Positions 1 to 64,000 of a stretch of DNA of 64,000 bases are shown here, in pieces (within the stretch, counting starts at the first letter, position 1; each line of letters starts with the position of its first letter). The position numbers and the translations under genes were made by a program. The DNA is from Primorskyibacter sedentarius (GTDB lineage Bacteria > Pseudomonadota > Alphaproteobacteria > Rhodobacterales > Rhodobacteraceae): the NCBI RefSeq assembly GCF_004342065.1, contig NZ_SLZU01000001.1:248001-312000 (forward strand), written 5' to 3'. Below the pieces are notes generated by a model that saw only the letters and a list, made by a program, of their open reading frames with translations, was not told the DNA's origin and searched no databases.

Positions 1-1259
1 GAGCGGGAACCGCGCAGCGTGTTGGTCAGCGTCAGCCCGTTATCCATTTCCCAGATCAGGCGAGCGGTCGCGACCTTCTGCGTGACGTCCTGAAAATCGC
101 GGCCCGGAACGCCGTAGAACGTATCGCGGTCGATGCCATGTTCGGTGACCGGCCCGCTGGGAATGTTGATCCCGTCGGTCTCGTCGCCATCGTTGATATA
201 CGGCACACCCCAGTCGGGCATCTGCTCGATCTTGGTGTAGCTGTATTCACCTTCCAGCGTGACATTGTCGGACAGCTTGTAACGCGCGGCAGCAGCCAGA
301 CCCTCACGGTTGTCATAGACTTCATCGCGCCCCGCGACCTCGCCCTCTTGCAGCAGGCCGTTCAGGCGCAGTTGCAGGCGGTCATTCGTGGCCTGGTTGA
401 GGTCAAATGTCTGACGCACGGTGCCAGAGCTGGAAAGCTCGGTCGAGAATTCATAGAAATCCACGTCCTGAGGTTTCTTCGTGGCGATGTTCAGCGCGCC
501 GCCCGTGGTGCCGCGACCGGCGACAGAGCCTGCCGGGCCTTTCAGAACCTCGACCTGCTCGGTCGCAAAGGTTTCGCGGACAGAGATACCGGGATCGCGG
601 ACGCCATCGACATAGATGTCGTTGTTTGCCTTGAAACCGCGGATATAGATGTTGTCGCCGAAGGCGTTGCCACCCTCACCGAAGCCCAGCGAGATACCGG
701 GCGTGCTCCGGGCAAGCTGGCGAACCGAGGTGGCGTTCGTCGTCTCGATGACTTCCTGCGTGATCGCAGTCACGGTGCGCGGCGTGTCCAGAACTTCGCC
801 CTGGATCTTGGAATTCGTCAGGCGGTCGGCCTTGAACGGGGCAGCCGGATCTGCGTTCGGGTTGGTGCCTGCGCGGGCCTTGGCCTCGGCCAGCGCTGCG
901 GCTTGTGCAGCGGCTGCGGCCTCTGCGGCGGCTTGGGCTGCGGCGGCTTCTGCGGCTTCCTGCTCTGCACAGACGGGCGTGCCTGCCAGCGCAGGTGTAC
1001 AGACTGTGGGCGCCGCCACGGTGCGGCGGACAGGCTTGGCTGCGGGCCGCGGTGCAACCGTCCGCGTCGGCGCGGGTGCCTGCGTGGTTTCGACATCAAC
1101 GGTCGGCAGAACGATCATGCCCTCGTCTGTCGCGCTGGCATCTTGCGCATAGGCGTAGCCGGCAAAGCAGGCCGCTGTCAGTGAAGCCCCGAAAAGGGAA
1201 GAAGTTGCGCCTGAACGGCCAAGATTGGCCGCAGACGGCTTGTTTCGCAAACTGCGCAT
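1..1259 (-). CDS. TonB-dependent siderophore receptor, N-terminal part (runs off the left edge)
   Basis: An outer-membrane receptor that takes up ferric siderophores using TonB/ExbBD energy. The reading frame starts at the ATG at 1259, with GAGGGA about 10 bases upstream, and stays open to the window edge (about 419 residues seen). Visible in order: a signal-peptide-like segment (1-39), a TonB-box-like stretch MIVLPTVDVE (48-57), a Pro/Arg linker with two cysteines (C87, C97), an Ala/Glu-rich stretch (about 98-130), then the plug domain with TPRTVTAITQEVIE, IYIRGFKANNDIYVDGVRD, EVLKGPAGSVAGRGTTGG and the beginning of the beta-barrel. The plug motifs are those of the FhuA/FcuA-like siderophore receptor group. 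The substrate cannot be read from this part. It is probably iron-regulated; a candidate operator lies at 1361-1373. Confidence 0.93.
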   Translation of the reverse strand, partial: MRSLRNKPSAANLGRSGATSSLFGASLTAACFAGYAYAQDASATDEGMIVLPTVDVETTQAPAPTRTVAPRPAAKPVRRTVAAPTVCTPALAGTPVCAEQEAAEAAAAQAAAEAAAAAQAAALAEAKARAGTNPNADPAAPFKADRLTNSKIQGEVLDTPRTVTAITQEVIETTNATSVRQLARSTPGISLGFGEGGNAFGDNIYIRGFKANNDIYVDGVRDPGISVRETFATEQVEVLKGPAGSVAGRGTTGGALNIATKKPQDVDFYEFSTELSSSGTVRQTFDLNQATNDRLQLRLNGLLQEGEVAGRDEVYDNREGLAAAARYKLSDNVTLEGEYSYTKIEQMPDWGVPYINDGDETDGINIPSGPVTEHGIDRDTFYGVPGRDFQDVTQKVATARLIWEMDNGLTLTNTLRGSR

Positions 1260-1323
1260 TGGGGAAATCCCTCGGTCAGATTTTTTCTGTTTTTATCTGC
1301 CGGTGAGGCTGTCTGGACCGAGG

Positions 1324-1373
1324 TAGTCTGGATGGCGCGGCGATGCGAATCCGAGTACCAGACTATTTTTGTC
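1324..1373 (-). promoter_or_regulatory. candidate iron-responsive operator region of the TonB receptor gene
   Basis: The 317 bases between the receptor start and murD hold no gene. Within them are an inverted repeat TAGTCTGG (1324-1331) / CCAGACTA (1358-1365) and, overlapping its right arm, GACTATTTTTGTC (1361-1373). That 13-mer resembles GACTAAATTACTC in front of the hemP operon at 41458, at a similar distance (about 100 bases) from the first start codon. The regulator (Irr, RirA, IscR or Fur type) cannot be named from sequence alone. Confidence 0.35.
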
Positions 1374-1576
1374 ATGTAAAGTATTCAGCCCCGGGAACCT
1401 TGGCCGCCGCGACATTCCGTCCTTGTTCTACGGGGGCGCACGCTTGGAAACGCGGCGTTTGTGGTGACACGGACGGCGCCCCGGACGCAGCTGGCCGCCC
1501 GCCGGATCACCGCGCGCCCGGCCATGGGACGGATCATGGCGCGGGCATGTTCAGTTAAGGCGCAGTGGCGCCGCGA

Positions 1577-2998
1577 TCAGGATCTGCCCTGCCCGCCCTG
1601 CTCCAGCACCCGGTGCACCTGCGCTGCGAAATCCTCGCCACGCTGTTCGAAATTGTCATATTGGTCAAAGCTCGCCGCAGCCGGGGCCAGCAGTACGATA
1701 TCGCCGGGCTCTGCTTCGGCCGATGCGCGGGCAACAGCGGTCGCCATGTCGCCGCAAACCTCGCTTTCGATCCCGCCAAGCTGCATGGCAAAACCGGCGG
1801 CCTCTCGCCCGATCACATAGGCTTTGATCACGGATCCGGCCACCCCGGACAGGGCGTCCAGCCCGCCTTCCTTCTGCAATCCGCCACAGATCCAGCGCAC
1901 CCGCCCGAAGGCCGACAGGGCCTTGGCCGCGCTGTCCACATTGGTGGCCTTGCTGTCATTGACGAAGCGCACGCCGCCCACATCCGCGACCGTCTGGCTG
2001 CGATGCGGCAAACCTTCGAAATCGTGAAACGCCGCTTCGATGACACGCGGCGCGATGCCAAAGCTGCGCACAGCGGCATAGGCAGCACAGGCATTCTGGT
2101 GGTTATGCGCGCCCGGCAGGCCCTTGACGCCGCGCAGGTCGATAGAGGCAACCTGCCGTCCCTTTCGCCATTCCGTCAGGAACCCCTTCCTTGCAAAGAC
2201 GTGCCAGCCGGGGCCAGACAGTTTCTGACCCGAGGATATACGAATGACCCGGTCATCGACGGCGGCCTCTGACAGCTGGTTGGCCAGAAAGCGGCCCTCG
2301 ACCTCATCCACGCCAATCACCGCACGGTCCGGCCCACCTTCGGCGAACAGCCTGCGCTTGGCCGCGAAGTAGCCGCCCAGCCCGCCATGCCGGTCCAGAT
2401 GATCCGGCGACAGGTTGGTAAACACCGCCACATCGGGCGTCAATGCGCGCGCCAGATCCGTCTGGTAAGAGCTAAGCTCCAGCACCACGACGCCGCCATC
2501 CCCCGGCGGGTCGATATCCAGCACGCCGCGCCCGATATTGCCTGCAAGCTGCGCATTGCGCCCCGCGTGGCGCAGCAGGTGATGGATCAGGGCAGAGGTG
2601 GTGGACTTGCCGTTCGACCCGGTCACAGCGATCACGCGCGGCGTGGCGCCGTGATCATCCCAGTCCGACACGGCCAGCGCCCGGAAGAAGAGGCCGATAT
2701 CATTGTCGACGGGAACGCCCGCCTCCCACGCTGCCGCAACAACGGGATTGGGCACGGGGTAAAGATGCGGAATGCCGGGCGACACGATCAGCCGGGAAAT
2801 GCCCCGAAACCCGTCAACGCCCCCCAGATCGCGGCAGGTGAAACCCTCGGCCTCGGCCACGGTACGCGCGGCGGGATTATCGTCCCAGCAGACAGGCTCT
2901 GCCCCCCCGGCCCGCAAGGCCCGCGCCGCCGACAGGCCGGACCGGCCAAGGCCGAGTATGGCAATCTCTTGCCCTTCGAAACCATTCACCGGAATCAT
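1577..2998 (-). CDS. murD: UDP-N-acetylmuramoylalanine--D-glutamate ligase MurD
   Basis: Cytoplasmic ATP-dependent ligase that adds D-glutamate to UDP-MurNAc-L-alanine in peptidoglycan precursor synthesis. The start [10 protein letters not shown] at 2998 is preferred over the longer frame because AGAGGGA lies just upstream and the protein then begins with the expected N-terminal Rossmann motif [12 protein letters not shown]. The Mur-ligase ATP loop [13 protein letters not shown] and the family motif [12 protein letters not shown] are present, followed by the C-terminal domain with FVNDSKATN. About 473 residues, normal for MurD. It is the last dcw gene here. ftsW and murG do not follow, because the next gene is the TonB receptor. 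Confidence 0.96.
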
Positions 2999-3163
2999 CT
3001 GCCTATCCCTCTTGTATGACTGCCGCGCCCTGCATAGCCGGTTGATGTCCGCCACACCATAACCGGCAAACATGCGTCCGGTAGATCAGGCGCTCAGCCG
3101 TGGCAAGACAGGTGCGCGGCCGCCCGCGCCGGGCCACCCTGCGGTATTCGGCAGCGGCCTGCC

Positions 3164-4246
3164 TTAGCGGACCTTCAGTGTCGCAAGACCGATCATTGCG
3201 AGGATCAGCGAGATGATCCAGAACCGGATCACGATCTGAGGCTCCGACCAGCCCTTCTTTTCGTAATGGTGGTGGATTGGCGCCATCAGGAAGACGCGCT
3301 TGCCCGTGCGTTTGAAATAGAGCACCTGAATGATCACCGACAACGCCTCGACCACGAAAAGCCCGCCGACAATGGCCAGAACGATCTCGTGCTTGGTGGC
3401 AACGGCGATGGCGCCAAGCGCCCCGCCCAGGGCCAAAGACCCGGTATCGCCCATGAAAACGGCCGCGGGCGGCGCGTTATACCACAAGAACCCCAACCCC
3501 CCGCCAATCAGGGCGGAGGCAAAGATCAGGATCTCTCCGGTGCCCGGCACGTAATGCACGTCCAGATATTCGGTGAAATCGGTGCGCCCCACCGCATAGG
3601 CGATCACGCCCAGCGTGCCGCCCGCGATCATCACCGGCATGATGGCCAGCCCGTCCAGACCGTCCGTCAGGTTGACGGCATTGGCCGAACCCACGATCAC
3701 GATCACCGCGAATGGCACGAACAGGATGCCCAGATTGACCAGCGTATCCTTGAACACTGGCAGCGCCAGTTGGTTGGCAAGCTCCGGCGGGTGGTATTGC
3801 GACGCCCAGAACCCCGCGATGGCGGCAATCAGAAACCCCAGCAACAGCCGCACCCGTCCGGGCACGCCCGCCACGTTCTGCTTGCTGACCTTAGCATAGT
3901 CGTCGGCAAACCCAATGGCACCGAAGGCCATGGTGACAAAGAGAACCATCCAGACATAGCCATTGTCCCAGCGCGCCCAGATCAGCGTGGAGGTCAACAG
4001 CGCACCCACGATCAGCAGCCCGCCCATTGTCGGTGTGCCCGCCTTGACGAAATGCCCCTCGGGGCCATCATCGCGAATGGGCTGGCCCTTGCCCTGCCGC
4101 TTGCGCAGCACGTTGATCAGGGGGCGGCCGAACAGGAAGCCGAAGACCAAAGCCGTCAGAAAAGCGCCGCCCGCCCGGAAGGTGATATAGCGGAACAGGT
4201 TGAAAAAGTCGCCGCCATCCGACAGGGCTGTCAGCCAATAAAGCAT
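3164..4246 (-). CDS. mraY: phospho-N-acetylmuramoyl-pentapeptide-transferase MraY
   Basis: Integral inner-membrane enzyme that transfers phospho-MurNAc-pentapeptide from UDP to undecaprenyl phosphate, giving lipid I. At 360 residues it has the family's usual length, about ten hydrophobic segments, the DDYAK motif (aspartates of the active site), the [13 protein letters not shown] loop and the C-terminal [11 protein letters not shown] histidine motif. It starts four bases after the murF stop, so translation is probably coupled. About 165 bases separate it from murD, the widest gap inside this run. Confidence 0.97.
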
Positions 4247-4250
4247 CTGT

Positions 4251-5696
4251 TCAGTTCTCCGTTACATCACTGCTGGCTGGGCCTTGGCGCAATTTGCGCA
4301 ACCCGTCAACCACGCGCCCAAGCCCCATGCTCAGCGATCCCTTGACCAGAACGACATCGCCCGCGTCCAGATCGCGGCGCAACCCATCGGCCATCTCGGC
4401 GCTGGTTTCGGTCCAACGCCCCCGTTTTAGCGGCGGCAATGCGTCATAAAGATGCCGCATCAGCGGGCCGACAGCATGCACACGGTCGATCTTTTCCATC
4501 GCGGGAAGCCCGGCTAGCGCGGCATGCAGCGCAGCCTCGTCCTTGCCCAGCTCTTTCATATCGCCCAGATAGGCGATCCGGCGCCCCTGCGCCACGCGCC
4601 CGATGTCATGCTGCACGGCGGCGGCTGCCAGCACCTCCAGCGCGGCGCCCACAGAGGCGGGATTGGCATTATAGGCATCGTCGATCAGCTCGAATGCCAT
4701 CTGGGTCTCGACCGCATCCAGCGCGATCACCTCGCGCGCGCCACGCCCTTTGACCGGGCGCCACTGGCACAGATCGGTCATTGCTACGGCGCGGTCGAGA
4801 TGCAGCGCATCCACTGCGGCAATCACCGCCATCGCATTCACCGCAAAATGGCGTCCGGGCACGGCCACTTTGTACAGCAGCGCCTCATCGCCGACCTTGC
4901 CCCTGACCACGGTCGTCTCGTCCCCGATCTGGACGGTTTCGACCCGGAACTGACAGGGCGCGGCCTCGCCAAATGTGACGGCACGCGCAGAAGCCGCCTG
5001 TGCTGCGTCGAGCAGAATGGGCGTGGTTTCAAGATCGCCGTTCACGATGGCGGTGCCGTCCGGCTCCAGCCCCTCGAAGATGGCGGCCTTTTCGCGGGCG
5101 ATGCCTTCTATGCTGTCAAACGCGGCCAGATGCGCAGGCGCCACGATGGTGACAATGGCCACATGCGGACGCGCCAGCCGCGCCAGCGGCGCAATCTCTC
5201 CGGGGTGGTTCATGCCAATCTCGATCACCGCGAAATCGGTGACCTTGGGCATTCGCGCCAGCGTCAACGGCACGCCCCAATGGTTGTTATAGCTTTTCTC
5301 GGCGGCATGGACCTGCCCCTGCCCGCCCAGAACCTTGCGCAGCATCTCCTTGGTGGAGGTTTTGCCGACAGATCCCGTCACCGCCACGACCCGCGCATCG
5401 GTGCGTGCCCGCGCAGCTGCACCCAGCTGTTCCAATCCGGTCAGGACATCCTCGACGATCAGCAGCGGCGCATCCGGCGCCACGCCTTCGGGCACATGGC
5501 TGACCAACGCCGCCGCAGCACCTGCTTTCAGAGCCTGCGCCACGAAATCATGCCCGTCCCGCGCGGCCTTGAGCGCCACGAAAAGATCGCCCTTGGCAAT
5601 GGTGCGCGTGTCGATGGAGACACCGTTTGCCTGCCAGTCGCATGTGGCGCGTCCGCCGGTGGCCTGTGCTGCCTCTTCGGCGGTCCAAAGCGTCAT
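4251..5696 (-). CDS. murF: UDP-N-acetylmuramoyl-tripeptide--D-alanyl-D-alanine ligase MurF
   Basis: Cytoplasmic ligase that adds D-Ala-D-Ala to the UDP-MurNAc tripeptide. The ATP-binding loop [14 protein letters not shown], the motif [15 protein letters not shown] and the C-terminal [10 protein letters not shown] are visible, and the N-terminal domain begins [12 protein letters not shown]. At 481 residues it has normal length. Its ATG overlaps the murE stop codon by four bases (ATGA type), which indicates translational coupling in the dcw operon. Confidence 0.97.
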
Positions 5697-7177
5697 GGTA
5701 GTCTCCCGTCAAGCGCCGCAACGGCCACGCTGGCCTGTTCCACATCATCGAACGGGTAGACGACATCGCCCACGATCTGGCCCGTCTCGTGCCCCTTGCC
5801 ACAGATCAGCAGCGCATCGCCCGCGCCAAGCGCATCGACACCGCGCAGGATCGCCTCGGCCCGGTCACCGACCTCTGTCGCCTCGCCCGCGCCCTCCATC
5901 ACGGCGGCACGGATCGCGGCAGGATCTTCAGAACGCGGATTGTCATCGGTGACGATCACCAGGTCGGCATGTTCCGCCGCCGCCATCCCCATCAGCGGGC
6001 GTTTGGAGCGGTCGCGGTCCCCGCCTGCCCCGACGATGACCACCAGACGTCCCATCACATGCGGGCGCAGCGCCTGGATCGCCGTCGCCACGGCATCGGG
6101 CGTATGGGCGTAATCGACAAAGACCGCAGCCCCGTTTTCGCGCGTCGCGGCCAGCTGCATCCGGCCCCGCACGGTGCGCAGCGCGGGCAGCGTTTCGAAC
6201 ACGTCTTCCGGCTCTGCCCCGCAGGCAATGACCAGCCCGGCGGCCAGAAGAACGTTTTCGCCCTGAAAACCGCCAATCAGCTTCAGCCGGACCTGCCGCG
6301 CGACGCCTTCATGCACCACGCGGATCTCCTGCCCCGTGGCGTCAAAGCGCTGTGCTGCCAGCCAGATATCGGCCCCTTCGACATCGCCAACAGTCAGAAC
6401 ATCCTGCCCCCGCGCACGCGCAATCGCGGCCATATCCACGCCGCGCGCATCCGCGATATTGACCACCGCCGCGCCGTCATCGGGCAGAACCCGCGCAAAC
6501 AGCCCCGCTTTGGCGTCGAAATATTCCTCGAAACTGGCGTGGTAATCGAGGTGATCCTGCGTGAAATTCGTGAACCCCGCCGCGCGCAGATGCACGCCGT
6601 CCAGCCGGCGCTGCGCCAATCCGTGGCTGGAGGCCTCCATCGCCGCATGGGTCACCCCGGCCTCTGCGGCCTGCGACAGTACGCGGTGCAGGGTGATCGG
6701 TTCGGGCGTCGTATGCGCCAGCGGCGTTTCCCAGTCCCCTTCCACGCCGGTGGTGCCGACATTGACGGCACTGTGGCCCAGCTCTTGCCAGATATGCCGC
6801 ACAAAGCTTGCAACGGATGTCTTTCCGTTCGTGCCGGTGACGGCGATCATCGTTTCGGGCTGCGCACCGAACCACAGGGCGGCGGTAAAGGCCAGCGCCT
6901 GTCGCGGGTCCTCTGCGATGACCAGCGCCGCCTCGGATCCGCCCAGTTCGTCGGCCGCAATCCGCGCACCTTCGGCATCGGTCAGGATCGCACCCGCCCC
7001 CATGCGCAGCGCATATTGAATGAATTCACCGCCATGAACGCGCGTGCCGGGAAGCGCTGCAAAAAGGAAACCGTCGCGCACCTGTCGGCTGTCAACGGCA
7101 AGGCCGGTGATGTGTGCCTCGCGCCCGCCCCGCGCGGTCAGCCCCAATTGGCCAAGCGTTTTTGTACCGTTACCCAT
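5693..7177 (-). CDS. murE: UDP-N-acetylmuramoyl-L-alanyl-D-glutamate--2,6-diaminopimelate ligase MurE
   Basis: Adds meso-diaminopimelate to UDP-MurNAc-L-Ala-D-Glu. I place the start at 7177 (MGNGTKTLGQL), which has AGGACAGGAAG upstream; the longer open frame would add 28 residues with no ribosome-binding site. The Mur-ligase loop AVTGTNGKTSVASF, the substrate segment TTPEPITLH and the DAP-type motif DDNPRSEDPAAI are all present, so the substrate is DAP and not lysine. About 494 residues. It lies about 100 bases behind ftsI. Confidence 0.96.
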   Translation of the reverse strand: MGNGTKTLGQLGLTARGGREAHITGLAVDSRQVRDGFLFAALPGTRVHGGEFIQYALRMGAGAILTDAEGARIAADELGGSEAALVIAEDPRQALAFTAALWFGAQPETMIAVTGTNGKTSVASFVRHIWQELGHSAVNVGTTGVEGDWETPLAHTTPEPITLHRVLSQAAEAGVTHAAMEASSHGLAQRRLDGVHLRAAGFTNFTQDHLDYHASFEEYFDAKAGLFARVLPDDGAAVVNIADARGVDMAAIARARGQDVLTVGDVEGADIWLAAQRFDATGQEIRVVHEGVARQVRLKLIGGFQGENVLLAAGLVIACGAEPEDVFETLPALRTVRGRMQLAATRENGAAVFVDYAHTPDAVATAIQALRPHVMGRLVVIVGAGGDRDRSKRPLMGMAAAEHADLVIVTDDNPRSEDPAAIRAAVMEGAGEATEVGDRAEAILRGVDALGAGDALLICGKGHETGQIVGDVVYPFDDVEQASVAVAALDGRLP

Positions 7178-7280
7178 ACCCAGCTTCCTGTCCTCGCCCT
7201 GCGCCCACCGATCCCGCAAAGCGGCGTCGCTGCCCCGCAGGTGCCACCGAAGGGCTTGCAAGGCAAGGGCGCGCCTCGCG

Positions 7281-9065
7281 TCAATTGGCTGTCAGCGTTA
7301 TACCAGCCACTTTGCCGGGCTCAAGCTCTGGCGCCATGCCCAGCAAGGGGGCGATCCGCCCGATCATCTCGGCCGCGACAGGCACAGCCGTCCAGCCCGC
7401 GGTCCGGCGCGGTTTCGGGCCCGAATTCTCGGACGGCTCATCCAGCGTCACCACCAGCACGTATTTGGGATCATGCGCAGGGAACATGGACGCGAAGGTC
7501 GCAATCACCTTGTCCTTGTAATACCCGCCCCCGCGTTCCTTGGGCTTGTCTGCCGTGCCGGTCTTGCCCCCCACGGCATAGCCGCGAACCTCGCCAAAGC
7601 TGGCAGTGCCTTCAGTCACAACCTTGCGCAGCATCATGCGCGATCTGTCGGCCACTTCCGGCCGCATCACGCGGGGGCCGTATTTCGGACCCGATTGCTT
7701 CAGCAGCGTCGGCGTCACCTGAAAGCCGCCATTGGCGATGGCCGCGTAACCTGCGGCCAGATGCAACGGCGTGGCCGAAAGCCCGTGCCCGTAGGAAATG
7801 GTCATGGTCGACAGTTCCGACCATTGCGGCGGCAGCAGTGGCTTGCCGCCTTTCGCCTCGACCATTTCCAGCGCGGTCGGCTCGAAAAAGCCCAGCGATC
7901 CCAGGAATTGCTTTTGCCGCTCTGCCCCGATCATCTGGGCAATGCGCGCCGTACCGATATTCGAGGATTTCACGATGATCTTCGTGACCGACAGGCTTTT
8001 GCCATAGTTGTGAAAATCGCGAATGCTGTGCTTGCCCCAGCGCAGGGGGCCACGGGTGTCGATCATGGTGTCGGGATTGACCAGACCAAGCTCCATCGCC
8101 TGCGCCGTGGCGAATATCTTGAAGGTCGAGCCAAGCTCGTAGACACCCTGCAGCGCGCGGTTGAACAACGGGCTGTCAGAGGGGTTGCCCTCTGTCGGGG
8201 GGCGCGGGCGGTCATTGGGGTCGAAATCCGGCAGGCTGGCAATGGACACCACCTCGCCCGTATGGACATCCAGCAGAACCGCGGCCGCACCCTTTGCATT
8301 CATCAGCTTCATGCCGCCGTAAAGCACGCGCTCCATGGCCGCCTGCACGGTCAGATCGATCGACAGCTCCAGCGGCGCGCCTTCACGGGCGGGATCGCGC
8401 AGTTGCTCGTCAAAGTATTTCTCGACACCCGCAGTGCCAACCACCTCTGCCGAATGCACGCCTTCGCGTCCAAAGGCCGCCCCGCCCAGAACGTGGCTGG
8501 CGATGGACCCGTTGGGGTATAGCCGCATCTCGCGCGGGCCGAACAGCAGACCCGGCTCGCCGATGTCATGCACGGCCTGCTGCTGCTCGGGGCTGATCTT
8601 CTTCTTCACCCAGACAAATTTGCGCTTGCCCGAGAAATCCTTGATCAGACGCTCTTCGTTCAGATCGGGAAAGATGCCCGCCAACGCCTTGGCCGCGCGC
8701 ACGGGTTCCACCATCTGCTGCGGATGCGCATAAAGCGAATGCGTCTCCATATTCGTGGCCAGGATACGGCCACGACGGTCAACGATATCAGCGCGTTGCG
8801 CGATGATCGACGCCCCTGTCGCCTGGGCCCGCGGCTCACTCGCAACCGAGGCCGACAGCGTCCCCATACGGACACCGATCACCGAAAAGGCACAGAAGAA
8901 CATGATGCCAAGCACCAGCAGCCGCCCCTCGGCGCGGGTCCGCGCGCGGTCGCGCATCTGTTCGTGGCGGATGCGCAGGTTTTCCCGCTCAATGGCGTCG
9001 GGGTTTTCCCCACGGCTGCGCGCCTCAAGGATGCGGGCCAGCGGGCGCAATGCGGTGCGGTTCAT
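7281..9065 (-). CDS. ftsI: peptidoglycan D,D-transpeptidase FtsI (PBP3)
   Basis: Septum-specific transpeptidase of the divisome, anchored in the inner membrane with a periplasmic catalytic domain. 594 residues. A basic cytoplasmic tail (about 1-45) precedes one membrane segment (LLVLGIMFFCAFSVIGV). Next come the non-catalytic PBP dimerisation domain and the three penicillin-binding motifs: STFK within LGSTFKIFA, SSN within VKSSNIGTA, and KTG within GGKTGTADK. The start overlaps the ftsL stop by four bases. Confidence 0.97.
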   Translation of the reverse strand: MNRTALRPLARILEARSRGENPDAIERENLRIRHEQMRDRARTRAEGRLLVLGIMFFCAFSVIGVRMGTLSASVASEPRAQATGASIIAQRADIVDRRGRILATNMETHSLYAHPQQMVEPVRAAKALAGIFPDLNEERLIKDFSGKRKFVWVKKKISPEQQQAVHDIGEPGLLFGPREMRLYPNGSIASHVLGGAAFGREGVHSAEVVGTAGVEKYFDEQLRDPAREGAPLELSIDLTVQAAMERVLYGGMKLMNAKGAAAVLLDVHTGEVVSIASLPDFDPNDRPRPPTEGNPSDSPLFNRALQGVYELGSTFKIFATAQAMELGLVNPDTMIDTRGPLRWGKHSIRDFHNYGKSLSVTKIIVKSSNIGTARIAQMIGAERQKQFLGSLGFFEPTALEMVEAKGGKPLLPPQWSELSTMTISYGHGLSATPLHLAAGYAAIANGGFQVTPTLLKQSGPKYGPRVMRPEVADRSRMMLRKVVTEGTASFGEVRGYAVGGKTGTADKPKERGGGYYKDKVIATFASMFPAHDPKYVLVVTLDEPSENSGPKPRRTAGWTAVPVAAEMIGRIAPLLGMAPELEPGKVAGITLTAN

Positions 9066-9406
9066 TCCCCGGCCCCCGCGCTCGCCACCTTGATCGCCTC
9101 GTCACCTGTTACGGCCGCGCGCATTGGATAAGCCACCTGATCGACACTGCCAAACTGGTCAGGGCGCAGCGGCAGAAGGCCAAGCGACGCAAAGTTGATC
9201 TCTGCCAGATCACGCAGCCTGTCGGGCCGGTTGAGGAACGCCCATTCGGCCTTGAGCACGGCCAGCTTTGCCCGCGCGGCGCCGATCTGAACCTGAACGC
9301 GCCCGGCATCCGACAGCGCCTCCTGCGTCTTGTAATTCTCGTGATAGGCCCAGAAGGCCAATCCGATCACGGAAAGCGCGGTGAGAACAAAAAACAGGCT
9401 ACGCAT
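9062..9406 (-). CDS. ftsL: cell-division protein FtsL
   Basis: Small bitopic inner-membrane protein of the FtsQLB divisome subcomplex. 114 residues with one N-terminal membrane segment (about 1-20, LFFVLTALSVIGLAFWAYHE) followed by a coiled-coil-like periplasmic stretch (Q-IGAARAKLAVLKAEWAFL) and the family motif NRPDRLRDLAE. FtsL diverges strongly in sequence, so the assignment rests mainly on topology, the L-x-x-E-W/L-N-RP-RL motif and the position between rsmH and ftsI, with overlaps on both sides. Confidence 0.92.
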   Translation of the reverse strand: MRSLFFVLTALSVIGLAFWAYHENYKTQEALSDAGRVQVQIGAARAKLAVLKAEWAFLNRPDRLRDLAEINFASLGLLPLRPDQFGSVDQVAYPMRAAVTGDEAIKVASAGAGE

Positions 9407-10389
9407 TATCTCGCTCCTTTCAGCAATGGCATGGCAATGGATCCGGCATCGATCTCGCCCGCCGGGGCCCCGGTCCTTGTGGCGACCCGCAGCAGCGCAC
9501 TACGCGCACGCGGGTTGACCTCCAGCTCCTCGGGATCTGCCCCGATGGCCTTGCGGTTGACGATCTTGAACTGCGGCTCTGCCACTTCGATCTCGGGCGC
9601 ATAGCGGTTGGCACGCCCCTGTGCCCCGCCGCGCGCCTGAAGGAAGCGCTTGACCATCCGGTCCTCGATGGAATGAAAGCTGACAACAGCCAGCCAACCA
9701 CCGGGTTTCAACACCCGCTCTGCCGCCAGAAGCCCTTGATACAGCGCACCATATTCGTCGTTCACGGCAATGCGCAGCGCCTGAAAGCTGCGCGTCGCGG
9801 GATGGGACTGGCCCGGTTTCTGGCGCGGCAGGCACCCTTCGATGATCGAGGCCAGTTGCAGCGTCCGGGTGATCGGCTCTTTCTCGCGTTCGCGCACGAT
9901 CGCGCGGGCAATCCGGCGCGAGGCGCGCTCTTCGCCATAGGTATACAGAATATCTGCCAGATGCACTTCTTCGGCGGTGTTGACCAGATCGGCGGCGCTG
10001 TCGCCCGTGGCGCCCATGCGCATATCCAAAGGTCCGTCGCGCATGAAGGAAAAACCGCGTTCGGCCATGTCCAGCTGCATCGAGGACACGCCCAGATCCA
10101 GCACCACGCCATCGACAGCCTCGGCATGCTGATCCATATCGGCGAAATTCGACTCGACCAGACGCAGCCTGTCGCCATAGTCAGAGGCCCACCCGGCGGC
10201 CATTTCGAACACCATCGGATCACGGTCGATGCCGATCACCAGGTCGGCCCCCGCATCCAGCAGCCCGCGCGCATAGCCACCCGCGCCGAAGGTACCGTCA
10301 ATCCATGTGCCCGTTACAGGCGAAACCGCCCGCAAGAGCGGGCGCAGCAAAACCGGGATGTGAGGATCAGAGGCAGGCGAAGCTGACAT
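9406..10389 (-). CDS. rsmH: 16S rRNA (cytosine-1402-N4)-methyltransferase RsmH (MraW)
   Basis: SAM-dependent methyltransferase that modifies C1402 in the ribosomal P site. 327 residues. The N-terminal [10 protein letters not shown] and the SAM-binding [14 protein letters not shown] are typical, as are the signature segments [27 protein letters not shown] and [15 protein letters not shown]. It lies between mraZ (three bases) and ftsL (shares one base), which is its standard place in dcw clusters. Confidence 0.97.
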
Positions 10390-10392
10390 TGC

Positions 10393-10896
10393 TCACGCTC
10401 CTCCGTTGCCTTCAAGGAGGCTCAGCGGATCGAAATCCTCGGGCAGCTCTTCCAGCCACTCTTCGGTCTTCGCCAGCTCTTCCTGCTCATAGGTCTCGGG
10501 CTTCCAGATCTGGAACGTGTCACCAGCGGCGATGAAGAATGCCTCGCCTTCCAGCCCGATTTTCTGGCGCAGCTTTGCGGGCAGCACAAGGCGGCCCGTT
10601 TCGTCAACATTGGTGGGGTGGGACTGACCGTGGAACAGGCGCTGCAACATCTTGCGCTCCATCGAACCGCGCGGAAGCGCGTCGATCTTCTGATCGACCT
10701 CGTCAATCGCCTCTATCGTGTAGCATTCAAGGAATTTGCGGCGGTGATCGCCATAGACGATGACAAGCTCCGGGTTCAGCCCATCGGTCCAGTTGGGATC
10801 GGACGCTTCCAGCACACGACGAAAAGAGGCCGGGATCGAAACCCTGCCCTTGCCATCTACCTTGTGCTGGCTTTCGCCTCTGAACCTGCGACCCAC
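10393..10896 (-). CDS. mraZ: transcriptional regulator MraZ, first gene of the dcw operon
   Basis: DNA-binding repressor of the dcw operon in the bacteria where it has been studied; it binds direct TGGG-type repeats. 167 residues with two AbrB/MraZ-type SpoVT repeats: HKVDGKGRVSIPASFRR near the N-terminus and VDETGRLVLPAKLRQKI in the second half. The start codon is GTG (complement of 10894-10896), with AAGGGAAG about 10 bases upstream. The protein is at the longer end of the family because of its acidic C-terminal tail (EEWLEELPEDFD). Candidate operators are the repeats at 11414-11534. Confidence 0.95.
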   Translation of the reverse strand: MGRRFRGESQHKVDGKGRVSIPASFRRVLEASDPNWTDGLNPELVIVYGDHRRKFLECYTIEAIDEVDQKIDALPRGSMERKMLQRLFHGQSHPTNVDETGRLVLPAKLRQKIGLEGEAFFIAAGDTFQIWKPETYEQEELAKTEEWLEELPEDFDPLSLLEGNGGA

Positions 10897-11938
10897 TGGC
10901 CTGTCGCTTCCCTTGTTAACCCCATCCGGATTTTGTCCGGCCCGTTAAATGCGAAAGGGCGGGCTGATCTGCTGCCACTGATCAACCCGCCGCCCTCGTC
11001 CCGCTTTTGCGAGTATGTCCAGCTACGCGTGCCATCTGGGGGGATGTCTGCTCGCCCGCATGCCGGATCTTTCGTACGATGAAGGGCGGAGCCTGTATGA
11101 AACCTGCCGTTCTTTTTTTATTTGGGAGAATGTTTCGGGGTTCTTTGTGTGCCCCTTCGTCCCGTCCCTCATCGTGCTTACAGGGATACTATGGGAATGC
11201 ATGGTAATCAATAGGAATTTGGGGTTCGACACCACTGCATCTTGTTCAAACGCCCCCCGAAAAACAACATGTTGGTGCAAAATTGCGACGATCATCGCGA
11301 TTTGTAGCGGAACCCGAAATATCCCCAACTAGATGTAGTAGGCTTTACGCCCGCCAAAATTTCCCTCGATTTCCCAATTTTTTTTCGCGCAATTGGTCAG
11401 GCGGGCCGCAAATCCCATGGTGAGCCCTTCGAATCGTGGCGTATCGCGCCCAGAACCCTGGCATCCGACCCTGCCCCGCCCATGATTTCCCACACGGCCC
11501 ATGGTTTCCCATTCGGTCCATGATCTCCCGCGCGGATGCCGAAATCGCGCCTGACCGTTCAGACATTCCATGGCGCAGACCACTGTTGCAACGTCAGAAG
11601 CCGGGATTGCGCCACCGCCGAGGCACGCAAGAGCGCCCACCAACGGTCGGCTTCCCTGTCGGGCTGGCTTACCCGCCACGGAATGCGCGTTGGTGCGGCG
11701 CGGCAGGACCCACGATTGGCCGCGCAAACGCGAAGCTGACGGATCTTTCCCCATACAGTGAGTATCCGCGCATCTTTACGACGGCACGAAAGCGCGCGGC
11801 GGGCGAAGCGCGCACATCATATACTGTCGCGCGCAGGACGGAGCGGATTGCCCCCTCCGAACACTATGTCAAGAAACCCTCGGATCGGGCGGCCTGTCGA
11901 AACGACGCGCCCGATCCTGCTGCCTCAAACGTGGCGTC
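10897..11938. other. long intergenic region upstream of mraZ
   Basis: About 1040 bases between the mraZ start and the mrp stop. It holds the 19-bp repeats described separately (11414-11534) and a notably AT-richer section (about 11050-11400). Several overlapping open frames of 60-140 codons exist on both strands, but none has family motifs, good ribosome-binding sites or backbone-like codon use, so I call no gene. A short inverted repeat CCGGA/TCCGG lies at about 10924-10938. The dcw promoter is expected in this region, but no single promoter can be fixed by eye. Confidence 0.5.
11414..11534 (-). repeat. 19-bp tandem repeats with TGGG boxes, candidate MraZ operator of the dcw operon
   Basis: Three consecutive 19-bp units occupy about 11478-11534; on the plus strand they read GCCCATGATTTCCCACACG, GCCCATGGTTTCCCATTCG and GTCCATGATCTCCCGCGCG. 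A fourth diverged copy is CCCATGGTGAGCCCTTCG (11414-11431, 14 of 18 positions matching unit two). Read on the minus strand (the dcw direction), the units give TGGG-type boxes spaced alternately 10 and 9 bases (plus-strand CCCA at 11479, 11489, 11498, 11508, then TCCA at 11517 and CCCG at 11527). TGGG boxes about 10 bases apart are the known MraZ binding pattern. The distance to the mraZ start (about 580 bases) is unusually long. Confidence 0.55.
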
Positions 11939-13009
11939 TCAGGCCATGCCACCCTTGATCAGCCGGTCCGCCAGTTGCGCAAAGCCCTGCGCGACCGGCC
12001 CGTCACCCGCAGCAATCGGCGTGCCCGCATCCCCTGACAGGCGGGTGTCCAGATCAATCGGAAGGGCCGCCAGCAGCGGGACGCCCAGCTTTTCCGCCTC
12101 GGCCGCCACGCCGCCATGGCCGAACAGATGCGCCTCGGTACCGCAAGTGGGACATATATATGTGGACATATTTTCGATCATTCCGAGGATCGGCACTTTC
12201 AGTGTCTGGAACATGTCGATGGCCTTGCGCGCATCCAGCAGCGCCACATCCTGCGGGGTAGATACGATCAGCGCGCCGGTCAGCTCTGCCTTCTGGCCCA
12301 GCGTCAGTTGCACATCCCCCGTGCCGGGCGGCAGGTCGATGATCAACACATCCAGCTCGCCCCATTCCACCTGGGTCATCATCTGTTGCATGGCCCCCAT
12401 CAGCATCGGCCCGCGCCAGACTGCGGCCTTGCCTTCCTCCAGCATGAACCCGATGGACATGAGCGTGACGCCATGCGCCTGCAGCGGAATGATGGTCTTG
12501 CCATCGGGCGAGGCGGGGCGCTTGTTGATCCCCATCATGCGCGGCTGGCTGGGACCGTATATATCTGCATCCAGCAGCCCCACCCGGCGACCCGCCCGCG
12601 CCAGTGCCACGGCAAGGTTGGCAGAAACGGTGGATTTGCCCACGCCGCCCTTGCCGGACCCGACCACCAGTATACGGTCCACGCCTGCGGGATTCATCGG
12701 CTGGCTTTGCGGTTTGGCATGACCGCCGAATTTCAGGCTGGGCGGGGGCGTCTTCTCTGCCGGGCCATGGGCCGTCAGCGCAACACTGACAGAGCTGACC
12801 CCCGCAATGCCACTGACCGCCTGCTCTACCGCGCGACGCATGGGTTCCATATGGCGGGCGATGTCCGGGCTGGGCGCCTCGATGACGAATCTGACAGCGC
12901 CCCCCTCAATGGTCAGCGCCCGCACCATGTCGCGGGATAATAATGTGCCACCATCGGGAAGCGCGATTTCGCCCAGAATGCGCTCCACTTCGCTGCGAAT
13001 TTCTACCAT
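11939..13009 (-). CDS. apbC: Mrp/ApbC family P-loop ATPase, iron-sulfur cluster carrier
   Basis: Cytoplasmic P-loop ATPase thought to carry [4Fe-4S] clusters to apoproteins. The start MVEIRSEVERIL at 13009 has GGAG about eight bases upstream; the longer frame adds 18 residues without support. An N-terminal MIP18/DUF59 domain (about 1-85) precedes the deviant Walker A GSGKGGVGKSTVSANLA, the Walker B LLDADIYGPSQP and the family's cluster-binding CXXC within TYICPTCGTEAHLFG. About 356 residues, typical. It is divergent from the DUF1127 gene at 13236. Confidence 0.95.
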   Translation of the reverse strand: MVEIRSEVERILGEIALPDGGTLLSRDMVRALTIEGGAVRFVIEAPSPDIARHMEPMRRAVEQAVSGIAGVSSVSVALTAHGPAEKTPPPSLKFGGHAKPQSQPMNPAGVDRILVVGSGKGGVGKSTVSANLAVALARAGRRVGLLDADIYGPSQPRMMGINKRPASPDGKTIIPLQAHGVTLMSIGFMLEEGKAAVWRGPMLMGAMQQMMTQVEWGELDVLIIDLPPGTGDVQLTLGQKAELTGALIVSTPQDVALLDARKAIDMFQTLKVPILGMIENMSTYICPTCGTEAHLFGHGGVAAEAEKLGVPLLAALPIDLDTRLSGDAGTPIAAGDGPVAQGFAQLADRLIKGGMA

Positions 13010-13163
13010 GCCCAATACTCCATCGTGCTTGCCGCAGAAACTGGCAGCTTTCGCCGGGAACACAACCCCAGGCAGTGAAATCAGGAAATATCCCTACTTT
13101 TGATAACCTTACGTCAACTTCTTCCATGCATTTTCTGCATAGCAGCATTGAGGCATTGCCCTA

Positions 13164-13190
13164 TTGTGCAGCTGCAGCATTCGACTACAT
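13164..13190 (+). promoter_or_regulatory. possible heat-shock-sigma-like promoter of the DUF1127/CcsR transcript
   Basis: TTGTGC (13164-13169) and CTACAT (13185-13190) are separated by 15 bases, about 45 bases before the DUF1127 start. In Rhodobacter sphaeroides the homologous transcript is driven by RpoHI/RpoHII, whose promoters have a TTG-type -35 and a C-rich/CTA-type -10. This is a weak match by eye; no other promoter stands out in the 226-base divergent region. Confidence 0.25.
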
Positions 13191-13235
13191 TGAGGTCAAC
13201 GAAACGAACACAAACACTCACAAACGAGCATTCAA

Positions 13236-13451
13236 ATGGCATACGCAACACACACATCGCGCCCTCAGAGCGCATTTGCGGCCCGCATCAACGTCGCACT
13301 GGATAACATCCGCACCCGTCTTGAGCGCCGCCGCGTCTACAAACGCACCCTGGCAGAGCTTCAGTCCCTGTCGAGCCGTGAACTGGCTGATCTGGGCCTG
13401 AACCGCAGCATGCTGACGCGCATCGCATACCAGGCCGCATACGAGGTCTGA
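13236..13451 (+). CDS. ccaF1: 71-residue DUF1127 protein (CcaF1-like) leading the CcsR small-RNA transcript
   Basis: Small basic protein with the DUF1127 core (about residues 32-60): RRVYKRTLAELQSLSSRELADLGLNRS. In R. sphaeroides a 71-residue DUF1127 protein (RSP_6037, CcaF1) is encoded directly upstream of the CcsR1-4 small RNAs, is co-transcribed with them and acts as an RNA-binding factor in their maturation. Here the protein has the same length, and the small-RNA array starts 18 bases after its stop codon. No strong Shine-Dalgarno sequence is visible, only an A-rich leader with CGAGCA. The name follows from length and context. Confidence 0.85.
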   Translation: MAYATHTSRPQSAFAARINVALDNIRTRLERRRVYKRTLAELQSLSSRELADLGLNRSMLTRIAYQAAYEV

Positions 13452-13469
13452 TACCGGAACACAAGGATC

Positions 13470-13542
13470 GAAGGGCTCTCTCCTCCTCCCTGAGCCCTTC
13501 GCTACAGGCGGCGATCTTCATCCTCCTCCCGAAGATCGTCGC
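13470..13542 (+). ncRNA. CcsR-type small RNA 1 (two hairpins with CCUCCUCCC loops)
   Basis: The first hairpin has a perfect 9-bp stem GAAGGGCTC/GAGCCCTTC (13470-13500) enclosing the loop TCTCCTCCTCCCT. The second (13508-13542) has a 12-bp stem GCGGCGATCTTC/GAAGATCGTCGC (one G-U pair) and also a CCTCCTCCC loop. The loop is complementary to the Shine-Dalgarno consensus, as in the R. sphaeroides CcsR RNAs. It differs in stem sequence from the four following copies, so it is the most diverged member. Confidence 0.85.
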
Positions 13543-13570
13543 TCGAAACACCGGGCCCACATGGTCCAAC

Positions 13571-13660
13571 ACGGTTCGGAAGACGCCTCTCCTCCTCCCT
13601 GGCGTCAACCGTGACTAGAGCGGCGGTATCTCTCTCCTCCTCCCTGAGGTGCTGCCGCTC
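13571..13660 (+). ncRNA. CcsR-type small RNA 2
   Basis: Hairpin a (13571-13612) has stems ACGGTT/AACCGT and GACGCC/GGCGTC, separated by an asymmetric bulge, around a CCTCCTCCC loop. Hairpin b (13618-13660) is a 15-bp stem counting G-U pairs, GAGCGGCGGTATCTC with GAGGTGCTGCCGCTC, again around TCTCCTCCTCCCT. It is preceded by a GGGCCCACATGGTCC-type linker. Both arms of ACGGTT/AACCGT are perfect in this copy only. Confidence 0.85.
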
Positions 13661-13689
13661 GCTTCTCATTCGGGCCCAAATGGCCCAGC

Positions 13690-13779
13690 ACAGTTCGGAA
13701 GGCGCCTCTCCTCCTCCCTGGCGTCAACCGTGACTAGAGCGGCAGTATCTCTCTCCTCCTCCCTGAGGTGCTGCCGCTC
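13690..13779 (+). ncRNA. CcsR-type small RNA 3
   Basis: Same two-hairpin plan as the preceding copy, 119 bases downstream. Hairpin a is 13690-13731, with GGCGCC/GGCGTC as inner stem (one G-U pair). Hairpin b is 13737-13779, with stem GAGCGGCAGTATCTC/GAGGTGCTGCCGCTC; the A in GGCAG restores a Watson-Crick pair with the opposite arm. Both loops carry CCTCCTCCC. Confidence 0.85.
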
Positions 13780-13807
13780 ACTTTCATTCGGGCCCAAACG
13801 GCCCAAC

Positions 13808-13897
13808 ACAGTTCGGAAGGCGCCTCTCCTCCTCCCTGGCGTCAACCGTGACTAGAGCGGCGGTATCTCTCTCCTCCTCCCTGAGGTGCTGCCGCTC
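13808..13897 (+). ncRNA. CcsR-type small RNA 4
   Basis: Two-hairpin unit 118 bases after the previous one, nearly identical to copies 2 and 3. Hairpin a spans 13808-13849 and hairpin b 13855-13897, both with CCTCCTCCC loops. The spacer before it (TCGGGCCCAAACGGCCCAAC) can itself form a short GGGCC/GGCCC stem and may mark the processing boundary. Confidence 0.85.
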
Positions 13898-13926
13898 GCT
13901 TCTCATTCGGGCCCAAATGGCCCAAC

Positions 13927-14016
13927 ACAGTTCGGAAGGCGCCTCTCCTCCTCCCTGGCGTCAACCGTGACCAGAGCGGCGATATCTCTCTCCTCCTCCC
14001 TGAGGTATCGCCGCTC
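13927..14016 (+). ncRNA. CcsR-type small RNA 5 (extra copy)
   Basis: Last two-hairpin unit, 119 bases after copy 4. Hairpin a spans 13927-13968. Hairpin b (13974-14016) has the stem GAGCGGCGATATCTC/GAGGTATCGCCGCTC, with changes on both arms relative to copies 2-4 (GCGATA with TATCGC), i.e. compensatory substitutions that keep pairing. Behind it a CG-rich stem GCCGCTCCGGC (about 14048-14058) with TTTCCC may end the transcript. R. sphaeroides is described with four CcsRs, so this is one more. Confidence 0.85.
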
Positions 14017-14146
14017 ATCTTCCTCCCCCAGCCAGCCCGATTTCCCGCCGCTCCGGCTTTCCCTTCCCGTGGCCATTCGCTAGACGGGTGTGCAACAGCC
14101 GACACGCGCGCCCACCGGGGCGGGCCAGCATACGGGAAGACCAGAC

Positions 14147-17100
14147 ATGGCGATGGAAAAGACCTTCGACGCGACCGAGGCGGAACCCCGCCTTTACGAC
14201 GCTTGGGAAACCGCGGGCGCCTTCCGCGCGGGCGCGAATGCCAAGCGGGAAGAGACCTTCAGCATCATGATCCCGCCGCCCAATGTGACCGGGTCACTGC
14301 ATATGGGCCACGCGTTCAACAACACGTTGCAAGATATCCTTGTTCGCTGGCACCGGATGCGGGGTTTTGACACGCTCTGGCAACCCGGACAGGACCATGC
14401 GGGCATCGCCACGCAAATGGTCGTGGAACGCGAACTGGCCAGGAACCAGCAGCCCTCCCGCCGGGATATGGGCCGCGAGGCATTCCTTGAGAAGGTCTGG
14501 GAGTGGAAGCAGCAATCCGGCGGCACCATCATCAATCAGCTTAAACGGCTTGGCGCCTCCTGCGACTGGGATCGCAACGCGTTCACCATGTCCGGCGCGC
14601 CGGGCGCGCCCGAAGGTGAGGATGGCAATTTCCACGATGCCGTCATCAAGGTCTTCGTCGACATGTATGACAAGGGGCTGATCTATCGCGGCAAGCGGCT
14701 GGTCAACTGGGACCCGCATTTCGAGACCGCGATTTCCGACCTTGAAGTCGAGAATATCGACACGCCCGGCCATATGTGGCACTTCAAATACCCGCTCGCG
14801 GGCGGCGAAACCTATGAATATGTCGAGAAGGACGAGGACGGCAACGTCACCCTGCGCGAGACCCGCGACTATATCGCCATCGCCACCACGCGTCCCGAAA
14901 CGATGCTGGGCGACGGCGCGGTTGCCGTCCACCCCTCGGATGAACGCTACAAGCCGATCATCGGCAAGCTCTGCGAAATTCCCGTGGGCCCGAAAGAGCA
15001 TCGTCGCCTTGTTCCGATCATCACCGATGAATATCCCGATCCGCTGTTCGGCTCTGGCGCGGTCAAGATCACCGGCGCGCATGATTTCAACGATTACGGC
15101 GTCGCGATTCGCAATAACATCCCGCTCTATCCTTTGATGGACACGAAGGGCGCGATGCGGGCGGATGGGATGGACTATGCCGAAGCTGCCAAACTGGCCA
15201 CGCAAATCGCCAGCGGAGAGGTCGAAGCCCCGCGGGACACCACACCGATCAACCTTGTCCCGGACGATTATCGCGGGCTGGACCGGTTCGAGGCGCGCGA
15301 CAAGGTTGTGGCCGCGATCAACGCCGAGGGGCTGGCGGTCATGTGCCCCAATCCCGATTACGACCCCGATGCGCAGGCCGAGGATGGCCAGGAGGTCCCG
15401 GATCAAGTCCGGGACGCGATGATCCCCTTTGTCGAGAACAAGCCCATCATGCAGCCCTTTGGCGACCGGTCCAAGGTTGTCATCGAGCCGATGCTGACCG
15501 ATCAGTGGTTTGTCGACACGTCAAAGATCGTTGACCCGGCGCTGGAGGCTGTCCGCAAGGGCAAGGAAAACGGCGGCACCGACATTCTGCCCGAGAGCGA
15601 CCGCAAGGTCTATTTCCACTGGCTGGAGAATATCGAGCCGTGGTGCATCTCGCGCCAGCTTTGGTGGGGCCACCAGATCCCGGTCTGGTACGGGCTGGAC
15701 ATTGAAACAGATGGTTTCCGTGACGACGAAGGCGACGGTGCACTGGATCTGGTCGAGATGGGGCGTCTGTTGATACAACAGCATCTTGCGCCGGGCAGCG
15801 AGCGTATGCATGCCGCGCATGACTTCGACGCGGTCAAGGCGCAGTTTCTTGACGTGCTTTCCGGTCTGCCGCAGCCGCTCAACCACGCGAGTGTCGTCGA
15901 AGTTGCCGATCGTGCCACCGCTGTCCATCAGCTGGCCGCCAGCCTTGCCGAATACGAATCAACGCAAGACCCGACGAAGCTGATCTACCCGGTCTGGCGC
16001 GACCCCGATGTGCTCGACACATGGTTCTCCTCCGGGCTCTGGCCGCTTGGCACGCTGGGCTGGCCCGAAGACACGCCGGAATTGCAGAAATACTTCCCCA
16101 CCTCGGTCCTGATTACCGGGTTTGACATCATCTTCTTCTGGGTCGCCCGGATGATGATGATGCAATACGCGGTTGTCGGCGAAAAACCCTTCGACACGGT
16201 CTATGTCCACGCGCTTGTCCGCGACGAGAAGGGCAAGAAGATGTCCAAGTCGCTGGGCAACGTGATGGACCCGCTGGACCTGATCGACGAATACGGCGCC
16301 GATGCGGTTCGTTTCACCCTGACGGCGATGGCCGCGATGGGCCGCGATCTGAAGCTCTCGACCCAGCGGATTGCGGGCTACCGGAACTTCACCACGAAGC
16401 TTTGGAACGCCTGCCGCTTCGCGGAAATGAACCATGTCTACGATATGTACAATTCGGACGTACAAAAGGCACAAAAGCCCTCAAACTCGCACACTGTGAA
16501 CCGCTGGATCGTGGGCGAAACCGCCAAGGTACGAGAGGCCGTTGACGAAGCGTTGACCAACTTCCGCTTCAACGACGCGGCCAACGCGCTTTATGCCTTT
16601 GTCTGGGGCAAGGTCTGCGACTGGTATGTGGAGTTTTCCAAGCCGCTGTTTGACTCCGAAGACCCTGAAATCGTTGCCGAAACCCGCGCCACCATGGCCT
16701 GGGTATTGGATCAGTGCCTGGTCATGCTGCACCCGATCATGCCCTATATCACCGAAGAGCTGTGGGGCACCCTGACAAAGCGCGACGGTATGCTGGTTCA
16801 TGCCGATTGGCCGGAATGGCAAGCCGCTGAAATAGTTGACAAAAACGCCGACAGAGAGATGAACTGGGTGATCTCTCTCATCGAGGGCATCCGCTCTGCC
16901 CGTGCGCAGATGAACGTGCCCGCAGGTTTGCATGTCACCCTTCTGGCAACCCATCTTGACGAGGCCGGTGAGGCCGCGTGGAGCAATAACGAGGCCTTGA
17001 TCAAGCGCCTCGCCCGCGTCGAGAGCCTGACAAAAGTGGACGCCTTTCCAAAGGGTTGCGCCACGGTCCCGGCCGAGGGCGCCAGCTTTGGCATGCCGCT

Positions 17101-17323
17101 TGCCGACATCATCGACGTGAGCGCAGAAAAGGCACGGCTGGAGAAAACCCTTGGCAAGCTGGCCAAGGAAATCGGCGGCATGAAGGGACGGGTCAACAAC
17201 CCCAAATTCCTTGCCAGCGCCCCCGATGAGGTGGTCGAAGAGACCCGTGCCAACCTCGCCCAGCGTGAAGAGGAAGAAGCGACTCTCAAAGCCGCGCTCG
17301 CCCGGCTCGCCGAGCTGGGCTGA
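14147..17323 (+). CDS. valS: valyl-tRNA synthetase
   Basis: Class I aminoacyl-tRNA synthetase that charges tRNA-Val. The start at 14147 ([20 protein letters not shown]) has GGGAAG about eight bases upstream; the frame is open for 19 more codons without a site. The class I signatures are present: [18 protein letters not shown] near the N-terminus and [11 protein letters not shown] around residue 700. The zinc/editing region, the anticodon-binding domain and a C-terminal coiled coil ([16 protein letters not shown]) follow. About 1058 residues, on the long side, partly because of an additional segment between WYGLDIE and [13 protein letters not shown]. Confidence 0.97.
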
Positions 17324-17344
17324 CCTGACAACCCATTGAAAACG

Positions 17345-17378
17345 AAAGGGGACGGCGCATAGCCCTCCCCTTTTTCTT
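17345..17378 (+). terminator. Rho-independent terminator after valS
   Basis: The stem GGGGACGGC/GCCCTCCCC (with single-base bulges) around GCATA is preceded by AAA and followed by TTTTTCTTT. It starts about 20 bases after the valS stop. The convergent trkH gene ends about 50 bases further on, so the hairpin may serve both directions. Confidence 0.75.
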
Positions 17379-17430
17379 TGCCAGCACAAGCTGGATCAGA
17401 CCTGTTCCGGCAGCGCTCGACCTGCGTAAA

Positions 17431-18879
17431 TCAGGCGCGCCAGAACCGCGCGGTGAAGAGAACAAAGACCACCAAAAGCTCCAGCCGCCCCGCCAGCATC
17501 GCAAAAATCAGGATCCACTTGGCCACATCGTTGAGCGGCGCAAAATTCCCGGCCGGACCGATGATCTCTCCCAGCCCCGGCCCGATATTTGCCAGCGCAG
17601 TTGCGGCACCTGAAACAGAGGTCACGAAGTCCAGGCCCGTCATGCCCAGCGCAACGGAGGTCAGCCCCAGCGACACCACGAACACAACAAAGAAGGACAT
17701 GACCGAGTTCAGCACATCCTCGCTGACGGTGCGCCCTTCGTAACGCGGCATGAAAATGGCATGGGGCGAGCGGATCTTGCGCATTTGCGTGCGGATCGAC
17801 GCGATAAGTATTTGATAACGAAAGATCTTCACCGAGCAGGCCGTCGACCCCGCGCAGCCTCCGATCAGCCCGACGAAAAAGAACATGGCAATCAGGAACG
17901 GACCCCATTTCATGTAATCGACGCTGGAATATCCCGTGCCGGAAATGATCGAGGTGATGTTGAAAAGCGCCTCCCGGAAGGCCTGTTCCCAATGGTGCGG
18001 AAAGATCGACATCAGGACCATGGAAGCAACGAGGACCAGTGCCAGGATGACAAGGAAGAAGCCACGGGCCTGCGTGTCGCGATGCATGGCCCCCAGATGG
18101 CCGTTCAGCATTTGGACATAGCGCACAAAGGGCAACGCCGCGAGGATCATGAAAACGGATGCCACATATTCCATCGGCCCGGCAAAGACCCCGAAGGAAG
18201 CATCGTAATTGGCGAAACCGCCCGTTGAAACGGTGGTCAGCGCGTGCACCGAGGCGTCAAACGCGTTCATCCCGAGAACCAGGTAGCACAGCGCGCAAAG
18301 CAGGGTGATGGAGACATAGACGACCGAGATTTGCGAGGCTATCTCTGTCGCCCGCGGCAGAATTTTACCCATGGTCTCAAAGGCTTCGGAGCGGAAGATC
18401 TGCATCCCGCCCACCTTGAGTTCTGGCAGGAAAACCATTGCGACGACGATGATACCGATCCCGCCCAGCCATTGCAGCAGGCCGCGCCACAGCAAAATGC
18501 CCTTGGGCAGGGTGTCGAGCCCGGTGAATACGGTGGACCCTGTGGTCGTCAGGCCGGACATCGCCTCGAACAAGGCATCGACGAAGCGGGCCTCGGTCGC
18601 GCCCAGCATGAAGGGGATTGCCCCGAACAGCGGCAGGGTCACCCAGACGCCTGTCGCCAGAAGAAAGGTCTGTTGGATGGACAGGCCCTCGCGGACGGCA
18701 TTGGCGCAGGCAAGGGCCGTGAACCCGCCCACAAGCACGGTGATGATGGCGCTTTCGGCGAAGACTGGCCATTGCCCACGTCCTTCGGCCATGTCCACCA
18801 ACATCGGCAGAAGCATGGTCAGGCCGAGAACAACCACCAGAAGGCCAATGACATAAAGGACCGGTCGAACGTCAAACAT
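17431..18879 (-). CDS. trkH: TrkH family potassium uptake protein
   Basis: Inner-membrane translocating subunit of a Trk/Ktr-type K+ transporter. 482 residues with about ten hydrophobic segments and the four P-loop repeats of the family, e.g. MSGLTTTGSTVFT, ALTTVSTGGFAN and SIISGTGYSSVDY, plus GGCAGSTACSVKI. The glycines of the selectivity filter are in these loops. The NAD-binding partner TrkA is not in the window. Its neighbour upstream is a DUF1127 gene in the same direction with a 50-base gap. Confidence 0.95.
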   Translation of the reverse strand: MFDVRPVLYVIGLLVVVLGLTMLLPMLVDMAEGRGQWPVFAESAIITVLVGGFTALACANAVREGLSIQQTFLLATGVWVTLPLFGAIPFMLGATEARFVDALFEAMSGLTTTGSTVFTGLDTLPKGILLWRGLLQWLGGIGIIVVAMVFLPELKVGGMQIFRSEAFETMGKILPRATEIASQISVVYVSITLLCALCYLVLGMNAFDASVHALTTVSTGGFANYDASFGVFAGPMEYVASVFMILAALPFVRYVQMLNGHLGAMHRDTQARGFFLVILALVLVASMVLMSIFPHHWEQAFREALFNITSIISGTGYSSVDYMKWGPFLIAMFFFVGLIGGCAGSTACSVKIFRYQILIASIRTQMRKIRSPHAIFMPRYEGRTVSEDVLNSVMSFFVVFVVSLGLTSVALGMTGLDFVTSVSGAATALANIGPGLGEIIGPAGNFAPLNDVAKWILIFAMLAGRLELLVVFVLFTARFWRA

Positions 18880-18931
18880 GGGCCGCAGCGTTGGCTGCGG
18901 CCCACGGGGAAGTCAAGCTCTGGCGTGGCGT

Positions 18932-19162
18932 TCAAAGGCCGATGAGGTCACGAAAGACATACCGCGGAATATCATCGCGCCGCAGGCCCATCCGTGCGAG
19001 TTCTTCGTCAGATTTTGCATCGAGTTCCGCCAGTTGCGAAACGCGCGCGCGCTTTTCTATGTAGGAATTGAACCCCTGCCCGGCCGCCGCAAGAAACAGG
19101 TCCAGCGCGCCACGAAGCTGTGGAGACATGAATTTTATTCTGAGAGTCTGCGTCGTCGACAT
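18932..19162 (-). CDS. DUF1127 domain protein, 76 residues
   Basis: Small protein whose C-terminal third carries the DUF1127 pattern SDEELARMGLRRDDIPRYVFRD; the N-terminal half is amphipathic and uncharacterised. AGAGG lies eight bases before the ATG at 19162. In contrast to the DUF1127 gene at 13236, no small-RNA array follows; the next gene downstream is trkH. DUF1127 proteins in alphaproteobacteria are often small RNA-binding or stress-related proteins, but no specific function can be given here. Confidence 0.8.
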   Translation of the reverse strand: MSTTQTLRIKFMSPQLRGALDLFLAAAGQGFNSYIEKRARVSQLAELDAKSDEELARMGLRRDDIPRYVFRDLIGL

Positions 19163-19283
19163 TGGAAACCTCTTCGCAAGATTTGGTTTCCTCCCATGCC
19201 GTCAGTCTACCACAGGGCCGGGCTGATTTCGCCCGCCATGCATCTCTGCCCGAAAGGTGTTGCTGCGATGCAGCATGCGCCGA

Positions 19284-20375
19284 TTAACCGACGTGGAACA
19301 AGGTGTTGAACAGTTTCGGGTCCAGGCTTTTGCCCACAAACGTATCGCCCTCGGTCAGAATCGACACGGCATCATGGCTGTGCAGGCTTTCCTGATGGCT
19401 TGCAACGATCCGGAAATCCCCAACCCGCGGGTCCGCGATCAGGCGTTCCGCGAACAGCCGCGCGGCATCTTCGACAAAGATCGGGTTTGCGGCGTTGAGT
19501 TCTGCAAAAGCCTGCTCGTCTTCGCGCTTTACCATCACTTGTGTCTCTGTCGGCACAGCGCGGCGGCACATGTCGATCAGATCCTCGAACCACAGGCATT
19601 TGCCTTCATTCACGACGACAGACAGGCGCGCGACCGATCTCTGGGAATGCGGGGTGGCGAGCTGGCCGCGCGTGCGCCGCGCATGCTCGCTCAGTTCCAG
19701 AGAGCAAGGGCAAGTCGAGGAATAGAGGTAGTCGAGATGCACGACTTTCAGCCGCACGCCATCGCGTTCGATCAGTTCCAGCGCGATGTCGTAATATTGA
19801 TAGCCTGACAGGCCAGACCGCAGGCTGTCCACCTTCATCGGAAAGCTGAACCGCATCTGTATCCTTGCGTCGATGCTCTCAAGGTCGTTCTTGTAGTCGT
19901 CCAGCGCCGCCTCGATCACCTCGAAACTAAAGGTCTTTTCGGCATGGCCGTAGAAGGACCGCATGATGCGGCTCATGTTGATGCCCTTCTTGTCCGCCTC
20001 AAGGCTGACAGTGCCGGTCACGCTGGTTTCAAGCGTCAGGTCGCCATTGTCGCGCGTGTGGTAGCGCAGGGGGAGCCTGAAGTTGGAAATCCCCACATGC
20101 TGGATCGCCCGCCGCGCCCCTCGGATCAGAGCTGCGGGGCCATTCTGCAAATCCGGAAGAGTGGTCTTGTATGCTGCGTCGGCGTCGAAATCAGCGGGGT
20201 AGACATTCGACAGGGCCGGATAGTCGCCATCCGCAAGAAAGCGCGCTGCGTCAGGGTCGAGACTGTTCAGCTCTTCCTCTGACGCGGTGGCGGCCCACCG
20301 CCGCAAAGTCGCAAGAGCGGTCTCCGCTTCCTTGCGCGCCAGATCATTTGCAGCGTCGGCCAAATGCAGGTTCAT
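19284..20375 (-). CDS. folE2: GTP cyclohydrolase I type IB, FolE2
   Basis: Converts GTP to 7,8-dihydroneopterin triphosphate, the first step of folate and queuosine-type pathways, using the metal-promiscuous FolE2 fold. 363 residues. The active-site cysteine motif YSSTCPCSLELSEH, followed by PHSQRSVARLSV and the C-terminal HQESLHSHDAVS, is diagnostic for COG1469. FolE2 is often Zur-controlled where zinc is limiting, but there is no zinc gene next to it. No strong operator was seen in the 150 bases to metZ. Confidence 0.95.
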   Translation of the reverse strand: MNLHLADAANDLARKEAETALATLRRWAATASEEELNSLDPDAARFLADGDYPALSNVYPADFDADAAYKTTLPDLQNGPAALIRGARRAIQHVGISNFRLPLRYHTRDNGDLTLETSVTGTVSLEADKKGINMSRIMRSFYGHAEKTFSFEVIEAALDDYKNDLESIDARIQMRFSFPMKVDSLRSGLSGYQYYDIALELIERDGVRLKVVHLDYLYSSTCPCSLELSEHARRTRGQLATPHSQRSVARLSVVVNEGKCLWFEDLIDMCRRAVPTETQVMVKREDEQAFAELNAANPIFVEDAARLFAERLIADPRVGDFRIVASHQESLHSHDAVSILTEGDTFVGKSLDPKLFNTLFHVG

Positions 20376-20523
20376 GTCACAGCCTTTCGGAACGTCGCTA
20401 GCATACTTAGTGGTTTTGCGACGAAATTACCAATTCCGATAGTAGTACGCCCGGCGGGGCAATCCGGATCAGGTGCGGTCGGGCGGCGGCGGGGTGGCTT
20501 GTCTGACCTCGCCGCTGCCGGGC

Positions 20524-21705
20524 TTACACAGCGTCGAGCGCTTCGAGCAGGTCGTCAATCAGGTCCTGTGGATCCTCAATGCCCACTGACAGGCGCACCA
20601 GACCAGGGCTGATGCCCAGTTCGGCGCGCTGCTCGTCGCTCAGGCGTTGATGCGTCGTGGTCGCGGGATGCGTGACGATGGATTTTGCATCCCCAAGATT
20701 GTTCGAGATCACGATGATCTCCAACGCGTTGAGCAGGCGGAAGCTTTCCTCCTGCCCACCTTTCAGCACAATGGCGAGCATGGTCCCGCCCGCCCTCATC
20801 TGGTCCTGCACCAGATCGTATTGCGGGTGCGACGGGTGCCCGGGATAGATCACACGATCCAGTTTAGGATGGGACATCAGCGCGTCGGCGATTGCGGCGG
20901 CCCCTTGCGTTTGCGCACGCACGCGCAGATCGATGGTCTCCAACCCTTTCAGCATCACCCAGGCCGTGAAAGGCGACATCGAGCCGCCCGTATGTTTCAT
21001 GTAGGGTTCCACGGTACTGCGGATGAAGTCGCGGCTGCCAAGGATCACGCCTCCCAGGGCACGGCCCTGCCCGTCGATATGTTTGGTGGCCGAATAGATC
21101 ACCACATCCGCGCCAAGTTCCAGTGCCCGCGAATAGACGGGCGTGGCAAAGACGTTGTCCACGACAACCAGCGCGCCGACCGCATGGGCAAGCTCTGCCA
21201 CGGCGGCGATGTCGATGACTTCCAGCGTCGGGTTGGACATGGATTCGAAGAATACCGCCTTGGTATCGGGGCGGATCGCCGCGCGCCACTGGTCAAGGTC
21301 AGTGCCGTCGACCAATGTGACCTCTACCCCGAACCGGGTGAGGATCTCGTCGACGATATAAAGACAGGAGCCAAACAGCGCCCGGGCCGAAACGAGGTGA
21401 TCCCCTGCCTTCAGCATCGAGGTCAGCGCCCCATTGACGGCCGCCATGCCGCTGGCCGTGGCAAAGGCGTCCTCTGCCCCTTCCAGCAGGGCGATACGTT
21501 CTTCGAACATGCGAACGGTAGGATTGCCGTAGCGGGCGTAAATGAATTCGTCGTCGCCGGCCTGTATAAACCGGGCTTCGGCATCCTCTGCCGAATCGTA
21601 GACGAAGCCCTGGGTAAGGAAGATCGCTTCGCTGACTTCGTTATACTGGCTGCGACGGGTCCCGCCATGCACGAGATTGGTGCGGGTCTTGCGTGTCTTT
21701 GTCAT
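20524..21705 (-). CDS. metZ: O-succinylhomoserine sulfhydrylase MetZ
   Basis: PLP enzyme of the Cys/Met metabolism family that makes homocysteine from O-succinylhomoserine and sulfide. 393 residues. TASGMAAVN, VVVDNVFATPV and the lysine motif SATKHIDGQGRALGG (Schiff-base lysine) are visible, plus TLAI-like VKGG and SVGIEDPQDLIDDL at the C-terminus. Alphaproteobacterial metZ is the usual gene under a SAM-II riboswitch, which is present here at 21789-21840. It is a monocistronic unit ending about 150 bases before folE2. Confidence 0.94.
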   Translation of the reverse strand: MTKTRKTRTNLVHGGTRRSQYNEVSEAIFLTQGFVYDSAEDAEARFIQAGDDEFIYARYGNPTVRMFEERIALLEGAEDAFATASGMAAVNGALTSMLKAGDHLVSARALFGSCLYIVDEILTRFGVEVTLVDGTDLDQWRAAIRPDTKAVFFESMSNPTLEVIDIAAVAELAHAVGALVVVDNVFATPVYSRALELGADVVIYSATKHIDGQGRALGGVILGSRDFIRSTVEPYMKHTGGSMSPFTAWVMLKGLETIDLRVRAQTQGAAAIADALMSHPKLDRVIYPGHPSHPQYDLVQDQMRAGGTMLAIVLKGGQEESFRLLNALEIIVISNNLGDAKSIVTHPATTTHQRLSDEQRAELGISPGLVRLSVGIEDPQDLIDDLLEALDAV

Positions 21706-21741
21706 TGTCCTGTCCTTTGGGGCGCTCCTGCGCCGCCCATG

Positions 21742-21775
21742 AAAAAACCCCAGACGCGGTCAAGCGAAAGGGGGC
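21742..21775 (-). terminator. Rho-independent terminator between the SAM-II aptamer and metZ
   Basis: On the minus strand GCCCCCTTTCGCTTGACC is followed by GCGTCTGGGG and TTTTTT: an outer CCCC/GGGG stem and an inner CGC/GCG stem, with a six-U tail. It lies 14 bases downstream of the riboswitch core and about 35 bases before metZ. This suggests that SAM binding might act through termination, whereas SAM-II elements are commonly thought to act on translation. Confidence 0.7.
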
Positions 21776-21788
21776 TCCTTCATCCTGA

Positions 21789-21840
21789 CCTTTTAGCGGT
21801 TTGTTTAACGTGGCCCGCAATCCGGTAACAAATCGCCACG
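21789..21840 (-). ncRNA. SAM-II riboswitch upstream of metZ
   Basis: The minus strand shows the SAM-II pseudoknot layout. A first stem CGTGGC pairs with GCCACG. Its loop contains GATTTGTTACCGGATTGC, and after the stem GTTAAACAAACCGCTAAAAGG pairs back into the loop; ACCGCTAAAA is the conserved 3' part. Element size (about 52 nt), motif order and association with metZ all match the known alphaproteobacterial class. Confidence 0.92.
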
Positions 21841-21962
21841 CAATCGCGTTTAAGTGCCGTTGCGCAACAGGTCAAGACCGTCACGTAGGCTTAACGCAGG
21901 TTTCACGGATGTGTCGTATGTCTGGGTTAACCGCTGCCCACAAGATGTAGTGGAGACCTGAG

Positions 21963-22886
21963 ATGACCCATTTGAGCGTCACTGCAAACGACGACCGCCC
22001 GCTGTTGCACAGCACCGGCACATGCCCGCGACCCCAGCTGGAGCGCGCGTTGAACACCTCTTGCGGGCCCGTGATCATCTCTGTGCACGGCTACAGATAC
22101 GAGCCCGGCCATGCGATCCACTGCCCGCACCGAACACTCCTGTCGCTTGATCCTGCACCGGGAAGCCTGCGCGCGATCAGTTGGCCCCGCCACCTGGGCT
22201 TCGGGCATGGCAAGCCGGAGGAAGGGCTGTCGGTCGGCTTCGGCTGGTATGCACGCAATGGCTTTCGGCAAGGTTACCGGGACGCCGCTGTCGCGGGGCG
22301 CGCGCTGGCCCGCCTGGTTGACAAAATTGCCCGGCTGGACCCTGCAAGGCCCGTGCAGATCTTTGCCCACTCGCTTGGGGCGCGGGTCGCGCTCGCTGCG
22401 TTGCGCCATGTGCAGCGCGGGCGGATCGGACGCATGATCCTGATGGCTGGCGCGGCTTACGCGTCCGAGACCAATTCCCTGCCCCAGACGACGGAAATCA
22501 TCAACGTCACGACCCGCGAAAACGACGTATTTGACCTGTTGTTCGAGATGGCCATACCGGCCCCTGTTCCCGGTGATCGCGCGCTGGGGCACGGGCTGCA
22601 CGGGCCCAATATGCTGAACCTGCAACTGGATCAGCCCGCAACGCTGGAGGCGCTGGCGGCGTTGGGACACCGCGTCGCGCCGCCAAAGAATCGCGTGTGC
22701 CACTGGTCGCCTTACCTGCGTGGCGGCGTCTTTCCGTTATATCGCACCCTGCTCCGCCAGCCAGAGAGGCTGCCATTCTCCTATCTGCACACACATGTGC
22801 CGCAGACCTCCGATCCGCACTGGTCACGACTTTTTCAGCCACCTTCGATACGTCTGCCCTTGCCCTTCCCGCGTCAAACCACATGA
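21963..22886 (+). CDS. alpha/beta hydrolase of unknown substrate
   Basis: 307 residues. Features of an alpha/beta hydrolase are visible: an oxyanion strand IISVHGY near residue 40 and a nucleophile elbow FAHSLGAR (Ser in G/H-x-S-x-G form), with possible acid and His in the C-terminal half (ENDVFD; GHGLHGP). No signal peptide. GGAG lies a few bases upstream of the ATG. The nearest groups are DUF900-like or lipase-like hydrolases. It is followed after 23 bases by a GST-family gene and could be co-transcribed with it. Confidence 0.75.
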   Translation: MTHLSVTANDDRPLLHSTGTCPRPQLERALNTSCGPVIISVHGYRYEPGHAIHCPHRTLLSLDPAPGSLRAISWPRHLGFGHGKPEEGLSVGFGWYARNGFRQGYRDAAVAGRALARLVDKIARLDPARPVQIFAHSLGARVALAALRHVQRGRIGRMILMAGAAYASETNSLPQTTEIINVTTRENDVFDLLFEMAIPAPVPGDRALGHGLHGPNMLNLQLDQPATLEALAALGHRVAPPKNRVCHWSPYLRGGVFPLYRTLLRQPERLPFSYLHTHVPQTSDPHWSRLFQPPSIRLPLPFPRQTT

Positions 22887-22909
22887 TGCCTCCGTAACCG
22901 GAGGACGCC

Positions 22910-23623
22910 ATGACCAAACCGATCGATCTTTACTATTGGCCCACCCCCAACGGATGGAAGATTTCCATCGCGTTGGAGGAGATGGGCCTGCCCTACGAAA
23001 CTCACCTGATCAACATCGGCAAGGGTGAGCAGTTCGCGCCCGAGTTTCTTAAAATTTCGCCGAACAACCGCATGCCCGCCATCATTGATCCGGATGGGCC
23101 GGAAGGCGAGCCGATCTCGATCTTCGAATCCGGGGCCATCCTGCAATATCTTGCACGCAAGACCGGCAAGTTCTGCGGGACGGACGAACGCAGCCGCATC
23201 GCTGTCGACCAGTGGCTGATGTGGCAGATGGGCGGGCTTGGCCCGATGGCAGGTCAGGCGCACCATTTCCTGAAATACGCGCCTTCGATGGAGCCGCCAC
23301 AGGTTCTGCCCTACGCGCAGGACCGGTATCGCAACGAAGTCGGGCGGCTTCACCGCGTGCTCGACAAGCAATTGTCTGAAAACAGGTTCGTGGCCGGTGA
23401 GGACTACACCATCGCGGACATGGCGATCTGGCCCTGGGCCTGCCTGTGGGAAGGCCAGCAGCAGACGTTGGACGACAAGCCCAACATGGCGCGCTGGCTG
23501 GACGAGGTGGGGAACCGGCCCGCAGTGCAGCGCGGCAAGGAACTGCATGCGGATATGCGCAAACCCAAGCAAGGCTTTGATCAGGATCGCGAAGCCCAGA
23601 AGATCCTCTTCGGACAAAAGTAG
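22910..23623 (+). CDS. glutathione S-transferase family protein (YfcG/nu-class-like)
   Basis: 237 residues with an N-terminal thioredoxin-like GST domain (LYYWPTPNGWKISIALEEMG; NNRMPAIID; FESGAILQYLA) and an all-alpha C-terminal domain (DYTIADMAIWPW). The segment TPNG in place of a catalytic Tyr/Ser/Cys, followed by NIGKGEQFAPEFLKISPNN, is like the E. coli YfcG/YghU group, which are glutathione-dependent disulfide-bond reductases. GGAGGAC before the ATG is a good ribosome-binding site. Confidence 0.9.
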   Translation: MTKPIDLYYWPTPNGWKISIALEEMGLPYETHLINIGKGEQFAPEFLKISPNNRMPAIIDPDGPEGEPISIFESGAILQYLARKTGKFCGTDERSRIAVDQWLMWQMGGLGPMAGQAHHFLKYAPSMEPPQVLPYAQDRYRNEVGRLHRVLDKQLSENRFVAGEDYTIADMAIWPWACLWEGQQQTLDDKPNMARWLDEVGNRPAVQRGKELHADMRKPKQGFDQDREAQKILFGQK

Positions 23624-23707
23624 TGGCACTTGCAGGCGGAGTTTATCCCCCTGCGATGCTGTCAGCACATGGCAGGGCAATACCCCATCAGGGGTCTTGC
23701 CCGCAAC

Positions 23708-24589
23708 TCAGGGCATCATCAGGCGGACGCCGGGGATGTCTGCGATTCTGAGCGTGTCCGCGTCGTAGATCTCGGTCAGCTCGTCAACGAGGGCGTCGGT
23801 CCAGCCGGGCAGATCAAGCTCTTCTTCCATGGCGTCGTCGACACCAAATTCCTCGAGAAAAGCAACCATCACCAGCCGCTTTTCTGCCTCGCTGATCCCG
23901 GGATGGTCGGCGAGGTAGTTGCGGAACCGTTTCATGCCCTTCTGGCTCATGATCTCGGACAACAGGGTAAAGCCGCCCGTGATCTTTTCGTTGGGCACCA
24001 GCCCGGCCATCGCGCGGATGATCTCTGCCCATAGCAAGGGGCTGTCCTCGTTGCACCAGACGGTGATCGGCATTCCGGGCACGGCCTTGCGGATGCGCGT
24101 GATCAGATCGGACCAGCGCAGCAATCGCGGGTCCACGCCACCCGTCAGCTCTTCGACCGACTCGTAGGGCGTGGCCCTGTAAAGCGCCGGAAGCAAGCTT
24201 GCCGGGTTGCGGATCGCAAGGAACAGCTCCACCTCGTCGCCCTCGAACAGCCGCGCCGCGGCCCGCAATCGCCGCTCTGCCCTGCGGTAGAATTGCCCCC
24301 CCGACACGGCCAGCTTGGGGATGCAGAACAGGTTCTCATGGCTCAGAAGCACCCGTTCGACGCCATCGGGCTTTTCCTCGATCAGGAAATCATACATCAC
24401 GTCGCGGGCATCTTCGGAAGGGTCCGCGTCTTCCAACCGGGACAGCACCGATGGCAACAACTGTCGGTAACGGCCCGGCGGGGGTACCACGACACCGCGC
24501 GGCAGAAACAGTCCCGCATTGCTGAGCAGGCATTTGACCAGCCTGCCCTCATCGGTGCAATGGGCACCGGGATGGAGGATTATCCGCAT
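23708..24589 (-). CDS. sulfotransferase-like conserved protein
   Basis: About 293 residues when started at MRIILHPGAHCTDEG (24589); the frame is open 39 codons upstream, but that part overlaps the leader of the divergent permease gene. The opening LHPGAHCTDEGRLVKCL and the later segments LLSHENLF and LFLAIRNPASLLPALYRA resemble the PAPS-binding and RdP regions of sulfotransferase-fold proteins, though the P-loop is degenerate. Such proteins recur in Rhodobacterales. Whether it is catalytically active is open. Confidence 0.55.
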   Translation of the reverse strand: MRIILHPGAHCTDEGRLVKCLLSNAGLFLPRGVVVPPPGRYRQLLPSVLSRLEDADPSEDARDVMYDFLIEEKPDGVERVLLSHENLFCIPKLAVSGGQFYRRAERRLRAAARLFEGDEVELFLAIRNPASLLPALYRATPYESVEELTGGVDPRLLRWSDLITRIRKAVPGMPITVWCNEDSPLLWAEIIRAMAGLVPNEKITGGFTLLSEIMSQKGMKRFRNYLADHPGISEAEKRLVMVAFLEEFGVDDAMEEELDLPGWTDALVDELTEIYDADTLRIADIPGVRLMMP

Positions 24590-24675
24590 TTTGCCTGTCG
24601 GTCTTTCGATTGCCTGCGCGACGCAGTATAAGCGGTTTGCCGGACGTTGAAACCGCTTATCGAGACCCCTTTCCG

Positions 24676-26343
24676 ATGACCCTTGCAGACCCAGCAACCC
24701 GTCCACAAGGCGCGCATGCGTTGCGCCGAAAGCACTTCAACCCGTGGTCGCTGGGCGCGATCGTGATCGCAGGAGTGGTCCTCGCGCCGATCGTGGCCGT
24801 GCTTTGGATCGCGGCCTTCCCGACTGACAATATCTGGCCGCACCTCCTGTCGACGACCCTGCCGCGCTACATGTCGAATACCCTTGTTCTGATGCTTTGC
24901 GTCGGGCTCCTTACAGCGATGGTTGGAACCGGGGCTGCTTGGTTGGTGTCGCGCTACGATTTCGTGGGTCGGCGCTGGATGGAATGGCTGCTGCTTCTGC
25001 CCCTGGCCATCCCGGCCTATATCGGCGCCTATGCGCTTGTCGATTTCTTGGAATATGCAGGACCGGTTCAGACCACGCTGCGCGAGCTCATGGGCTGGCA
25101 AACCTCCCGCGACTACTGGTTTCCGGAAATCCGCAGCATGGGGGCGGCTGTGATCGTGCTGGCCGCCGCGCTTTACCCTTATGTGTATCTTCTTGCCCGC
25201 GCCGCGTTCCGCGAGCAGTCCGGCAGTGCAGAAGAGGTCGCCCAGTCGCTTGGCGCGGGCGCCTTGCAACGATTCTGGCGCGTGGGCCTGCCGATGGCGC
25301 GCCCGGCGATTGCCGCAGGCGTGGCCATCGTGATGATGGAAACCGTCAACGATTTCGGAACGGTCGACTATTTTGCCGTGCAAACGCTGACCACTGGCAT
25401 CTTCAGCGTCTGGCTTGAAAGCAACAACGCCGGAGGCGCGGCTCAGATCGCAAGCGTGGTTCTGGCGCTGGTGATCATCCTGGTCACGCTGGAAAAGAGC
25501 TCGCGCCGCAAGCTGCGCTTTTTCAACCTTTCGACAAGGTTTCGCCCGGTGGCTCGTGTCCGCCTTGGCGGTACCGCCGGCTTGCTGGCGCTGGCCAGTT
25601 GCCTCGTTCCGTTTCTGATGGGGTTCATCCTGCCCACAGGCGTCATCATGTCCCACGCGCTGGCCAATCTGGAAGAGTGGAACAACCCGGCCCTGATCCG
25701 CGCCACGCTGAACACGCTGACTGTCGGGGGAATCGCGGCCGTTGTGACAGTGCTTGCCGGGCTGTTTCTGGTCTACAGCGTCCGCCTGTCAGGCCGCACC
25801 CTGCCAAGGCTGCTGCTCCCTGTGACCACGATCGGATATGCCGCCCCCGGTGCCGTCCTTGGCGTGGGCATCCTGATTCCGCTGGCGATGGCGGATCATG
25901 CGATTGCTGATACGGTCGAAGCCGTTACCGGGCGCAACATCGGTCTGATCCTCACCGGATCATCCTTTGCGTTGATTCTGGCCTATTGCGTCCGCTTCTT
26001 CGCCATCGCCCAAGGGGCCGCCGATGCCGCGATGGGAAGAGTGTCACCGAATCTCGCACTTGCCGCGCGATCCTTGGGCCGCAACAACGCGCAAGTGCTG
26101 GGCGCGGTCTATGCGCCACTGATCCGCGCCTCAGTCGCCTCGGCGCTGCTGTTGGTCTTTGTGGATTGCGTCAAGGAATTGCCCGCGACCTTGCTGCTGC
26201 GCCCCTTCAATTACGACACGCTGGCCACACGCGTTCATGAGCAGGCGAGCCTTGAAAACCTTGGCGATGCCAGCCCTGCTGCCCTGCTCGTGATCTTCGT
26301 CGGCCTGTGTGCGGTCGGCCTTCTCGCACGCGCGAACCGCTAA
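24676..26343 (+). CDS. fbpB: iron(III) ABC transporter permease (FbpB-type, fused two-domain)
   Basis: Inner-membrane permease of a ferric-iron ABC importer. About 555 residues, made of two homologous halves with about six membrane segments each, typical for FbpB/SfuB. Each half has an EAA-type loop: AEEVAQSLGAGALQRFWRV in the first and ALAARSLGRNNAQVL in the second, followed by PLIRASVASALLLVFVDCVKELPATLLLRP. The preferred start is the ATG at 24676 (MTLADPATRP); 22 more upstream codons are open. The binding protein and ATPase genes are not adjacent, so it is an orphan here. tRNA-Thr follows. Confidence 0.88.
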   Translation: MTLADPATRPQGAHALRRKHFNPWSLGAIVIAGVVLAPIVAVLWIAAFPTDNIWPHLLSTTLPRYMSNTLVLMLCVGLLTAMVGTGAAWLVSRYDFVGRRWMEWLLLLPLAIPAYIGAYALVDFLEYAGPVQTTLRELMGWQTSRDYWFPEIRSMGAAVIVLAAALYPYVYLLARAAFREQSGSAEEVAQSLGAGALQRFWRVGLPMARPAIAAGVAIVMMETVNDFGTVDYFAVQTLTTGIFSVWLESNNAGGAAQIASVVLALVIILVTLEKSSRRKLRFFNLSTRFRPVARVRLGGTAGLLALASCLVPFLMGFILPTGVIMSHALANLEEWNNPALIRATLNTLTVGGIAAVVTVLAGLFLVYSVRLSGRTLPRLLLPVTTIGYAAPGAVLGVGILIPLAMADHAIADTVEAVTGRNIGLILTGSSFALILAYCVRFFAIAQGAADAAMGRVSPNLALAARSLGRNNAQVLGAVYAPLIRASVASALLLVFVDCVKELPATLLLRPFNYDTLATRVHEQASLENLGDASPAALLVIFVGLCAVGLLARANR

Positions 26344-26406
26344 GGCGTAAAAATGGCGCAAAATCACTTGCAGACCCGCGCAACCGGCAGTATCTACCCC
26401 GCCAGT

Positions 26407-26482
26407 GCCCCTATAGCTCAGCTGGTAGAGCAACTGATTTGTAATCAGTAGGTCCGCGGTTCGAGTCCGTGTGGGGGCACCA
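26407..26482 (+). tRNA. tRNA-Thr (anticodon TGT)
   Basis: The acceptor stem GCCCCTA/TGGGGGC (one G-U), D-arm AGCTCAGCTGGTAGAGCA, anticodon stem CTGAT with loop TTTGTAA (anticodon TGT), T-arm GCGGTTCGAGTCCGTG and an encoded CCA end are all present. Confidence 0.97.
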
Positions 26483-27041
26483 TAAAACTAACTCAGCTTC
26501 AGAATCGCGTCGGCTTTGTCTCAGGATGGGGCTTGCGTCGTCATGGCTGAGATCGAGTTAGCGCCGCGTTGAATGGCGAATGACTGGGATTATTCTTTCC
26601 GCAGCCGAATCCCGGAGGATTTGCAGCATCCGTACACCTTGCGGAAGTGTCACTTGGTCATTCCGGCGCAGCTTGCGACGTCAGCATCAGTAGCCACGTC
26701 TCGCACCTCCCTGACTGAGGAAAAGCTTGCGTCATCCAAGGGTCAGGGACAGCGATCTGCCGGAGATGCAGGTGTGCGGTTGGCGGTAGATGCCAGCAGG
26801 GCCCTATGGTGCCGACGTCGTTGGCGATATCCGGTATTGAAGGGCTGGAGCTGCAGCGATGTAGCGTTGGATCAATGGACCACGGGCGGCCTGTGGCCTG
26901 CGCTGCGCTGACAGAAGTCAGAAAGCGAACTTTGGGATCGTGTCCGTCGGGTTGGTTCACTCGGGCGCCGGTTTATCTGACCTGCTGAGCGACACGCATC
27001 AGCGCCGTGCGACGGTCTGGCAATAGCCGTGGACGCGCACG
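26483..27041. other. gene-free stretch between tRNA-Thr and the response regulator
   Basis: About 560 bases. Two open frames of about 100-112 codons overlap antiparallel to each other (plus 26573-26911, minus 26658-26960). Neither has motifs or a convincing ribosome-binding site. No integrase, no repeated tRNA end and no inverted repeats were seen. It may be decayed coding DNA. Confidence 0.4.
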
Positions 27042-27680
27042 TTACTCGGTGAATACCTCTGCCTTCAGGGCAAGTTCGACGAGTTGTGCCACCGACCCGA
27101 CATCCATCTTCTCAAGGATACGCGCGCGATGATGGTCCACGGTCCGCGGGCTGATGTCGAGCATCCGCGCGATATCCTTGGAGGAGTTGCTGGCCGGATT
27201 GCTCACGATCAGCCGGGCGATCTCCGCCTCGCGCGAGGTCAGGCTGTCGAACCGGGCCTTTACCGCGTCGGTCTTTTGCGTCGCCGCGCGTCGGGTCTGG
27301 TCATAGGCCAGCGCCGCGTCGATCCGTTCGATCAAGACTGCTTGTTGGAACGGCTTTTCCAGGAAATCCATCGCGCCCATCTTCATGGCCTGAACCGATT
27401 CGGGCACGCCGCCATGACCGGTGATGAAAATGATGGGGATCGCGATATTCCGGTCGACAAGGTGGCGCTGCAACTGCAACCCGTCCATCTCCGGCATGCC
27501 GTAATCGAGGATCAGACAACCCGACGACTCGCCGTCATAGGCATCCAGGAAGGCCTGGGCGGATTCGAAGGCCTTCACCTCGTACCCGCGCAACCCCAGC
27601 GCCCGCGCCAGAGATGACCGGATATTTGCGTCGTCATCGACAAGGAAGACACATCCCGTGCTCGTCGCTAAACCTGTCAT
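27042..27680 (-). CDS. FixJ/DctR-type response regulator
   Basis: 212 residues. The receiver domain has the acidic pair (VDDDAN), the phosphoacceptor aspartate in CLILDYGMPEMDG, the Thr in FITGHGG and the Lys in FLEKPF. The C-terminal LuxR-type helix-turn-helix reads LTSREAEIARLI...SKDIARMLDISPRTVDHHRARILEKM. This is the FixJ subfamily layout. Its start overlaps the kinase stop by four bases, so the two form one operon. It is probably the cognate output of the kinase and may bind the repeats at 30128-30181. Confidence 0.93.
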   Translation of the reverse strand: MTGLATSTGCVFLVDDDANIRSSLARALGLRGYEVKAFESAQAFLDAYDGESSGCLILDYGMPEMDGLQLQRHLVDRNIAIPIIFITGHGGVPESVQAMKMGAMDFLEKPFQQAVLIERIDAALAYDQTRRAATQKTDAVKARFDSLTSREAEIARLIVSNPASNSSKDIARMLDISPRTVDHHRARILEKMDVGSVAQLVELALKAEVFTE

Positions 27681-29980
27681 GTCATTCGTCCTTCCAGCGG
27701 CAGAGTGAAGCTGAACCGCGCACCGGACTCGGTGCTTTCAAACCAGATACGTCCACCATTCGCCTCGATCAGCGAGCGGCTGATCGACAGGCCCAATCCC
27801 ATCCCGTCGGCTTTCGTCGTCTCGAACTGGGTAAACAGGCCCATGCCTTCGGCCACGCCCGGGCCGGTATCTTCGACATCGACCTGCAGCTGCGTGCCAA
27901 GCTCGTGAGTTGTGACGACCACGCGACGTGTCGGGCTGCCCTCCTCCGCAATCGCCTCGATCGCATTGCGCAAGAGGTTCACCACGACCTGCGCGACCTG
28001 CACGCGCACGGCCTTGACCATCAATTCGGGGCTCTTGCGGATCACGATCTCGGTGGATTGCTGGCGTGCTTCCGACAGGACCAGCCTGCGCGCCTGTTCC
28101 AGCAGGTTTCGGATGCCGAAACTGGTCGTGCGGTTATCCTCTTTGCGAATAAACCCGCGCAGCGCCCGGATGATATCGCCCGCCTGATGCGCCTGCTGTT
28201 CGATCTCCTCCAGCAGGGCCGACACTTCCCCGTTGCCGTCCTCGCGATTGCTCACGATGATGCGCGCGGCATCAGCATTCTGCGTGATGGCCGTCAGCGG
28301 CTGGTTCAGTTCGTGGGCCAGCCCGGTGGCAAGCTCGCCCATGACCTGGCGCCGCGACACATGCGCGATCTCGCGGTTGAGGGACTCGATAGTATCCTCA
28401 TATGCCCGCGCCTTGGTAATGTCGTCTATGGTGGCGACGACATAATCCTCGCCCTCCTGGCCGGATTGGATAATGACCCCGTTAAAGCTGATCCAGACGG
28501 GCTCTCCATCTTTGCGAACTGCCTCTGCCTCGAAACCAAAGGCTGTATGTTCGGCGATACTGCCACCGAATTCTTCCAGCACATCCGGCTCGTCGGGGTT
28601 GAGCAGCGACTGGAATTCGGTGCCGACGAGCGCGCCCTGATCGTACCCCAAAATCTCTGCAAAACGCGCATTCACGCGCAAGAGTTTGCCCGAGGCCACA
28701 TCGATATAGACCATCCCGCGCGAGGCCATGTCGAAGGTCAGCTGATATTCCGTTTCGGTCTTTTTGCGCTGCGAGATTTCGCTGACCAACGCAGTGTTGG
28801 CATTCTCCAGCTCCTTGTAGGTGCTGGGCATGGGCGCATCCGGGTCGATCTCCCCCTGCGAGATCAGCGCAGAGCGGACGGCGAAGGCACGTACCGGCGC
28901 ATGGATGCGGTTGGCCAGGGCGAGCCCGACCAGACCCGTCACCGCCGCCACACCGATGGCGATAAGCGTATTCTGCCAGCGGTTCGCCTTGATGGGCCCG
29001 ATGAAATCATTCTCCGGCGCATAGACGACAATGGTCCAGGGGATTTCGCCAAGGCCAAAAGGCATCAACATCGACACGTACCGGACGCCCGCATATTCGA
29101 AATCAGTCCGGATCTCCTGATCGACGGCGACCCCCTCCTCTGTCAGGCGGTCGCCAAACGCGGCGCGGGCGATCGGGTCGTTGAGCTGTGTGATCGAGGG
29201 GAATTTCAGCGTTCCGCCCTCGCCAACCGTCGTCAAAAGGTTGGGGTTGGGATGCGCGATGACATCGCCGTTGCGGTTCAGCACGAAGGCCGCACCATTG
29301 TCACTGATCCGCAGCTGCGACAGGAAGTTCGAAATCTCCTGAATATCGATATCCACGCCCACCGCGCCCTGCACGACCCCGTCAAAGCTGATCACCGGCG
29401 TCGCGGCGGTGATGCCGGGCAGTCTGGAGGTGAAGAAGATATAGGGATCGGTCCAGATGCTGCTCAGCTCTTTCTTGGCCGCGATGAACCAGGGGCGCTC
29501 GCGCGGATCATAGGTATCGTTCGGATCGATCCGTTCGCTCAGTTTTTTGAATTTCTCGTCACGCTGGATAAAAACCGTCCTGGGTTCTGACGCGACATTG
29601 ATGATTTTGGATTGGTACCTGTCGGGGCCGTCGCGCTTGACGAAGATGAAGTTGCCCTCTTCGTCACCATAATAGGCTGCCGCAAATTGCGGGGCAGAGC
29701 GCAGCTGCTGGAACAACAGCCCCTCCAGCATCGCCCGTTCCTCGCGCCGCACGACCTGATTCTCTGCCAATGCGGTCGAAAGCTCTGTCGCGTTGCGCGC
29801 CGGTGTCAGGAAGCCCTTGGTGTGTTCGATGACGTTTGTACCGACATCGGCCAGCTGATTCCGTGCAAACTCCAGCAGCGTGCGTTCAGAGGTAAAATAG
29901 GACGAAAACACCACCACGGTGACCGCGAACAGCTGGATTCCGGCAAGCGCAAGCGCAAGTATGACACCTAGTGACTTCAT
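27677..29980 (-). CDS. sensor histidine kinase with periplasmic Cache domain and PAS domain (DctS/FixL-like)
   Basis: About 767 residues from MKSLGVILALALAG at 29980; the frame stays open to 30037 and the start is not certain because no strong ribosome-binding site is seen. Order: an N-terminal membrane segment (about 1-25), a large periplasmic dCache-like domain (with YDPRERPWF and PVISFDGVVQGAVGVDIDI), a second membrane segment (about 330-350), a PAS domain (FDMASRGMVYIDVASGKLLRVN), a HisKA domain with the phospho-His in GLAHELNQPLTAI, and HATPase_c with DTGPGVAEGMG and GLGLSISRSL. Cache sensors often detect small organic acids. No transporter gene is adjacent to reveal the ligand. Confidence 0.9.
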   Translation of the reverse strand: MKSLGVILALALAGIQLFAVTVVVFSSYFTSERTLLEFARNQLADVGTNVIEHTKGFLTPARNATELSTALAENQVVRREERAMLEGLLFQQLRSAPQFAAAYYGDEEGNFIFVKRDGPDRYQSKIINVASEPRTVFIQRDEKFKKLSERIDPNDTYDPRERPWFIAAKKELSSIWTDPYIFFTSRLPGITAATPVISFDGVVQGAVGVDIDIQEISNFLSQLRISDNGAAFVLNRNGDVIAHPNPNLLTTVGEGGTLKFPSITQLNDPIARAAFGDRLTEEGVAVDQEIRTDFEYAGVRYVSMLMPFGLGEIPWTIVVYAPENDFIGPIKANRWQNTLIAIGVAAVTGLVGLALANRIHAPVRAFAVRSALISQGEIDPDAPMPSTYKELENANTALVSEISQRKKTETEYQLTFDMASRGMVYIDVASGKLLRVNARFAEILGYDQGALVGTEFQSLLNPDEPDVLEEFGGSIAEHTAFGFEAEAVRKDGEPVWISFNGVIIQSGQEGEDYVVATIDDITKARAYEDTIESLNREIAHVSRRQVMGELATGLAHELNQPLTAITQNADAARIIVSNREDGNGEVSALLEEIEQQAHQAGDIIRALRGFIRKEDNRTTSFGIRNLLEQARRLVLSEARQQSTEIVIRKSPELMVKAVRVQVAQVVVNLLRNAIEAIAEEGSPTRRVVVTTHELGTQLQVDVEDTGPGVAEGMGLFTQFETTKADGMGLGLSISRSLIEANGGRIWFESTESGARFSFTLPLEGRMT

Positions 29981-30127
29981 CACCCGTTCTCGAATCCAGA
30001 CTGGCCTGACCCGGCCCATAAGGCCCGGCGGCATCAAATTGGCGCGGATTGAGGTAGGTTACACACTGAAAACGCATATAGTTCAACGCCAAAACGCGCT
30101 CTGCCGCGGTGGGCAGAGCGCTTATGG

Positions 30128-30181
30128 CACTCGCAAAAGACTTGGAGCACTCGTTACGCGATAAAGTCACTCATTACGCGA
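30128..30181. repeat. three direct repeats with exact 20-bp spacing upstream of the kinase/regulator operon
   Basis: CACTCGCAAAAGA (30128), CACTCGTTACGCGA (30148) and CACTCATTACGCGA (30168) start exactly 20 bases apart, two helical turns. They lie 90-150 bases upstream of the possible kinase starts in a 270-base intergenic region that contains no gene. The arrangement suits cooperative binding of a response-regulator dimer. Confidence 0.5.
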
Positions 30182-30310
30182 ACATGTCGGCTTGGGGATG
30201 CACGACGGAACATGACCTTTGTACCTTTTGCGCTCATATTTAGATATTCGTATGATTGCCTAGGGGTATTTACCCATCGCCCAAAGCGGGGCAATTTTCG
30301 ACCCAAACAG

Positions 30311-31210
30311 TCAGGAAATGACGTCCACGCATATCCCGTGCTGCGCCGCCAGCGCCACCTCTTTTTCCGAGGTCACGGAATGAGAAATGAACTCGCTTCC
30401 CGTACAATGGGGCAGCCCCAGCGCAGCGATCAGCGGCGCGTCATACTGGCCGGACAGCAAGATGATGCCTTCACGAGCCAGATGATCTCGCGCCCCCCTG
30501 CCCTTGTCAGAGCGGATACGGCGCATGAAGTCCTGCTGCTGCGCGACTGCCGCGACCACATCACGCGAGATGGGGACGTCCTGCACCTCGCGAAACAGCG
30601 TGGTCATTCGCAGATTGCCCGAACGTCCCGCAAAGATCCGGCCGATCGCCTCACCCGGAACCGTCCGCCAGAAATTTGGCGGATAGTTCTGCCCCCGCAG
30701 CAACCATAGAATATTCGCGAACTCCGCCGCCGACACGCTTTTCTTCGCGTCGCGGTTCTGACCAAGTGTCAGGTAGTCGGGACGCGCAACGATCAGGCCC
30801 AGATAGCACATCGCCCGCGCCTCATCCGCGGCGACGAGGATGCAGGGATGCCCCAACGCTTCGGTCGGGATCATCCAGTTCGACCCCATCGTGTGCTTGA
30901 TATCGACATCATGGCCCAGAATGACCGTGTCCAGCTTGCCCTTTGACAGGCCAAGCATGGCACGCAGCTCAATCTCGACCCGCGTGCCGATATAGGTCTT
31001 CTCGGTCTTTTCCAGCTCGTCATAGGACCGCCGCCCGGTCTTGGGCGTCATGATCACGTCGTCGATGCATTGCCTCAGCATCGCGGGAAAGGATGCCTCC
31101 AGCGCCTGGGAGCCGCCTGCCCGTGCCAGTATCTCTGTCGCGAGAGACGACAGGAGGGCGTGATCGGGGTGGCCGGTCACCACAATGCTGTCCGGAAGGG
31201 TCTTTTTCAA
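30311..31210 (-). CDS. NaeI-type type II restriction endonuclease
   Basis: 299 residues, similar to NaeI (317). The catalytic core fits the NaeI pattern: glutamates in RVEIEL (E79/E81), D94, then D103-I-K105 within LDTVILGHDVDIKHT. This reproduces the D-x8-D-x-K spacing recalled for NaeI. The second half (VARPDYLTLGQNRDAKKSVS; PPNFWR; GARDHLAREGIILLSGQYDAP) matches the family's topoisomerase-like DNA-binding domain. The start is TTG, with GAAGGGG upstream; no in-frame ATG exists nearby. It follows the methyltransferase after 40 bases. The expected target, by analogy with NaeI, is GCCGGC. Confidence 0.82.
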   Translation of the reverse strand: MKKTLPDSIVVTGHPDHALLSSLATEILARAGGSQALEASFPAMLRQCIDDVIMTPKTGRRSYDELEKTEKTYIGTRVEIELRAMLGLSKGKLDTVILGHDVDIKHTMGSNWMIPTEALGHPCILVAADEARAMCYLGLIVARPDYLTLGQNRDAKKSVSAAEFANILWLLRGQNYPPNFWRTVPGEAIGRIFAGRSGNLRMTTLFREVQDVPISRDVVAAVAQQQDFMRRIRSDKGRGARDHLAREGIILLSGQYDAPLIAALGLPHCTGSEFISHSVTSEKEVALAAQHGICVDVIS

Positions 31211-31250
31211 TGCAATGCCCCTTCAGTGAAACGGGGAAGGCCGTGCAGGC

Positions 31251-32210
31251 TTAGCCGCGCACCGTCCGCAGGACGCGCTTGCGCAACGTGCGGGCGATCT
31301 GGGCGGAAACGGCCTGCGCCACGGGCGGCGGGAAGGCATTGCCAACCTGTCGGTACGCATTGGTCTTTGCGCCGGTGAAATGCCAGTCATCCGGGAAACC
31401 CTGAATGCGCGCCACCATCGGCACGGTCAGCCGGGGCATGCCGTTGTGAAAGGGGTCCGGCGCCTCGGGCGCAATCGTCCTCCCCTCCACCCCCAGCGTG
31501 GCCCAGGCTGCGCGTGCCCGCGTCGGCCCCAGGTCCGGCCCGCCATGCTTTTTGGAGCCTCCCACGATGGTCGGTGCAATTTCGTCGGCCTTCGCGGCCC
31601 AATCCTCTGCGCCGCGCCAGCCCCGCGCCGCCATAAGGTCGCGCAGCGTCTCGCCCACTGTCGGCGGATTATGCGGGTTGGGTTCGGGCCAGTCGAAGAA
31701 ATCCGCCCGCGCCTTCTCGACCGCAACGATCACGACCCGTGGCCGCAACTGGGGCACCCCGTAGTCGGACGCGTTCAGCAAACGCCAATCCGTCCGGTAG
31801 CCCAGCTTGTCCAGCTGCGTCTTCAGCTTTTCGCGATAGTCGTGAAAGACCGCATCCAGAAATCCGCGCACATTCTCGATCATCACGGCCCGTGGTCTGG
31901 CCGCATCCACGATGTCTATGGCGTCGTTGAACAGGTTGCGCTCGTCCTTCTCGCCCAGCTGCTTGCCCGCGACAGAGAATGGTGGGCAGGGCAGACCGCC
32001 GGCCAGAAGATCAATGCCCTTATGATCGGCGGCGCTCTCCTTGAAGATCCGGATATCTTCTTCAAGAACGTTCCATTCCGGCCGGTTGTGGCGCAGCGTA
32101 TTGCAGCAATGCTTGTCGATCTCGACCAAAGCTTTGTGAGCGAAACCGGCTTTCTCCAGCCCAAGCGCCTGCCCGCCCGCACCGGCGCATAGTTCCACAG
32201 ATGTCAGCAT
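31251..32210 (-). CDS. DNA (cytosine-5) methyltransferase, partner of the NaeI-type endonuclease
   Basis: About 319 residues from MLTSVELCAGAGG at 32210, with AAAAAAGGG upstream. The m5C-MTase motifs appear in order: motif I ELCAGAGGQALGLEKAGF, motif IV GGLPCPPFS (catalytic C75), motif VI MIENVRGF, motif VIII QLRPRVVIVAV and motif X YRQVGNAFPPPVA, with the target-recognition region between VIII and IX. It protects the host DNA against the endonuclease encoded just downstream. M.NaeI is also an m5C enzyme, consistent with the pairing. Confidence 0.93.
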   Translation of the reverse strand: MLTSVELCAGAGGQALGLEKAGFAHKALVEIDKHCCNTLRHNRPEWNVLEEDIRIFKESAADHKGIDLLAGGLPCPPFSVAGKQLGEKDERNLFNDAIDIVDAARPRAVMIENVRGFLDAVFHDYREKLKTQLDKLGYRTDWRLLNASDYGVPQLRPRVVIVAVEKARADFFDWPEPNPHNPPTVGETLRDLMAARGWRGAEDWAAKADEIAPTIVGGSKKHGGPDLGPTRARAAWATLGVEGRTIAPEAPDPFHNGMPRLTVPMVARIQGFPDDWHFTGAKTNAYRQVGNAFPPPVAQAVSAQIARTLRKRVLRTVRG

Positions 32211-32356
32211 GTTGCAGGCCCTTTTTTCACACATACAACCCGTTGTGTCGGCGCAAATCAACCACCCACGGGACGTCACGCTCATGTTCTTAGTTCGTTC
32301 TTAACCGGACAGGACCATGCGCGCAAGTTTGTCTGGCCGGGCTGGCCCCTAAGAAC

Positions 32357-32380
32357 AGAAAAGGCCGCCCGAAGGCGGCC
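32357..32380 (-). terminator. Rho-independent terminator behind the tRNA-Gly pair
   Basis: The hairpin GGCCGCC-TTCG-GGCGGCC on the minus strand is followed by TTTTCTGTTCTT. It lies 34 bases downstream of the last tRNA-Gly in the direction of tRNA transcription. Confidence 0.85.
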
Positions 32381-32413
32381 CTGTCAGAAATGCCGGTGGG
32401 TGACCGGCTATAT

Positions 32414-32488
32414 TGGAGCGGGCGAGGCGATTCGAACGCCCGACCCTAACCTTGGCAAGGTTATGCTCTACCCCTGAGCTACGCCCGC
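32414..32488 (-). tRNA. tRNA-Gly (anticodon GCC), copy 2
   Basis: The minus strand reads GCGGGCGTAGCTCAGGGGTA at the 5' end, anticodon loop TTGCCAA, T-arm GGGCGTTCGAATCGCC and acceptor 3' arm CGCCCGC followed by TCCA. Identical in sequence to the copy at 32506-32580, from which it is separated by 17 bases. Confidence 0.97.
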
Positions 32489-32505
32489 CTCCTATATAGT
32501 CCAAC

Positions 32506-32580
32506 TGGAGCGGGCGAGGCGATTCGAACGCCCGACCCTAACCTTGGCAAGGTTATGCTCTACCCCTGAGCTACGCCCGC
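32506..32580 (-). tRNA. tRNA-Gly (anticodon GCC), copy 1
   Basis: The first copy in the direction of transcription, with a complete cloverleaf and encoded CCA. The two copies are identical over 75 bases, so they arose by recent tandem duplication or are kept identical by gene conversion; both probably come from one transcript ending at 32357. Confidence 0.97.
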
Positions 32581-32816
32581 AATCAGTTGGGTGTGAGGCA
32601 TGTAAAACCAAGCCGACCGGGCTGCAAGGGGAAAAATGCACAAGATGCGAGTTTTCGCGTCCTTGCCCTCCGGTTCCCCGCGCCGACCTGCCGTTCACCT
32701 GTCCACATCACATCGCCAGACATACCCGCTGGCGTGCAAGGGGGGCGTCCCCTCGCATCCCGGACCGGGCCAGAACGGCGCAGAAGCCTCCCGCCTGCCA
32801 CCCGGTCATGCCAGCA

Positions 32817-33536
32817 TCAGGATTTGGCCGCGCGGCGGCGCTTTGCGCGGATCAGGTTCAGCGCCTCGACCCCGCCCGCAAAAACCATCGCGGCATAGAT
32901 GAAGCCTCGTTCGACGTGGAAGCCGAAACCGTCGGCAATCAGCGCCATGCCAACCATCACGAGAAATGCCAGCGCCAGCATCTTGGTCGAGGGATGCGCC
33001 TCGACAAACCTGGAAATCGGTTCCGCCGCGACCATCATCACCAGAATGGCAATCACCACCGCCGCGATCATGACCTCCAGATGATCGGCAATCCCGACAG
33101 CCGTGATCACGGAATCAAGAGAGAACACGACGTCGAGGATCATGATCTGCACCAATACGGACGCAAAGCTTGCCGCGACCACGTTCGCCTCATGCTCCAC
33201 ACCCTCGACCTCGTCGAAAATCTCGGTCGCGGCTTTCCAGATCAGGAACAAGCCACCCACCAGCAGAATGATGTCGCGCCAGCTGAACGGATGCCCGAAG
33301 ACCGAGAAGAACGGGTCCTTGAGCGAGACAATCCACGCGATCGAGAACAGCAACGCCACCCGGAGGATCAGCGCGCCGGACAGCCCGATCATCCGCGCGG
33401 AGCGTCGTTGTTCCTGCGGCAGCTTCGCGGCCGCAATCGAGATGAAGATGACGTTGTCGACCCCCAGCACGATTTCCAGAATGGTCAGCGTCAGGAAAGA
33501 GGCCCAGACCGCCGGATCGTTAAGCAGTTCCAACAT
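32817..33536 (-). CDS. TerC family integral membrane protein
   Basis: 239 residues, seven to eight hydrophobic segments, with the TerC hallmark acidic membrane motifs ILEIVLGVDNVIFIS in the first segments and ILDVVFSLDSVITAVG in the middle. TerC-like proteins are linked to tellurite resistance and to metal (Mn2+/Ca2+) handling, including loading of secreted metalloenzymes. The C-terminus is basic (RAKRRRAAKS). It lies nine bases after a MAPEG-family gene in the same direction. Confidence 0.93.
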   Translation of the reverse strand: MLELLNDPAVWASFLTLTILEIVLGVDNVIFISIAAAKLPQEQRRSARMIGLSGALILRVALLFSIAWIVSLKDPFFSVFGHPFSWRDIILLVGGLFLIWKAATEIFDEVEGVEHEANVVAASFASVLVQIMILDVVFSLDSVITAVGIADHLEVMIAAVVIAILVMMVAAEPISRFVEAHPSTKMLALAFLVMVGMALIADGFGFHVERGFIYAAMVFAGGVEALNLIRAKRRRAAKS

Positions 33537-33545
33537 TGGAAATCC

Positions 33546-33932
33546 TCAGAAAAGAGCGTGAAAGATATTGGCCAGCGCCATGAACGCCAGCATGGCGATT
33601 GTCAGGTACATCCCCCAGACGCGCGCCTTGAAGACCTGCGGGGTCACGCTGAACCCGTAGGCATGCACCACGCGTCCGGCCAGCAGCATCAGGCCAAAGA
33701 CATGCACAAGCCAGACCGGCATGCCCTGCAACTCGGCCAGTGCCAGCAGGATGATCCCCAGCGGGGCATATTCGGCGCAGTTGGCCTGCGCCCGCATACG
33801 CTGCATTACAAGCGCATCGCCGCCATCCCCGACAGAGATTTTCTGGCTGCGTCGGCTGCCGACCACGCGGAAGCTGAGCCAGAGGAACAGAAGGGTAATC
33901 AACCCGGCGTAAAGCGGTGTTGCGGTCAACAT
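33546..33932 (-). CDS. MAPEG family membrane protein
   Basis: 128 residues, four hydrophobic segments. The motif MQRMRAQANCAEYAPLGIILLALAEL (start of helix 2) contains the RxxxNxxE glutathione-binding pattern of microsomal GST-like MAPEG proteins. The short loop SRRSQKISVGDGGD precedes it. It probably forms an operon with terC. The substrate is unknown. Confidence 0.9.
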   Translation of the reverse strand: MLTATPLYAGLITLLFLWLSFRVVGSRRSQKISVGDGGDALVMQRMRAQANCAEYAPLGIILLALAELQGMPVWLVHVFGLMLLAGRVVHAYGFSVTPQVFKARVWGMYLTIAMLAFMALANIFHALF

Positions 33933-34065
33933 GGGTAGCCTCTCATTTCAGATGTATCGGAAGGCGGCGCGTGGCGCGGACCCAGATTGCAGATGATCCG
34001 GGGCTGGGCAAACACGCGAAACGTTTTGCCGCGACTTGGGTCGAAGAACATGCAGCCCCTCACAG

Positions 34066-34096
34066 AAAACAGGCCACGCGATTGCATGGCCTGTTC
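34066..34096 (-). terminator. Rho-independent terminator after pyc
   Basis: On the minus strand AACAGGCCATGC and GCGTGGCCTGTT form an 11-12 bp stem around AATC, followed by TTCTGTG. It lies about 40 bases behind the pyruvate carboxylase stop codon. Confidence 0.75.
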
Positions 34097-34132
34097 ACAT
34101 TAGCAGCGGCGCACGCGCCCTGAAAGCGGCGT

Positions 34133-37100
34133 TTATTCGAGCTCGACCAACAGGTCCTTCGCGTCAATCTGGGCGCCGGGCTGGACATGCACGGCCTTGA
34201 CCACCGCATCACGTTCGGCGTGGATGCCGGTTTCCATTTTCATGGCCTCGATTGTCAGCAGCAGATCGCCCTGTTTGACCGGGCGGCCGGGTTGCGCAGC
34301 GATAGAGGCGACAACACCGGGCATCGGGGCGCCGACATGATTGGCATTGCCCAGCTCCGCCTTGGGGCGCGCAGCGGTGGTCGCCTTGGCCTTGCGGTCG
34401 GGCACGCGGATCACGCGTGGCTGGCCGTTCAGTTCGAAGAAGACTTTCACCTCGCCATTCTCGTCCGTCTCGCCCAGGGCTTGCAGGCGGATCTCCATGG
34501 TCTTGCCGGGGTCGATCTCGGCCGAGATCTCGTCGCCCGGCTCCATCCCGTAGAAGAAGTTCAGCGTCGGCAGCGACCGGACCGGCCCATAGGTCTTGTG
34601 CCGCCCCATGTAGTCGAGGAAGACCTTGGGATACATCAGATAGCCGTTGAGATCCTCGTCATCGATCTCCATCCCGTCGAGCATATCGGACAGCTCCTTG
34701 CGGGTGGCCTCCAGATCCACGGGGGGCAGATGCTTGCCGGGACGTTCGGTGTTGGGCTTTTCGTCCTTGAGGATCTTTTTCAGGATGCCTTCCGGAAAGC
34801 CGCCCGGAGGCTGGCCCAGGTTGCCGCGCATCATGTCGATCACCGAATCCGGGAAGGCCACGTCGGTCTTGGGGTCCTCGACCTCGGCACGGGTCAGGTT
34901 CTGGCTGACCATCATCAGCGCCATGTCGCCCACCACCTTGGACGAGGGCGTGACCTTGACGATATCGCCGAACATCTGGTTCACATCGGCATAGGTCTGG
35001 GCGACCTCGTGCCAGCGTTCCTCCAGCCCCAGACTGCGGGCCTGCGCCTTGAGGTTGGTGAACTGGCCGCCCGGCATCTCGTGCAGGTAGACCTCGGATG
35101 CGGGTGCCTGAAGGCCGGATTCGAACGCCGCGTATTTGCCGCGCACCGCCTCCCAGTAGTTGGAAATTTCGCGCACCGCGCCGATGTCCAGCCCGGTGTC
35201 CCGGTCGGTCCAGCGCAGCGCCTCGACGATAGAGCCAAGCGTCGGCTGGCTGGTATTGCCCGACAGCGCATCCATCGCAGCATCCACGGCGTCCACGCCC
35301 GCCTGCGCCGCCGCCATCACCGTGGCAATCGCAGCGCCGCTGGTGTCATGCGTGTGGAAATGTATGGGCAGCCCCACCTCTTCCTTCAGCGCCGTGATCA
35401 GGGGCCCGGCCGCGGCGGGTTTCAGAAGGCCCGCCATGTCCTTCAGCCCCAGCACATGCGCGCCAGCCGCCTTCAGATCCTTGCCCATGGCGACATAGTA
35501 TTTCAGGTCGTATTTCGCGCGGTCGGGGTCGTTGATATCCCCGGTGTAGCAGATCGTGCCTTCGCAGACCTTGCCGCTGTCGATCACCGCATCCATCGCG
35601 ACGCGCATATTCTCGACCCAGTTGAGGCTGTCGAAGACGCGGAACACATCCACGCCCGTCGCGGCCGCCTGCTTGACGAAGCTCTGCACCACGTTGTCGG
35701 GGTAGTTGGTATAGCCCACCCCGTTGGAGGCCCGCAGCAGCATCTGCGTCATCAGGTTGGGCATGCGCGCCCGCAGATCGCGCAGGCGCTGCCAGGGACA
35801 TTCCTGCAAGAAGCGATAGGCGACGTCAAAGGTCGCGCCCCCCCAGCATTCGACGCTGAAAAGCTGCGGCAGGTTGGCGGCATAGGCAGGGGCCACGCCG
35901 ATCATGTCAACGCTGCGCATCCGCGTGGCCAGCAGCGACTGGTGTCCGTCGCGCATCGTCGTGTCAGTGATCAGCACCTGTTTCTGCGCCGCCATCCAGT
36001 CCGCCACGGCTTGCGGGCCTTTTTCTTCCAGAAGATTGCGGGTGCCGGGCACAGGTTCCGCACGCAATTCAGGCGCACGGGCTGGCTTCAGATCAGAGGC
36101 GGGCAATACACGGCCTGCGGTTTCGGGATGCCCGTTCACGCTGATATCGGCGAGGTAGGTCAGCACCTTGGTGCCCCGGTCGCGGCGCTGTTTGAAATCG
36201 AACAGGCCGGGCGTCTCGTCGATGAACTTCGTCGTGTACTGGTTGTTGAGGAAGGTCGGATGCTTCAGCAGGTTCTCAACAAAGGAGATATTCGTGCTGA
36301 CGCCCCGGATACGGAATTCGCGCAGGGCACGGTCCATCCGTGCGATTGCCTTTTCCGGCGTCGGCGCCCAGGCGGTGACCTTGACCAGCAGACTGTCGTA
36401 GTAACGCGTGATCACGCCGCCCGCATAGGCCGTGCCCCCGTCCAGACGGATGCCCATGCCGGTGGCCGAGCGATAGGCGGTGATACGGCCATAATCGGGG
36501 ATGAAGTTGTTCTGCGGATCCTCGGTGGTGATCCGGGTCTGCAAAGCGTGGCCGTTCAGACGGATGTCATACTGGCTGGCCTTGCCCGTGGCTTCGGCCA
36601 GCGATTTGCCCTCGGCGATCAGGATCTGAGCCTGAACGATGTCGATGCCGGTGACCTCTTCGGTGACGGTATGTTCGACCTGCACGCGGGGGTTCACCTC
36701 GATGAAGTAGAACTTGCCCGTGTCCATATCCATCAGGAATTCGACCGTGCCCGCACATTCATAATTCACATGGGCACAGATCTTGCGGCCAAGCTCGCAG
36801 ATCTCTTCGCGCTGCGCCTCGGACAGGTAGGGCGCAGGGGCGCGCTCCACGACCTTCTGGTTGCGCCGCTGGACCGAACAGTCGCGCTCATAAAGGTGGT
36901 AGATATTGCCGTGGCTGTCGCCCAGGATCTGCACCTCTACGTGGCGGGCGCGGGTGATCATCTTCTCCAGATAGCCCTCGCCATTGCCAAAGGCGGCTTC
37001 GGCCTCGCGGCGGCCTTCCAGCACCTTTTCCTTCAGCTCTTCCGGGCCGTTGATGGGACGCATGCCGCGCCCGCCCCCGCCCCAGCTGGCCTTGAGCATC

Positions 37101-37573
37101 AACGGATAGCCAACCTCTTCGGCCTCTTTGGCAATGGCGTCGAAATCGTCGCCCAGAACCTCGGTCGCCGGGATGACAGGCACGCCCGCCTCGACCGCAA
37201 CCTTCCGGGCGCTGGCCTTGTCGCCAAGCGCGCGCATTGTTGCAGCCTTGGGCCCGATGAAGGTGATGCCGTTGGCCGCGCAGGCGTCAACGAAATCGGG
37301 GTTTTCAGACAGCAGACCATAGCCGGGATGGATGGCATCGGCGCCGCTTTCCTTGGCAACGCGGATGATCTCTTCGATGCTGAGATAGGCCGCAACCGGC
37401 CCCATCCCCTCGCCGATCCGATAGGCTTCGTCCGCCTTGAACCGATGCAGACCCAGCTTGTCCTCCTCGGCATAGACGGCGACCGTCTTCTTGCCCATCT
37501 CGTTCGCCGCCCGCATGATGCGAATGGCAATCTCGCCACGGTTGGCTATCAGGATCTTGTTGAAATCGGTCAT
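34133..37573 (-). CDS. pyc: pyruvate carboxylase
   Basis: Biotin enzyme that carboxylates pyruvate to oxaloacetate, the main anaplerotic reaction in many roseobacters. About 1146 residues from MTDFNKILIANRGEIAIRI (37573); 22 upstream codons are open but unsupported. Order: biotin carboxylase domain (SWGGGGRGMR ATP-binding glycine loop; FIEVNPRVQVEHTVTEE), carboxyltransferase domain (ITDTTMRDGHQSLLATR; HFHTHDTSG metal-binding histidines), the central allosteric/tetramerisation region, and a C-terminal biotinyl domain with EAMKMET. A single-chain enzyme of normal length. Confidence 0.98.
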   Translation of the reverse strand: MTDFNKILIANRGEIAIRIMRAANEMGKKTVAVYAEEDKLGLHRFKADEAYRIGEGMGPVAAYLSIEEIIRVAKESGADAIHPGYGLLSENPDFVDACAANGITFIGPKAATMRALGDKASARKVAVEAGVPVIPATEVLGDDFDAIAKEAEEVGYPLMLKASWGGGGRGMRPINGPEELKEKVLEGRREAEAAFGNGEGYLEKMITRARHVEVQILGDSHGNIYHLYERDCSVQRRNQKVVERAPAPYLSEAQREEICELGRKICAHVNYECAGTVEFLMDMDTGKFYFIEVNPRVQVEHTVTEEVTGIDIVQAQILIAEGKSLAEATGKASQYDIRLNGHALQTRITTEDPQNNFIPDYGRITAYRSATGMGIRLDGGTAYAGGVITRYYDSLLVKVTAWAPTPEKAIARMDRALREFRIRGVSTNISFVENLLKHPTFLNNQYTTKFIDETPGLFDFKQRRDRGTKVLTYLADISVNGHPETAGRVLPASDLKPARAPELRAEPVPGTRNLLEEKGPQAVADWMAAQKQVLITDTTMRDGHQSLLATRMRSVDMIGVAPAYAANLPQLFSVECWGGATFDVAYRFLQECPWQRLRDLRARMPNLMTQMLLRASNGVGYTNYPDNVVQSFVKQAAATGVDVFRVFDSLNWVENMRVAMDAVIDSGKVCEGTICYTGDINDPDRAKYDLKYYVAMGKDLKAAGAHVLGLKDMAGLLKPAAAGPLITALKEEVGLPIHFHTHDTSGAAIATVMAAAQAGVDAVDAAMDALSGNTSQPTLGSIVEALRWTDRDTGLDIGAVREISNYWEAVRGKYAAFESGLQAPASEVYLHEMPGGQFTNLKAQARSLGLEERWHEVAQTYADVNQMFGDIVKVTPSSKVVGDMALMMVSQNLTRAEVEDPKTDVAFPDSVIDMMRGNLGQPPGGFPEGILKKILKDEKPNTERPGKHLPPVDLEATRKELSDMLDGMEIDDEDLNGYLMYPKVFLDYMGRHKTYGPVRSLPTLNFFYGMEPGDEISAEIDPGKTMEIRLQALGETDENGEVKVFFELNGQPRVIRVPDRKAKATTAARPKAELGNANHVGAPMPGVVASIAAQPGRPVKQGDLLLTIEAMKMETGIHAERDAVVKAVHVQPGAQIDAKDLLVELE

Positions 37574-37682
37574 TCTGGTTCTGTCCCGTCGTTGAGGTCC
37601 CGTCGATGTGTCGCCCTGACGGGCCACACGGGGCGGCATTGTGCCGCGTTAGAAGTGATCTTTTGCACCTGCAGCATAAGAG

Positions 37683-38825
37683 TCAAGCACGCCTCGGCCA
37701 CAGGCAGTCCGGAAGGTCCGAGAGTTTGCGCGCCCCGATCTGCACCATATTCGCCGCCAGATCGCGCGAAAGCATGTCGACAAGATGGGGCGGCCCCGCA
37801 TCGCCCAGTGCCGCAAGGGCAAAATGCCATGCCCGGCCCAGCATCACGAAATCCGCTCCCAGAGCCAGGGCGCGCAGCATGTCCAGACCGCCCTCGATCC
37901 CGCTGTCGAAAATCAGGGGCAGCTTGGTTGCTGCACGAATTTCAGGCAGAACCTCGATACTCGCGGGGGCGGCATCGAACTGACGCCCGGCATGGTTGGA
38001 AACCCACAGCGCATCAACGCCGGCCGCCTCCAGCGGTGCCGCGTCGCTGGCCCGCATCACACCCTTGACCACGAAGGGCCCGTCCCATTCGTCGCGCAGC
38101 CATTGCAGGTAATCCCAGCCCGGCGCAGTGCGCAGAAGGTAGCCCGCATGCTCGGTGCTGCTGAGACCGGTCACCTTGGCGGCGTAATCATCGATCAGCT
38201 TCATCCGCGGCATGCCGTGTTGCAATGTCCCCACGGCCCAGACAGGGCAGCGCGCGACTTGCGCCAGTATCCGCGGTGTCAGCCGCGGCGGAGAGGTCAG
38301 GCCAGAGCGTTGCTGGCGCTCGCGACGGCTGGCCGCCGGGACATCCACCGTCAGCACCAAGGTCGAAAACCCGGCATCACGGGCACGTTTCAGCATATCC
38401 CTCCGGACGGCCTCATCTCGGGGCGGATACATCTGGAACCAGCCATTGCCCCCGACATGCGGCGCCAGATCTTCCGGCGTCCGGGTCGCGACCGTTGACA
38501 GCCCGTAGGGCAGCCCGGCCTTCGTCGCGGCACTTGCCAGCCTGCGCTCTGCATCGGGCCACATCAGCCCCGACATCCCCACAGGGCTGACCCCAAACGG
38601 CAACGGGTAGCTTTGGCCGAAAAGCGAGGTCGACAGGTCGGGTGTGAACTCCCCATGCAGGATCGAAGGCATGAACAGCACCTCGTCCAGCTTGGCGCGG
38701 TTGCGTGCCTTCGTGGCCTCCACCCCGGTCGCGCTGTCAAGATATTCCCAGGCGAAATGGGGGACACGCCGCCTTGCGCGGGTCTTCAGGTCGGAGATTG
38801 CCGGAAATCGGGCGTGAAGATCCAT
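37683..38825 (-). CDS. FMN-dependent alpha-hydroxy-acid oxidase/dehydrogenase (L-lactate dehydrogenase LldD-like)
   Basis: About 380 residues from MDLHARFPAISDLKTRARRR at 38825. Family segments: FAWEYLDSATGVEAT, FGQSYPLPFGVSPVGMSGL, LVLTVDVPAASRRERQQRSG, VVKGVMRASDA, the active-site VSNHAGRQFDAAPASIEVLPEI and FDSGIEGGLDMLRALALGADFVMLGRAW (FMN phosphate loop). The substrate could be L-lactate, mandelate or glycolate; the sequence does not decide. It lies about 110 bases behind the pyc start in the same direction, metabolically suggestive since lactate oxidation yields pyruvate. Confidence 0.9.
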   Translation of the reverse strand: MDLHARFPAISDLKTRARRRVPHFAWEYLDSATGVEATKARNRAKLDEVLFMPSILHGEFTPDLSTSLFGQSYPLPFGVSPVGMSGLMWPDAERRLASAATKAGLPYGLSTVATRTPEDLAPHVGGNGWFQMYPPRDEAVRRDMLKRARDAGFSTLVLTVDVPAASRRERQQRSGLTSPPRLTPRILAQVARCPVWAVGTLQHGMPRMKLIDDYAAKVTGLSSTEHAGYLLRTAPGWDYLQWLRDEWDGPFVVKGVMRASDAAPLEAAGVDALWVSNHAGRQFDAAPASIEVLPEIRAATKLPLIFDSGIEGGLDMLRALALGADFVMLGRAWHFALAALGDAGPPHLVDMLSRDLAANMVQIGARKLSDLPDCLWPRRA

Positions 38826-38970
38826 GGCGGGTATTTGCGACGGAACCGTAGCCTTGTCCAGCGGATCGCCGCAGGAATCTGACAAAAAATCTATTTTTTC
38901 GGCAAAACCATCTGCGAACATAGCGGGAACGAGCCTTCCCTTCCCGACCGACTCCGACTAGTTTGGCGCC

Positions 38971-41319
38971 ATGAGCAGTTTCGACGAAATGGACGCCTTT
39001 GAGGGCGCATCGCTGTCGGCGCGCGCGATGGCCGCGCGGCCCGCACCCTATCTTGACGGGTTGAACCCGGCGCAACGCGCAGCGGTGGAGGCGCTGGACG
39101 GTCCTGTCCTGATGCTGGCTGGTGCCGGCACCGGCAAGACCAAGGCGCTGACCGCCCGGATCGTGCACCTGCTGAACACCGGGCGCGCCCGCCCGAACGA
39201 AATTCTGGCCGTGACCTTCACCAACAAGGCCGCGCGCGAGATGAAGAACCGCGTCGGCGGGATGCTGGGACAGACGGTGGAAGGGATGCCTTGGCTTGGC
39301 ACGTTTCATTCGATCTGTGTGAAACTCTTGCGCCGCCATGCCGAGCTCGCCGGGTTGAAGTCCAACTTCACCATTTTGGACACAGACGACCAAATTCGCC
39401 TGATGAAACAGCTGATTCGGGCTGCGAATATTGACGACAAGCGCTGGCCCGCGCGGCAATTGGCGGGCATCATCGACGGCTGGAAAAACCGCGCGCTTAC
39501 GCCATCGAAAGTGCCTGCCGCCGATGCGGGCGCCTACAACAACCGCGGGGTAGAGTTCTATGCCCAGTATCAAGCCCGCCTGAAAGAGCTGAACGCCGTC
39601 GATTTCGGTGACCTGCTGCTCCATATGGTGACGATATTTCAGGCCCATCCCGATGTGCTCGAAAAGTATCAGCGCTGGTTCAAATACATCCTCGTGGACG
39701 AGTATCAGGATACCAACGTCGCGCAGTACCTCTGGCTGCGGCTGCTGGCGGCATCGCACAAGAATATCTGCTGCGTGGGCGATGACGACCAGTCGATCTA
39801 TGGCTGGCGCGGCGCCGAAGTGGGCAATATCCTGCGGTTCGAAAAGGATTTTCCCGGCGCGCATGTCGTCCGGCTGGAACAGAATTATCGCTCCACCCCG
39901 CATATCCTTGCCGCTGCCTCCGGTGTTATCGACGGCAACAAGGGACGGCTGGGCAAGACGCTCTGGACCGAGGCACAGGACGGCGAAAAGGTTCGCCTGA
40001 TCGGGCATTGGGATGGCGAGGAAGAGGCGCGCTGGATCGGCGAAGAGATCGAGTCCATGCAAAAGGGCACGCGCGGGATGCGGCCGGTGTCGCTTGACGA
40101 AATGGCCATCCTTGTACGCGCCTCGCACCAGATGCGCGCCTTCGAGGACCGGTTCCTGACAATCGGCCTGCCCTACCGCGTTATCGGCGGCCCCCGCTTC
40201 TACGAGCGGCTGGAGATCCGCGATGCCATGGCCTATTTCCGCTGCGTGGTCAGCCCCGATGATGATCTGGCGTTTGAACGCATCGTCAACACACCCAAGC
40301 GCGGGCTGGGCGACAAGGCGCAACAGACCATCCAGACCACCGCACGCGCCAATGGTGTTTCGCTGATCGATGGTGCGGCACTGGCCGTGGAACAGGGGCT
40401 GATCAAGGGTAAAGGCGCCAAGGAGCTGGGCCGGCTGGTCGTAGACCTTGCGCGCTGGGGCCGTATGGCGGGCGATGATGACGTCACCCATATGGAACTG
40501 GCCGAGATCATCCTCGACGAATCCGGCTATACCGGCATGTGGCAGAACGACAAGACGCCAGAGGCACCGGGACGGCTGGAAAACCTCAAGGAACTCGTGA
40601 AGGCGCTGGAGAATTTCGAGAACCTGCAAGGCTTCCTCGAACATGTCAGCCTGATCATGGATAACGAGACAGACGATGGCGGCGCCAAAGTCAGCATCAT
40701 GACGCTGCACGCGGCCAAGGGGCTGGAATTTCCCGCCGTTTTCCTGCCGGGATGGGAGGACGGGCTATTCCCCTCGCAACGCTCGATGGATGAAAGCGGC
40801 GTGAAAGGCCTCGAAGAGGAGCGCCGTCTCGCCTATGTCGGCATCACCCGGGCCGAGGAGATCTGCACCATTTCCTTTGCCGCGAATCGGCGGGTCTTTG
40901 GGCAATGGCAATCCGCCCTGCCCTCGCGTTTCATTGATGAGCTGCCCGAGGAACATGTAGAGGTTCTGACACCGCCGGGCCTTTACGGTGGCGGTTATGG
41001 TGCCGCCGGGATGGGTGGTTCTTCCGGGATCGAACAGCGTGCGGCGGATGCCAATGTCTACAACTCTCCCGGATGGCGCCGTCTGCAGGAACGGTCCGCA
41101 CAGCGCCCCGTCAGCCAACCACGCGAGACCCGCAATACCGTGATCGACCTTGAGGCCGTGTCGCGTTTTGAAACCGGCGAGCGCGTGTTTCATCAGAAAT
41201 TCGGCTATGGCAGCATCATCGGCATCGAAGGCGACAAGCTGGAAATCGCGTTCGAGAAGGCCGGAACCAAGAAAGTCGTGGCGAGCTATATCTCTGCGGC
41301 GGACGACATTCCCTTCTGA
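38971..41319 (+). CDS. uvrD: ATP-dependent DNA helicase UvrD/PcrA (Rep family)
   Basis: Superfamily 1A 3'-5' helicase acting in nucleotide excision and mismatch repair. 782 residues. Motif I GAGTGKTKALTARI, Ia TFTNKAAREMKNRV, II VDEYQDTN, III GDDDQSIYGWRGA, IV EQNYRS, V SIMTLHAAKGLEFPAVFLPGWE and VI EERRLAYVGITRA are all present. The C-terminal tail ends in a Tudor-like segment (FETGERVFHQKFGYGSIIGIEGDKLEIAFEKAGTKKV, here given as positions about 725-760), the usual UvrD/PcrA RNA-polymerase-binding tail. Confidence 0.97.
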   Translation: MSSFDEMDAFEGASLSARAMAARPAPYLDGLNPAQRAAVEALDGPVLMLAGAGTGKTKALTARIVHLLNTGRARPNEILAVTFTNKAAREMKNRVGGMLGQTVEGMPWLGTFHSICVKLLRRHAELAGLKSNFTILDTDDQIRLMKQLIRAANIDDKRWPARQLAGIIDGWKNRALTPSKVPAADAGAYNNRGVEFYAQYQARLKELNAVDFGDLLLHMVTIFQAHPDVLEKYQRWFKYILVDEYQDTNVAQYLWLRLLAASHKNICCVGDDDQSIYGWRGAEVGNILRFEKDFPGAHVVRLEQNYRSTPHILAAASGVIDGNKGRLGKTLWTEAQDGEKVRLIGHWDGEEEARWIGEEIESMQKGTRGMRPVSLDEMAILVRASHQMRAFEDRFLTIGLPYRVIGGPRFYERLEIRDAMAYFRCVVSPDDDLAFERIVNTPKRGLGDKAQQTIQTTARANGVSLIDGAALAVEQGLIKGKGAKELGRLVVDLARWGRMAGDDDVTHMELAEIILDESGYTGMWQNDKTPEAPGRLENLKELVKALENFENLQGFLEHVSLIMDNETDDGGAKVSIMTLHAAKGLEFPAVFLPGWEDGLFPSQRSMDESGVKGLEEERRLAYVGITRAEEICTISFAANRRVFGQWQSALPSRFIDELPEEHVEVLTPPGLYGGGYGAAGMGGSSGIEQRAADANVYNSPGWRRLQERSAQRPVSQPRETRNTVIDLEAVSRFETGERVFHQKFGYGSIIGIEGDKLEIAFEKAGTKKVVASYISAADDIPF

Positions 41320-41457
41320 TCTGACGGTGCTTTGCCCGGTGCCGAGTTTACCCTGCCTCTTAGGTGGCCGGGCAGATCGTGGCCTGCAACGCCAGCTTCG
41401 CATGTCCGGACACCCGCAGGTGATCCGCCCTGAATACTGCCTTGCGCAATAGTATCC

Positions 41458-41470
41458 GACTAAATTACTC
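41458..41470 (+). promoter_or_regulatory. candidate iron-responsive operator of the hemP operon
   Basis: GACTAAATTACTC is an imperfect palindrome (GACTAA-A-TTACTC) that resembles GACTATTTTTGTC at 1361-1373 upstream of the TonB receptor. It lies about 97 bases before the first start codon of the operon. Just downstream are a TTGACA hexamer (41474-41479) and a second inverted repeat GGTGAC/GTCACC (about 41482-41500), which could be -35 and another operator. Confidence 0.35.
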
Positions 41471-41566
41471 AGGTTGACAAAGGTGACCAAATGAGTCACC
41501 TATCAGATGTCCAGCCACCCCATACGCATGAGGGGAAGCCCGACCACATTTTGTGGAGGTATCCCA

Positions 41567-41734
41567 ATGCAGAAAACACGCGCCGTAAACCCTGATGAAA
41601 CGACCCGGTATGCAGAGCCTTGCCCCTGCCGTTCTGAGCTTTGGAACCTGGCGGATGTCGGGCGGGCGACCGAATGGCTCAGCTTCGAATGGCTGCTCGA
41701 TCATGTCGAAGGCCGAGCGAGGGCAGTAAGATGA
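41567..41734 (+). CDS. 55-residue unknown protein, first gene of the hemP operon
   Basis: The ATG at 41567 is preceded by GTGGAGGT, a strong ribosome-binding site. The protein MQKTRAVNPDETTRYAEPCP... contains a CPC pair (residues 19-21) and the aromatic pattern TEWLSFEWLLDHVEGRA. No family recognised. Its stop codon overlaps the hemP start (ATGA), so the two are translationally coupled; this supports a role in haem or iron handling, by context only. Confidence 0.6.
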   Translation: MQKTRAVNPDETTRYAEPCPCRSELWNLADVGRATEWLSFEWLLDHVEGRARAVR

Positions 41735-41898
41735 CAGCTCAGATCCCCGACAGATCCGTACTCAACGCCTCGCCAGCCCTGCCCCGCTATGACGCGACAG
41801 AGCTGACATGCGGCGGCGATTTGGCAGAGATCACCCTGGGCGACCAAGTCTACCGGCTTCGCATCACGAAGGCCGGCAAGCTGATCCTGACCAAATGA
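41731..41898 (+). CDS. hemP: hemin uptake protein HemP
   Basis: 55 residues. The C-terminal half shows the HemP/HmuP pattern YDATELTCGGDLAEITLGDQVYRLRITKAGKLILTK (given as residues 20-55), with the terminal YRLRITxxGKLILTK being diagnostic. HemP/HmuP proteins are small regulators or helpers of haem-uptake genes. It overlaps its neighbours by four bases on each side, so this is the middle gene of a compact three-gene operon under a probable iron-controlled promoter. Confidence 0.9.
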   Translation: MTAQIPDRSVLNASPALPRYDATELTCGGDLAEITLGDQVYRLRITKAGKLILTK

Positions 41899-42368
41899 CG
41901 GCCGCTCCCCAACATCGCGGCGGTGCGCCGGTCGGCTACCTTGACGAGCTTGGCGCCGTAGAGGCTGGCGCGGTGCTCTACCTGCGCCTGTGGTGCAACG
42001 GTGCAGAAGCGCAGCAGCAGGTTTGGAACGATTTTGCCGGAACACTGGGCACCCGGCACGGACGCTCTGCGTTGCAAAGCCTTGAGGACTTGTGCCAGCT
42101 ATGCTCTCGCCATGGGCGTCGCCCGCTGATGCGCCACCATGTCAGCTGCAAATGTCTTGGCGCGGATGAGGCGTGTTTTGCCAATTTCGTCGCCGCAGCC
42201 AGCGAAGGCGCGCGCGAGGATGCGATGATGCTCGCGACGCTTCTGGTCAGGCCGGATATGGCGCCTTGTATCGTCGATCTTGCGCAATCGCTTGGCATTG
42301 CCCTTCGTCGCATGGCCGGGCAGGACGAGCCGCGGCTGACAGCCGGATACACCGGGACGCTGCACTGA
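41895..42368 (+). CDS. 157-residue unknown protein, third gene of the hemP operon
   Basis: The start ATG overlaps the hemP stop (ATGA at 41895). The protein is soluble, with paired cysteines (LCQLCSRHGRRPLMRHHVSCKCLGADEACF, about residues 64-93: four cysteines and three histidines) that could bind metal or haem. No family recognised. Tight coupling to hemP suggests an iron or haem function; this is inference from position only. Confidence 0.7.
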   Translation: MTAAPQHRGGAPVGYLDELGAVEAGAVLYLRLWCNGAEAQQQVWNDFAGTLGTRHGRSALQSLEDLCQLCSRHGRRPLMRHHVSCKCLGADEACFANFVAAASEGAREDAMMLATLLVRPDMAPCIVDLAQSLGIALRRMAGQDEPRLTAGYTGTLH

Positions 42369-42422
42369 AGGGTCGCGCCCCGGCGCCTTGATCTGCGCAG
42401 ACAGATGCCAAGGGCCGTGGTG

Positions 42423-43787
42423 TCACCCCATGAACGTGTTCGGCGCCATGGTGTTGGACAGAAACACGAGCGCCTCGCGCAGGTCTGCACGGGTCACCGA
42501 CCCACCAAGACCCACGCGGATCTTCTCTTCCGGTTTGCCCAGCACGGTGAAGGCATCCGACGGCGTCACGCCGATCGGACGCCGCGCCATGCGGGCAACC
42601 ACCTCTGCACGGGTCACACCCGCAGGCAGTTCGAGCCAGATGTTGAAGGCATTGTCCGCCGCGCGAAACGTGAAACCGCGCAAGACCTCCGCCGCGATTG
42701 TCTGCCGCGCAGCACTCTCGGACCGGACGAAGCGGCGGATGCTGTCGGCGGTGCCATCCTCGATCCATTGTGTCATCAGCGCAGAGGACAAGGGCGACGG
42801 CATCACGGAAAGCGCCCGGATCGCATGCGACAGGTGGAAGGCACAGCGGGGCGTGGGCGCAATCGTATAGGCCAGCCGCAGTCCCGCGCCGATGCATTTC
42901 GCCAGCCCGCCAATATGCCATGTCAGCTCTGGCGCGGACAGCGCGATGGGCGCGGGCGAACGGGTGGGGATGAATCCATAGGCGTCATCCTCGATCAGGG
43001 TCAGCTCGTGGCGCAACAAAACGGCGGCGATCTCTTCACGTCGCGAAGCCGGGATGGTCAGCGTGGTGGGGTTCTGCAAGGTCGGGTTGAGGTAAAGCGC
43101 CTTCGGACCATGCGCCACGATAGCGGCCTCCAGCGCGTCGGGCAGCACGCCGCCTGCATCCATTTCCACGCCGACCAGCTTTACCCCGAAACGCCCCGCG
43201 ACGTTGCGAATGCCCGGATAGGTGACCGCCTCGCACAGCACGACATCGCCGGGGCGCGTGATGATCGACAGGATCGCGGCCATCGTTGCATGGGCACCGG
43301 GCGTCACTGCCACGCGTTCAAGCGAAGGCACCATCCCGCGCATCGACAGCCAGCTTGACGCCGCTGCCTTGTCGCGATCCGATCCGGTCGTCGACTGGTA
43401 GCGCAAGAGGTCGATCAGGTTCGCCGAAACATAGCCCAGCCCCTCTTGCATCCGGCGGCGCAGCGCGGGATCCGTGGGTTCCGGCGGCATGTTCATCGAC
43501 AGGTCTTCTTCGCCGGCGCGCGCCATGTCCGGCGCATTGGACACCACGCTGCCCCGGATGAACGTGCCACGCCCGACATGGCTTTCGACATGTCCGCGCG
43601 CGCGCGCCTCGGTATAGGCCCGCGATACGGTGGTGAAATCGATCCCCAAACGCTCGGCCAGCTTGCGCTGCGGCGGCAGACGGGTGCCGTCCGTCAAATG
43701 ACCTTCGCGAATATCGCGGGCAATCGCATCCGCAATCGCCAGATAGCGCGGCTTGCCGTTTTCAAGGGCTGTGGGGATCCAGTGCAT
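42423..43787 (-). CDS. MocR-type transcriptional regulator (GntR HTH fused to PLP aminotransferase fold)
   Basis: About 454 residues from MHWIPTALENGKPRYL at 43787, with AAAAGGA upstream; 5-9 more residues are possible. The N-terminal winged helix of GntR type (GHLTDGTRLPPQRKLAERLGIDFTTVSRAYTEARARG; residues about 25-65) is followed by a fold-type-I aminotransferase domain with NPTLQNPTTLTIPASRR, LIEDDAYGF and the region GLAKCIGAGLRLAY around the PLP lysine. MocR regulators usually act on the divergent neighbour, here the Nit1C-type cluster starting at 44078; repeats in the shared promoter fit this. Confidence 0.88.
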   Translation of the reverse strand: MHWIPTALENGKPRYLAIADAIARDIREGHLTDGTRLPPQRKLAERLGIDFTTVSRAYTEARARGHVESHVGRGTFIRGSVVSNAPDMARAGEEDLSMNMPPEPTDPALRRRMQEGLGYVSANLIDLLRYQSTTGSDRDKAAASSWLSMRGMVPSLERVAVTPGAHATMAAILSIITRPGDVVLCEAVTYPGIRNVAGRFGVKLVGVEMDAGGVLPDALEAAIVAHGPKALYLNPTLQNPTTLTIPASRREEIAAVLLRHELTLIEDDAYGFIPTRSPAPIALSAPELTWHIGGLAKCIGAGLRLAYTIAPTPRCAFHLSHAIRALSVMPSPLSSALMTQWIEDGTADSIRRFVRSESAARQTIAAEVLRGFTFRAADNAFNIWLELPAGVTRAEVVARMARRPIGVTPSDAFTVLGKPEEKIRVGLGGSVTRADLREALVFLSNTMAPNTFMG

Positions 43788-43848
43788 CGGCGTCCTTTTC
43801 ATCTTGCGTAACACCTGCCTAGCGCATCCTGGTCACGGATTGAAGCAG

Positions 43849-44021
43849 ATTGTATGCATCACTAGCTGCCTTGGTGCAAAGGCGCGATTCTCCGGATTTC
43901 AGCCGAAAATTGTAGGTAGAATGACTGTATTTGCGCAAATTATTGGCACAATCACCTCCAGACGACCCTTTTCGAACGATTACATTGTATGGAAATTGCA
44001 CTGCCGATTGATTCGTACAAT
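43849..44021. promoter_or_regulatory. repeated ATTGTA boxes in the divergent MocR / Nit1C promoter region
   Basis: ATTGTATG (43849-43856), ATTGTAGG (43909-43916) and ATTGTATG (43984-43991) are direct copies, and TACAAT (44016-44021) is an inverted one. They lie in the 290-base region between the MocR gene and the first cluster gene, which holds no ORF. MocR proteins typically bind spaced direct repeats. The assignment is by eye. Confidence 0.35.
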
Positions 44022-44077
44022 CCGGCTACCGCATCTCTTGATCCATCGAAGACGCAACACAGGAACAGGAGCGCGAG

Positions 44078-44560
44078 ATGCCCGAAGTCACCAAGGAAAT
44101 GCACAAGGACGGCGATTTCTTCGTCAATTACGAAGAGAAGGTCTTTGAGGACGTGAAGGCCGATGAAGGAGAGAAGGCGCTTGTCACCTTCCACACCGTG
44201 GCCTTCGAAGGCTCCATCGGGCTGGTTAATATCCTCAACGCCATCCGGCTCAACCGCAAGGGCTATGAGACCTCCATCCTGCTTTACGGCCCCGGCGTCA
44301 CGCTCGGCATCCAGCGCGGTTTTCCAACGCTGGGCGACGAGGCGTTCCCCGGCCACCAGAACTTTGCGGTGAACCTCAAGAAGTTCATGTCCGAAGGCGG
44401 AACCGTCTATGCCTGCCGCTTTGCGCTTCAGGCGCTTTACGGGCATGGCGAACCTTCTCTGCTGCCCGGCATCATTCCGATTGCGCCGCAGGACGTGCTC
44501 GATTGCATCCTGCTGCACAAGAAGGCGAACGCGGTGATCCTCGACACCTGGACAGTGTGA
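44078..44560 (+). CDS. MSMEG_0572/NitB-like protein of the Nit1C cluster
   Basis: 160 residues, DsrE-like soluble protein. Segments such as [36 protein letters not shown] and the C-terminal [20 protein letters not shown] agree with the MSMEG_0572 family, annotated as a nitrogen-starvation response protein. It is consistently the first gene in nitrilase Nit1C clusters. In Pseudomonas such clusters serve cyanide assimilation. GGAGCGCGAG lies before the ATG. The molecular role is not established. Confidence 0.85.
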
Positions 44561-44575
44561 TCCGCTGATCGCCCG

Positions 44576-44610
44576 GGACGGGCCGGTCCCCCCTCCCCAC
44601 CGGCCCGTCC
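44576..44610 (+). other. strong 12-bp hairpin between the first cluster gene and the nitrilase gene
   Basis: GGACGGGCCGGT and ACCGGCCCGTCC are perfect inverted repeats around an 11-base loop CCCCCCTCCCC. There is no T-run, so it is not a classical terminator. It may stabilise the upstream mRNA or set a ratio between the first gene and the rest of the operon. Confidence 0.6.
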
Positions 44611-44641
44611 TGCCCGCCTCCTATTGTGAAAGGCCCCTTTC

Positions 44642-45616
44642 ATGAGAACCGACACCATCCGTGCCGCCGCAGTTCAGATCGCCCCCGACCTGACGGGGCG
44701 CGCCGGAACGATCGAACGCGTGCTCAACGCCATTGCCGAGGCGGCCGACAAAGGCGCGCAGTTCATCGTCTTTCCCGAGACATTCGTTCCCTACTACCCT
44801 TATTTCAGCTTTGTCCTGCCGCCGGTGCAGCAGGGCGCGCCGCATCTTGAACTGATGCGCGAGGCGGTGGTTGTGCCGTCGCCTGAGACGCAGGCCGTGG
44901 CCGATGCAGCCCGCAAACGCGGTGTCGTCGTCGTGCTGGGGGTGAACGAGCGCGACCATGGGTCCCTTTACAACACCCAGCTGATCTTTGATGCCGATGG
45001 AACCCTGGCGCTGAAGCGGCGCAAGATCACGCCCACCTATCACGAACGTATGGTCTGGGGACAGGGCGATGGCGCTGGTCTGAAGGTTGTCGATACCGCT
45101 GTCGGTCGTGTCGGGGCGCTGGCCTGTTGGGAACATTACAACCCGCTCGCCCGCTATGCGCTGATGACCCAGCACGAGGAAATCCACGCAGGCCACTTCC
45201 CGGGCAGCCTCGTCGGGCCGATTTTCGGCGAACAGATAGAGGTCACGATGCGCCACCACGCGCTGGAGGCCGGCTGTTTTGTCGTGAACGCCACCGGCTG
45301 GCTGACCGAAGACCAGATCACCACGCTCCATCCCGACCCGAAACTGCAAAAGGCGATGCGCGACGGCTGCATGACCTGCATCATCAGCCCCGAAGGCCGC
45401 CATCTGACTGATCCGATCACCGAAGGCGAAGGCATCGCCATTGCCGATCTCGACATGCGGCTGATCGCAAAGCGCAAGCGCATGATGGACAGCGTCGGCC
45501 ATTATGCCCGGCCCGAATTGCTCAGCCTGAACCACGATACCCGCCCCGCCGTGACCCGCCATACGCAGGACGCCGTGGCGACGGATGATCCAGAGGAGGC
45601 CCCGGAAAATGCCTGA
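44642..45616 (+). CDS. nitrilase, Nit6803/NitC-type, of the Nit1C cluster
   Basis: 324-residue carbon-nitrogen hydrolase. The catalytic triad is in place: E46 in [11 protein letters not shown]128 in [13 protein letters not shown] and C162 in [12 protein letters not shown]. The HER after the lysine and the [10 protein letters not shown] segment are typical of true nitrilases (R-CN to acid and ammonia), and the Nit1C subgroup includes Synechocystis Nit6803 and Pseudomonas NitC required for growth on cyanide. It overlaps the radical SAM gene by eight bases. Confidence 0.93.
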
Positions 45617-46727
45617 CACCGCAACCCTCATCAACGATCTGCAAACCCACGGGATGCGTCTGGTCGACCCCCGTGCCGGACAGGACAGCCGCCGTGGCGG
45701 CGCCGGGCCGTCGGACCACAAGGCCGTCACGATCGGCGACCGCACGGTGATGATCCCCGTCCATACCGCGCCGTCCTTTGACAGCCCCTTCCTTGTGGAG
45801 GCCCCCGATGCCACCGGCGCCTCCCGCGTGCTGCGCGACGGGGATGAGGTGGCACAGGTCCGGTTTCCGACCCGCGCGAAGTTCTACCAGCTGAAGACGG
45901 CCGACGGCATCCCCTACAGCCATATCGCAACGCTGCATTCGAAGGATGTGCTTGCCACCACGGTGCTGCAAACCTGCATCCGCTATGAAAGCCGCAAGAA
46001 GACTTGCCAGTTCTGCTCCATCGGGCAGAGCCTCGCCGCGGGTCGCACCATCGCCCACAAGTCGCCCGCACAGCTGGCAGAGGTGGCAAAGGCCGCGGTG
46101 GAGCTGGACGGGGTGACGCATATGGTCCTGACAACCGGCACGCCGCCGGGAAAAGACCGCGGCGCAAAGGTGTTGTGCGAAAGCGCGGCAGCGATCAAGG
46201 CCGCTGTCGACCTGCCCCTGCAAGGCCAGTGTGAACCGCCCGAAGATGACAACTGGCATCAGCGGATGTTCGACGCCGGCATCGACACGCTGGGAATGCA
46301 TCTCGAAACAGTCACTCCGGAAGTCCGCGCCCGGGTCATGCCGGGAAAGGCCACCGTCCCGCTGGAGAAATACTTCTCCAGCTTTGCGGCGGCGGTGAAG
46401 GTGTTTGGACGCGGACAGGTGTCGACCTATATTCTGGCCGGGTTGGGCGACACGCCCGAAGCCATTCTGGAAATGGGTGAAAAGCTTTGTGCCATGGGGG
46501 TTTACCCGTTCGTGGTGCCGTTTGTGCCGATTTCGGGAACGCCGCTTGAAAGCCATCCCGCCCCCGCGCCGGAATTCATGGCGTCAATCCTGCGGCCACT
46601 TGGCGCGATGATCGCCCGCGCCGGGATTGAATCCTCCAAGATGAAGGCAGGCTGCGGCAAATGCGGTGCCTGTTCGGCCCTGGCGACCTATGAAAAGCTC
46701 AACATCCTGGGGAGGGCCACGGCATGA
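45609..46727 (+). CDS. MSMEG_0568-family radical SAM protein
   Basis: 372 residues from [17 protein letters not shown] precedes the ATG. A cysteine cluster C123-x9-C133-x2-C136 ([14 protein letters not shown]) replaces the classical CX3CX2C, as known for the MSMEG_0568 family. Further TIM-barrel segments follow ([40 protein letters not shown]). A second cluster at the C-terminus, C349-x2-C352-x2-C355 (CGKCGAC), may bind an auxiliary Fe-S centre. It is the third gene of the Nit1C order; product unknown. Confidence 0.88.
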
Positions 46728-47275
46728 TCGAGCTAGAGCCGCGCCAGTTCCAGTCGCCGGGATATTACATCCGCGCCGCCTCCAAATCCTTCGAGGCGGC
46801 CGGGGCGGCCGACCTGCGCCACCGCGTCTTTGTGCAGGAACAAGGGATCTTTCCCGATCATGACCGCGACGATATCGATCTGATCGCGACGCATCTTGTC
46901 GCGCTGTCCACCTATGCCCACGAGGCCGACGAGGTGGTCGGCACTGTCCGCATCCACGAAGAGACGCCGGGCCTCTGGTGGGGATCGCGGCTGGCGGTGG
47001 ATCTGGGGTTTCGGCAGGTCGGACGGTTGGGTGCAGAGCTTATCCGCCTTGCGGTCTGCACGGCGAATGCGCGCGGCTGCACGACCTTCCTTGCCCATGT
47101 CCAGATGCAGAACGTCACCCTGTTCAGGCGCCTGCGCTGGCAACCGCTGGAAGAGGTGCGCATCCATAACACCCCGCATTTGAAGATGCAGGCCGACCTG
47201 TCATATTATCCGCCCTGCGGTGATCCGGTGGCGGGTTGGTATCACCGCCCCCCGATACGCGAGCCGCGCCGATGA
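46724..47275 (+). CDS. MSMEG_0567/Sll0786-family GNAT N-acetyltransferase
   Basis: 183 residues with GNAT features: RHRVFVQEQGIF, a central VGTVRIHEE strand and the acetyl-CoA loop region VDLGFRQVGRLGAELIRLAV, then the C-terminal FLAHVQMQNVTLFRRLRWQ. Both ends overlap the neighbours by four bases. Fourth gene of the Nit1C order. The acetyl acceptor is unknown. Confidence 0.88.
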   Translation: MIELEPRQFQSPGYYIRAASKSFEAAGAADLRHRVFVQEQGIFPDHDRDDIDLIATHLVALSTYAHEADEVVGTVRIHEETPGLWWGSRLAVDLGFRQVGRLGAELIRLAVCTANARGCTTFLAHVQMQNVTLFRRLRWQPLEEVRIHNTPHLKMQADLSYYPPCGDPVAGWYHRPPIREPRR

Positions 47276-48231
47276 GTATCGAGGCGCTGGCAGAAACCCT
47301 GCGCGCGCATCCGTCCATCCAGTCGAAACTGGCTATCTCCGGCGCCACCGCCGCGTTGGGCTTGCTGGCATCCGGTCCCGGCACCCCGGGGGACGATGCT
47401 GCCCCCCTGCCGCGCGAAGGGGGCTACGATCTGTTGGCCGGCGAGGGGTTCATCCCCGCTTTTGTTCAGGATGATCCGTGGTTTGCCGGCTGGTGCGCGG
47501 TGATGGTGAACCTGTCGGATATTGCCGCAATGGGCGGGCATGCCGTGGCGCTGCTGGATCAGGTCTGGGCGCCCGATGCCGGGGCCGCAGCGCCGCTCCT
47601 TCAGGGATTGCGGGACGCATCACAAAGCTATGGCGTGCCGCTGGTCGGCGGCCATACCAACCTTTCCGCGCCGGAGCTTGGCATCGCGGCCTCCGTGTTT
47701 GGTCGGGCAACCCGGCTCATCACCAGCTTCGACGCCCGTCCCGGCGACACGCTCGTCGCGGCCATCGACCACCGCGGCACCTATCGAAATTACGACAATT
47801 TCTGCGCCGCTCTGGACGCACCCGCCGACAGGCTGCGCCGGGATCTCGCCCTCCTGCCAGAGCTTGCCGAAGCCGAGCTTGTGACGGCCGGCAAGGATAT
47901 CAGCCAGGCCGGCTTGATCGGCACCGCCTTGATGCTGGCCGAATGTTCCGGCACCGGGATGGAGATTGATCTGGACGCCATCACGCCCCCGCCCGGCGTG
48001 CCGCAGGACCGATGGCTGCGCAGCTTTCCCAGCTACGGCTTCCTTCTCAGCGTCGACCGGCAATGGGTCAACGCCGTATGCGGGCGCTTCGCGGCGCGTG
48101 GCATCGACGCATCCACCATCGGCCGCGTGACCCAAGGCAGCGCGGTGACGATCTCGCAGTCTGGCGCCAGTGCCCTCTTCTGGGACCACGCCCACACCCC
48201 CTACATGAACCTCCGAGCGCAAGATGCCTGA
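47272..48231 (+). CDS. Sll0787-family AIR-synthase-like protein
   Basis: 319 residues from MSIEALAETLRAHPSIQSK. The PurM/ThiL/HypE-type ATP-binding fold is suggested by PGDDAAPLP, the conserved VNLSDIAAMGGHAVALLDQ and GGHTNLSAPELGIAASVFG, then TAGKDISQAGLIGTALMLAECSGTGM (metal/ATP-binding). Fifth gene of the cluster. It overlaps its downstream neighbour by eight bases. Confidence 0.88.
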   Translation: MSIEALAETLRAHPSIQSKLAISGATAALGLLASGPGTPGDDAAPLPREGGYDLLAGEGFIPAFVQDDPWFAGWCAVMVNLSDIAAMGGHAVALLDQVWAPDAGAAAPLLQGLRDASQSYGVPLVGGHTNLSAPELGIAASVFGRATRLITSFDARPGDTLVAAIDHRGTYRNYDNFCAALDAPADRLRRDLALLPELAEAELVTAGKDISQAGLIGTALMLAECSGTGMEIDLDAITPPPGVPQDRWLRSFPSYGFLLSVDRQWVNAVCGRFAARGIDASTIGRVTQGSAVTISQSGASALFWDHAHTPYMNLRAQDA

Positions 48232-48508
48232 AACCTTCTGGACCGTCCGCTGGCCCGATGGCCGCGAGGAACAACTCTACTCCCCCTCCACCGTCGTGGC
48301 CGAACTTTTCACCCCCGGAACAAGCTATCCGCTGTCCGATTTTCAAAGTCGCGCCCGTGTCGCGCTGGAACGCGCCTCTGACCGGGTTGCCCGGAAATAC
48401 GGCTTTGCCTGCTCCTCCGCGATGGAGCAGCTCGACCGGATTGAGGCGCGCATCGCAGAGTTCGACATGGCCGCGGATGGCCCCGTCATCTGTCTGAAGA
48501 TCACCTGA
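48224..48508 (+). CDS. MSMEG_0570-family small protein of the Nit1C cluster
   Basis: 94 residues, opening with the family pattern FWTVRWPDGREEQLYSPSTVV and ALERASDRVARKYGFACS in the middle. It is annotated in other genomes as a nitrogen-starvation response protein. It is always embedded in these clusters and overlaps its neighbour. No catalytic motifs seen. Confidence 0.85.
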   Translation: MPETFWTVRWPDGREEQLYSPSTVVAELFTPGTSYPLSDFQSRARVALERASDRVARKYGFACSSAMEQLDRIEARIAEFDMAADGPVICLKIT

Positions 48509-48522
48509 TGAGGAACATACCC

Positions 48523-49788
48523 ATGCAAGACACCCCTATCACCCACATCCCGGTCGTGATCATCGGCGGCGGTCAGGCCGGGCTCTCGACCGCGTGGTGC
48601 CTGAAACAGAAAGGCATCGACAGCATCGTCTTCGAGCGTAACGAGAAATTCCATTCCTGGCGCCGGAACCGGTGGGACAGTTTCTGCCTCGTGACGCCAA
48701 ACTGGCAGTGTCGCCTTCCGGATTTCCACTACGACGGCGAATATGGCGGGTCCGATCCCGACGGCTTCATGCTCAAGGACGAGATCACCGACTATCTGGA
48801 CGCATTCGCGGAAAAGACCCGGCCCAACCTGCGCGAAGGCGTCAACGTGACCCGTGTGACGCCGCAACAGCAAGGGTTCGTCGTCGAGACCTCTTGCGGG
48901 GTATGGAGCTGCGAACAGGTGGTGGTTGCCACGGGCGGGTATGACACCCCGATCGAGCCCGCCTATGCGCGCAACCTGTCGCCCGGGATTTTCCAGATGC
49001 ATTCGGTTGACTACCGGCGTGTCGATCAGTTCCCCGAAGGCGGTGTGCTGATAGTGGGCACGGGCCAGTCCGGCGTGCAGCTGATGGAGGATTTCACCCG
49101 TGCGGGGCGTGACGTGCATCTTGCCGTCGGCCCTGCCCCGCGCAGCCCCCGCCGCTACCGGGGCCGCGATGCGACGGATTGGCTGTACGATGCGGGGCAT
49201 TACGGTGTGACCATCGACCAGCATCCCGATCCGGTAAAGGCGATGACCCAGACCAATCACTACATGTCAGGGCGCGACGGCGGCAAGGAAATCGACCTGC
49301 GCCGTTTTCATGTCGAACAGGGTGTAGAGCTTTACGGCTCGCTCGCCGATATGGATGGCGGCCGGGTTTCCTTCCTCCCGGATCTGGCGAAGAACCTTGA
49401 CGACGCGGACCGCTCCTATGTCGGCATCCGCACCCAGATTGATGCCTATATCGCGCACGAGGGCATTGACGCCCCCGAGGAACCACCCTTCGAAAAACTG
49501 TGGGAGCCAGAGGAAGAGCGCACGGAGATCGACCTTGAAGAGGCCGGTATCACCTCTGTCCTCTGGGCCATCGGGTTTCGCCCCGACTATTCGTGGATCA
49601 GGGCCGATGTCTTTGACGCGCGCGGCAAGCCGCAATTCCATCGCGGCGTCACCAGTCACCCCGGTTTGCATTTCATCGGGCTGGGCTGGCTGAATACCTG
49701 GGGCTCGGGCCGTTTCCTGGGGATCGAGGAAGACAGCCGCTATCTTGCCGATCAGATCGCGGGCCAACTGGCCAGGATCGCGGCATGA
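48523..49788 (+). CDS. MSMEG_0569-family flavin-dependent oxidoreductase
   Basis: About 421 residues from MQDTPITHIPVVI, with GAGGAAC nine bases upstream; the overlapping ATG at 48508 is less likely. FAD-binding GGGQAGLSTAWCLKQKG at the N-terminus and a second Rossmann motif GTGQSGVQLMEDF near residue 180, as in Baeyer-Villiger/FMO-type monooxygenases, then GFRPDYSW and the C-terminal LGWLNTWGSGRFLGI. Last of the seven core Nit1C genes. It may make or oxidise the nitrile/cyano substrate; this is inference. Confidence 0.9.
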   Translation: MQDTPITHIPVVIIGGGQAGLSTAWCLKQKGIDSIVFERNEKFHSWRRNRWDSFCLVTPNWQCRLPDFHYDGEYGGSDPDGFMLKDEITDYLDAFAEKTRPNLREGVNVTRVTPQQQGFVVETSCGVWSCEQVVVATGGYDTPIEPAYARNLSPGIFQMHSVDYRRVDQFPEGGVLIVGTGQSGVQLMEDFTRAGRDVHLAVGPAPRSPRRYRGRDATDWLYDAGHYGVTIDQHPDPVKAMTQTNHYMSGRDGGKEIDLRRFHVEQGVELYGSLADMDGGRVSFLPDLAKNLDDADRSYVGIRTQIDAYIAHEGIDAPEEPPFEKLWEPEEERTEIDLEEAGITSVLWAIGFRPDYSWIRADVFDARGKPQFHRGVTSHPGLHFIGLGWLNTWGSGRFLGIEEDSRYLADQIAGQLARIAA

Positions 49789-50546
49789 GCCGTCCTGTCC
49801 TACGTGCCATAGACACCGGACCTGCGCGGCAGGGCCACTTGACGCTGGGCATGGCGCAGCTGTCCCCCTTCGGCCTGTCCGAACAATGGCTGCTGCGCGA
49901 TTGTGGCGATAGGCACTGGGGCCTGATCGCAGATGCAGCGGGCAGCAACATGGCGTTTCGCGACGCCTGCGGCACCCCCGTCTATGCAGCTTTCTGCGCA
50001 ACGTCCGTCACGTGGCATGAGGCGCCGATGCTGGGCGCGCGGGCCACTGTCAATTCGACGCTTCACGATGTCGCGCCGCAGCGTATCGGGTCCCTTCACA
50101 CGATCTCGGGCGCGCAAGGCAGCTATGCCACGGTCCGGATGATCAGCTGTTTCCTGAAACATGACAGTTCCGGCAGCAACACGCGGCTGTTGCGCTCTGG
50201 CCTGACGACGCTGAAGGATCTTCCGAAGGCGCCAGCTGCGCTGGATCACCTTCACCTGCGCGCCCGGATGCTTGCCCGTCTGGCACGCAAAGCCACGCCG
50301 GAGCAGCCGCATTTCCACTATCGCCCGGTGCCGGCGCTGGATTTCAACGCCGTTGGATTGCTGTATTTTCCCGTTTTCTCGAAGATCGCGGAGATGGCCG
50401 CGCCCCGCGACGACAGGCCGAAGCAACGAACTGTTGTCTATCTGGGCAATCTCAACCCGGGAGAAGGCACAAACGTCTCCCGCCACGGCGCACATTCCGT
50501 CATCCGCGCGGCCGACCGGCTGATCGGCCTTGTGGAAACGTCCTGA
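49785..50546 (+). CDS. LnmK/Pnap_2097-like hot-dog protein attached to the Nit1C cluster
   Basis: 253 residues. The opening LTLGMAQLSPFGLSEQWLLRDCGDRHW fits the LnmK N-terminal / Pnap_2097 biosynthetic family pattern (LGMPHL-x-GLSE-WLL-ELGDRHW), and later YFPVFSKIAE and RTVVYLGNLNPGEG are family-like. Such proteins occur in natural-product clusters, where LnmK is an acyltransferase/decarboxylase. The start overlaps the monooxygenase stop (ATGA), so it is the eighth gene of the operon. The assignment to the family is moderate. Confidence 0.6.
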   Translation: MSRPVLRAIDTGPARQGHLTLGMAQLSPFGLSEQWLLRDCGDRHWGLIADAAGSNMAFRDACGTPVYAAFCATSVTWHEAPMLGARATVNSTLHDVAPQRIGSLHTISGAQGSYATVRMISCFLKHDSSGSNTRLLRSGLTTLKDLPKAPAALDHLHLRARMLARLARKATPEQPHFHYRPVPALDFNAVGLLYFPVFSKIAEMAAPRDDRPKQRTVVYLGNLNPGEGTNVSRHGAHSVIRAADRLIGLVETS

Positions 50547-50948
50547 CCGCGCCTGACGCCGACGCAAGGACGCATCGCGCCGGACACGCATAGGCCAAGG
50601 GCCTTCATGCGGGAAGCGCGGCGACCTTGGGCGCCCCGCAGCCTGTGCATGGGACCGCGCAGCGCCCGACATTCGGTGCATGCATGACCGGCGGCCTTGC
50701 AATGCCTGTCACATCCCAAGCGCTTGCTTGTACATCTCCAGGTTGCCAATATATTGTGCGCGACGATCTTTTTAAGAACATAAGTCATTGAAATCGTTAC
50801 CCTCCCAATTTTTGGGCATTCGTCACCAGCAAAACAGTTGTGCAAACTGCTTCAATCGCCCAGGTTCGAGCGTTCAAATTTGCGGCTGCCTTCCTGGCAG
50901 TTACCATATTTTATTGCTTTGAACCAAGGGCTTGGCGTCCGGCCGACC
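50547..50948. other. intergenic region at the left edge of the accessory island
   Basis: About 400 bases with no recognised gene. The base composition changes within it: up to about 50700 it is GC-rich like the backbone, after that it becomes AT-rich (ATATATTGTGCG, TTTTTAAGAACATAAG, CCATATTTTATTGC). CCAGGTTCGAGC (about 50860) resembles a tRNA T-arm but no tRNA can be built around it. This is the likely left junction of the island; the matching att site would lie outside the window. Confidence 0.45.
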
Positions 50949-51680
50949 TCACAATAGGCCCAAGAGCGCCTCTACCGTGATAGTCGCACCTATACCAACA
51001 CCTGCGGCTTCTAATAAGCTTCTTACCTCGGCGCGATCCGGCATACGCCGCGATAGCGCTGATCGAGCAGCTAAAGCACCCGTGAGCAAGCCGGACGTGA
51101 TGATGCCATCCTGAATGAAATCTCCCAGATTTTCATCTGCCAATTCATCAAGTGCCTTCTGGGTCTGGCGAGTAATTTCCTCGTTGCTGAAGCCCGAGTC
51201 CGTGACATTCTCCCCGAAGACGCCCCCCAGCAGCGCGGTGACCTCACTGGTCGCCAGAACGTCTGTGTCAGGATAGAGGGAAAAATGTTCGATAATGCTT
51301 GCAGGTGATTGTACGGCCTTGAGCTGCATTTCACACACCACTCCGCCGTCGATCAAAAATTCGATGTCAGCACCTGGATGGTTCGTTTCCTGAAAAAGCC
51401 GGGCTGTAATTTCGTCACCCTCAAAATTCTCCGCCCTCTCGACAAGCAACTCGTGGAAAATTCCCTTCACGTTTGAAACCACACCGCGTAGCTGCTCTGG
51501 ACCCAATCCAGAAAGATATGCAGCCAGTTCGGCTTCATCGGCGTTGTTGAGGTCATTGGCCGAACGACGCAGCGCCTCTAAAACAAGCACTTGGTCCTCT
51601 GACCAGTCTGAACGCCGCCCAGCAAGCAGCTGCCCTACTGTGACGGCTATGGTAACGACAAGACTTCTCTTACGTGACAT
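50949..51680 (-). CDS. putative PD-(D/E)XK-like nuclease paired with a glycine-rich membrane protein
   Basis: 243 residues from MSRKRSLVV (51680). The central part (about 70-150) has a restriction-endonuclease-like layout: GIFHELLVE (E77), HPGADIEF (D105) and CEMQLKAVQS (Q119-L-K121, a QxK variant), followed by IIEHFSLYPDTDVLATSEV. I recall similar FHE...D-E...QLK-EHL-YP blocks in uncharacterised toxin- or defence-associated proteins but cannot name a family. The C-terminus (about 188-243) is rich in Gly/Ala and could touch a membrane. It overlaps the gene before it by 11 bases. Function unproven. Confidence 0.6.
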   Translation of the reverse strand: MSRKRSLVVTIAVTVGQLLAGRRSDWSEDQVLVLEALRRSANDLNNADEAELAAYLSGLGPEQLRGVVSNVKGIFHELLVERAENFEGDEITARLFQETNHPGADIEFLIDGGVVCEMQLKAVQSPASIIEHFSLYPDTDVLATSEVTALLGGVFGENVTDSGFSNEEITRQTQKALDELADENLGDFIQDGIITSGLLTGALAARSALSRRMPDRAEVRSLLEAAGVGIGATITVEALLGLL

Positions 51681-52302
51681 TTTTTTCTCTCCCCACAAGC
51701 CGCGACAGATTGCTGACCCGCCCCCGGAGTCGTACCCGGCGGTAGACCTTCATGTTAGCGAAGGCCCCAGAGGCCAAACCGGTCTCGACTTCTGCCAGCA
51801 ATGGCAAAACGCCTATTTTCACGAATAAGTCGACCTCTCGTACGCTTGGCGCGCACCCGTCTGTCGCCTCTCCAATTGCCTTGGTTAAGGCCCCTATCGC
51901 TAAAACGATACGCTGCTCTGTTCCATTAAGAGCCGAAATGCGCCCTGAACCAAGGATCGCCTTTCGCGCTTTCACCGAACCCCAAATCCCAACGCCGACA
52001 GCGCCAGCACCAATCACTGCCGTGCCGGCAACGACTCCCCCTCCGACCAGACCACCTATCCAGTATAGCGTCGCAGTGGATTTCGCGACGCCAGCCAAGC
52101 CAGCAATTGCAGCGCCTGTGGAGGCGGTACCCAAAGCTCCTACCGCCCCTGTCACAGTGGTCACAAAGGCCGCCCCCAAAACAGCATTTGCAGTGGCACC
52201 CAGAGCAATCCTGGCCTTCTTATCCGAGGTTTGCAGGATGTCCGCAGCCATCGACGTCAAGTAAGAACGTAGATCCTCCAAGTGCTTTTCTTCAGCATTC
52301 AT
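51670..52302 (-). CDS. glycine/alanine-rich membrane protein, partner of the nuclease-like gene
   Basis: About 210 residues from MNAEEKHLEDLRSYL at 52302; 26 more upstream codons are open. A short polar N-terminus, then residues about 35-115 form a long hydrophobic Gly/Ala stretch with glycine-zipper spacing (GATANAVLGAAFVTTVTG; GGLVGGGVVAGTAVIGAG), ending at the basic SVKARK. A polar helical segment and a very basic tail (KVYRRVRLRGRV) follow. It probably forms two to three membrane helices that may oligomerise. Translational overlap with the nuclease-like gene points to joint function, as in effector-plus-membrane defence pairs. Confidence 0.6.
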   Translation of the reverse strand: MNAEEKHLEDLRSYLTSMAADILQTSDKKARIALGATANAVLGAAFVTTVTGAVGALGTASTGAAIAGLAGVAKSTATLYWIGGLVGGGVVAGTAVIGAGAVGVGIWGSVKARKAILGSGRISALNGTEQRIVLAIGALTKAIGEATDGCAPSVREVDLFVKIGVLPLLAEVETGLASGAFANMKVYRRVRLRGRVSNLSRLVGREKNVT

Positions 52303-52455
52303 ATCCGCATAACCAATATTCTTTGATACGATGAAGATACTGGACCAACTTTTTTTCGACCTGATTAAAAACAGCCGCAATCGGTATTTCGCAAACCAAG
52401 CCTCTAATATTCTGACGCAGATATGACTTCCGAATTAGGCTCACATGTCATGCAC

Positions 52456-53289
52456 CTAAATTACCTCGAAGACACCATCGTGTGCTCGTTCAAGTTCACA
52501 ATAATCGCTGTTGTGCACCTCGAAAACGACGCGCCCCTGAAAGCATGCGGTCTCGCGATGGCTGACCCCGAAGACATCTTCATAGTCAGCGACGATCTTC
52601 ACGGTTGCGGCAATAAAAACCGCTTCGGCAATTAGACTGGAAATCTCAGGATAGTCGGGTTCCGGCAAACCGACAGGTGTTGTTGTCCACGTTTCTGCCG
52701 ACGGAATATCTCGCCGCCAGTGGGAGTTATCTGGGTCTGGTTCATCGCCTACCCTGAAAGAGATTTGCTCACTTTCTTTTGATACAATATTTAGATCCGC
52801 ACCGTGTAGCCAACGTAATTGACGCGCTGGCGTGAGACCCGAATTTTGAAACTGCACTCTCGTACTGAGCCGACCTTGACCGTCGAGTCTACACTCGACG
52901 GCTTGAACAACGACGTAAGCACGAGCTTGTGATTGATTGTTTTGCATCGAGATACGGTTGGCATCCAACGCAAGCTTGATTGTGCGTCGCCCATGCGAAT
53001 AGGCAGTGATCAAGCCACCCAAAGCACCAATGCCTGCCACCAAAGTGCCAAAGGAAACCCACAACGCCCATTGAGAAATCCACGTCGCTTGTTCTGTCGC
53101 GACTGCAGACCGAAGAGCTGCGCATTCTGCAATTTGCTCCCCTTCACAAATTGTGGACACGTCAGCGGTCACCGTGGGCGCCTGTTGCCCAATAAGGAAA
53201 CCACACCCAATAGCGATAGCCAATGCCATCGCAATGCCAAGAACCGGTATTACCCAATCATCTTGAACCCTGTGCTCTATGTCATTCAT
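52456..53289 (-). CDS. two-TM protein of unknown function directly behind hamB
   Basis: 277 residues from MNDIEHRVQDDW (53289), with TTAGGAG upstream; the longer open frame runs into hamB and is discarded. Two membrane segments (about 11-35 WVIPVLGIAMALAIAIG, and about 66-92 ALWVSFGTLVAGIGALGG) flank a short loop with two cysteines (ICEGEQIAECAAL). The C-terminal 175 residues are a soluble beta-rich domain (VQFQNSGLTPARQL pattern). It starts 29 bases after the hamB stop, so it is probably a third gene of the Hachiman operon. No family named. Confidence 0.65.
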   Translation of the reverse strand: MNDIEHRVQDDWVIPVLGIAMALAIAIGCGFLIGQQAPTVTADVSTICEGEQIAECAALRSAVATEQATWISQWALWVSFGTLVAGIGALGGLITAYSHGRRTIKLALDANRISMQNNQSQARAYVVVQAVECRLDGQGRLSTRVQFQNSGLTPARQLRWLHGADLNIVSKESEQISFRVGDEPDPDNSHWRRDIPSAETWTTTPVGLPEPDYPEISSLIAEAVFIAATVKIVADYEDVFGVSHRETACFQGRVVFEVHNSDYCELERAHDGVFEVI

Positions 53290-53317
53290 TCGCACTCCTA
53301 AGTGGAAAAAGCATGTA

Positions 53318-56300
53318 TCACCCCCACCTTCCAAGTTCAGCAGCCACTTTGAGAAAATAGCTCGGGATGTTTGCGAGAACAGCACGCAAAATCTCTTCCT
53401 GCTGGCAAACTGCGCGGACGCCCGCTCGATCAGCAACATCTCCCCAGATGAGCCCCAGGAGGCCTGCGACATGTCGGTCCGCAAACCCAGCCTCGTAAAA
53501 GGCAATAGCAGCGCGATCCGTCAGCCCGTATTTAATTTGTTTCTGCAGGAGACTGGTGCCTGCATTGACCGCATCGTTCAACCCCTCGGTCAGATCCGCT
53601 ATCGATGCAACGATCATCGCGACATCGTAGCTGAATCCGCTTTCACATAGCGCCACAGCGTCTTCGACAGTGACATGGTTGCGCCCAACCCGAGCTTTTG
53701 CTTCAGCCAGAGTTTCAAAGATGACGGCGTAAGATCTGCCGTCAATCCACTGTTGTAAGGCACGCGGAACTACATCTTGAACGCTTATTGACTTGATAGC
53801 GCGAGAAGTGACTAAACGGAGCGCCACCGGAGAAATTTTGGCGAATAGCTGGTTCTCCTGCACTGCCGTCTGCAGAGTGTCGAGGTTTTCGCTGAGCCAT
53901 GTTTTCAGTTCGGCTACCGCTGACGGTGGCAGGGGCGACCGTCGAATAAGCGCGCGCTGGTCCCCATCGGTGTTGGCTGCTATCGACTCCCCGATCGATT
54001 GAAAAACTTCGACCAGACGACCCCGCGTTTCTTCATCAGCAAGGTGATGGGCCAACGTGTTGGCCGCAAGTTCTTTGGCCCGGACTGCCGCATCCTCACC
54101 TTCGCCAAAGGTCATGTTATCAACGAGGAATGAGGCTACGCTTTGTATAACGCGAGCACGGCCTTCTATGAACTGCCGAAATTTCTGCTCATCGATTTCA
54201 GGTTCAGCAGCGAGCGCTGCGGCCATAATTTCAGTGATACGTGCAGCATCGACAAAGGCGAGATCGAGCCATTCGGCCGGGATTTCCAGGATGATCGGCT
54301 GTGGAAAACTCATCCCTGGTTGGCTCTGTCGCGGTTGCTGATATGGATCGAAAAGCACGAGGATCGAGCTGCGAGACGGTTCGGAGTTTCGAGAATCGAG
54401 AAGTTCAACTGCGCTATTCCACGTCCGTCGGCCGCGAAATTGCTCCCGCTGATCAAAGATAGCTGGGGTCGAGAATATAACGCTGCCCTCTGTATGCATG
54501 CCGGCTCGACCTGCGCGGCCCATCAGATTTTGGAAGTCGCGCACCATTATTTGTTCACCGCCTTGGCGCGTAGATGTCACGATCAGATATTTGAGCGGAA
54601 AGTTAACACCTTGGGCCAAGGTTGAGGTGCAAACTACGAACTTGGCCAGCCCTTCTTTCATGGCGTGTTCGATCACGAGTCGGATACCTCTTGGCGTGTC
54701 GGCATGATGTGCAAATATCCCAAGCGCCGCCGCGCGAGTCGCCGGCGCACCTGCTCCGAGCTCCAGCTCGCAAAGCGCACGGATCTTTTCGACCTCGGTA
54801 GCGTCCGAAGTTTCAATTGGCCATTCAAGTGCGACACCGCGATCGACGATTTCGATGGCGCGCGAGCAGATTTTCGTCACACTGGTTTTTCTTCCACAGA
54901 AGATAGCAACGCTTCCGTTACGTACAACGTGAAGGCCGAGGAACAAGCCTACGTCACCGCCAGTTTTCTTGGGAAAGCTTCGGGGAGCAGTTTCCCTGCC
55001 GCGAAGCGGCAAAGCGATATCGCCGATGACGCGCGGCACGTAGTATTCTCGTTCGGCTGGATCCTCGGGTTGCACATATTCCAGCCGCCCACGTTGGTCT
55101 CGCCAACTTGCAAAAGCGATGCTCTTGGTCGTCGGCAGTAATCCTTCAGCACCGACAACGGCATCAGAATTGCCCAGCAACCATTCGGCAATATCTGGCG
55201 CGTTACCAATCACTGCGGAGATAAGAATGATTTGGGTCTCGGCACGGAGCGACATTCTCAGTGATGTAAGGAGTAGTTCGTAGGTTGGGCCTCGTGTCAT
55301 CCCGTCGAATTGATGGCCCTCGTCGTAGATTATCAAGCCAATCCGCTCTGCGAGATCAGGAGCCCGCCGCAGCATGTAGAGAAGTTTTTCGGGCGTGACG
55401 ATTAGAACCGAGTCTTGAGCAAACAGCGTATCGAGAGCGAGGTCGAATTGATAGGCATCCGATGCTTCGTCCAACTGCACGTTCTCGTCGGCAAAGGCAG
55501 TCATCAGGTCGCCTCGAATATCATGGCAGAGCGAACGATATGGGGCAACAATGACTGCGAGTTGCGTTCGACCCGATAGAAAAGCCGATCGAATGATAAT
55601 TTCGGTAGCGCGGGTCTTGCCCGCGCTCGTCGGCATCTGGATGACAACCGAGCGACCCGCGAACACGCCAGCATCTGCGATCCGCTGCTGGGCTGGCCAA
55701 AGTTCAATCGGAAAATGCAATTTGGCGAGCGCGGGGAGCCAGGCATCTGGTTCCAAGCCTGATGCTGGAGGCAGGATGGTCCGTGCGGCGTTTCGGAGTT
55801 TGAGCGCACACAAAGCCCCGGCAATGTCGGAGTAAAGCAATTCCCGCGGCGACCCTGATCGATGGAAATAGCTACGAAGTGTGCTGCAAACCTGAGCAAC
55901 GGCACCTGCTTCAACCTGAAAGTGGACGTAGCGACCCATTGCCTGCAGAAGCTCGTTCGTTACAGCTTGATGTGCGTGAGGTTCCTCAATGGGAACGAAG
56001 CTGTTCTGGAGGATACTATAGACGAGATGGCCGAGGCCTCCCGCAAGGTCGATCTCTGGCGTAGCCATCTGTCGTATGATCACGGTTGCGCTGCCGACAT
56101 TCCCGGCAATGTAATAAGCTGCTGCGCATAGCAGGGAAAACTCAGTGTCCAGATCAGCATCGAGCTGTGCGTTCAGATAAGAATCGAAAAAAATAGAGGC
56201 AAAGCGGAGCACTTCTTGTGTATCTTCGTCCAACTCCCCCCACCCGAGGGGTTGGGGAAGCGCAGCCGACGCGACAGCTGCTTCTTCGAGCGTATCGGCA

Positions 56301-56464
56301 ACGGCGGCCGCAACGTCTCCCAGGATGCCTATCGCCAACGAAAAGAGCATAGACGGGTCGCGGGGTAGGTCATTGAAGTCCGCTGGTGCAACGCGGAATT
56401 CGTGCATTTTTGCCCGTGCTCGCGCGGTGGACAGAATGTTCAAAGCGGTAGCTTCAGGCCTCAT
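53318..56464 (-). CDS. hamB: HamB, DEAD/DEAH-box helicase of the Hachiman defence system
   Basis: Superfamily 2 helicase (Ski2-like), about 1048 residues from MRPEATALN at 56464; five more residues are possible. An unusual N-terminal alpha-helical region (1-260) precedes motif I MPTSAGKTRATE (PTSAGKT at about 278-284), Ia APYRSLCHDI, motif II YDEGHQ (DEGH at about 381), motif III ISAVIG, motif V STLAQGVNFPLKYLI and motif VI QNLMGRAGRAG, then a long helical C-terminus. HamB scans DNA and releases the HamA nuclease when it meets abnormal or invading DNA. It overlaps hamA by 11 bases. Annotation rests on pairing with a DUF1837 gene. Confidence 0.88.
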   Translation of the reverse strand: MRPEATALNILSTARARAKMHEFRVAPADFNDLPRDPSMLFSLAIGILGDVAAAVADTLEEAAVASAALPQPLGWGELDEDTQEVLRFASIFFDSYLNAQLDADLDTEFSLLCAAAYYIAGNVGSATVIIRQMATPEIDLAGGLGHLVYSILQNSFVPIEEPHAHQAVTNELLQAMGRYVHFQVEAGAVAQVCSTLRSYFHRSGSPRELLYSDIAGALCALKLRNAARTILPPASGLEPDAWLPALAKLHFPIELWPAQQRIADAGVFAGRSVVIQMPTSAGKTRATEIIIRSAFLSGRTQLAVIVAPYRSLCHDIRGDLMTAFADENVQLDEASDAYQFDLALDTLFAQDSVLIVTPEKLLYMLRRAPDLAERIGLIIYDEGHQFDGMTRGPTYELLLTSLRMSLRAETQIILISAVIGNAPDIAEWLLGNSDAVVGAEGLLPTTKSIAFASWRDQRGRLEYVQPEDPAEREYYVPRVIGDIALPLRGRETAPRSFPKKTGGDVGLFLGLHVVRNGSVAIFCGRKTSVTKICSRAIEIVDRGVALEWPIETSDATEVEKIRALCELELGAGAPATRAAALGIFAHHADTPRGIRLVIEHAMKEGLAKFVVCTSTLAQGVNFPLKYLIVTSTRQGGEQIMVRDFQNLMGRAGRAGMHTEGSVIFSTPAIFDQREQFRGRRTWNSAVELLDSRNSEPSRSSILVLFDPYQQPRQSQPGMSFPQPIILEIPAEWLDLAFVDAARITEIMAAALAAEPEIDEQKFRQFIEGRARVIQSVASFLVDNMTFGEGEDAAVRAKELAANTLAHHLADEETRGRLVEVFQSIGESIAANTDGDQRALIRRSPLPPSAVAELKTWLSENLDTLQTAVQENQLFAKISPVALRLVTSRAIKSISVQDVVPRALQQWIDGRSYAVIFETLAEAKARVGRNHVTVEDAVALCESGFSYDVAMIVASIADLTEGLNDAVNAGTSLLQKQIKYGLTDRAAIAFYEAGFADRHVAGLLGLIWGDVADRAGVRAVCQQEEILRAVLANIPSYFLKVAAELGRWG

Positions 56465-57269
56465 CGGCTGCTCTCTCATAGAGCGCGTGAACTAACTTCA
56501 TGAGCGATGGTCCGCGGATCACCAGAAGTCGCAAATTTGCATGGTTGAAGTGAGCCGCACCGTCAGTCGCCGCGAGATCGATCTCGTCGAATACGGCGTC
56601 ATCAAGAATGGCGGCCGCACCATTGATCCGGCGGAAGGGGCGGTCAGCTTGATTTTGAAAGCGCTCGACCTTGCGGGCATCGCCTATCTCTCCCCGATCG
56701 AAAAAGCGCCGTTTGATGGCATTGAGGCTCATTCCCTCCCGAAGTCTGTCCTTGATACTGTCGTCGACCGCATTCTGGAGGCGGTGCGAGGCGGTTGCTG
56801 ACATGCCGGATTTCGTCTCGAAGATAAAAAGCTCGTCGCTTGGGTCAGGATTGTCCTCGTTAGCAAATTTGAACCCAATGACATCGCACCCCTTGGTGGA
56901 ATCATTTCGGTTCCAGCGATCTTGGTAACGCAACTCACGCGGGCACCAGTATCCCAAGAAATATTCGATGAAGTCGGCTACGATGATTTCGCCGAAGTCT
57001 CCCGATCGAAGGCTCGGCCCAGGCGCCACCTTCGCATCGGGTAGGAGAGTTGTTCGTAGGTAATCCGCATGGCTGAGACCGGTGCCCCCAGCCATGAACG
57101 ACAAATCAGCATCGTCAATATAGTGTTCGCGGAAATGCCGGGCCCAATTCGAAAGAATCTCAGCATCGTCTTGCGGGCTAAGCATCCAAATCTCTATTTC
57201 ACGACCGCATCTTGTCGTTTGACGTTCTCCAGTATCTATTAACCAATTCAAATGGCTTGGCGTCACCAT
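56454..57269 (-). CDS. hamA: HamA, DUF1837 nuclease of the Hachiman defence system
   Basis: 271 residues. The DUF1837 signature is clear: SGDFGEIIVADFIEYFL (E94), CPRELRYQDRWNRNDSTKGCDVIGF (D129) and IFETKSGMS (E151-x-K153), a PD-(D/E)XK nuclease core. In E. coli Hachiman the E-x-K pair of HamA is needed for DNA degradation and defence. GTTAGGAG lies directly before the ATG, so translation should be strong. It is the first gene of the operon; 170 bases of leader carry AT-rich promoter-like DNA. Confidence 0.9.
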   Translation of the reverse strand: MVTPSHLNWLIDTGERQTTRCGREIEIWMLSPQDDAEILSNWARHFREHYIDDADLSFMAGGTGLSHADYLRTTLLPDAKVAPGPSLRSGDFGEIIVADFIEYFLGYWCPRELRYQDRWNRNDSTKGCDVIGFKFANEDNPDPSDELFIFETKSGMSATASHRLQNAVDDSIKDRLREGMSLNAIKRRFFDRGEIGDARKVERFQNQADRPFRRINGAAAILDDAVFDEIDLAATDGAAHFNHANLRLLVIRGPSLMKLVHALYERAADEA

Positions 57270-57398
57270 ACTCCTAACTACCCCGTGTTCAATTTTCTTA
57301 CTAAAGAATATTCACCGTAGATCAAGCAACCCACGGCGCAACCTATCATCGTCCATGTTGGCAAGCTTAATGAGCGACTTTCGCTTAAATGTTGCAAT

Positions 57399-57427
57399 CA
57401 CCCCGAGCAGCTTCGCTGCTCGGGGTG
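57399..57427 (+). terminator. perfect 29-bp palindrome, probable bidirectional terminator upstream of hamA
   Basis: CACCCCGAGCAGC-TTC-GCTGCTCGGGGTG: a 13-bp perfect stem, followed on the plus strand by TTCCTTTATT. It sits 13 bases behind the stop of the gene at 57440-57880 and would insulate that gene from hamA. The T-rich side is on the plus strand, so for the minus-strand gene termination would be less classical. Confidence 0.65.
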
Positions 57428-57439
57428 TTCCTTTATTAG

Positions 57440-57880
57440 TTAGCTGCCCAGGATATCAAACAAACAGCGGTGTGCGGCGACGTGGTCGAGCACACCGTCG
57501 CGGCTGTTGAGGAAATCCTGGAACAGGTATTGCAGCTCGATGAGTTCATTTCCGCGGTCGGAATAGACTGGCGTTTCGCGAGTTTCGCCGCAGGGCCCGA
57601 AGTCATCGTAACCCGTTTCCTGGTACCGCTCTTCGCTGCCAAGGCATTCGGACGCGATACTGCACTCCAGGATATCCATGACGGCGTCGAAACCACCTTC
57701 ATCGGCTTCATCGAAGGGTTGGCGATCTTTCAGGCGCGCAAAGCAACGCGATACGAACGCCACATCCTTAGCTGTGTCGCCCAGGTGAAGCGCTTTGGCC
57801 CTCTCGGCGACCTGCCTCCCTAATCCTACAGCCTCGGCCGCCAGGTCATCCATGTTTTGCTTGTTGTAAAGTACGTGCAT
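57440..57880 (-). CDS. 146-residue unknown acidic protein of the island
   Basis: The minus-strand frame starts at the ATG at 57880, with AAGGGATAA about ten bases upstream, and ends right before the hairpin at 57399. The protein is acidic and cysteine-containing (FVSRCFARL; ILECSIASECLGSEERY; FGPCGETRET), with no membrane segment and no recognised domain. An opposite open frame (57470-57823) exists, but this frame is chosen because of its direction, its start site and the terminator-like structure behind it. Function unknown. Confidence 0.5.
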   Translation of the reverse strand: MHVLYNKQNMDDLAAEAVGLGRQVAERAKALHLGDTAKDVAFVSRCFARLKDRQPFDEADEGGFDAVMDILECSIASECLGSEERYQETGYDDFGPCGETRETPVYSDRGNELIELQYLFQDFLNSRDGVLDHVAAHRCLFDILGS

Positions 57881-57915
57881 CGTCGTGTTATCCCTTGAGT
57901 TAAGTGTCGTTCATT

Positions 57916-57969
57916 GGGGCGCCCGGGATGGCCGCCCCTTCAAGACAGCCAGCCCCGGAAGGGCCGGCT
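57916..57969 (-). other. two GC-rich hairpins between two unknown island genes
   Basis: On the minus strand AGCCGGCCC/GGGCTGGCT (complement of 57947-57969) forms a nine-pair stem with one G-U, and GGGGCG/CGCCCC (57916-57938) forms a second one. They stand out from the AT-rich surroundings. There is no T-run, so this could be a structured leader of the gene at 57440-57880. Confidence 0.4.
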
Positions 57970-57977
57970 CTCGGGGA

Positions 57978-58400
57978 TCACGCGACTTGCCCGACTTTCT
58001 GTGGTGCTTCGCAATGGATGTTTCGGATAGGTTCGTTTTCAGCGATCTTCTGGAGCAAGGCGTCCAGTTTCTCGGCCAGCAAGCAGCACTCATTTACAAA
58101 GGTGGATTCAGGATTGATCAAGGCAAAGAGGCTGCTCTCAATTCGATCAGGATCACTGACATGCTCCAGCTTCAGCAACCTGTGGAAGGCCACGAGATGG
58201 CTACTTTGAGCCGGTGTCAGACGCTGAGTGTGGCGTACTGCTTCACTAAGCAGGAACACGCGCGCACTCGCCCCTGGACCGCCCAGTTGGTATACAGCCT
58301 TGGCCAAAACCGACCCATGATCGCGCAGGAACCTTTGGACATGGATCAGGTTTGGGCAAGGCTTAGGAGAGAACGTTTGATAGTAGGTCATGTTTTTCAT
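57978..58400 (-). CDS. 140-residue unknown protein of the island
   Basis: Starts at MKNMTYYQTFSPKP (58400), with TCTGGA just before the ATG; 11 further upstream codons begin with TTG. Helical soluble protein (SSHLVAFHRLLKLEHV; NECCLLAEKLDALLQKIAENEPI) with a CC pair. Reminiscent in size of antitoxin or regulatory proteins, but no motif supports that. It lies about 100 bases before the gene at 57440-57880 in the same direction, separated by strong GC-rich hairpins (57916-57969). A plus-strand frame of 208 codons overlaps it completely and is considered the shadow, with moderate certainty. Confidence 0.45.
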   Translation of the reverse strand: MKNMTYYQTFSPKPCPNLIHVQRFLRDHGSVLAKAVYQLGGPGASARVFLLSEAVRHTQRLTPAQSSHLVAFHRLLKLEHVSDPDRIESSLFALINPESTFVNECCLLAEKLDALLQKIAENEPIRNIHCEAPQKVGQVA

Positions 58401-58651
58401 TCCAGAAAAGTGCTGCTCCAATCGGCAGCTCAAGAAGCCCGTTTCCTCCTTTCAGAGGGCAATTTAGCCAGACGCTCTGTAGCAGCAGCATCGTCTATCG
58501 GTCTGGCTTAAGTTGATGTTTGTGTTGGTTCGGCCTTACCAGAGTTTCCTGATCTGCGCGGCCTCACAAAAAGGCCCGCGCAAGATCCGAAAATCGGGCG
58601 CACGTGGATTAACCTCGTTCCAGAAAGATAAAATATTCTGAGGTCGTGACA

Positions 58652-60949
58652 TCACTTTGATCCAGCCTCTCTACGCACCGCTTTCCCCATCCTTTTTTCC
58701 ATGATGGGGCAACTTTGGCTCACGTAAGGGCAGCTCGCACATGTATCGCAGAAGCCGCCCACGCCAATGTCCACTGGGCGCTCTTCCTCACCGAACACGT
58801 CCTGCAGAAAGCTATCTGAGGCCCTCGCTGCGCGGATCTGCACTCCGCGCACCCTGGCACGCTGCTGTTGCGGATCTACAAGATCAAGATTTTTCATGAT
58901 CCGTCCCACGACCTTTTCATCGTCTATTTCTGTAATCTCTCCAATGTGCGATTTTCCAAAATTTGGTCCGACGAGCCGCCGAGCTTCCAAAGCGACGTTC
59001 GTTGCCGAGAGCATGTATTGACCACGCCTCACCAAATTTGTCGCTGCCTCCCTGACAATGTCCGATGGTTCAGTGTCATCGTTTGCAGCAACAGTGCGAG
59101 ACCGCGCCAAAGAACGTTCCAATTCGGCCTTGAGCTGACCATCACCAGCAACCTCAGCGAGAACCCTCAAAGGTGCCGCAATCTGATCCTCGCGCTCTGA
59201 TGGCGGCACTTGATCGCGATATACTGCGTCTACGATTTTTACATTCTCGAACGCCCAGACGTGCAGCTTATCTTGCAACTGCTTAAGCTCTGACGCCCCT
59301 GGCCCCCTCACTCCCATGCGATCCTCAGCAACCGATTTTGGCATCTTTCTCGTGGCAACTCGGATCATTCTTGAACCCAAGATCCCGTCTGTTCCAACGG
59401 TATTGTTGATCACCTTGATACCAAATCCATTCAATTCACGAACGCGAAACCCGTTGGAACTATCTGTCCAAACCTTTTTCGCAGTGTCCGCATTGTAGGA
59501 GACTTTCAGAAATTGAATCAGCTCTGTATAGCCACTGTCATTTCCACGTTTTTGTCCAATACTCTCCAGATCGTCGAAAACTGTAAGCCCGCGACCTTCG
59601 TGCATCATACGCGCCGCCGAAGCCGCAGAGGTCTGACCGATGATACTTCCATTCGCCCCAATCTGGGAGAGCACGATACCAAGTTCGCTTTTGCCCGTGC
59701 CTTTGTCCCCGCATACCAACAGGTAAGGCACAGCCTTAAAGACAGGCTGTACGAAACTTGCGACAACGACCAAAGCCAAAGTCGTGTAGTCATCGGAGTT
59801 GGGAAGCCATACCGCTCTCACGAGGCAGTCCCGAACCGCCCAGATCACATCTGAGAGCGGGCCACTCAAACAGCGCCCCTCTTTCTTGGCGGCAAGAAAT
59901 TCTTGAATATTCTGCCAACTCCAGCTCGTATTCCTTGATGGCACCGGCGGCTCATCAACAAGCGTACCATCGCTGAGACGCCAGACTCTTTGATCCATTG
60001 GTGTCCCCGGCTTGGAAGGCATCTCCGAGGCCGTAAGCACATCCCCGTCCGATCGGATGACGACTGTTTCTATCTTTTCGACGGTCGTGGATTTCCCTCC
60101 TTTTTCTGTATGTACCTCGCGCAACATTGTACGCGTAGGATAATAGAGGCAGCCGTCATGAAATGCGCGACCTACGTCGACCGGTTGATAGGCTTGACGA
60201 CCAAGTTTTGGTGAGTTTTTTTTCAGAATAGCGTTATCCTTTACGTCGTTAACGTTTGCCAAAATCTTCGAAAATTTAGGAGTTTCCCCAGCAGGCGCGG
60301 CCGCGAGAATGCCCCATGTCGAAGCCATCGTCGGCAGAGACACTCTCGCAAGTGGTTGACAGGCAAAGCGAAGAAGACGTTTGTTGCGTTCTTCGTCTGT
60401 TGACGGCAGCGCACTATAAATGTCCGTCCATTGCTGCCAGAATCCCAGGGATTGCCATTCTTCCGGGTCACCTGCTCCCGACGCCCCAAGCACCTGAATA
60501 TTTAGGCTGGGATCTTGATCGACCAATTGGCAGATTGAGTGGAAGTCTTCCATGCGAACAATGACTACAGGGCAACTCACCCTCTCAGGATAGCCCACGT
60601 GGGTCATCGGCTCCCCTTGCGACCAAAAATGGCTCGGAGCGTTAACGGTGACACCGGTCATTTCGATATGAATGTAACGCTTTACCGGCCCAAGAACTGT
60701 CATTCTCGGGAAACACAGCGCGTCATGAAATCGCCTGATATCACGACTTCCAGATTGGCTAACAAGCCCAAGATTGTGTTTTTCGATGATGGAGCGACCG
60801 ATACCCCGCTCCTTCAACCACCCCATTGCCAATTTGTTGCGAAGCAGCTTGTTTTTGCGAGCTTTTAACTCCTCTTCGTTCGGGGATTTAGCCATGCCAG
60901 AACCTAAATCTGACCTTGCTTTGTGGAAAGTGTCGGGGCGCTTTGACAT
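58652..60949 (-). CDS. primase/helicase-like P-loop ATPase with C-terminal Cys4 cluster, coupled to a tyrosine recombinase
   Basis: 765 residues from MSKRPDTFHK (60949), two bases after the recombinase stop. The N-terminal part (ARKNKLLRNKLAMGWLKERGI, IIEKHNLGL) resembles the segment before Toprim domains of DnaG-like primases, but no clear Toprim acidic motif was found. The ATPase domain has Walker A GDKGTGKS (414-421) and Walker B LTVFDD (455-460), as in phage or satellite replicative helicases (DUF927/DUF3987-like). The C-terminus has C734-x2-C737-x2-C740-x6-C747, probably a zinc or Fe-S site. It may replicate or process the mobile element. AT-rich codon use differs from the backbone. Confidence 0.65.
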   Translation of the reverse strand: MSKRPDTFHKARSDLGSGMAKSPNEEELKARKNKLLRNKLAMGWLKERGIGRSIIEKHNLGLVSQSGSRDIRRFHDALCFPRMTVLGPVKRYIHIEMTGVTVNAPSHFWSQGEPMTHVGYPERVSCPVVIVRMEDFHSICQLVDQDPSLNIQVLGASGAGDPEEWQSLGFWQQWTDIYSALPSTDEERNKRLLRFACQPLARVSLPTMASTWGILAAAPAGETPKFSKILANVNDVKDNAILKKNSPKLGRQAYQPVDVGRAFHDGCLYYPTRTMLREVHTEKGGKSTTVEKIETVVIRSDGDVLTASEMPSKPGTPMDQRVWRLSDGTLVDEPPVPSRNTSWSWQNIQEFLAAKKEGRCLSGPLSDVIWAVRDCLVRAVWLPNSDDYTTLALVVVASFVQPVFKAVPYLLVCGDKGTGKSELGIVLSQIGANGSIIGQTSAASAARMMHEGRGLTVFDDLESIGQKRGNDSGYTELIQFLKVSYNADTAKKVWTDSSNGFRVRELNGFGIKVINNTVGTDGILGSRMIRVATRKMPKSVAEDRMGVRGPGASELKQLQDKLHVWAFENVKIVDAVYRDQVPPSEREDQIAAPLRVLAEVAGDGQLKAELERSLARSRTVAANDDTEPSDIVREAATNLVRRGQYMLSATNVALEARRLVGPNFGKSHIGEITEIDDEKVVGRIMKNLDLVDPQQQRARVRGVQIRAARASDSFLQDVFGEEERPVDIGVGGFCDTCASCPYVSQSCPIMEKRMGKAVRREAGSK

Positions 60950-60950
60950 A

Positions 60951-62954
60951 TTACTTGCCTCCCATTGTTGGTGGGGTACGACCACGCCAATTTTCCAGAA
61001 GCTTATGGTAGCGAGAAAATCCGTCAGAAGAAGCAAGGTGGGCATAGTCCTTCATCACAGTCTCAATACGATCGCCCAGGATGAGGGAAACAGTTACGAA
61101 ATCGTCAGGATGATTTTTAAGCCAAGATGTCGCGACGATGTGCCGATAAACATGAGGATTCAGCTCGCTATACTCCGGCAAATACAACCGAGAAACGGTC
61201 ACAAATATTTTCCAGAGGTCAATATTAGAAAGCTTGTTACCGCTGTCTGTGAGGAACAGTCTCTCATCCATCGAAATTCCCGTAGGCCAATGTGGACGGA
61301 CGGATTGAATATAGAAATTTAGCCACGAAGAGGCCGATGGGCTTACGATCCCAAGATAACCGTAGTCCTTCTCCTTGTGAGGGTTCTTCACTTCATGTTT
61401 TTCCAAATATATCTGAAATACATCGCCGGTTTTCCTCAGCCGACCGCTTCCATCTTCGCAAAAGTTCAGACAATGCAAGTTGTCCGCACGAATAGGGTTG
61501 CTGACAGTCAACTCAAGCAATGTCATGTTGCGAGCCCACACCATCCAACTCTGAGAATTCTTATCAAGGTGACGAGGCTCGGACCTATGCAAACGCTCAA
61601 TCATAGTCTGCACTGGAACCAACGGGTCCTTGATTTCGAGAATTTTCGAGTGACGGCTACTAACGCGTTTCTTCTTTTTTACCTTGGAAGATGAAAAGGA
61701 GTGTTGCAAACTACGAAACTCTGCGGACGCGCGGCCGCAGAAATCGGACCATTCACGTATTCTTTTCTGGAACAGCTCATTTTCTTCAGTTCGCAGAATA
61801 GGGCCAGACAAGGGCGGGAACCCCATTACTTGGCACGCAATTTCATACGATTGCGAAATTGCCCCGGTTTTTGGGTTCGTCAGCCCACTCAGCGACAAAC
61901 AATAGCCGGGCTGAGTTTCGGCAATCCCGCCGTTCCGGTTTGCAAGCCACTGGAGCCAACGCTCGATTAAGTCGAAGTCAAACAACAAGGAGATTGAAAG
62001 CTCTGCCGCGTTCCTCCCTTCACCAGTCATCCAGGAAACATATTGATCAAAGTCCTCTTCCTGCCATTTTACCAGCGTGGTCTTAAGGCGAGCAAGCACC
62101 AACTTTTCCGAAACCTTCTTGTCTGAAGGAAGCACGCAAAACCCGAAAAATGATCCAAGCAAGTTGTGGAAACTTCCCTTAGAAGAACATTTCCCATCAC
62201 TTTCCCTAATCTTCCACTGAGACTTCTTATTGCGCAATTTCGGTGTTCCGTCGGGCAGCTGCCCAGGCGTCATCCGCATATGAAACCTCTCGATGTCATT
62301 AACCGATTGCTGCAGTGTTGGAGGCCAATTTTCAAATTTCAAATAATAGGAAAACCCGGATGGTTTGAGTTTTTTTGAAACTGGACGACGGGCCCCATCC
62401 TTGATGAGCATCGGGCGCATAATCCCCCAATCAAGCTCCAGAAATACGCAGAGTTGTTCCAGCCTCTGCTCTATTCTCTTGGAGTAATTAGGCAGATATT
62501 TTCTCTTTTTACTAAATAGATGTCCAACGTAGCTTGATTTCTGCCCGTTGGCTTTGCGTTCAAGCTCAGACCAACTTTTGATCTTACGATCAGCAATTTT
62601 CTGTCGAATTTTTTCCAACGCCGTTAGATACTCCCAATCCGCCCCATCGTCGGACATAAACCCTTGGTCCAACAACTCAGTTGCCAGCTCATTAATCTTT
62701 GTGATGCGAGAAAGATGAGCACGAAGCGTTGACTTGTTTGCCCACTTATCCTGGGCTTTGAAACGCAATTTTGCGCGAGTATCGCCCCAGTTAGACGGAG
62801 CAAAAAACTTGTCGAGAGGCTCGCTGCCTGACACCTTCAGAGTTTCCATTACAAACTCAAATGTGTTCTTGATATTTCGGTCTGCGTCCCTTTCGACCTC
62901 AGCTTTTAACAGTATGAAAGTAGGTAGAAATTTTTGGTCGATAGTTCCTGACAT
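60951..62954 (-). CDS. large tyrosine recombinase/integrase-like protein with long N-terminal extension
   Basis: 667 residues. The last 180 carry a tyrosine-recombinase catalytic domain: R489 (NPIRADNLHCL), a basic segment with possible catalytic Lys (LEKHEVKNPHKEKDYG), H601-x-x-R604 (HVYRHIVATSW), LGD628 where most recombinases have LGH, and the nucleophile Y637 (MKDYAHL). The first about 440 residues match no domain I know; a lysine patch (KVKKKKRV) separates the two parts. Very AT-rich gene, clearly acquired. It is followed after one base by the primase/helicase-like gene, so the two form an operon that probably mobilises or maintains the island. Confidence 0.75.
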   Translation of the reverse strand: MSGTIDQKFLPTFILLKAEVERDADRNIKNTFEFVMETLKVSGSEPLDKFFAPSNWGDTRAKLRFKAQDKWANKSTLRAHLSRITKINELATELLDQGFMSDDGADWEYLTALEKIRQKIADRKIKSWSELERKANGQKSSYVGHLFSKKRKYLPNYSKRIEQRLEQLCVFLELDWGIMRPMLIKDGARRPVSKKLKPSGFSYYLKFENWPPTLQQSVNDIERFHMRMTPGQLPDGTPKLRNKKSQWKIRESDGKCSSKGSFHNLLGSFFGFCVLPSDKKVSEKLVLARLKTTLVKWQEEDFDQYVSWMTGEGRNAAELSISLLFDFDLIERWLQWLANRNGGIAETQPGYCLSLSGLTNPKTGAISQSYEIACQVMGFPPLSGPILRTEENELFQKRIREWSDFCGRASAEFRSLQHSFSSSKVKKKKRVSSRHSKILEIKDPLVPVQTMIERLHRSEPRHLDKNSQSWMVWARNMTLLELTVSNPIRADNLHCLNFCEDGSGRLRKTGDVFQIYLEKHEVKNPHKEKDYGYLGIVSPSASSWLNFYIQSVRPHWPTGISMDERLFLTDSGNKLSNIDLWKIFVTVSRLYLPEYSELNPHVYRHIVATSWLKNHPDDFVTVSLILGDRIETVMKDYAHLASSDGFSRYHKLLENWRGRTPPTMGGK

Positions 62955-63680
62955 CGTGATTGCCCTTCATCGCCAAGCATTGGCGCAAAGTTTCGAGGCG
63001 AGCATTCCGCTCGGACAAATCAGGACGATTTAGTCAAGAAGGGTGCCGTGTGTACGGAAACCCAAGAACCACATGATCGTGTGGCCAGTCGCAACATATA
63101 TTAGTTACTTCCTTCTTTGACGAAGAAAGTTTTTGAATTTTTTTGATTTCGCATACTTGTTCGGATCATGACGCAAGCAATATAGGCCAATCCATCGCTG
63201 GAGCATGCGGAAACATGAATGACCACCTACGTGGCAGCGGATTCTATCGATTTTAACATCGTGAAATTGGTTCCTGGGTCTAAGATCCAATTTGATCTTT
63301 CCTCACGGTCCCATCTCAAAATTTGGGACCGTGAGGAAAGTTTCTCTGAAGTGCGGGCCACAGTTTGGCAGGCGATCGTTTTTTGTTCAGGGCTTCTGGT
63401 TTCATGGAGCAACCGTACACGCTCTTGGTCAACTTTGATCCCAAGGCATCATGTCGAGGTCCAAGGTTAAGTTTCTTCCTACCGCCTCGACCTAATGGAC
63501 ACGGCTATTCAGAAATTGCAGCGGGGAGGTGGAACATCGCTGCGAAAAACGCAAACGGACAGATTGGGGATATTGGCAGACCGACTGGTCTTGAGAATAC
63601 TCTGACGAAAGCTGACTTCTGTGGATGCCTGGGGCAAATAAGCTTCGGTTGATCTATCAAGAAATTCTCCTCACGACTTT
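62955..63680. other. gene-poor stretch with a large inverted repeat
   Basis: About 725 bases between the recombinase start and the metallo-beta-lactamase-like gene. Open frames of 61-95 codons on both strands lack motifs. The only clear structure is the inverted repeat at 63297-63340. The region could hold the recombination site or origin of the element. Confidence 0.4.
63297..63340. repeat. perfect 17-bp inverted repeat with 10-bp spacer
   Basis: CTTTCCTCACGGTCCCA (63297-63313) and TGGGACCGTGAGGAAAG (63324-63340) are exact reverse complements, separated by TCTCAAAATT. There is no gene around it. As RNA it would be a very stable hairpin with TTTCTCTG behind it on the plus strand (terminator-like); as DNA it could be a recombinase or replication-protein site. 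Confidence 0.85.
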
Positions 63681-64000
63681 TCAGAGAAAGCGGCAGGTAC
63701 CATTCACTTGCCAGCCATGTACCCCGTCGACTTGTACCGGGTGGTAGTCGGCAAAATCGTTCCTTACCTTGGCACCAGGATGGCCCCACTTTCCGAGCGG
63801 ATCAGAGCAATAGAGGCTCGCTACCGGCTTAAACAGAGAAGCGATGTCATCTCTCCAGTTTGCATCCGACCCATGATGCATCACTTGGAAAATCGCACCT
63901 CGACTAATCCGATCGCCAACACTGTAGAAGACCATGAAATCAGCAACCTTCTTCTTGGTGTGGAGAAAACCGTCACCTGTCAAAATCTGTCCGAACCGAT
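63681..64000 (-). CDS. metallo-beta-lactamase-fold hydrolase, C-terminal part (runs off the right edge)
   Basis: The frame is open to the window end, so only the last about 106 residues are visible. GQILTGDG near the edge and FQVMHHGSDANWRDD followed by WGHPGAKV match the C-terminal half of ComEC/Rec2-like metallo-beta-lactamase hydrolases (L-TGD, HHGS and HP motifs). Stand-alone proteins of this kind occur in defence and mobile islands. The metal-binding HxHxDH lies beyond the window. Confidence 0.75.
   Translation of the reverse strand, partial: RFGQILTGDGFLHTKKKVADFMVFYSVGDRISRGAIFQVMHHGSDANWRDDIASLFKPVASLYCSDPLGKWGHPGAKVRNDFADYHPVQVDGVHGWQVNGTCRFL

Follow-up and report, generated by a model that had tools for sequence, protein, structure and literature searches.

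The ccaF1-like gene and the array behind it

The DNA analysed here, referred to as the window, is a stretch of 64,000 nucleotides from Primorskyibacter sedentarius. On its plus strand, at 13236-13451, lies a ccaF1-like gene encoding a 71-residue DUF1127 protein (Pfam PF06568, E = 2.8e-12), which is followed on the same strand by an array of five two-hairpin units. The divergent neighbor encodes an Mrp/ApbC-type Fe-S carrier ATPase (11939-13063, minus strand; PF10609, E 1e-95), and the downstream neighbor is valS, the gene for valyl-tRNA synthetase (14147-17323, plus strand; PF00133). Both are regarded as context only. In our survey of 80 named CcaF1 homolog loci from Rhodobacterales, some of them cut by contig ends, mrp/apbC was found near ccaF1 in 62, and valS lay inside the available flank in 21. 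Elsewhere in the window, all on the minus strand, are a 76-residue ORF whose C-terminal part looks DUF1127-like by eye, with no Pfam match at 0.001 (18932-19162), an alphaproteobacterial SAM riboswitch (SAM_alpha, 65.5 bits; 21773-21849), and two tRNA-Gly(gcc) genes in tandem that score equally with Rfam (32414-32580).

The sequence CCTCCTCCC occurs exactly ten times in the window, always on the plus strand and within 13482-14000, whereas shuffled sequences held 0.55 copies on average and never more than 3. In minimum-free-energy folds all ten copies are unpaired, each in the loop of a strong hairpin, which confirms the ten hairpins in five units described in the initial annotation. From one loop to the next the spacings are 40, 69, 45, 74, 45, 73, 45, 74 and 45 bases, and the period of 118-119 bases claimed for the last four units is correct. 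Unit 1 (13466-13544; hairpins 13466-13504 and 13506-13544, loops at 13482 and 13522), which is nearest to the DUF1127 gene, is diverged and stands outside this regular repeat. Hairpins A and B of the other units lie at 13575-13613 and 13620-13658 (unit 2, 13575-13658; fold z -5.6), 13694-13732 and 13739-13777 (unit 3, 13694-13777; z -6.2), 13812-13850 and 13857-13895 (unit 4, 13812-13895; z -5.3), and 13931-13969 and 13976-14014 (unit 5, 13931-14014; z -6.3), all on the plus strand. Overall, the fold z of two-hairpin units ranges from about -5 to -6.3, and that of the whole 579-nt array is -13.2. The compensatory change noted earlier in the stem of unit 5 is real, as GAGCGGCGATATCTC pairs with GAGGTATCGCCGCTC (GCGAUA/UAUCGC in the RNA). 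No intrinsic terminator of the type scanned for was found at 13000-14300.

A further feature, absent from the initial annotation, is a third small hairpin, GGGCC-N5-GG(C/U)CC, that is predicted to fold in the linker of each repeat of units 2-5. On the plus strand it precedes unit 2 at 13553-13567 (GGGCC-CACAU-GGUCC), unit 3 at 13672-13686 (GGGCC-CAAAU-GGCCC), unit 4 at 13790-13804 (GGGCC-CAAAC-GGCCC), and unit 5 at 13909-13923 (GGGCC-CAAAU-GGCCC). Among 179 inter-unit linkers of relatives, 84% can form a mini-hairpin of at least 5 bp, compared with 24% of shuffles, and within the array of one relative (locus L032) the linker stems vary with compensation (GAGCC/GGCTC, GGACC/GGTCC and GGGTC/GACCC). 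Their position suggests that these hairpins are candidate landmarks or signals for processing.

Family membership and turnover of units

A search of Rfam at gathering score returned no match at the array. In a permissive search, CcsR1 (RF02791) matched all five units at 37.8 (unit 1), 26.1, 23.5, 23.0 and 21.2 bits, with a best E of 2.1e-7 and a gathering score of 65.3, and ar14 (RF02344) gave 42.6 (unit 1), 38.5 and 33.5 bits against a gathering score of 58.8. In the covariance-model check that had been proposed, every unit is thus recognized with a score below the threshold; because all CcsR1 scores are under gathering, we keep the array out of RF02791 itself. A model made for the purpose, R2, describes a single hairpin and was built from an alignment (A3) of 34 hairpins from other species only; it replaced a model (R1) of a two-hairpin alignment (A2) whose stems were misaligned, with 4 pairs only. 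R2 returned exactly the ten hairpins of the array and nothing else in the window (E 2.9e-8 to 1.4e-5), with 45.3 and 34.0 bits in unit 1 and 34.3 bits together with 40.0, 41.2, 40.0 and 40.8 bits in units 2, 3, 4 and 5, respectively. The 95.7% pairing in A3 is inflated, since its hairpins were picked for long stems. A fairer test of covariation comes from 606 hairpins of relatives taken regardless of stem length, in which uninterrupted stems average 9.4 bp compared with 5.5 bp after shuffling of partners, and stems of at least 7 bp are present in 78% compared with 24%.

The array therefore combines the traits of a CcsR/cuckoo-type locus (CIN1), that is, CCUCCUCCC exposed in hairpin loops with two hairpins per unit, stem variation that compensates around fixed loops, and a short DUF1127 gene directly 5' on the same strand. 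Together with the Pfam match of this gene, the CcsR1 matches and R2 bear out the annotated CcsR array behind a CcaF1-like gene on the plus strand. We conclude that the locus is CcsR-like (cuckoo RNA, CIN1-type), real, and ordinary in kind and size.

That its size is ordinary follows from the survey. Loops of CCTCCTCCC are present downstream of the DUF1127 gene in 75 of the 80 named loci, with 1-16 loops each, a count that draft assemblies may misjudge in terms of units, and the ten loops of the window are in the middle of this range. Of 149 sampled genera of the window's family, 107 have two loops 24-54 bases apart, compared with 17 of 289 genomes across the class, a figure that includes the window's own genome and several cases that look chance-like by eye. 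A congener, the one searched, carries 12 units, repeated every 118 bases and holding 23 exact loops (locus L003, minus strand, 117-1485), in an array with a run of N inside. Five units are thus unexceptional among Rhodobacterales, and the emphasis that the initial annotation placed on one more copy was overstated. Its proposal that the array expanded through tandem duplication of a single unit fares better. Identity among repeat units is 91% in the window and 97% in the congener, compared with 83% between the two, the last value being close to the 81% identity of the two ccaF1 genes. As units are more alike within each array than between the congeners, tandem turnover with homogenization of units is real.

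The upstream block and its candidate regulators

Upstream of the ccaF1-like gene, on the plus strand, is a conserved block that the initial annotation lacked. At 13127-13150, box 1 (TGCATTTTCTGCAT, of the form TGCA-N6-GCAT, 13127-13140) overlaps box 2 (CTGCATAGCAG, of the form CTGCNNNGCAG, 13135-13145), and CATTG is also present. Box 3 and a putative promoter occupy 13164-13190, with a -35 element TTGTGC at 13164-13169, a second TGCA-N6-GCAT at 13167-13180, and a -10-like CTACAT at 13185-13190. In relatives the conserved TTGTGC is likewise overlapped by the second TGCA-N6-GCAT and is followed about 14 nt on by a -10 resembling CCCCATNT, to which the CTACAT of the window is a weaker counterpart; the offset of a -10-like hexamer is almost constant in most loci. 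The combination of TTGTGC and a CCCCATNT-like hexamer looks like an RpoH-type promoter, and an RpoHI/II promoter has been published for the CcsR locus of Rhodobacter sphaeroides (PMC3320616, PMC10253847).

The block is conserved in most loci. Of the stretches upstream of 82 ccaF1 genes, 58 contain CTGCNNNGCAG and 76 contain TTGTGCA, compared with 0 and 2, respectively, of 77 control stretches. TGCA-N6-GCAT occurs at least once in 72 of the 82, compared with 6 of 614 control windows; two copies of it are present in 40 loci, and in all 40 the spacing is 39 or 40 bp. It was considered whether the block might be part of the mrp promoter. This was ruled out, as all 18 loci at which mrp was not found have TTGTGC and TGCA-N6-GCAT, and 16 of them have the form CTGC-N3-GC[A/G]G, so that the block, being kept at such loci, belongs to ccaF1. 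A separate site in the window (37661-37676, plus strand), TTTTGCACCTGCAGCA, has one mismatch to the pattern of box 3.

Which protein might bind the block is a side question, for which a LysR-type regulator is a tentative candidate. In Sinorhizobium meliloti, LsrB activates NfeR1 through TGCA-N6-GCAT (PMC10746234), and the frequency and doubling of this motif upstream of ccaF1 would fit such a regulator, as would its complete absence from the phasin promoters examined. LsrB itself is reported to be confined to Rhizobiales (PMC11975290), so another protein would be needed, and the plasmid copies described below have a degraded box 1. The VtlR box of Brucella and Agrobacterium, GCAT-N3-TG-N3-T (PMC7486931), is not evident in the block by eye.

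It would also be tempting to see ccaF1-CcsR as a PhaR operon, in which PHB storage, besides RpoH stress, sets CcsR levels. This is compatible with a CcsR-type function, and we think it rather doubtful. In its support, CTGCNNNGCAG is the PhaR operator of R. sphaeroides (PMC12542648, PMC3206438), the host phaP promoter has two PhaR-type sites whose TTCTGC...GCAGCATT flanks are the same (ATTCTGC-N3-GCAGCATT, 29 bp apart; locus L127, 1916-1955), and a plasmid relative has CTGCACCGCAG at the same place. However, nearly all ccaF1 sites have ATA or ATG as their central triplet, while phaP sites are mostly R-N-Y; likewise CTGCATAGCAG fits CTGCNNNGCAG but departs at its center from the R-N-Y of the CTGC-RNY-GCAG phaP operators, which weakens PhaR as the sole account of the block. 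In addition, the upstream half site ATGCA is conserved as well, and this fits the TGCA-N6-GCAT box of LysR type found in the NfeR1 promoter (PMC10746234).

Parts of the block are seen again at a plasmid-type relative. Another contig of the host (C28) carries a solitary two-loop anti-Shine-Dalgarno RNA with a U-tract (locus L001, 540-690, minus strand), which adjoins a relaxase-like gene and is preceded by CTGCACCGCAG, TTGTGCAGTCGCAGCA and CCCTATCTT, ordered as in the ccaF1 block, most of which is shared. Eighteen plasmids of Rhodobacterales, of which 15 are typed as mobilizable, carry related stretches. Several IMG/VR contigs (e.g., L210, L213, L226, L230 and L231) contain near-identical TTGATCGCG...CCTCCTCCC...CGCGATCAA stretches plus a second loop, directly 3' of an apparent gene end; these are possible phage-borne relatives. 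We tentatively suggest that one conserved bipartite operator might be common to the anti-Shine-Dalgarno arrays of Rhodobacterales and to their relatives on plasmids, which would together constitute a small regulon under PhaR or a LysR-type protein atop RpoH, with unit number as a fast-evolving setting of dose.

Proposed function and comparison with known systems

By analogy with its published relatives, the locus most probably gives rise to a stress-induced co-transcript, from which small RNAs are processed that bind Shine-Dalgarno sites through their loops. For the CcsR RNAs of R. sphaeroides, co-transcription, maturation by RNase E and CcaF1, induction by stress, and effects on FlhR and pyruvate dehydrogenase have been described (PMC10253847, PMC8307010, PMC8625941, PMC3320616). 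In the window, the gene for the DUF1127 RNA-binding protein and the five units probably share a single transcript that starts at one stress promoter, and RNase E and the CcaF1-like protein would then cut the 3' UTR into two-hairpin RNAs of about 80-100 nt. Through their CCUCCUCCC loops these RNAs may pair with the Shine-Dalgarno sequences of target mRNAs, which would block translation or change stability, and extra units, turned over by tandem duplication and homogenization, would supply more of what is nearly the same product. Three observations stand against this explanation, namely that the best CcsR1 score is 37.8 bits against 65.3, that no intrinsic terminator was found where R. sphaeroides has one, and that candidate targets differ between the host and the congener. 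A scan for genes whose Shine-Dalgarno sequence is fully complementary to the loop yielded a SoxYZ-like carrier of quinoprotein dehydrogenases, a pyruvate dehydrogenase E1alpha-like protein, and ABC binding proteins. These are plausible, but the same scan in the congener did not recover them, and we therefore dropped them and make no claim about targets. In 77 of 82 loci, the stretch just 5' of the ccaF1 start matches the loop at 4 bases or fewer; with so little complementarity, ccaF1 may escape its own RNAs.

The many identical loops could instead act on one transcript as a sponge or decoy, soaking up either a protein (CcaF1, Hfq or other) or free Shine-Dalgarno sites. In its favor, one putative transcript of the congener has as many as 23 loops that are nearly identical, and homogenized units suit a role in dose; the conserved hairpins in the linkers, however, fit separation into units, and published work on R. 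sphaeroides describes units that are separated by cleavage and target mRNAs, favoring base-pairing RNAs processed by RNase E over a sponge (PMC8307010, PMC8625941). We accordingly consider a sponge improbable. That the repeats are a feature of the DNA or of coding sequence, either a repeat element or an opposite-strand protein, is extremely improbable: six-frame ORFs of 55-87 residues do span the array on both strands, but compensatory stems around an invariant loop point to RNA structure, linker length differs between loci in a way ill-suited to a reading frame, and the loops are counted, and fold, on the strand of the DUF1127 gene.

The use of the locus is comparative. What remains of interest is the contrast of 5 and 12 homogenized units within one genus, the promoter block, and the linker hairpins. 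The sister species offer a natural test of unit number as dose; the block is a concrete candidate, open to testing, for an additional control on top of RpoH, and is shared with the plasmid copy; and the linker hairpins are candidates for a processing signal.

Among known systems, the AbcR1/AbcR2 small RNAs of Rhizobiales resemble the array in having loops with a partial anti-Shine-Dalgarno motif and, in some species, control of LysR type, but they differ in structure, come in two copies, and have no DUF1127 gene in the unit. The NfeR1/alpha-r14 family of Sinorhizobium (ar14, RF02344) shares the CCUCCUCCC loops and the TGCA-N6-GCAT box in the promoter region; it is, however, one RNA of three hairpins under a sigma70 promoter and no array behind a DUF1127 gene, and the best score of the window (42.6 bits) is below its gathering score of 58.8. 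A matching arrangement is that of CcsR1-4 and ccaF1 (RSP_6037) in R. sphaeroides (RF02791), where tandem two-hairpin units with CCUCCUCCC loops likewise lie behind a gene for a 71-residue DUF1127 protein and share its strand; the window has five units rather than four, four of the five being nearly identical, its Rfam score is under gathering, and an intrinsic terminator was not detected. With the cuckoo RNA family and CIN1 loci of Alphaproteobacteria it has in common anti-Shine-Dalgarno loops, variable stems and adjoining short DUF1127 genes, and it differs from them only in the number of loops and the sequences of the stems.
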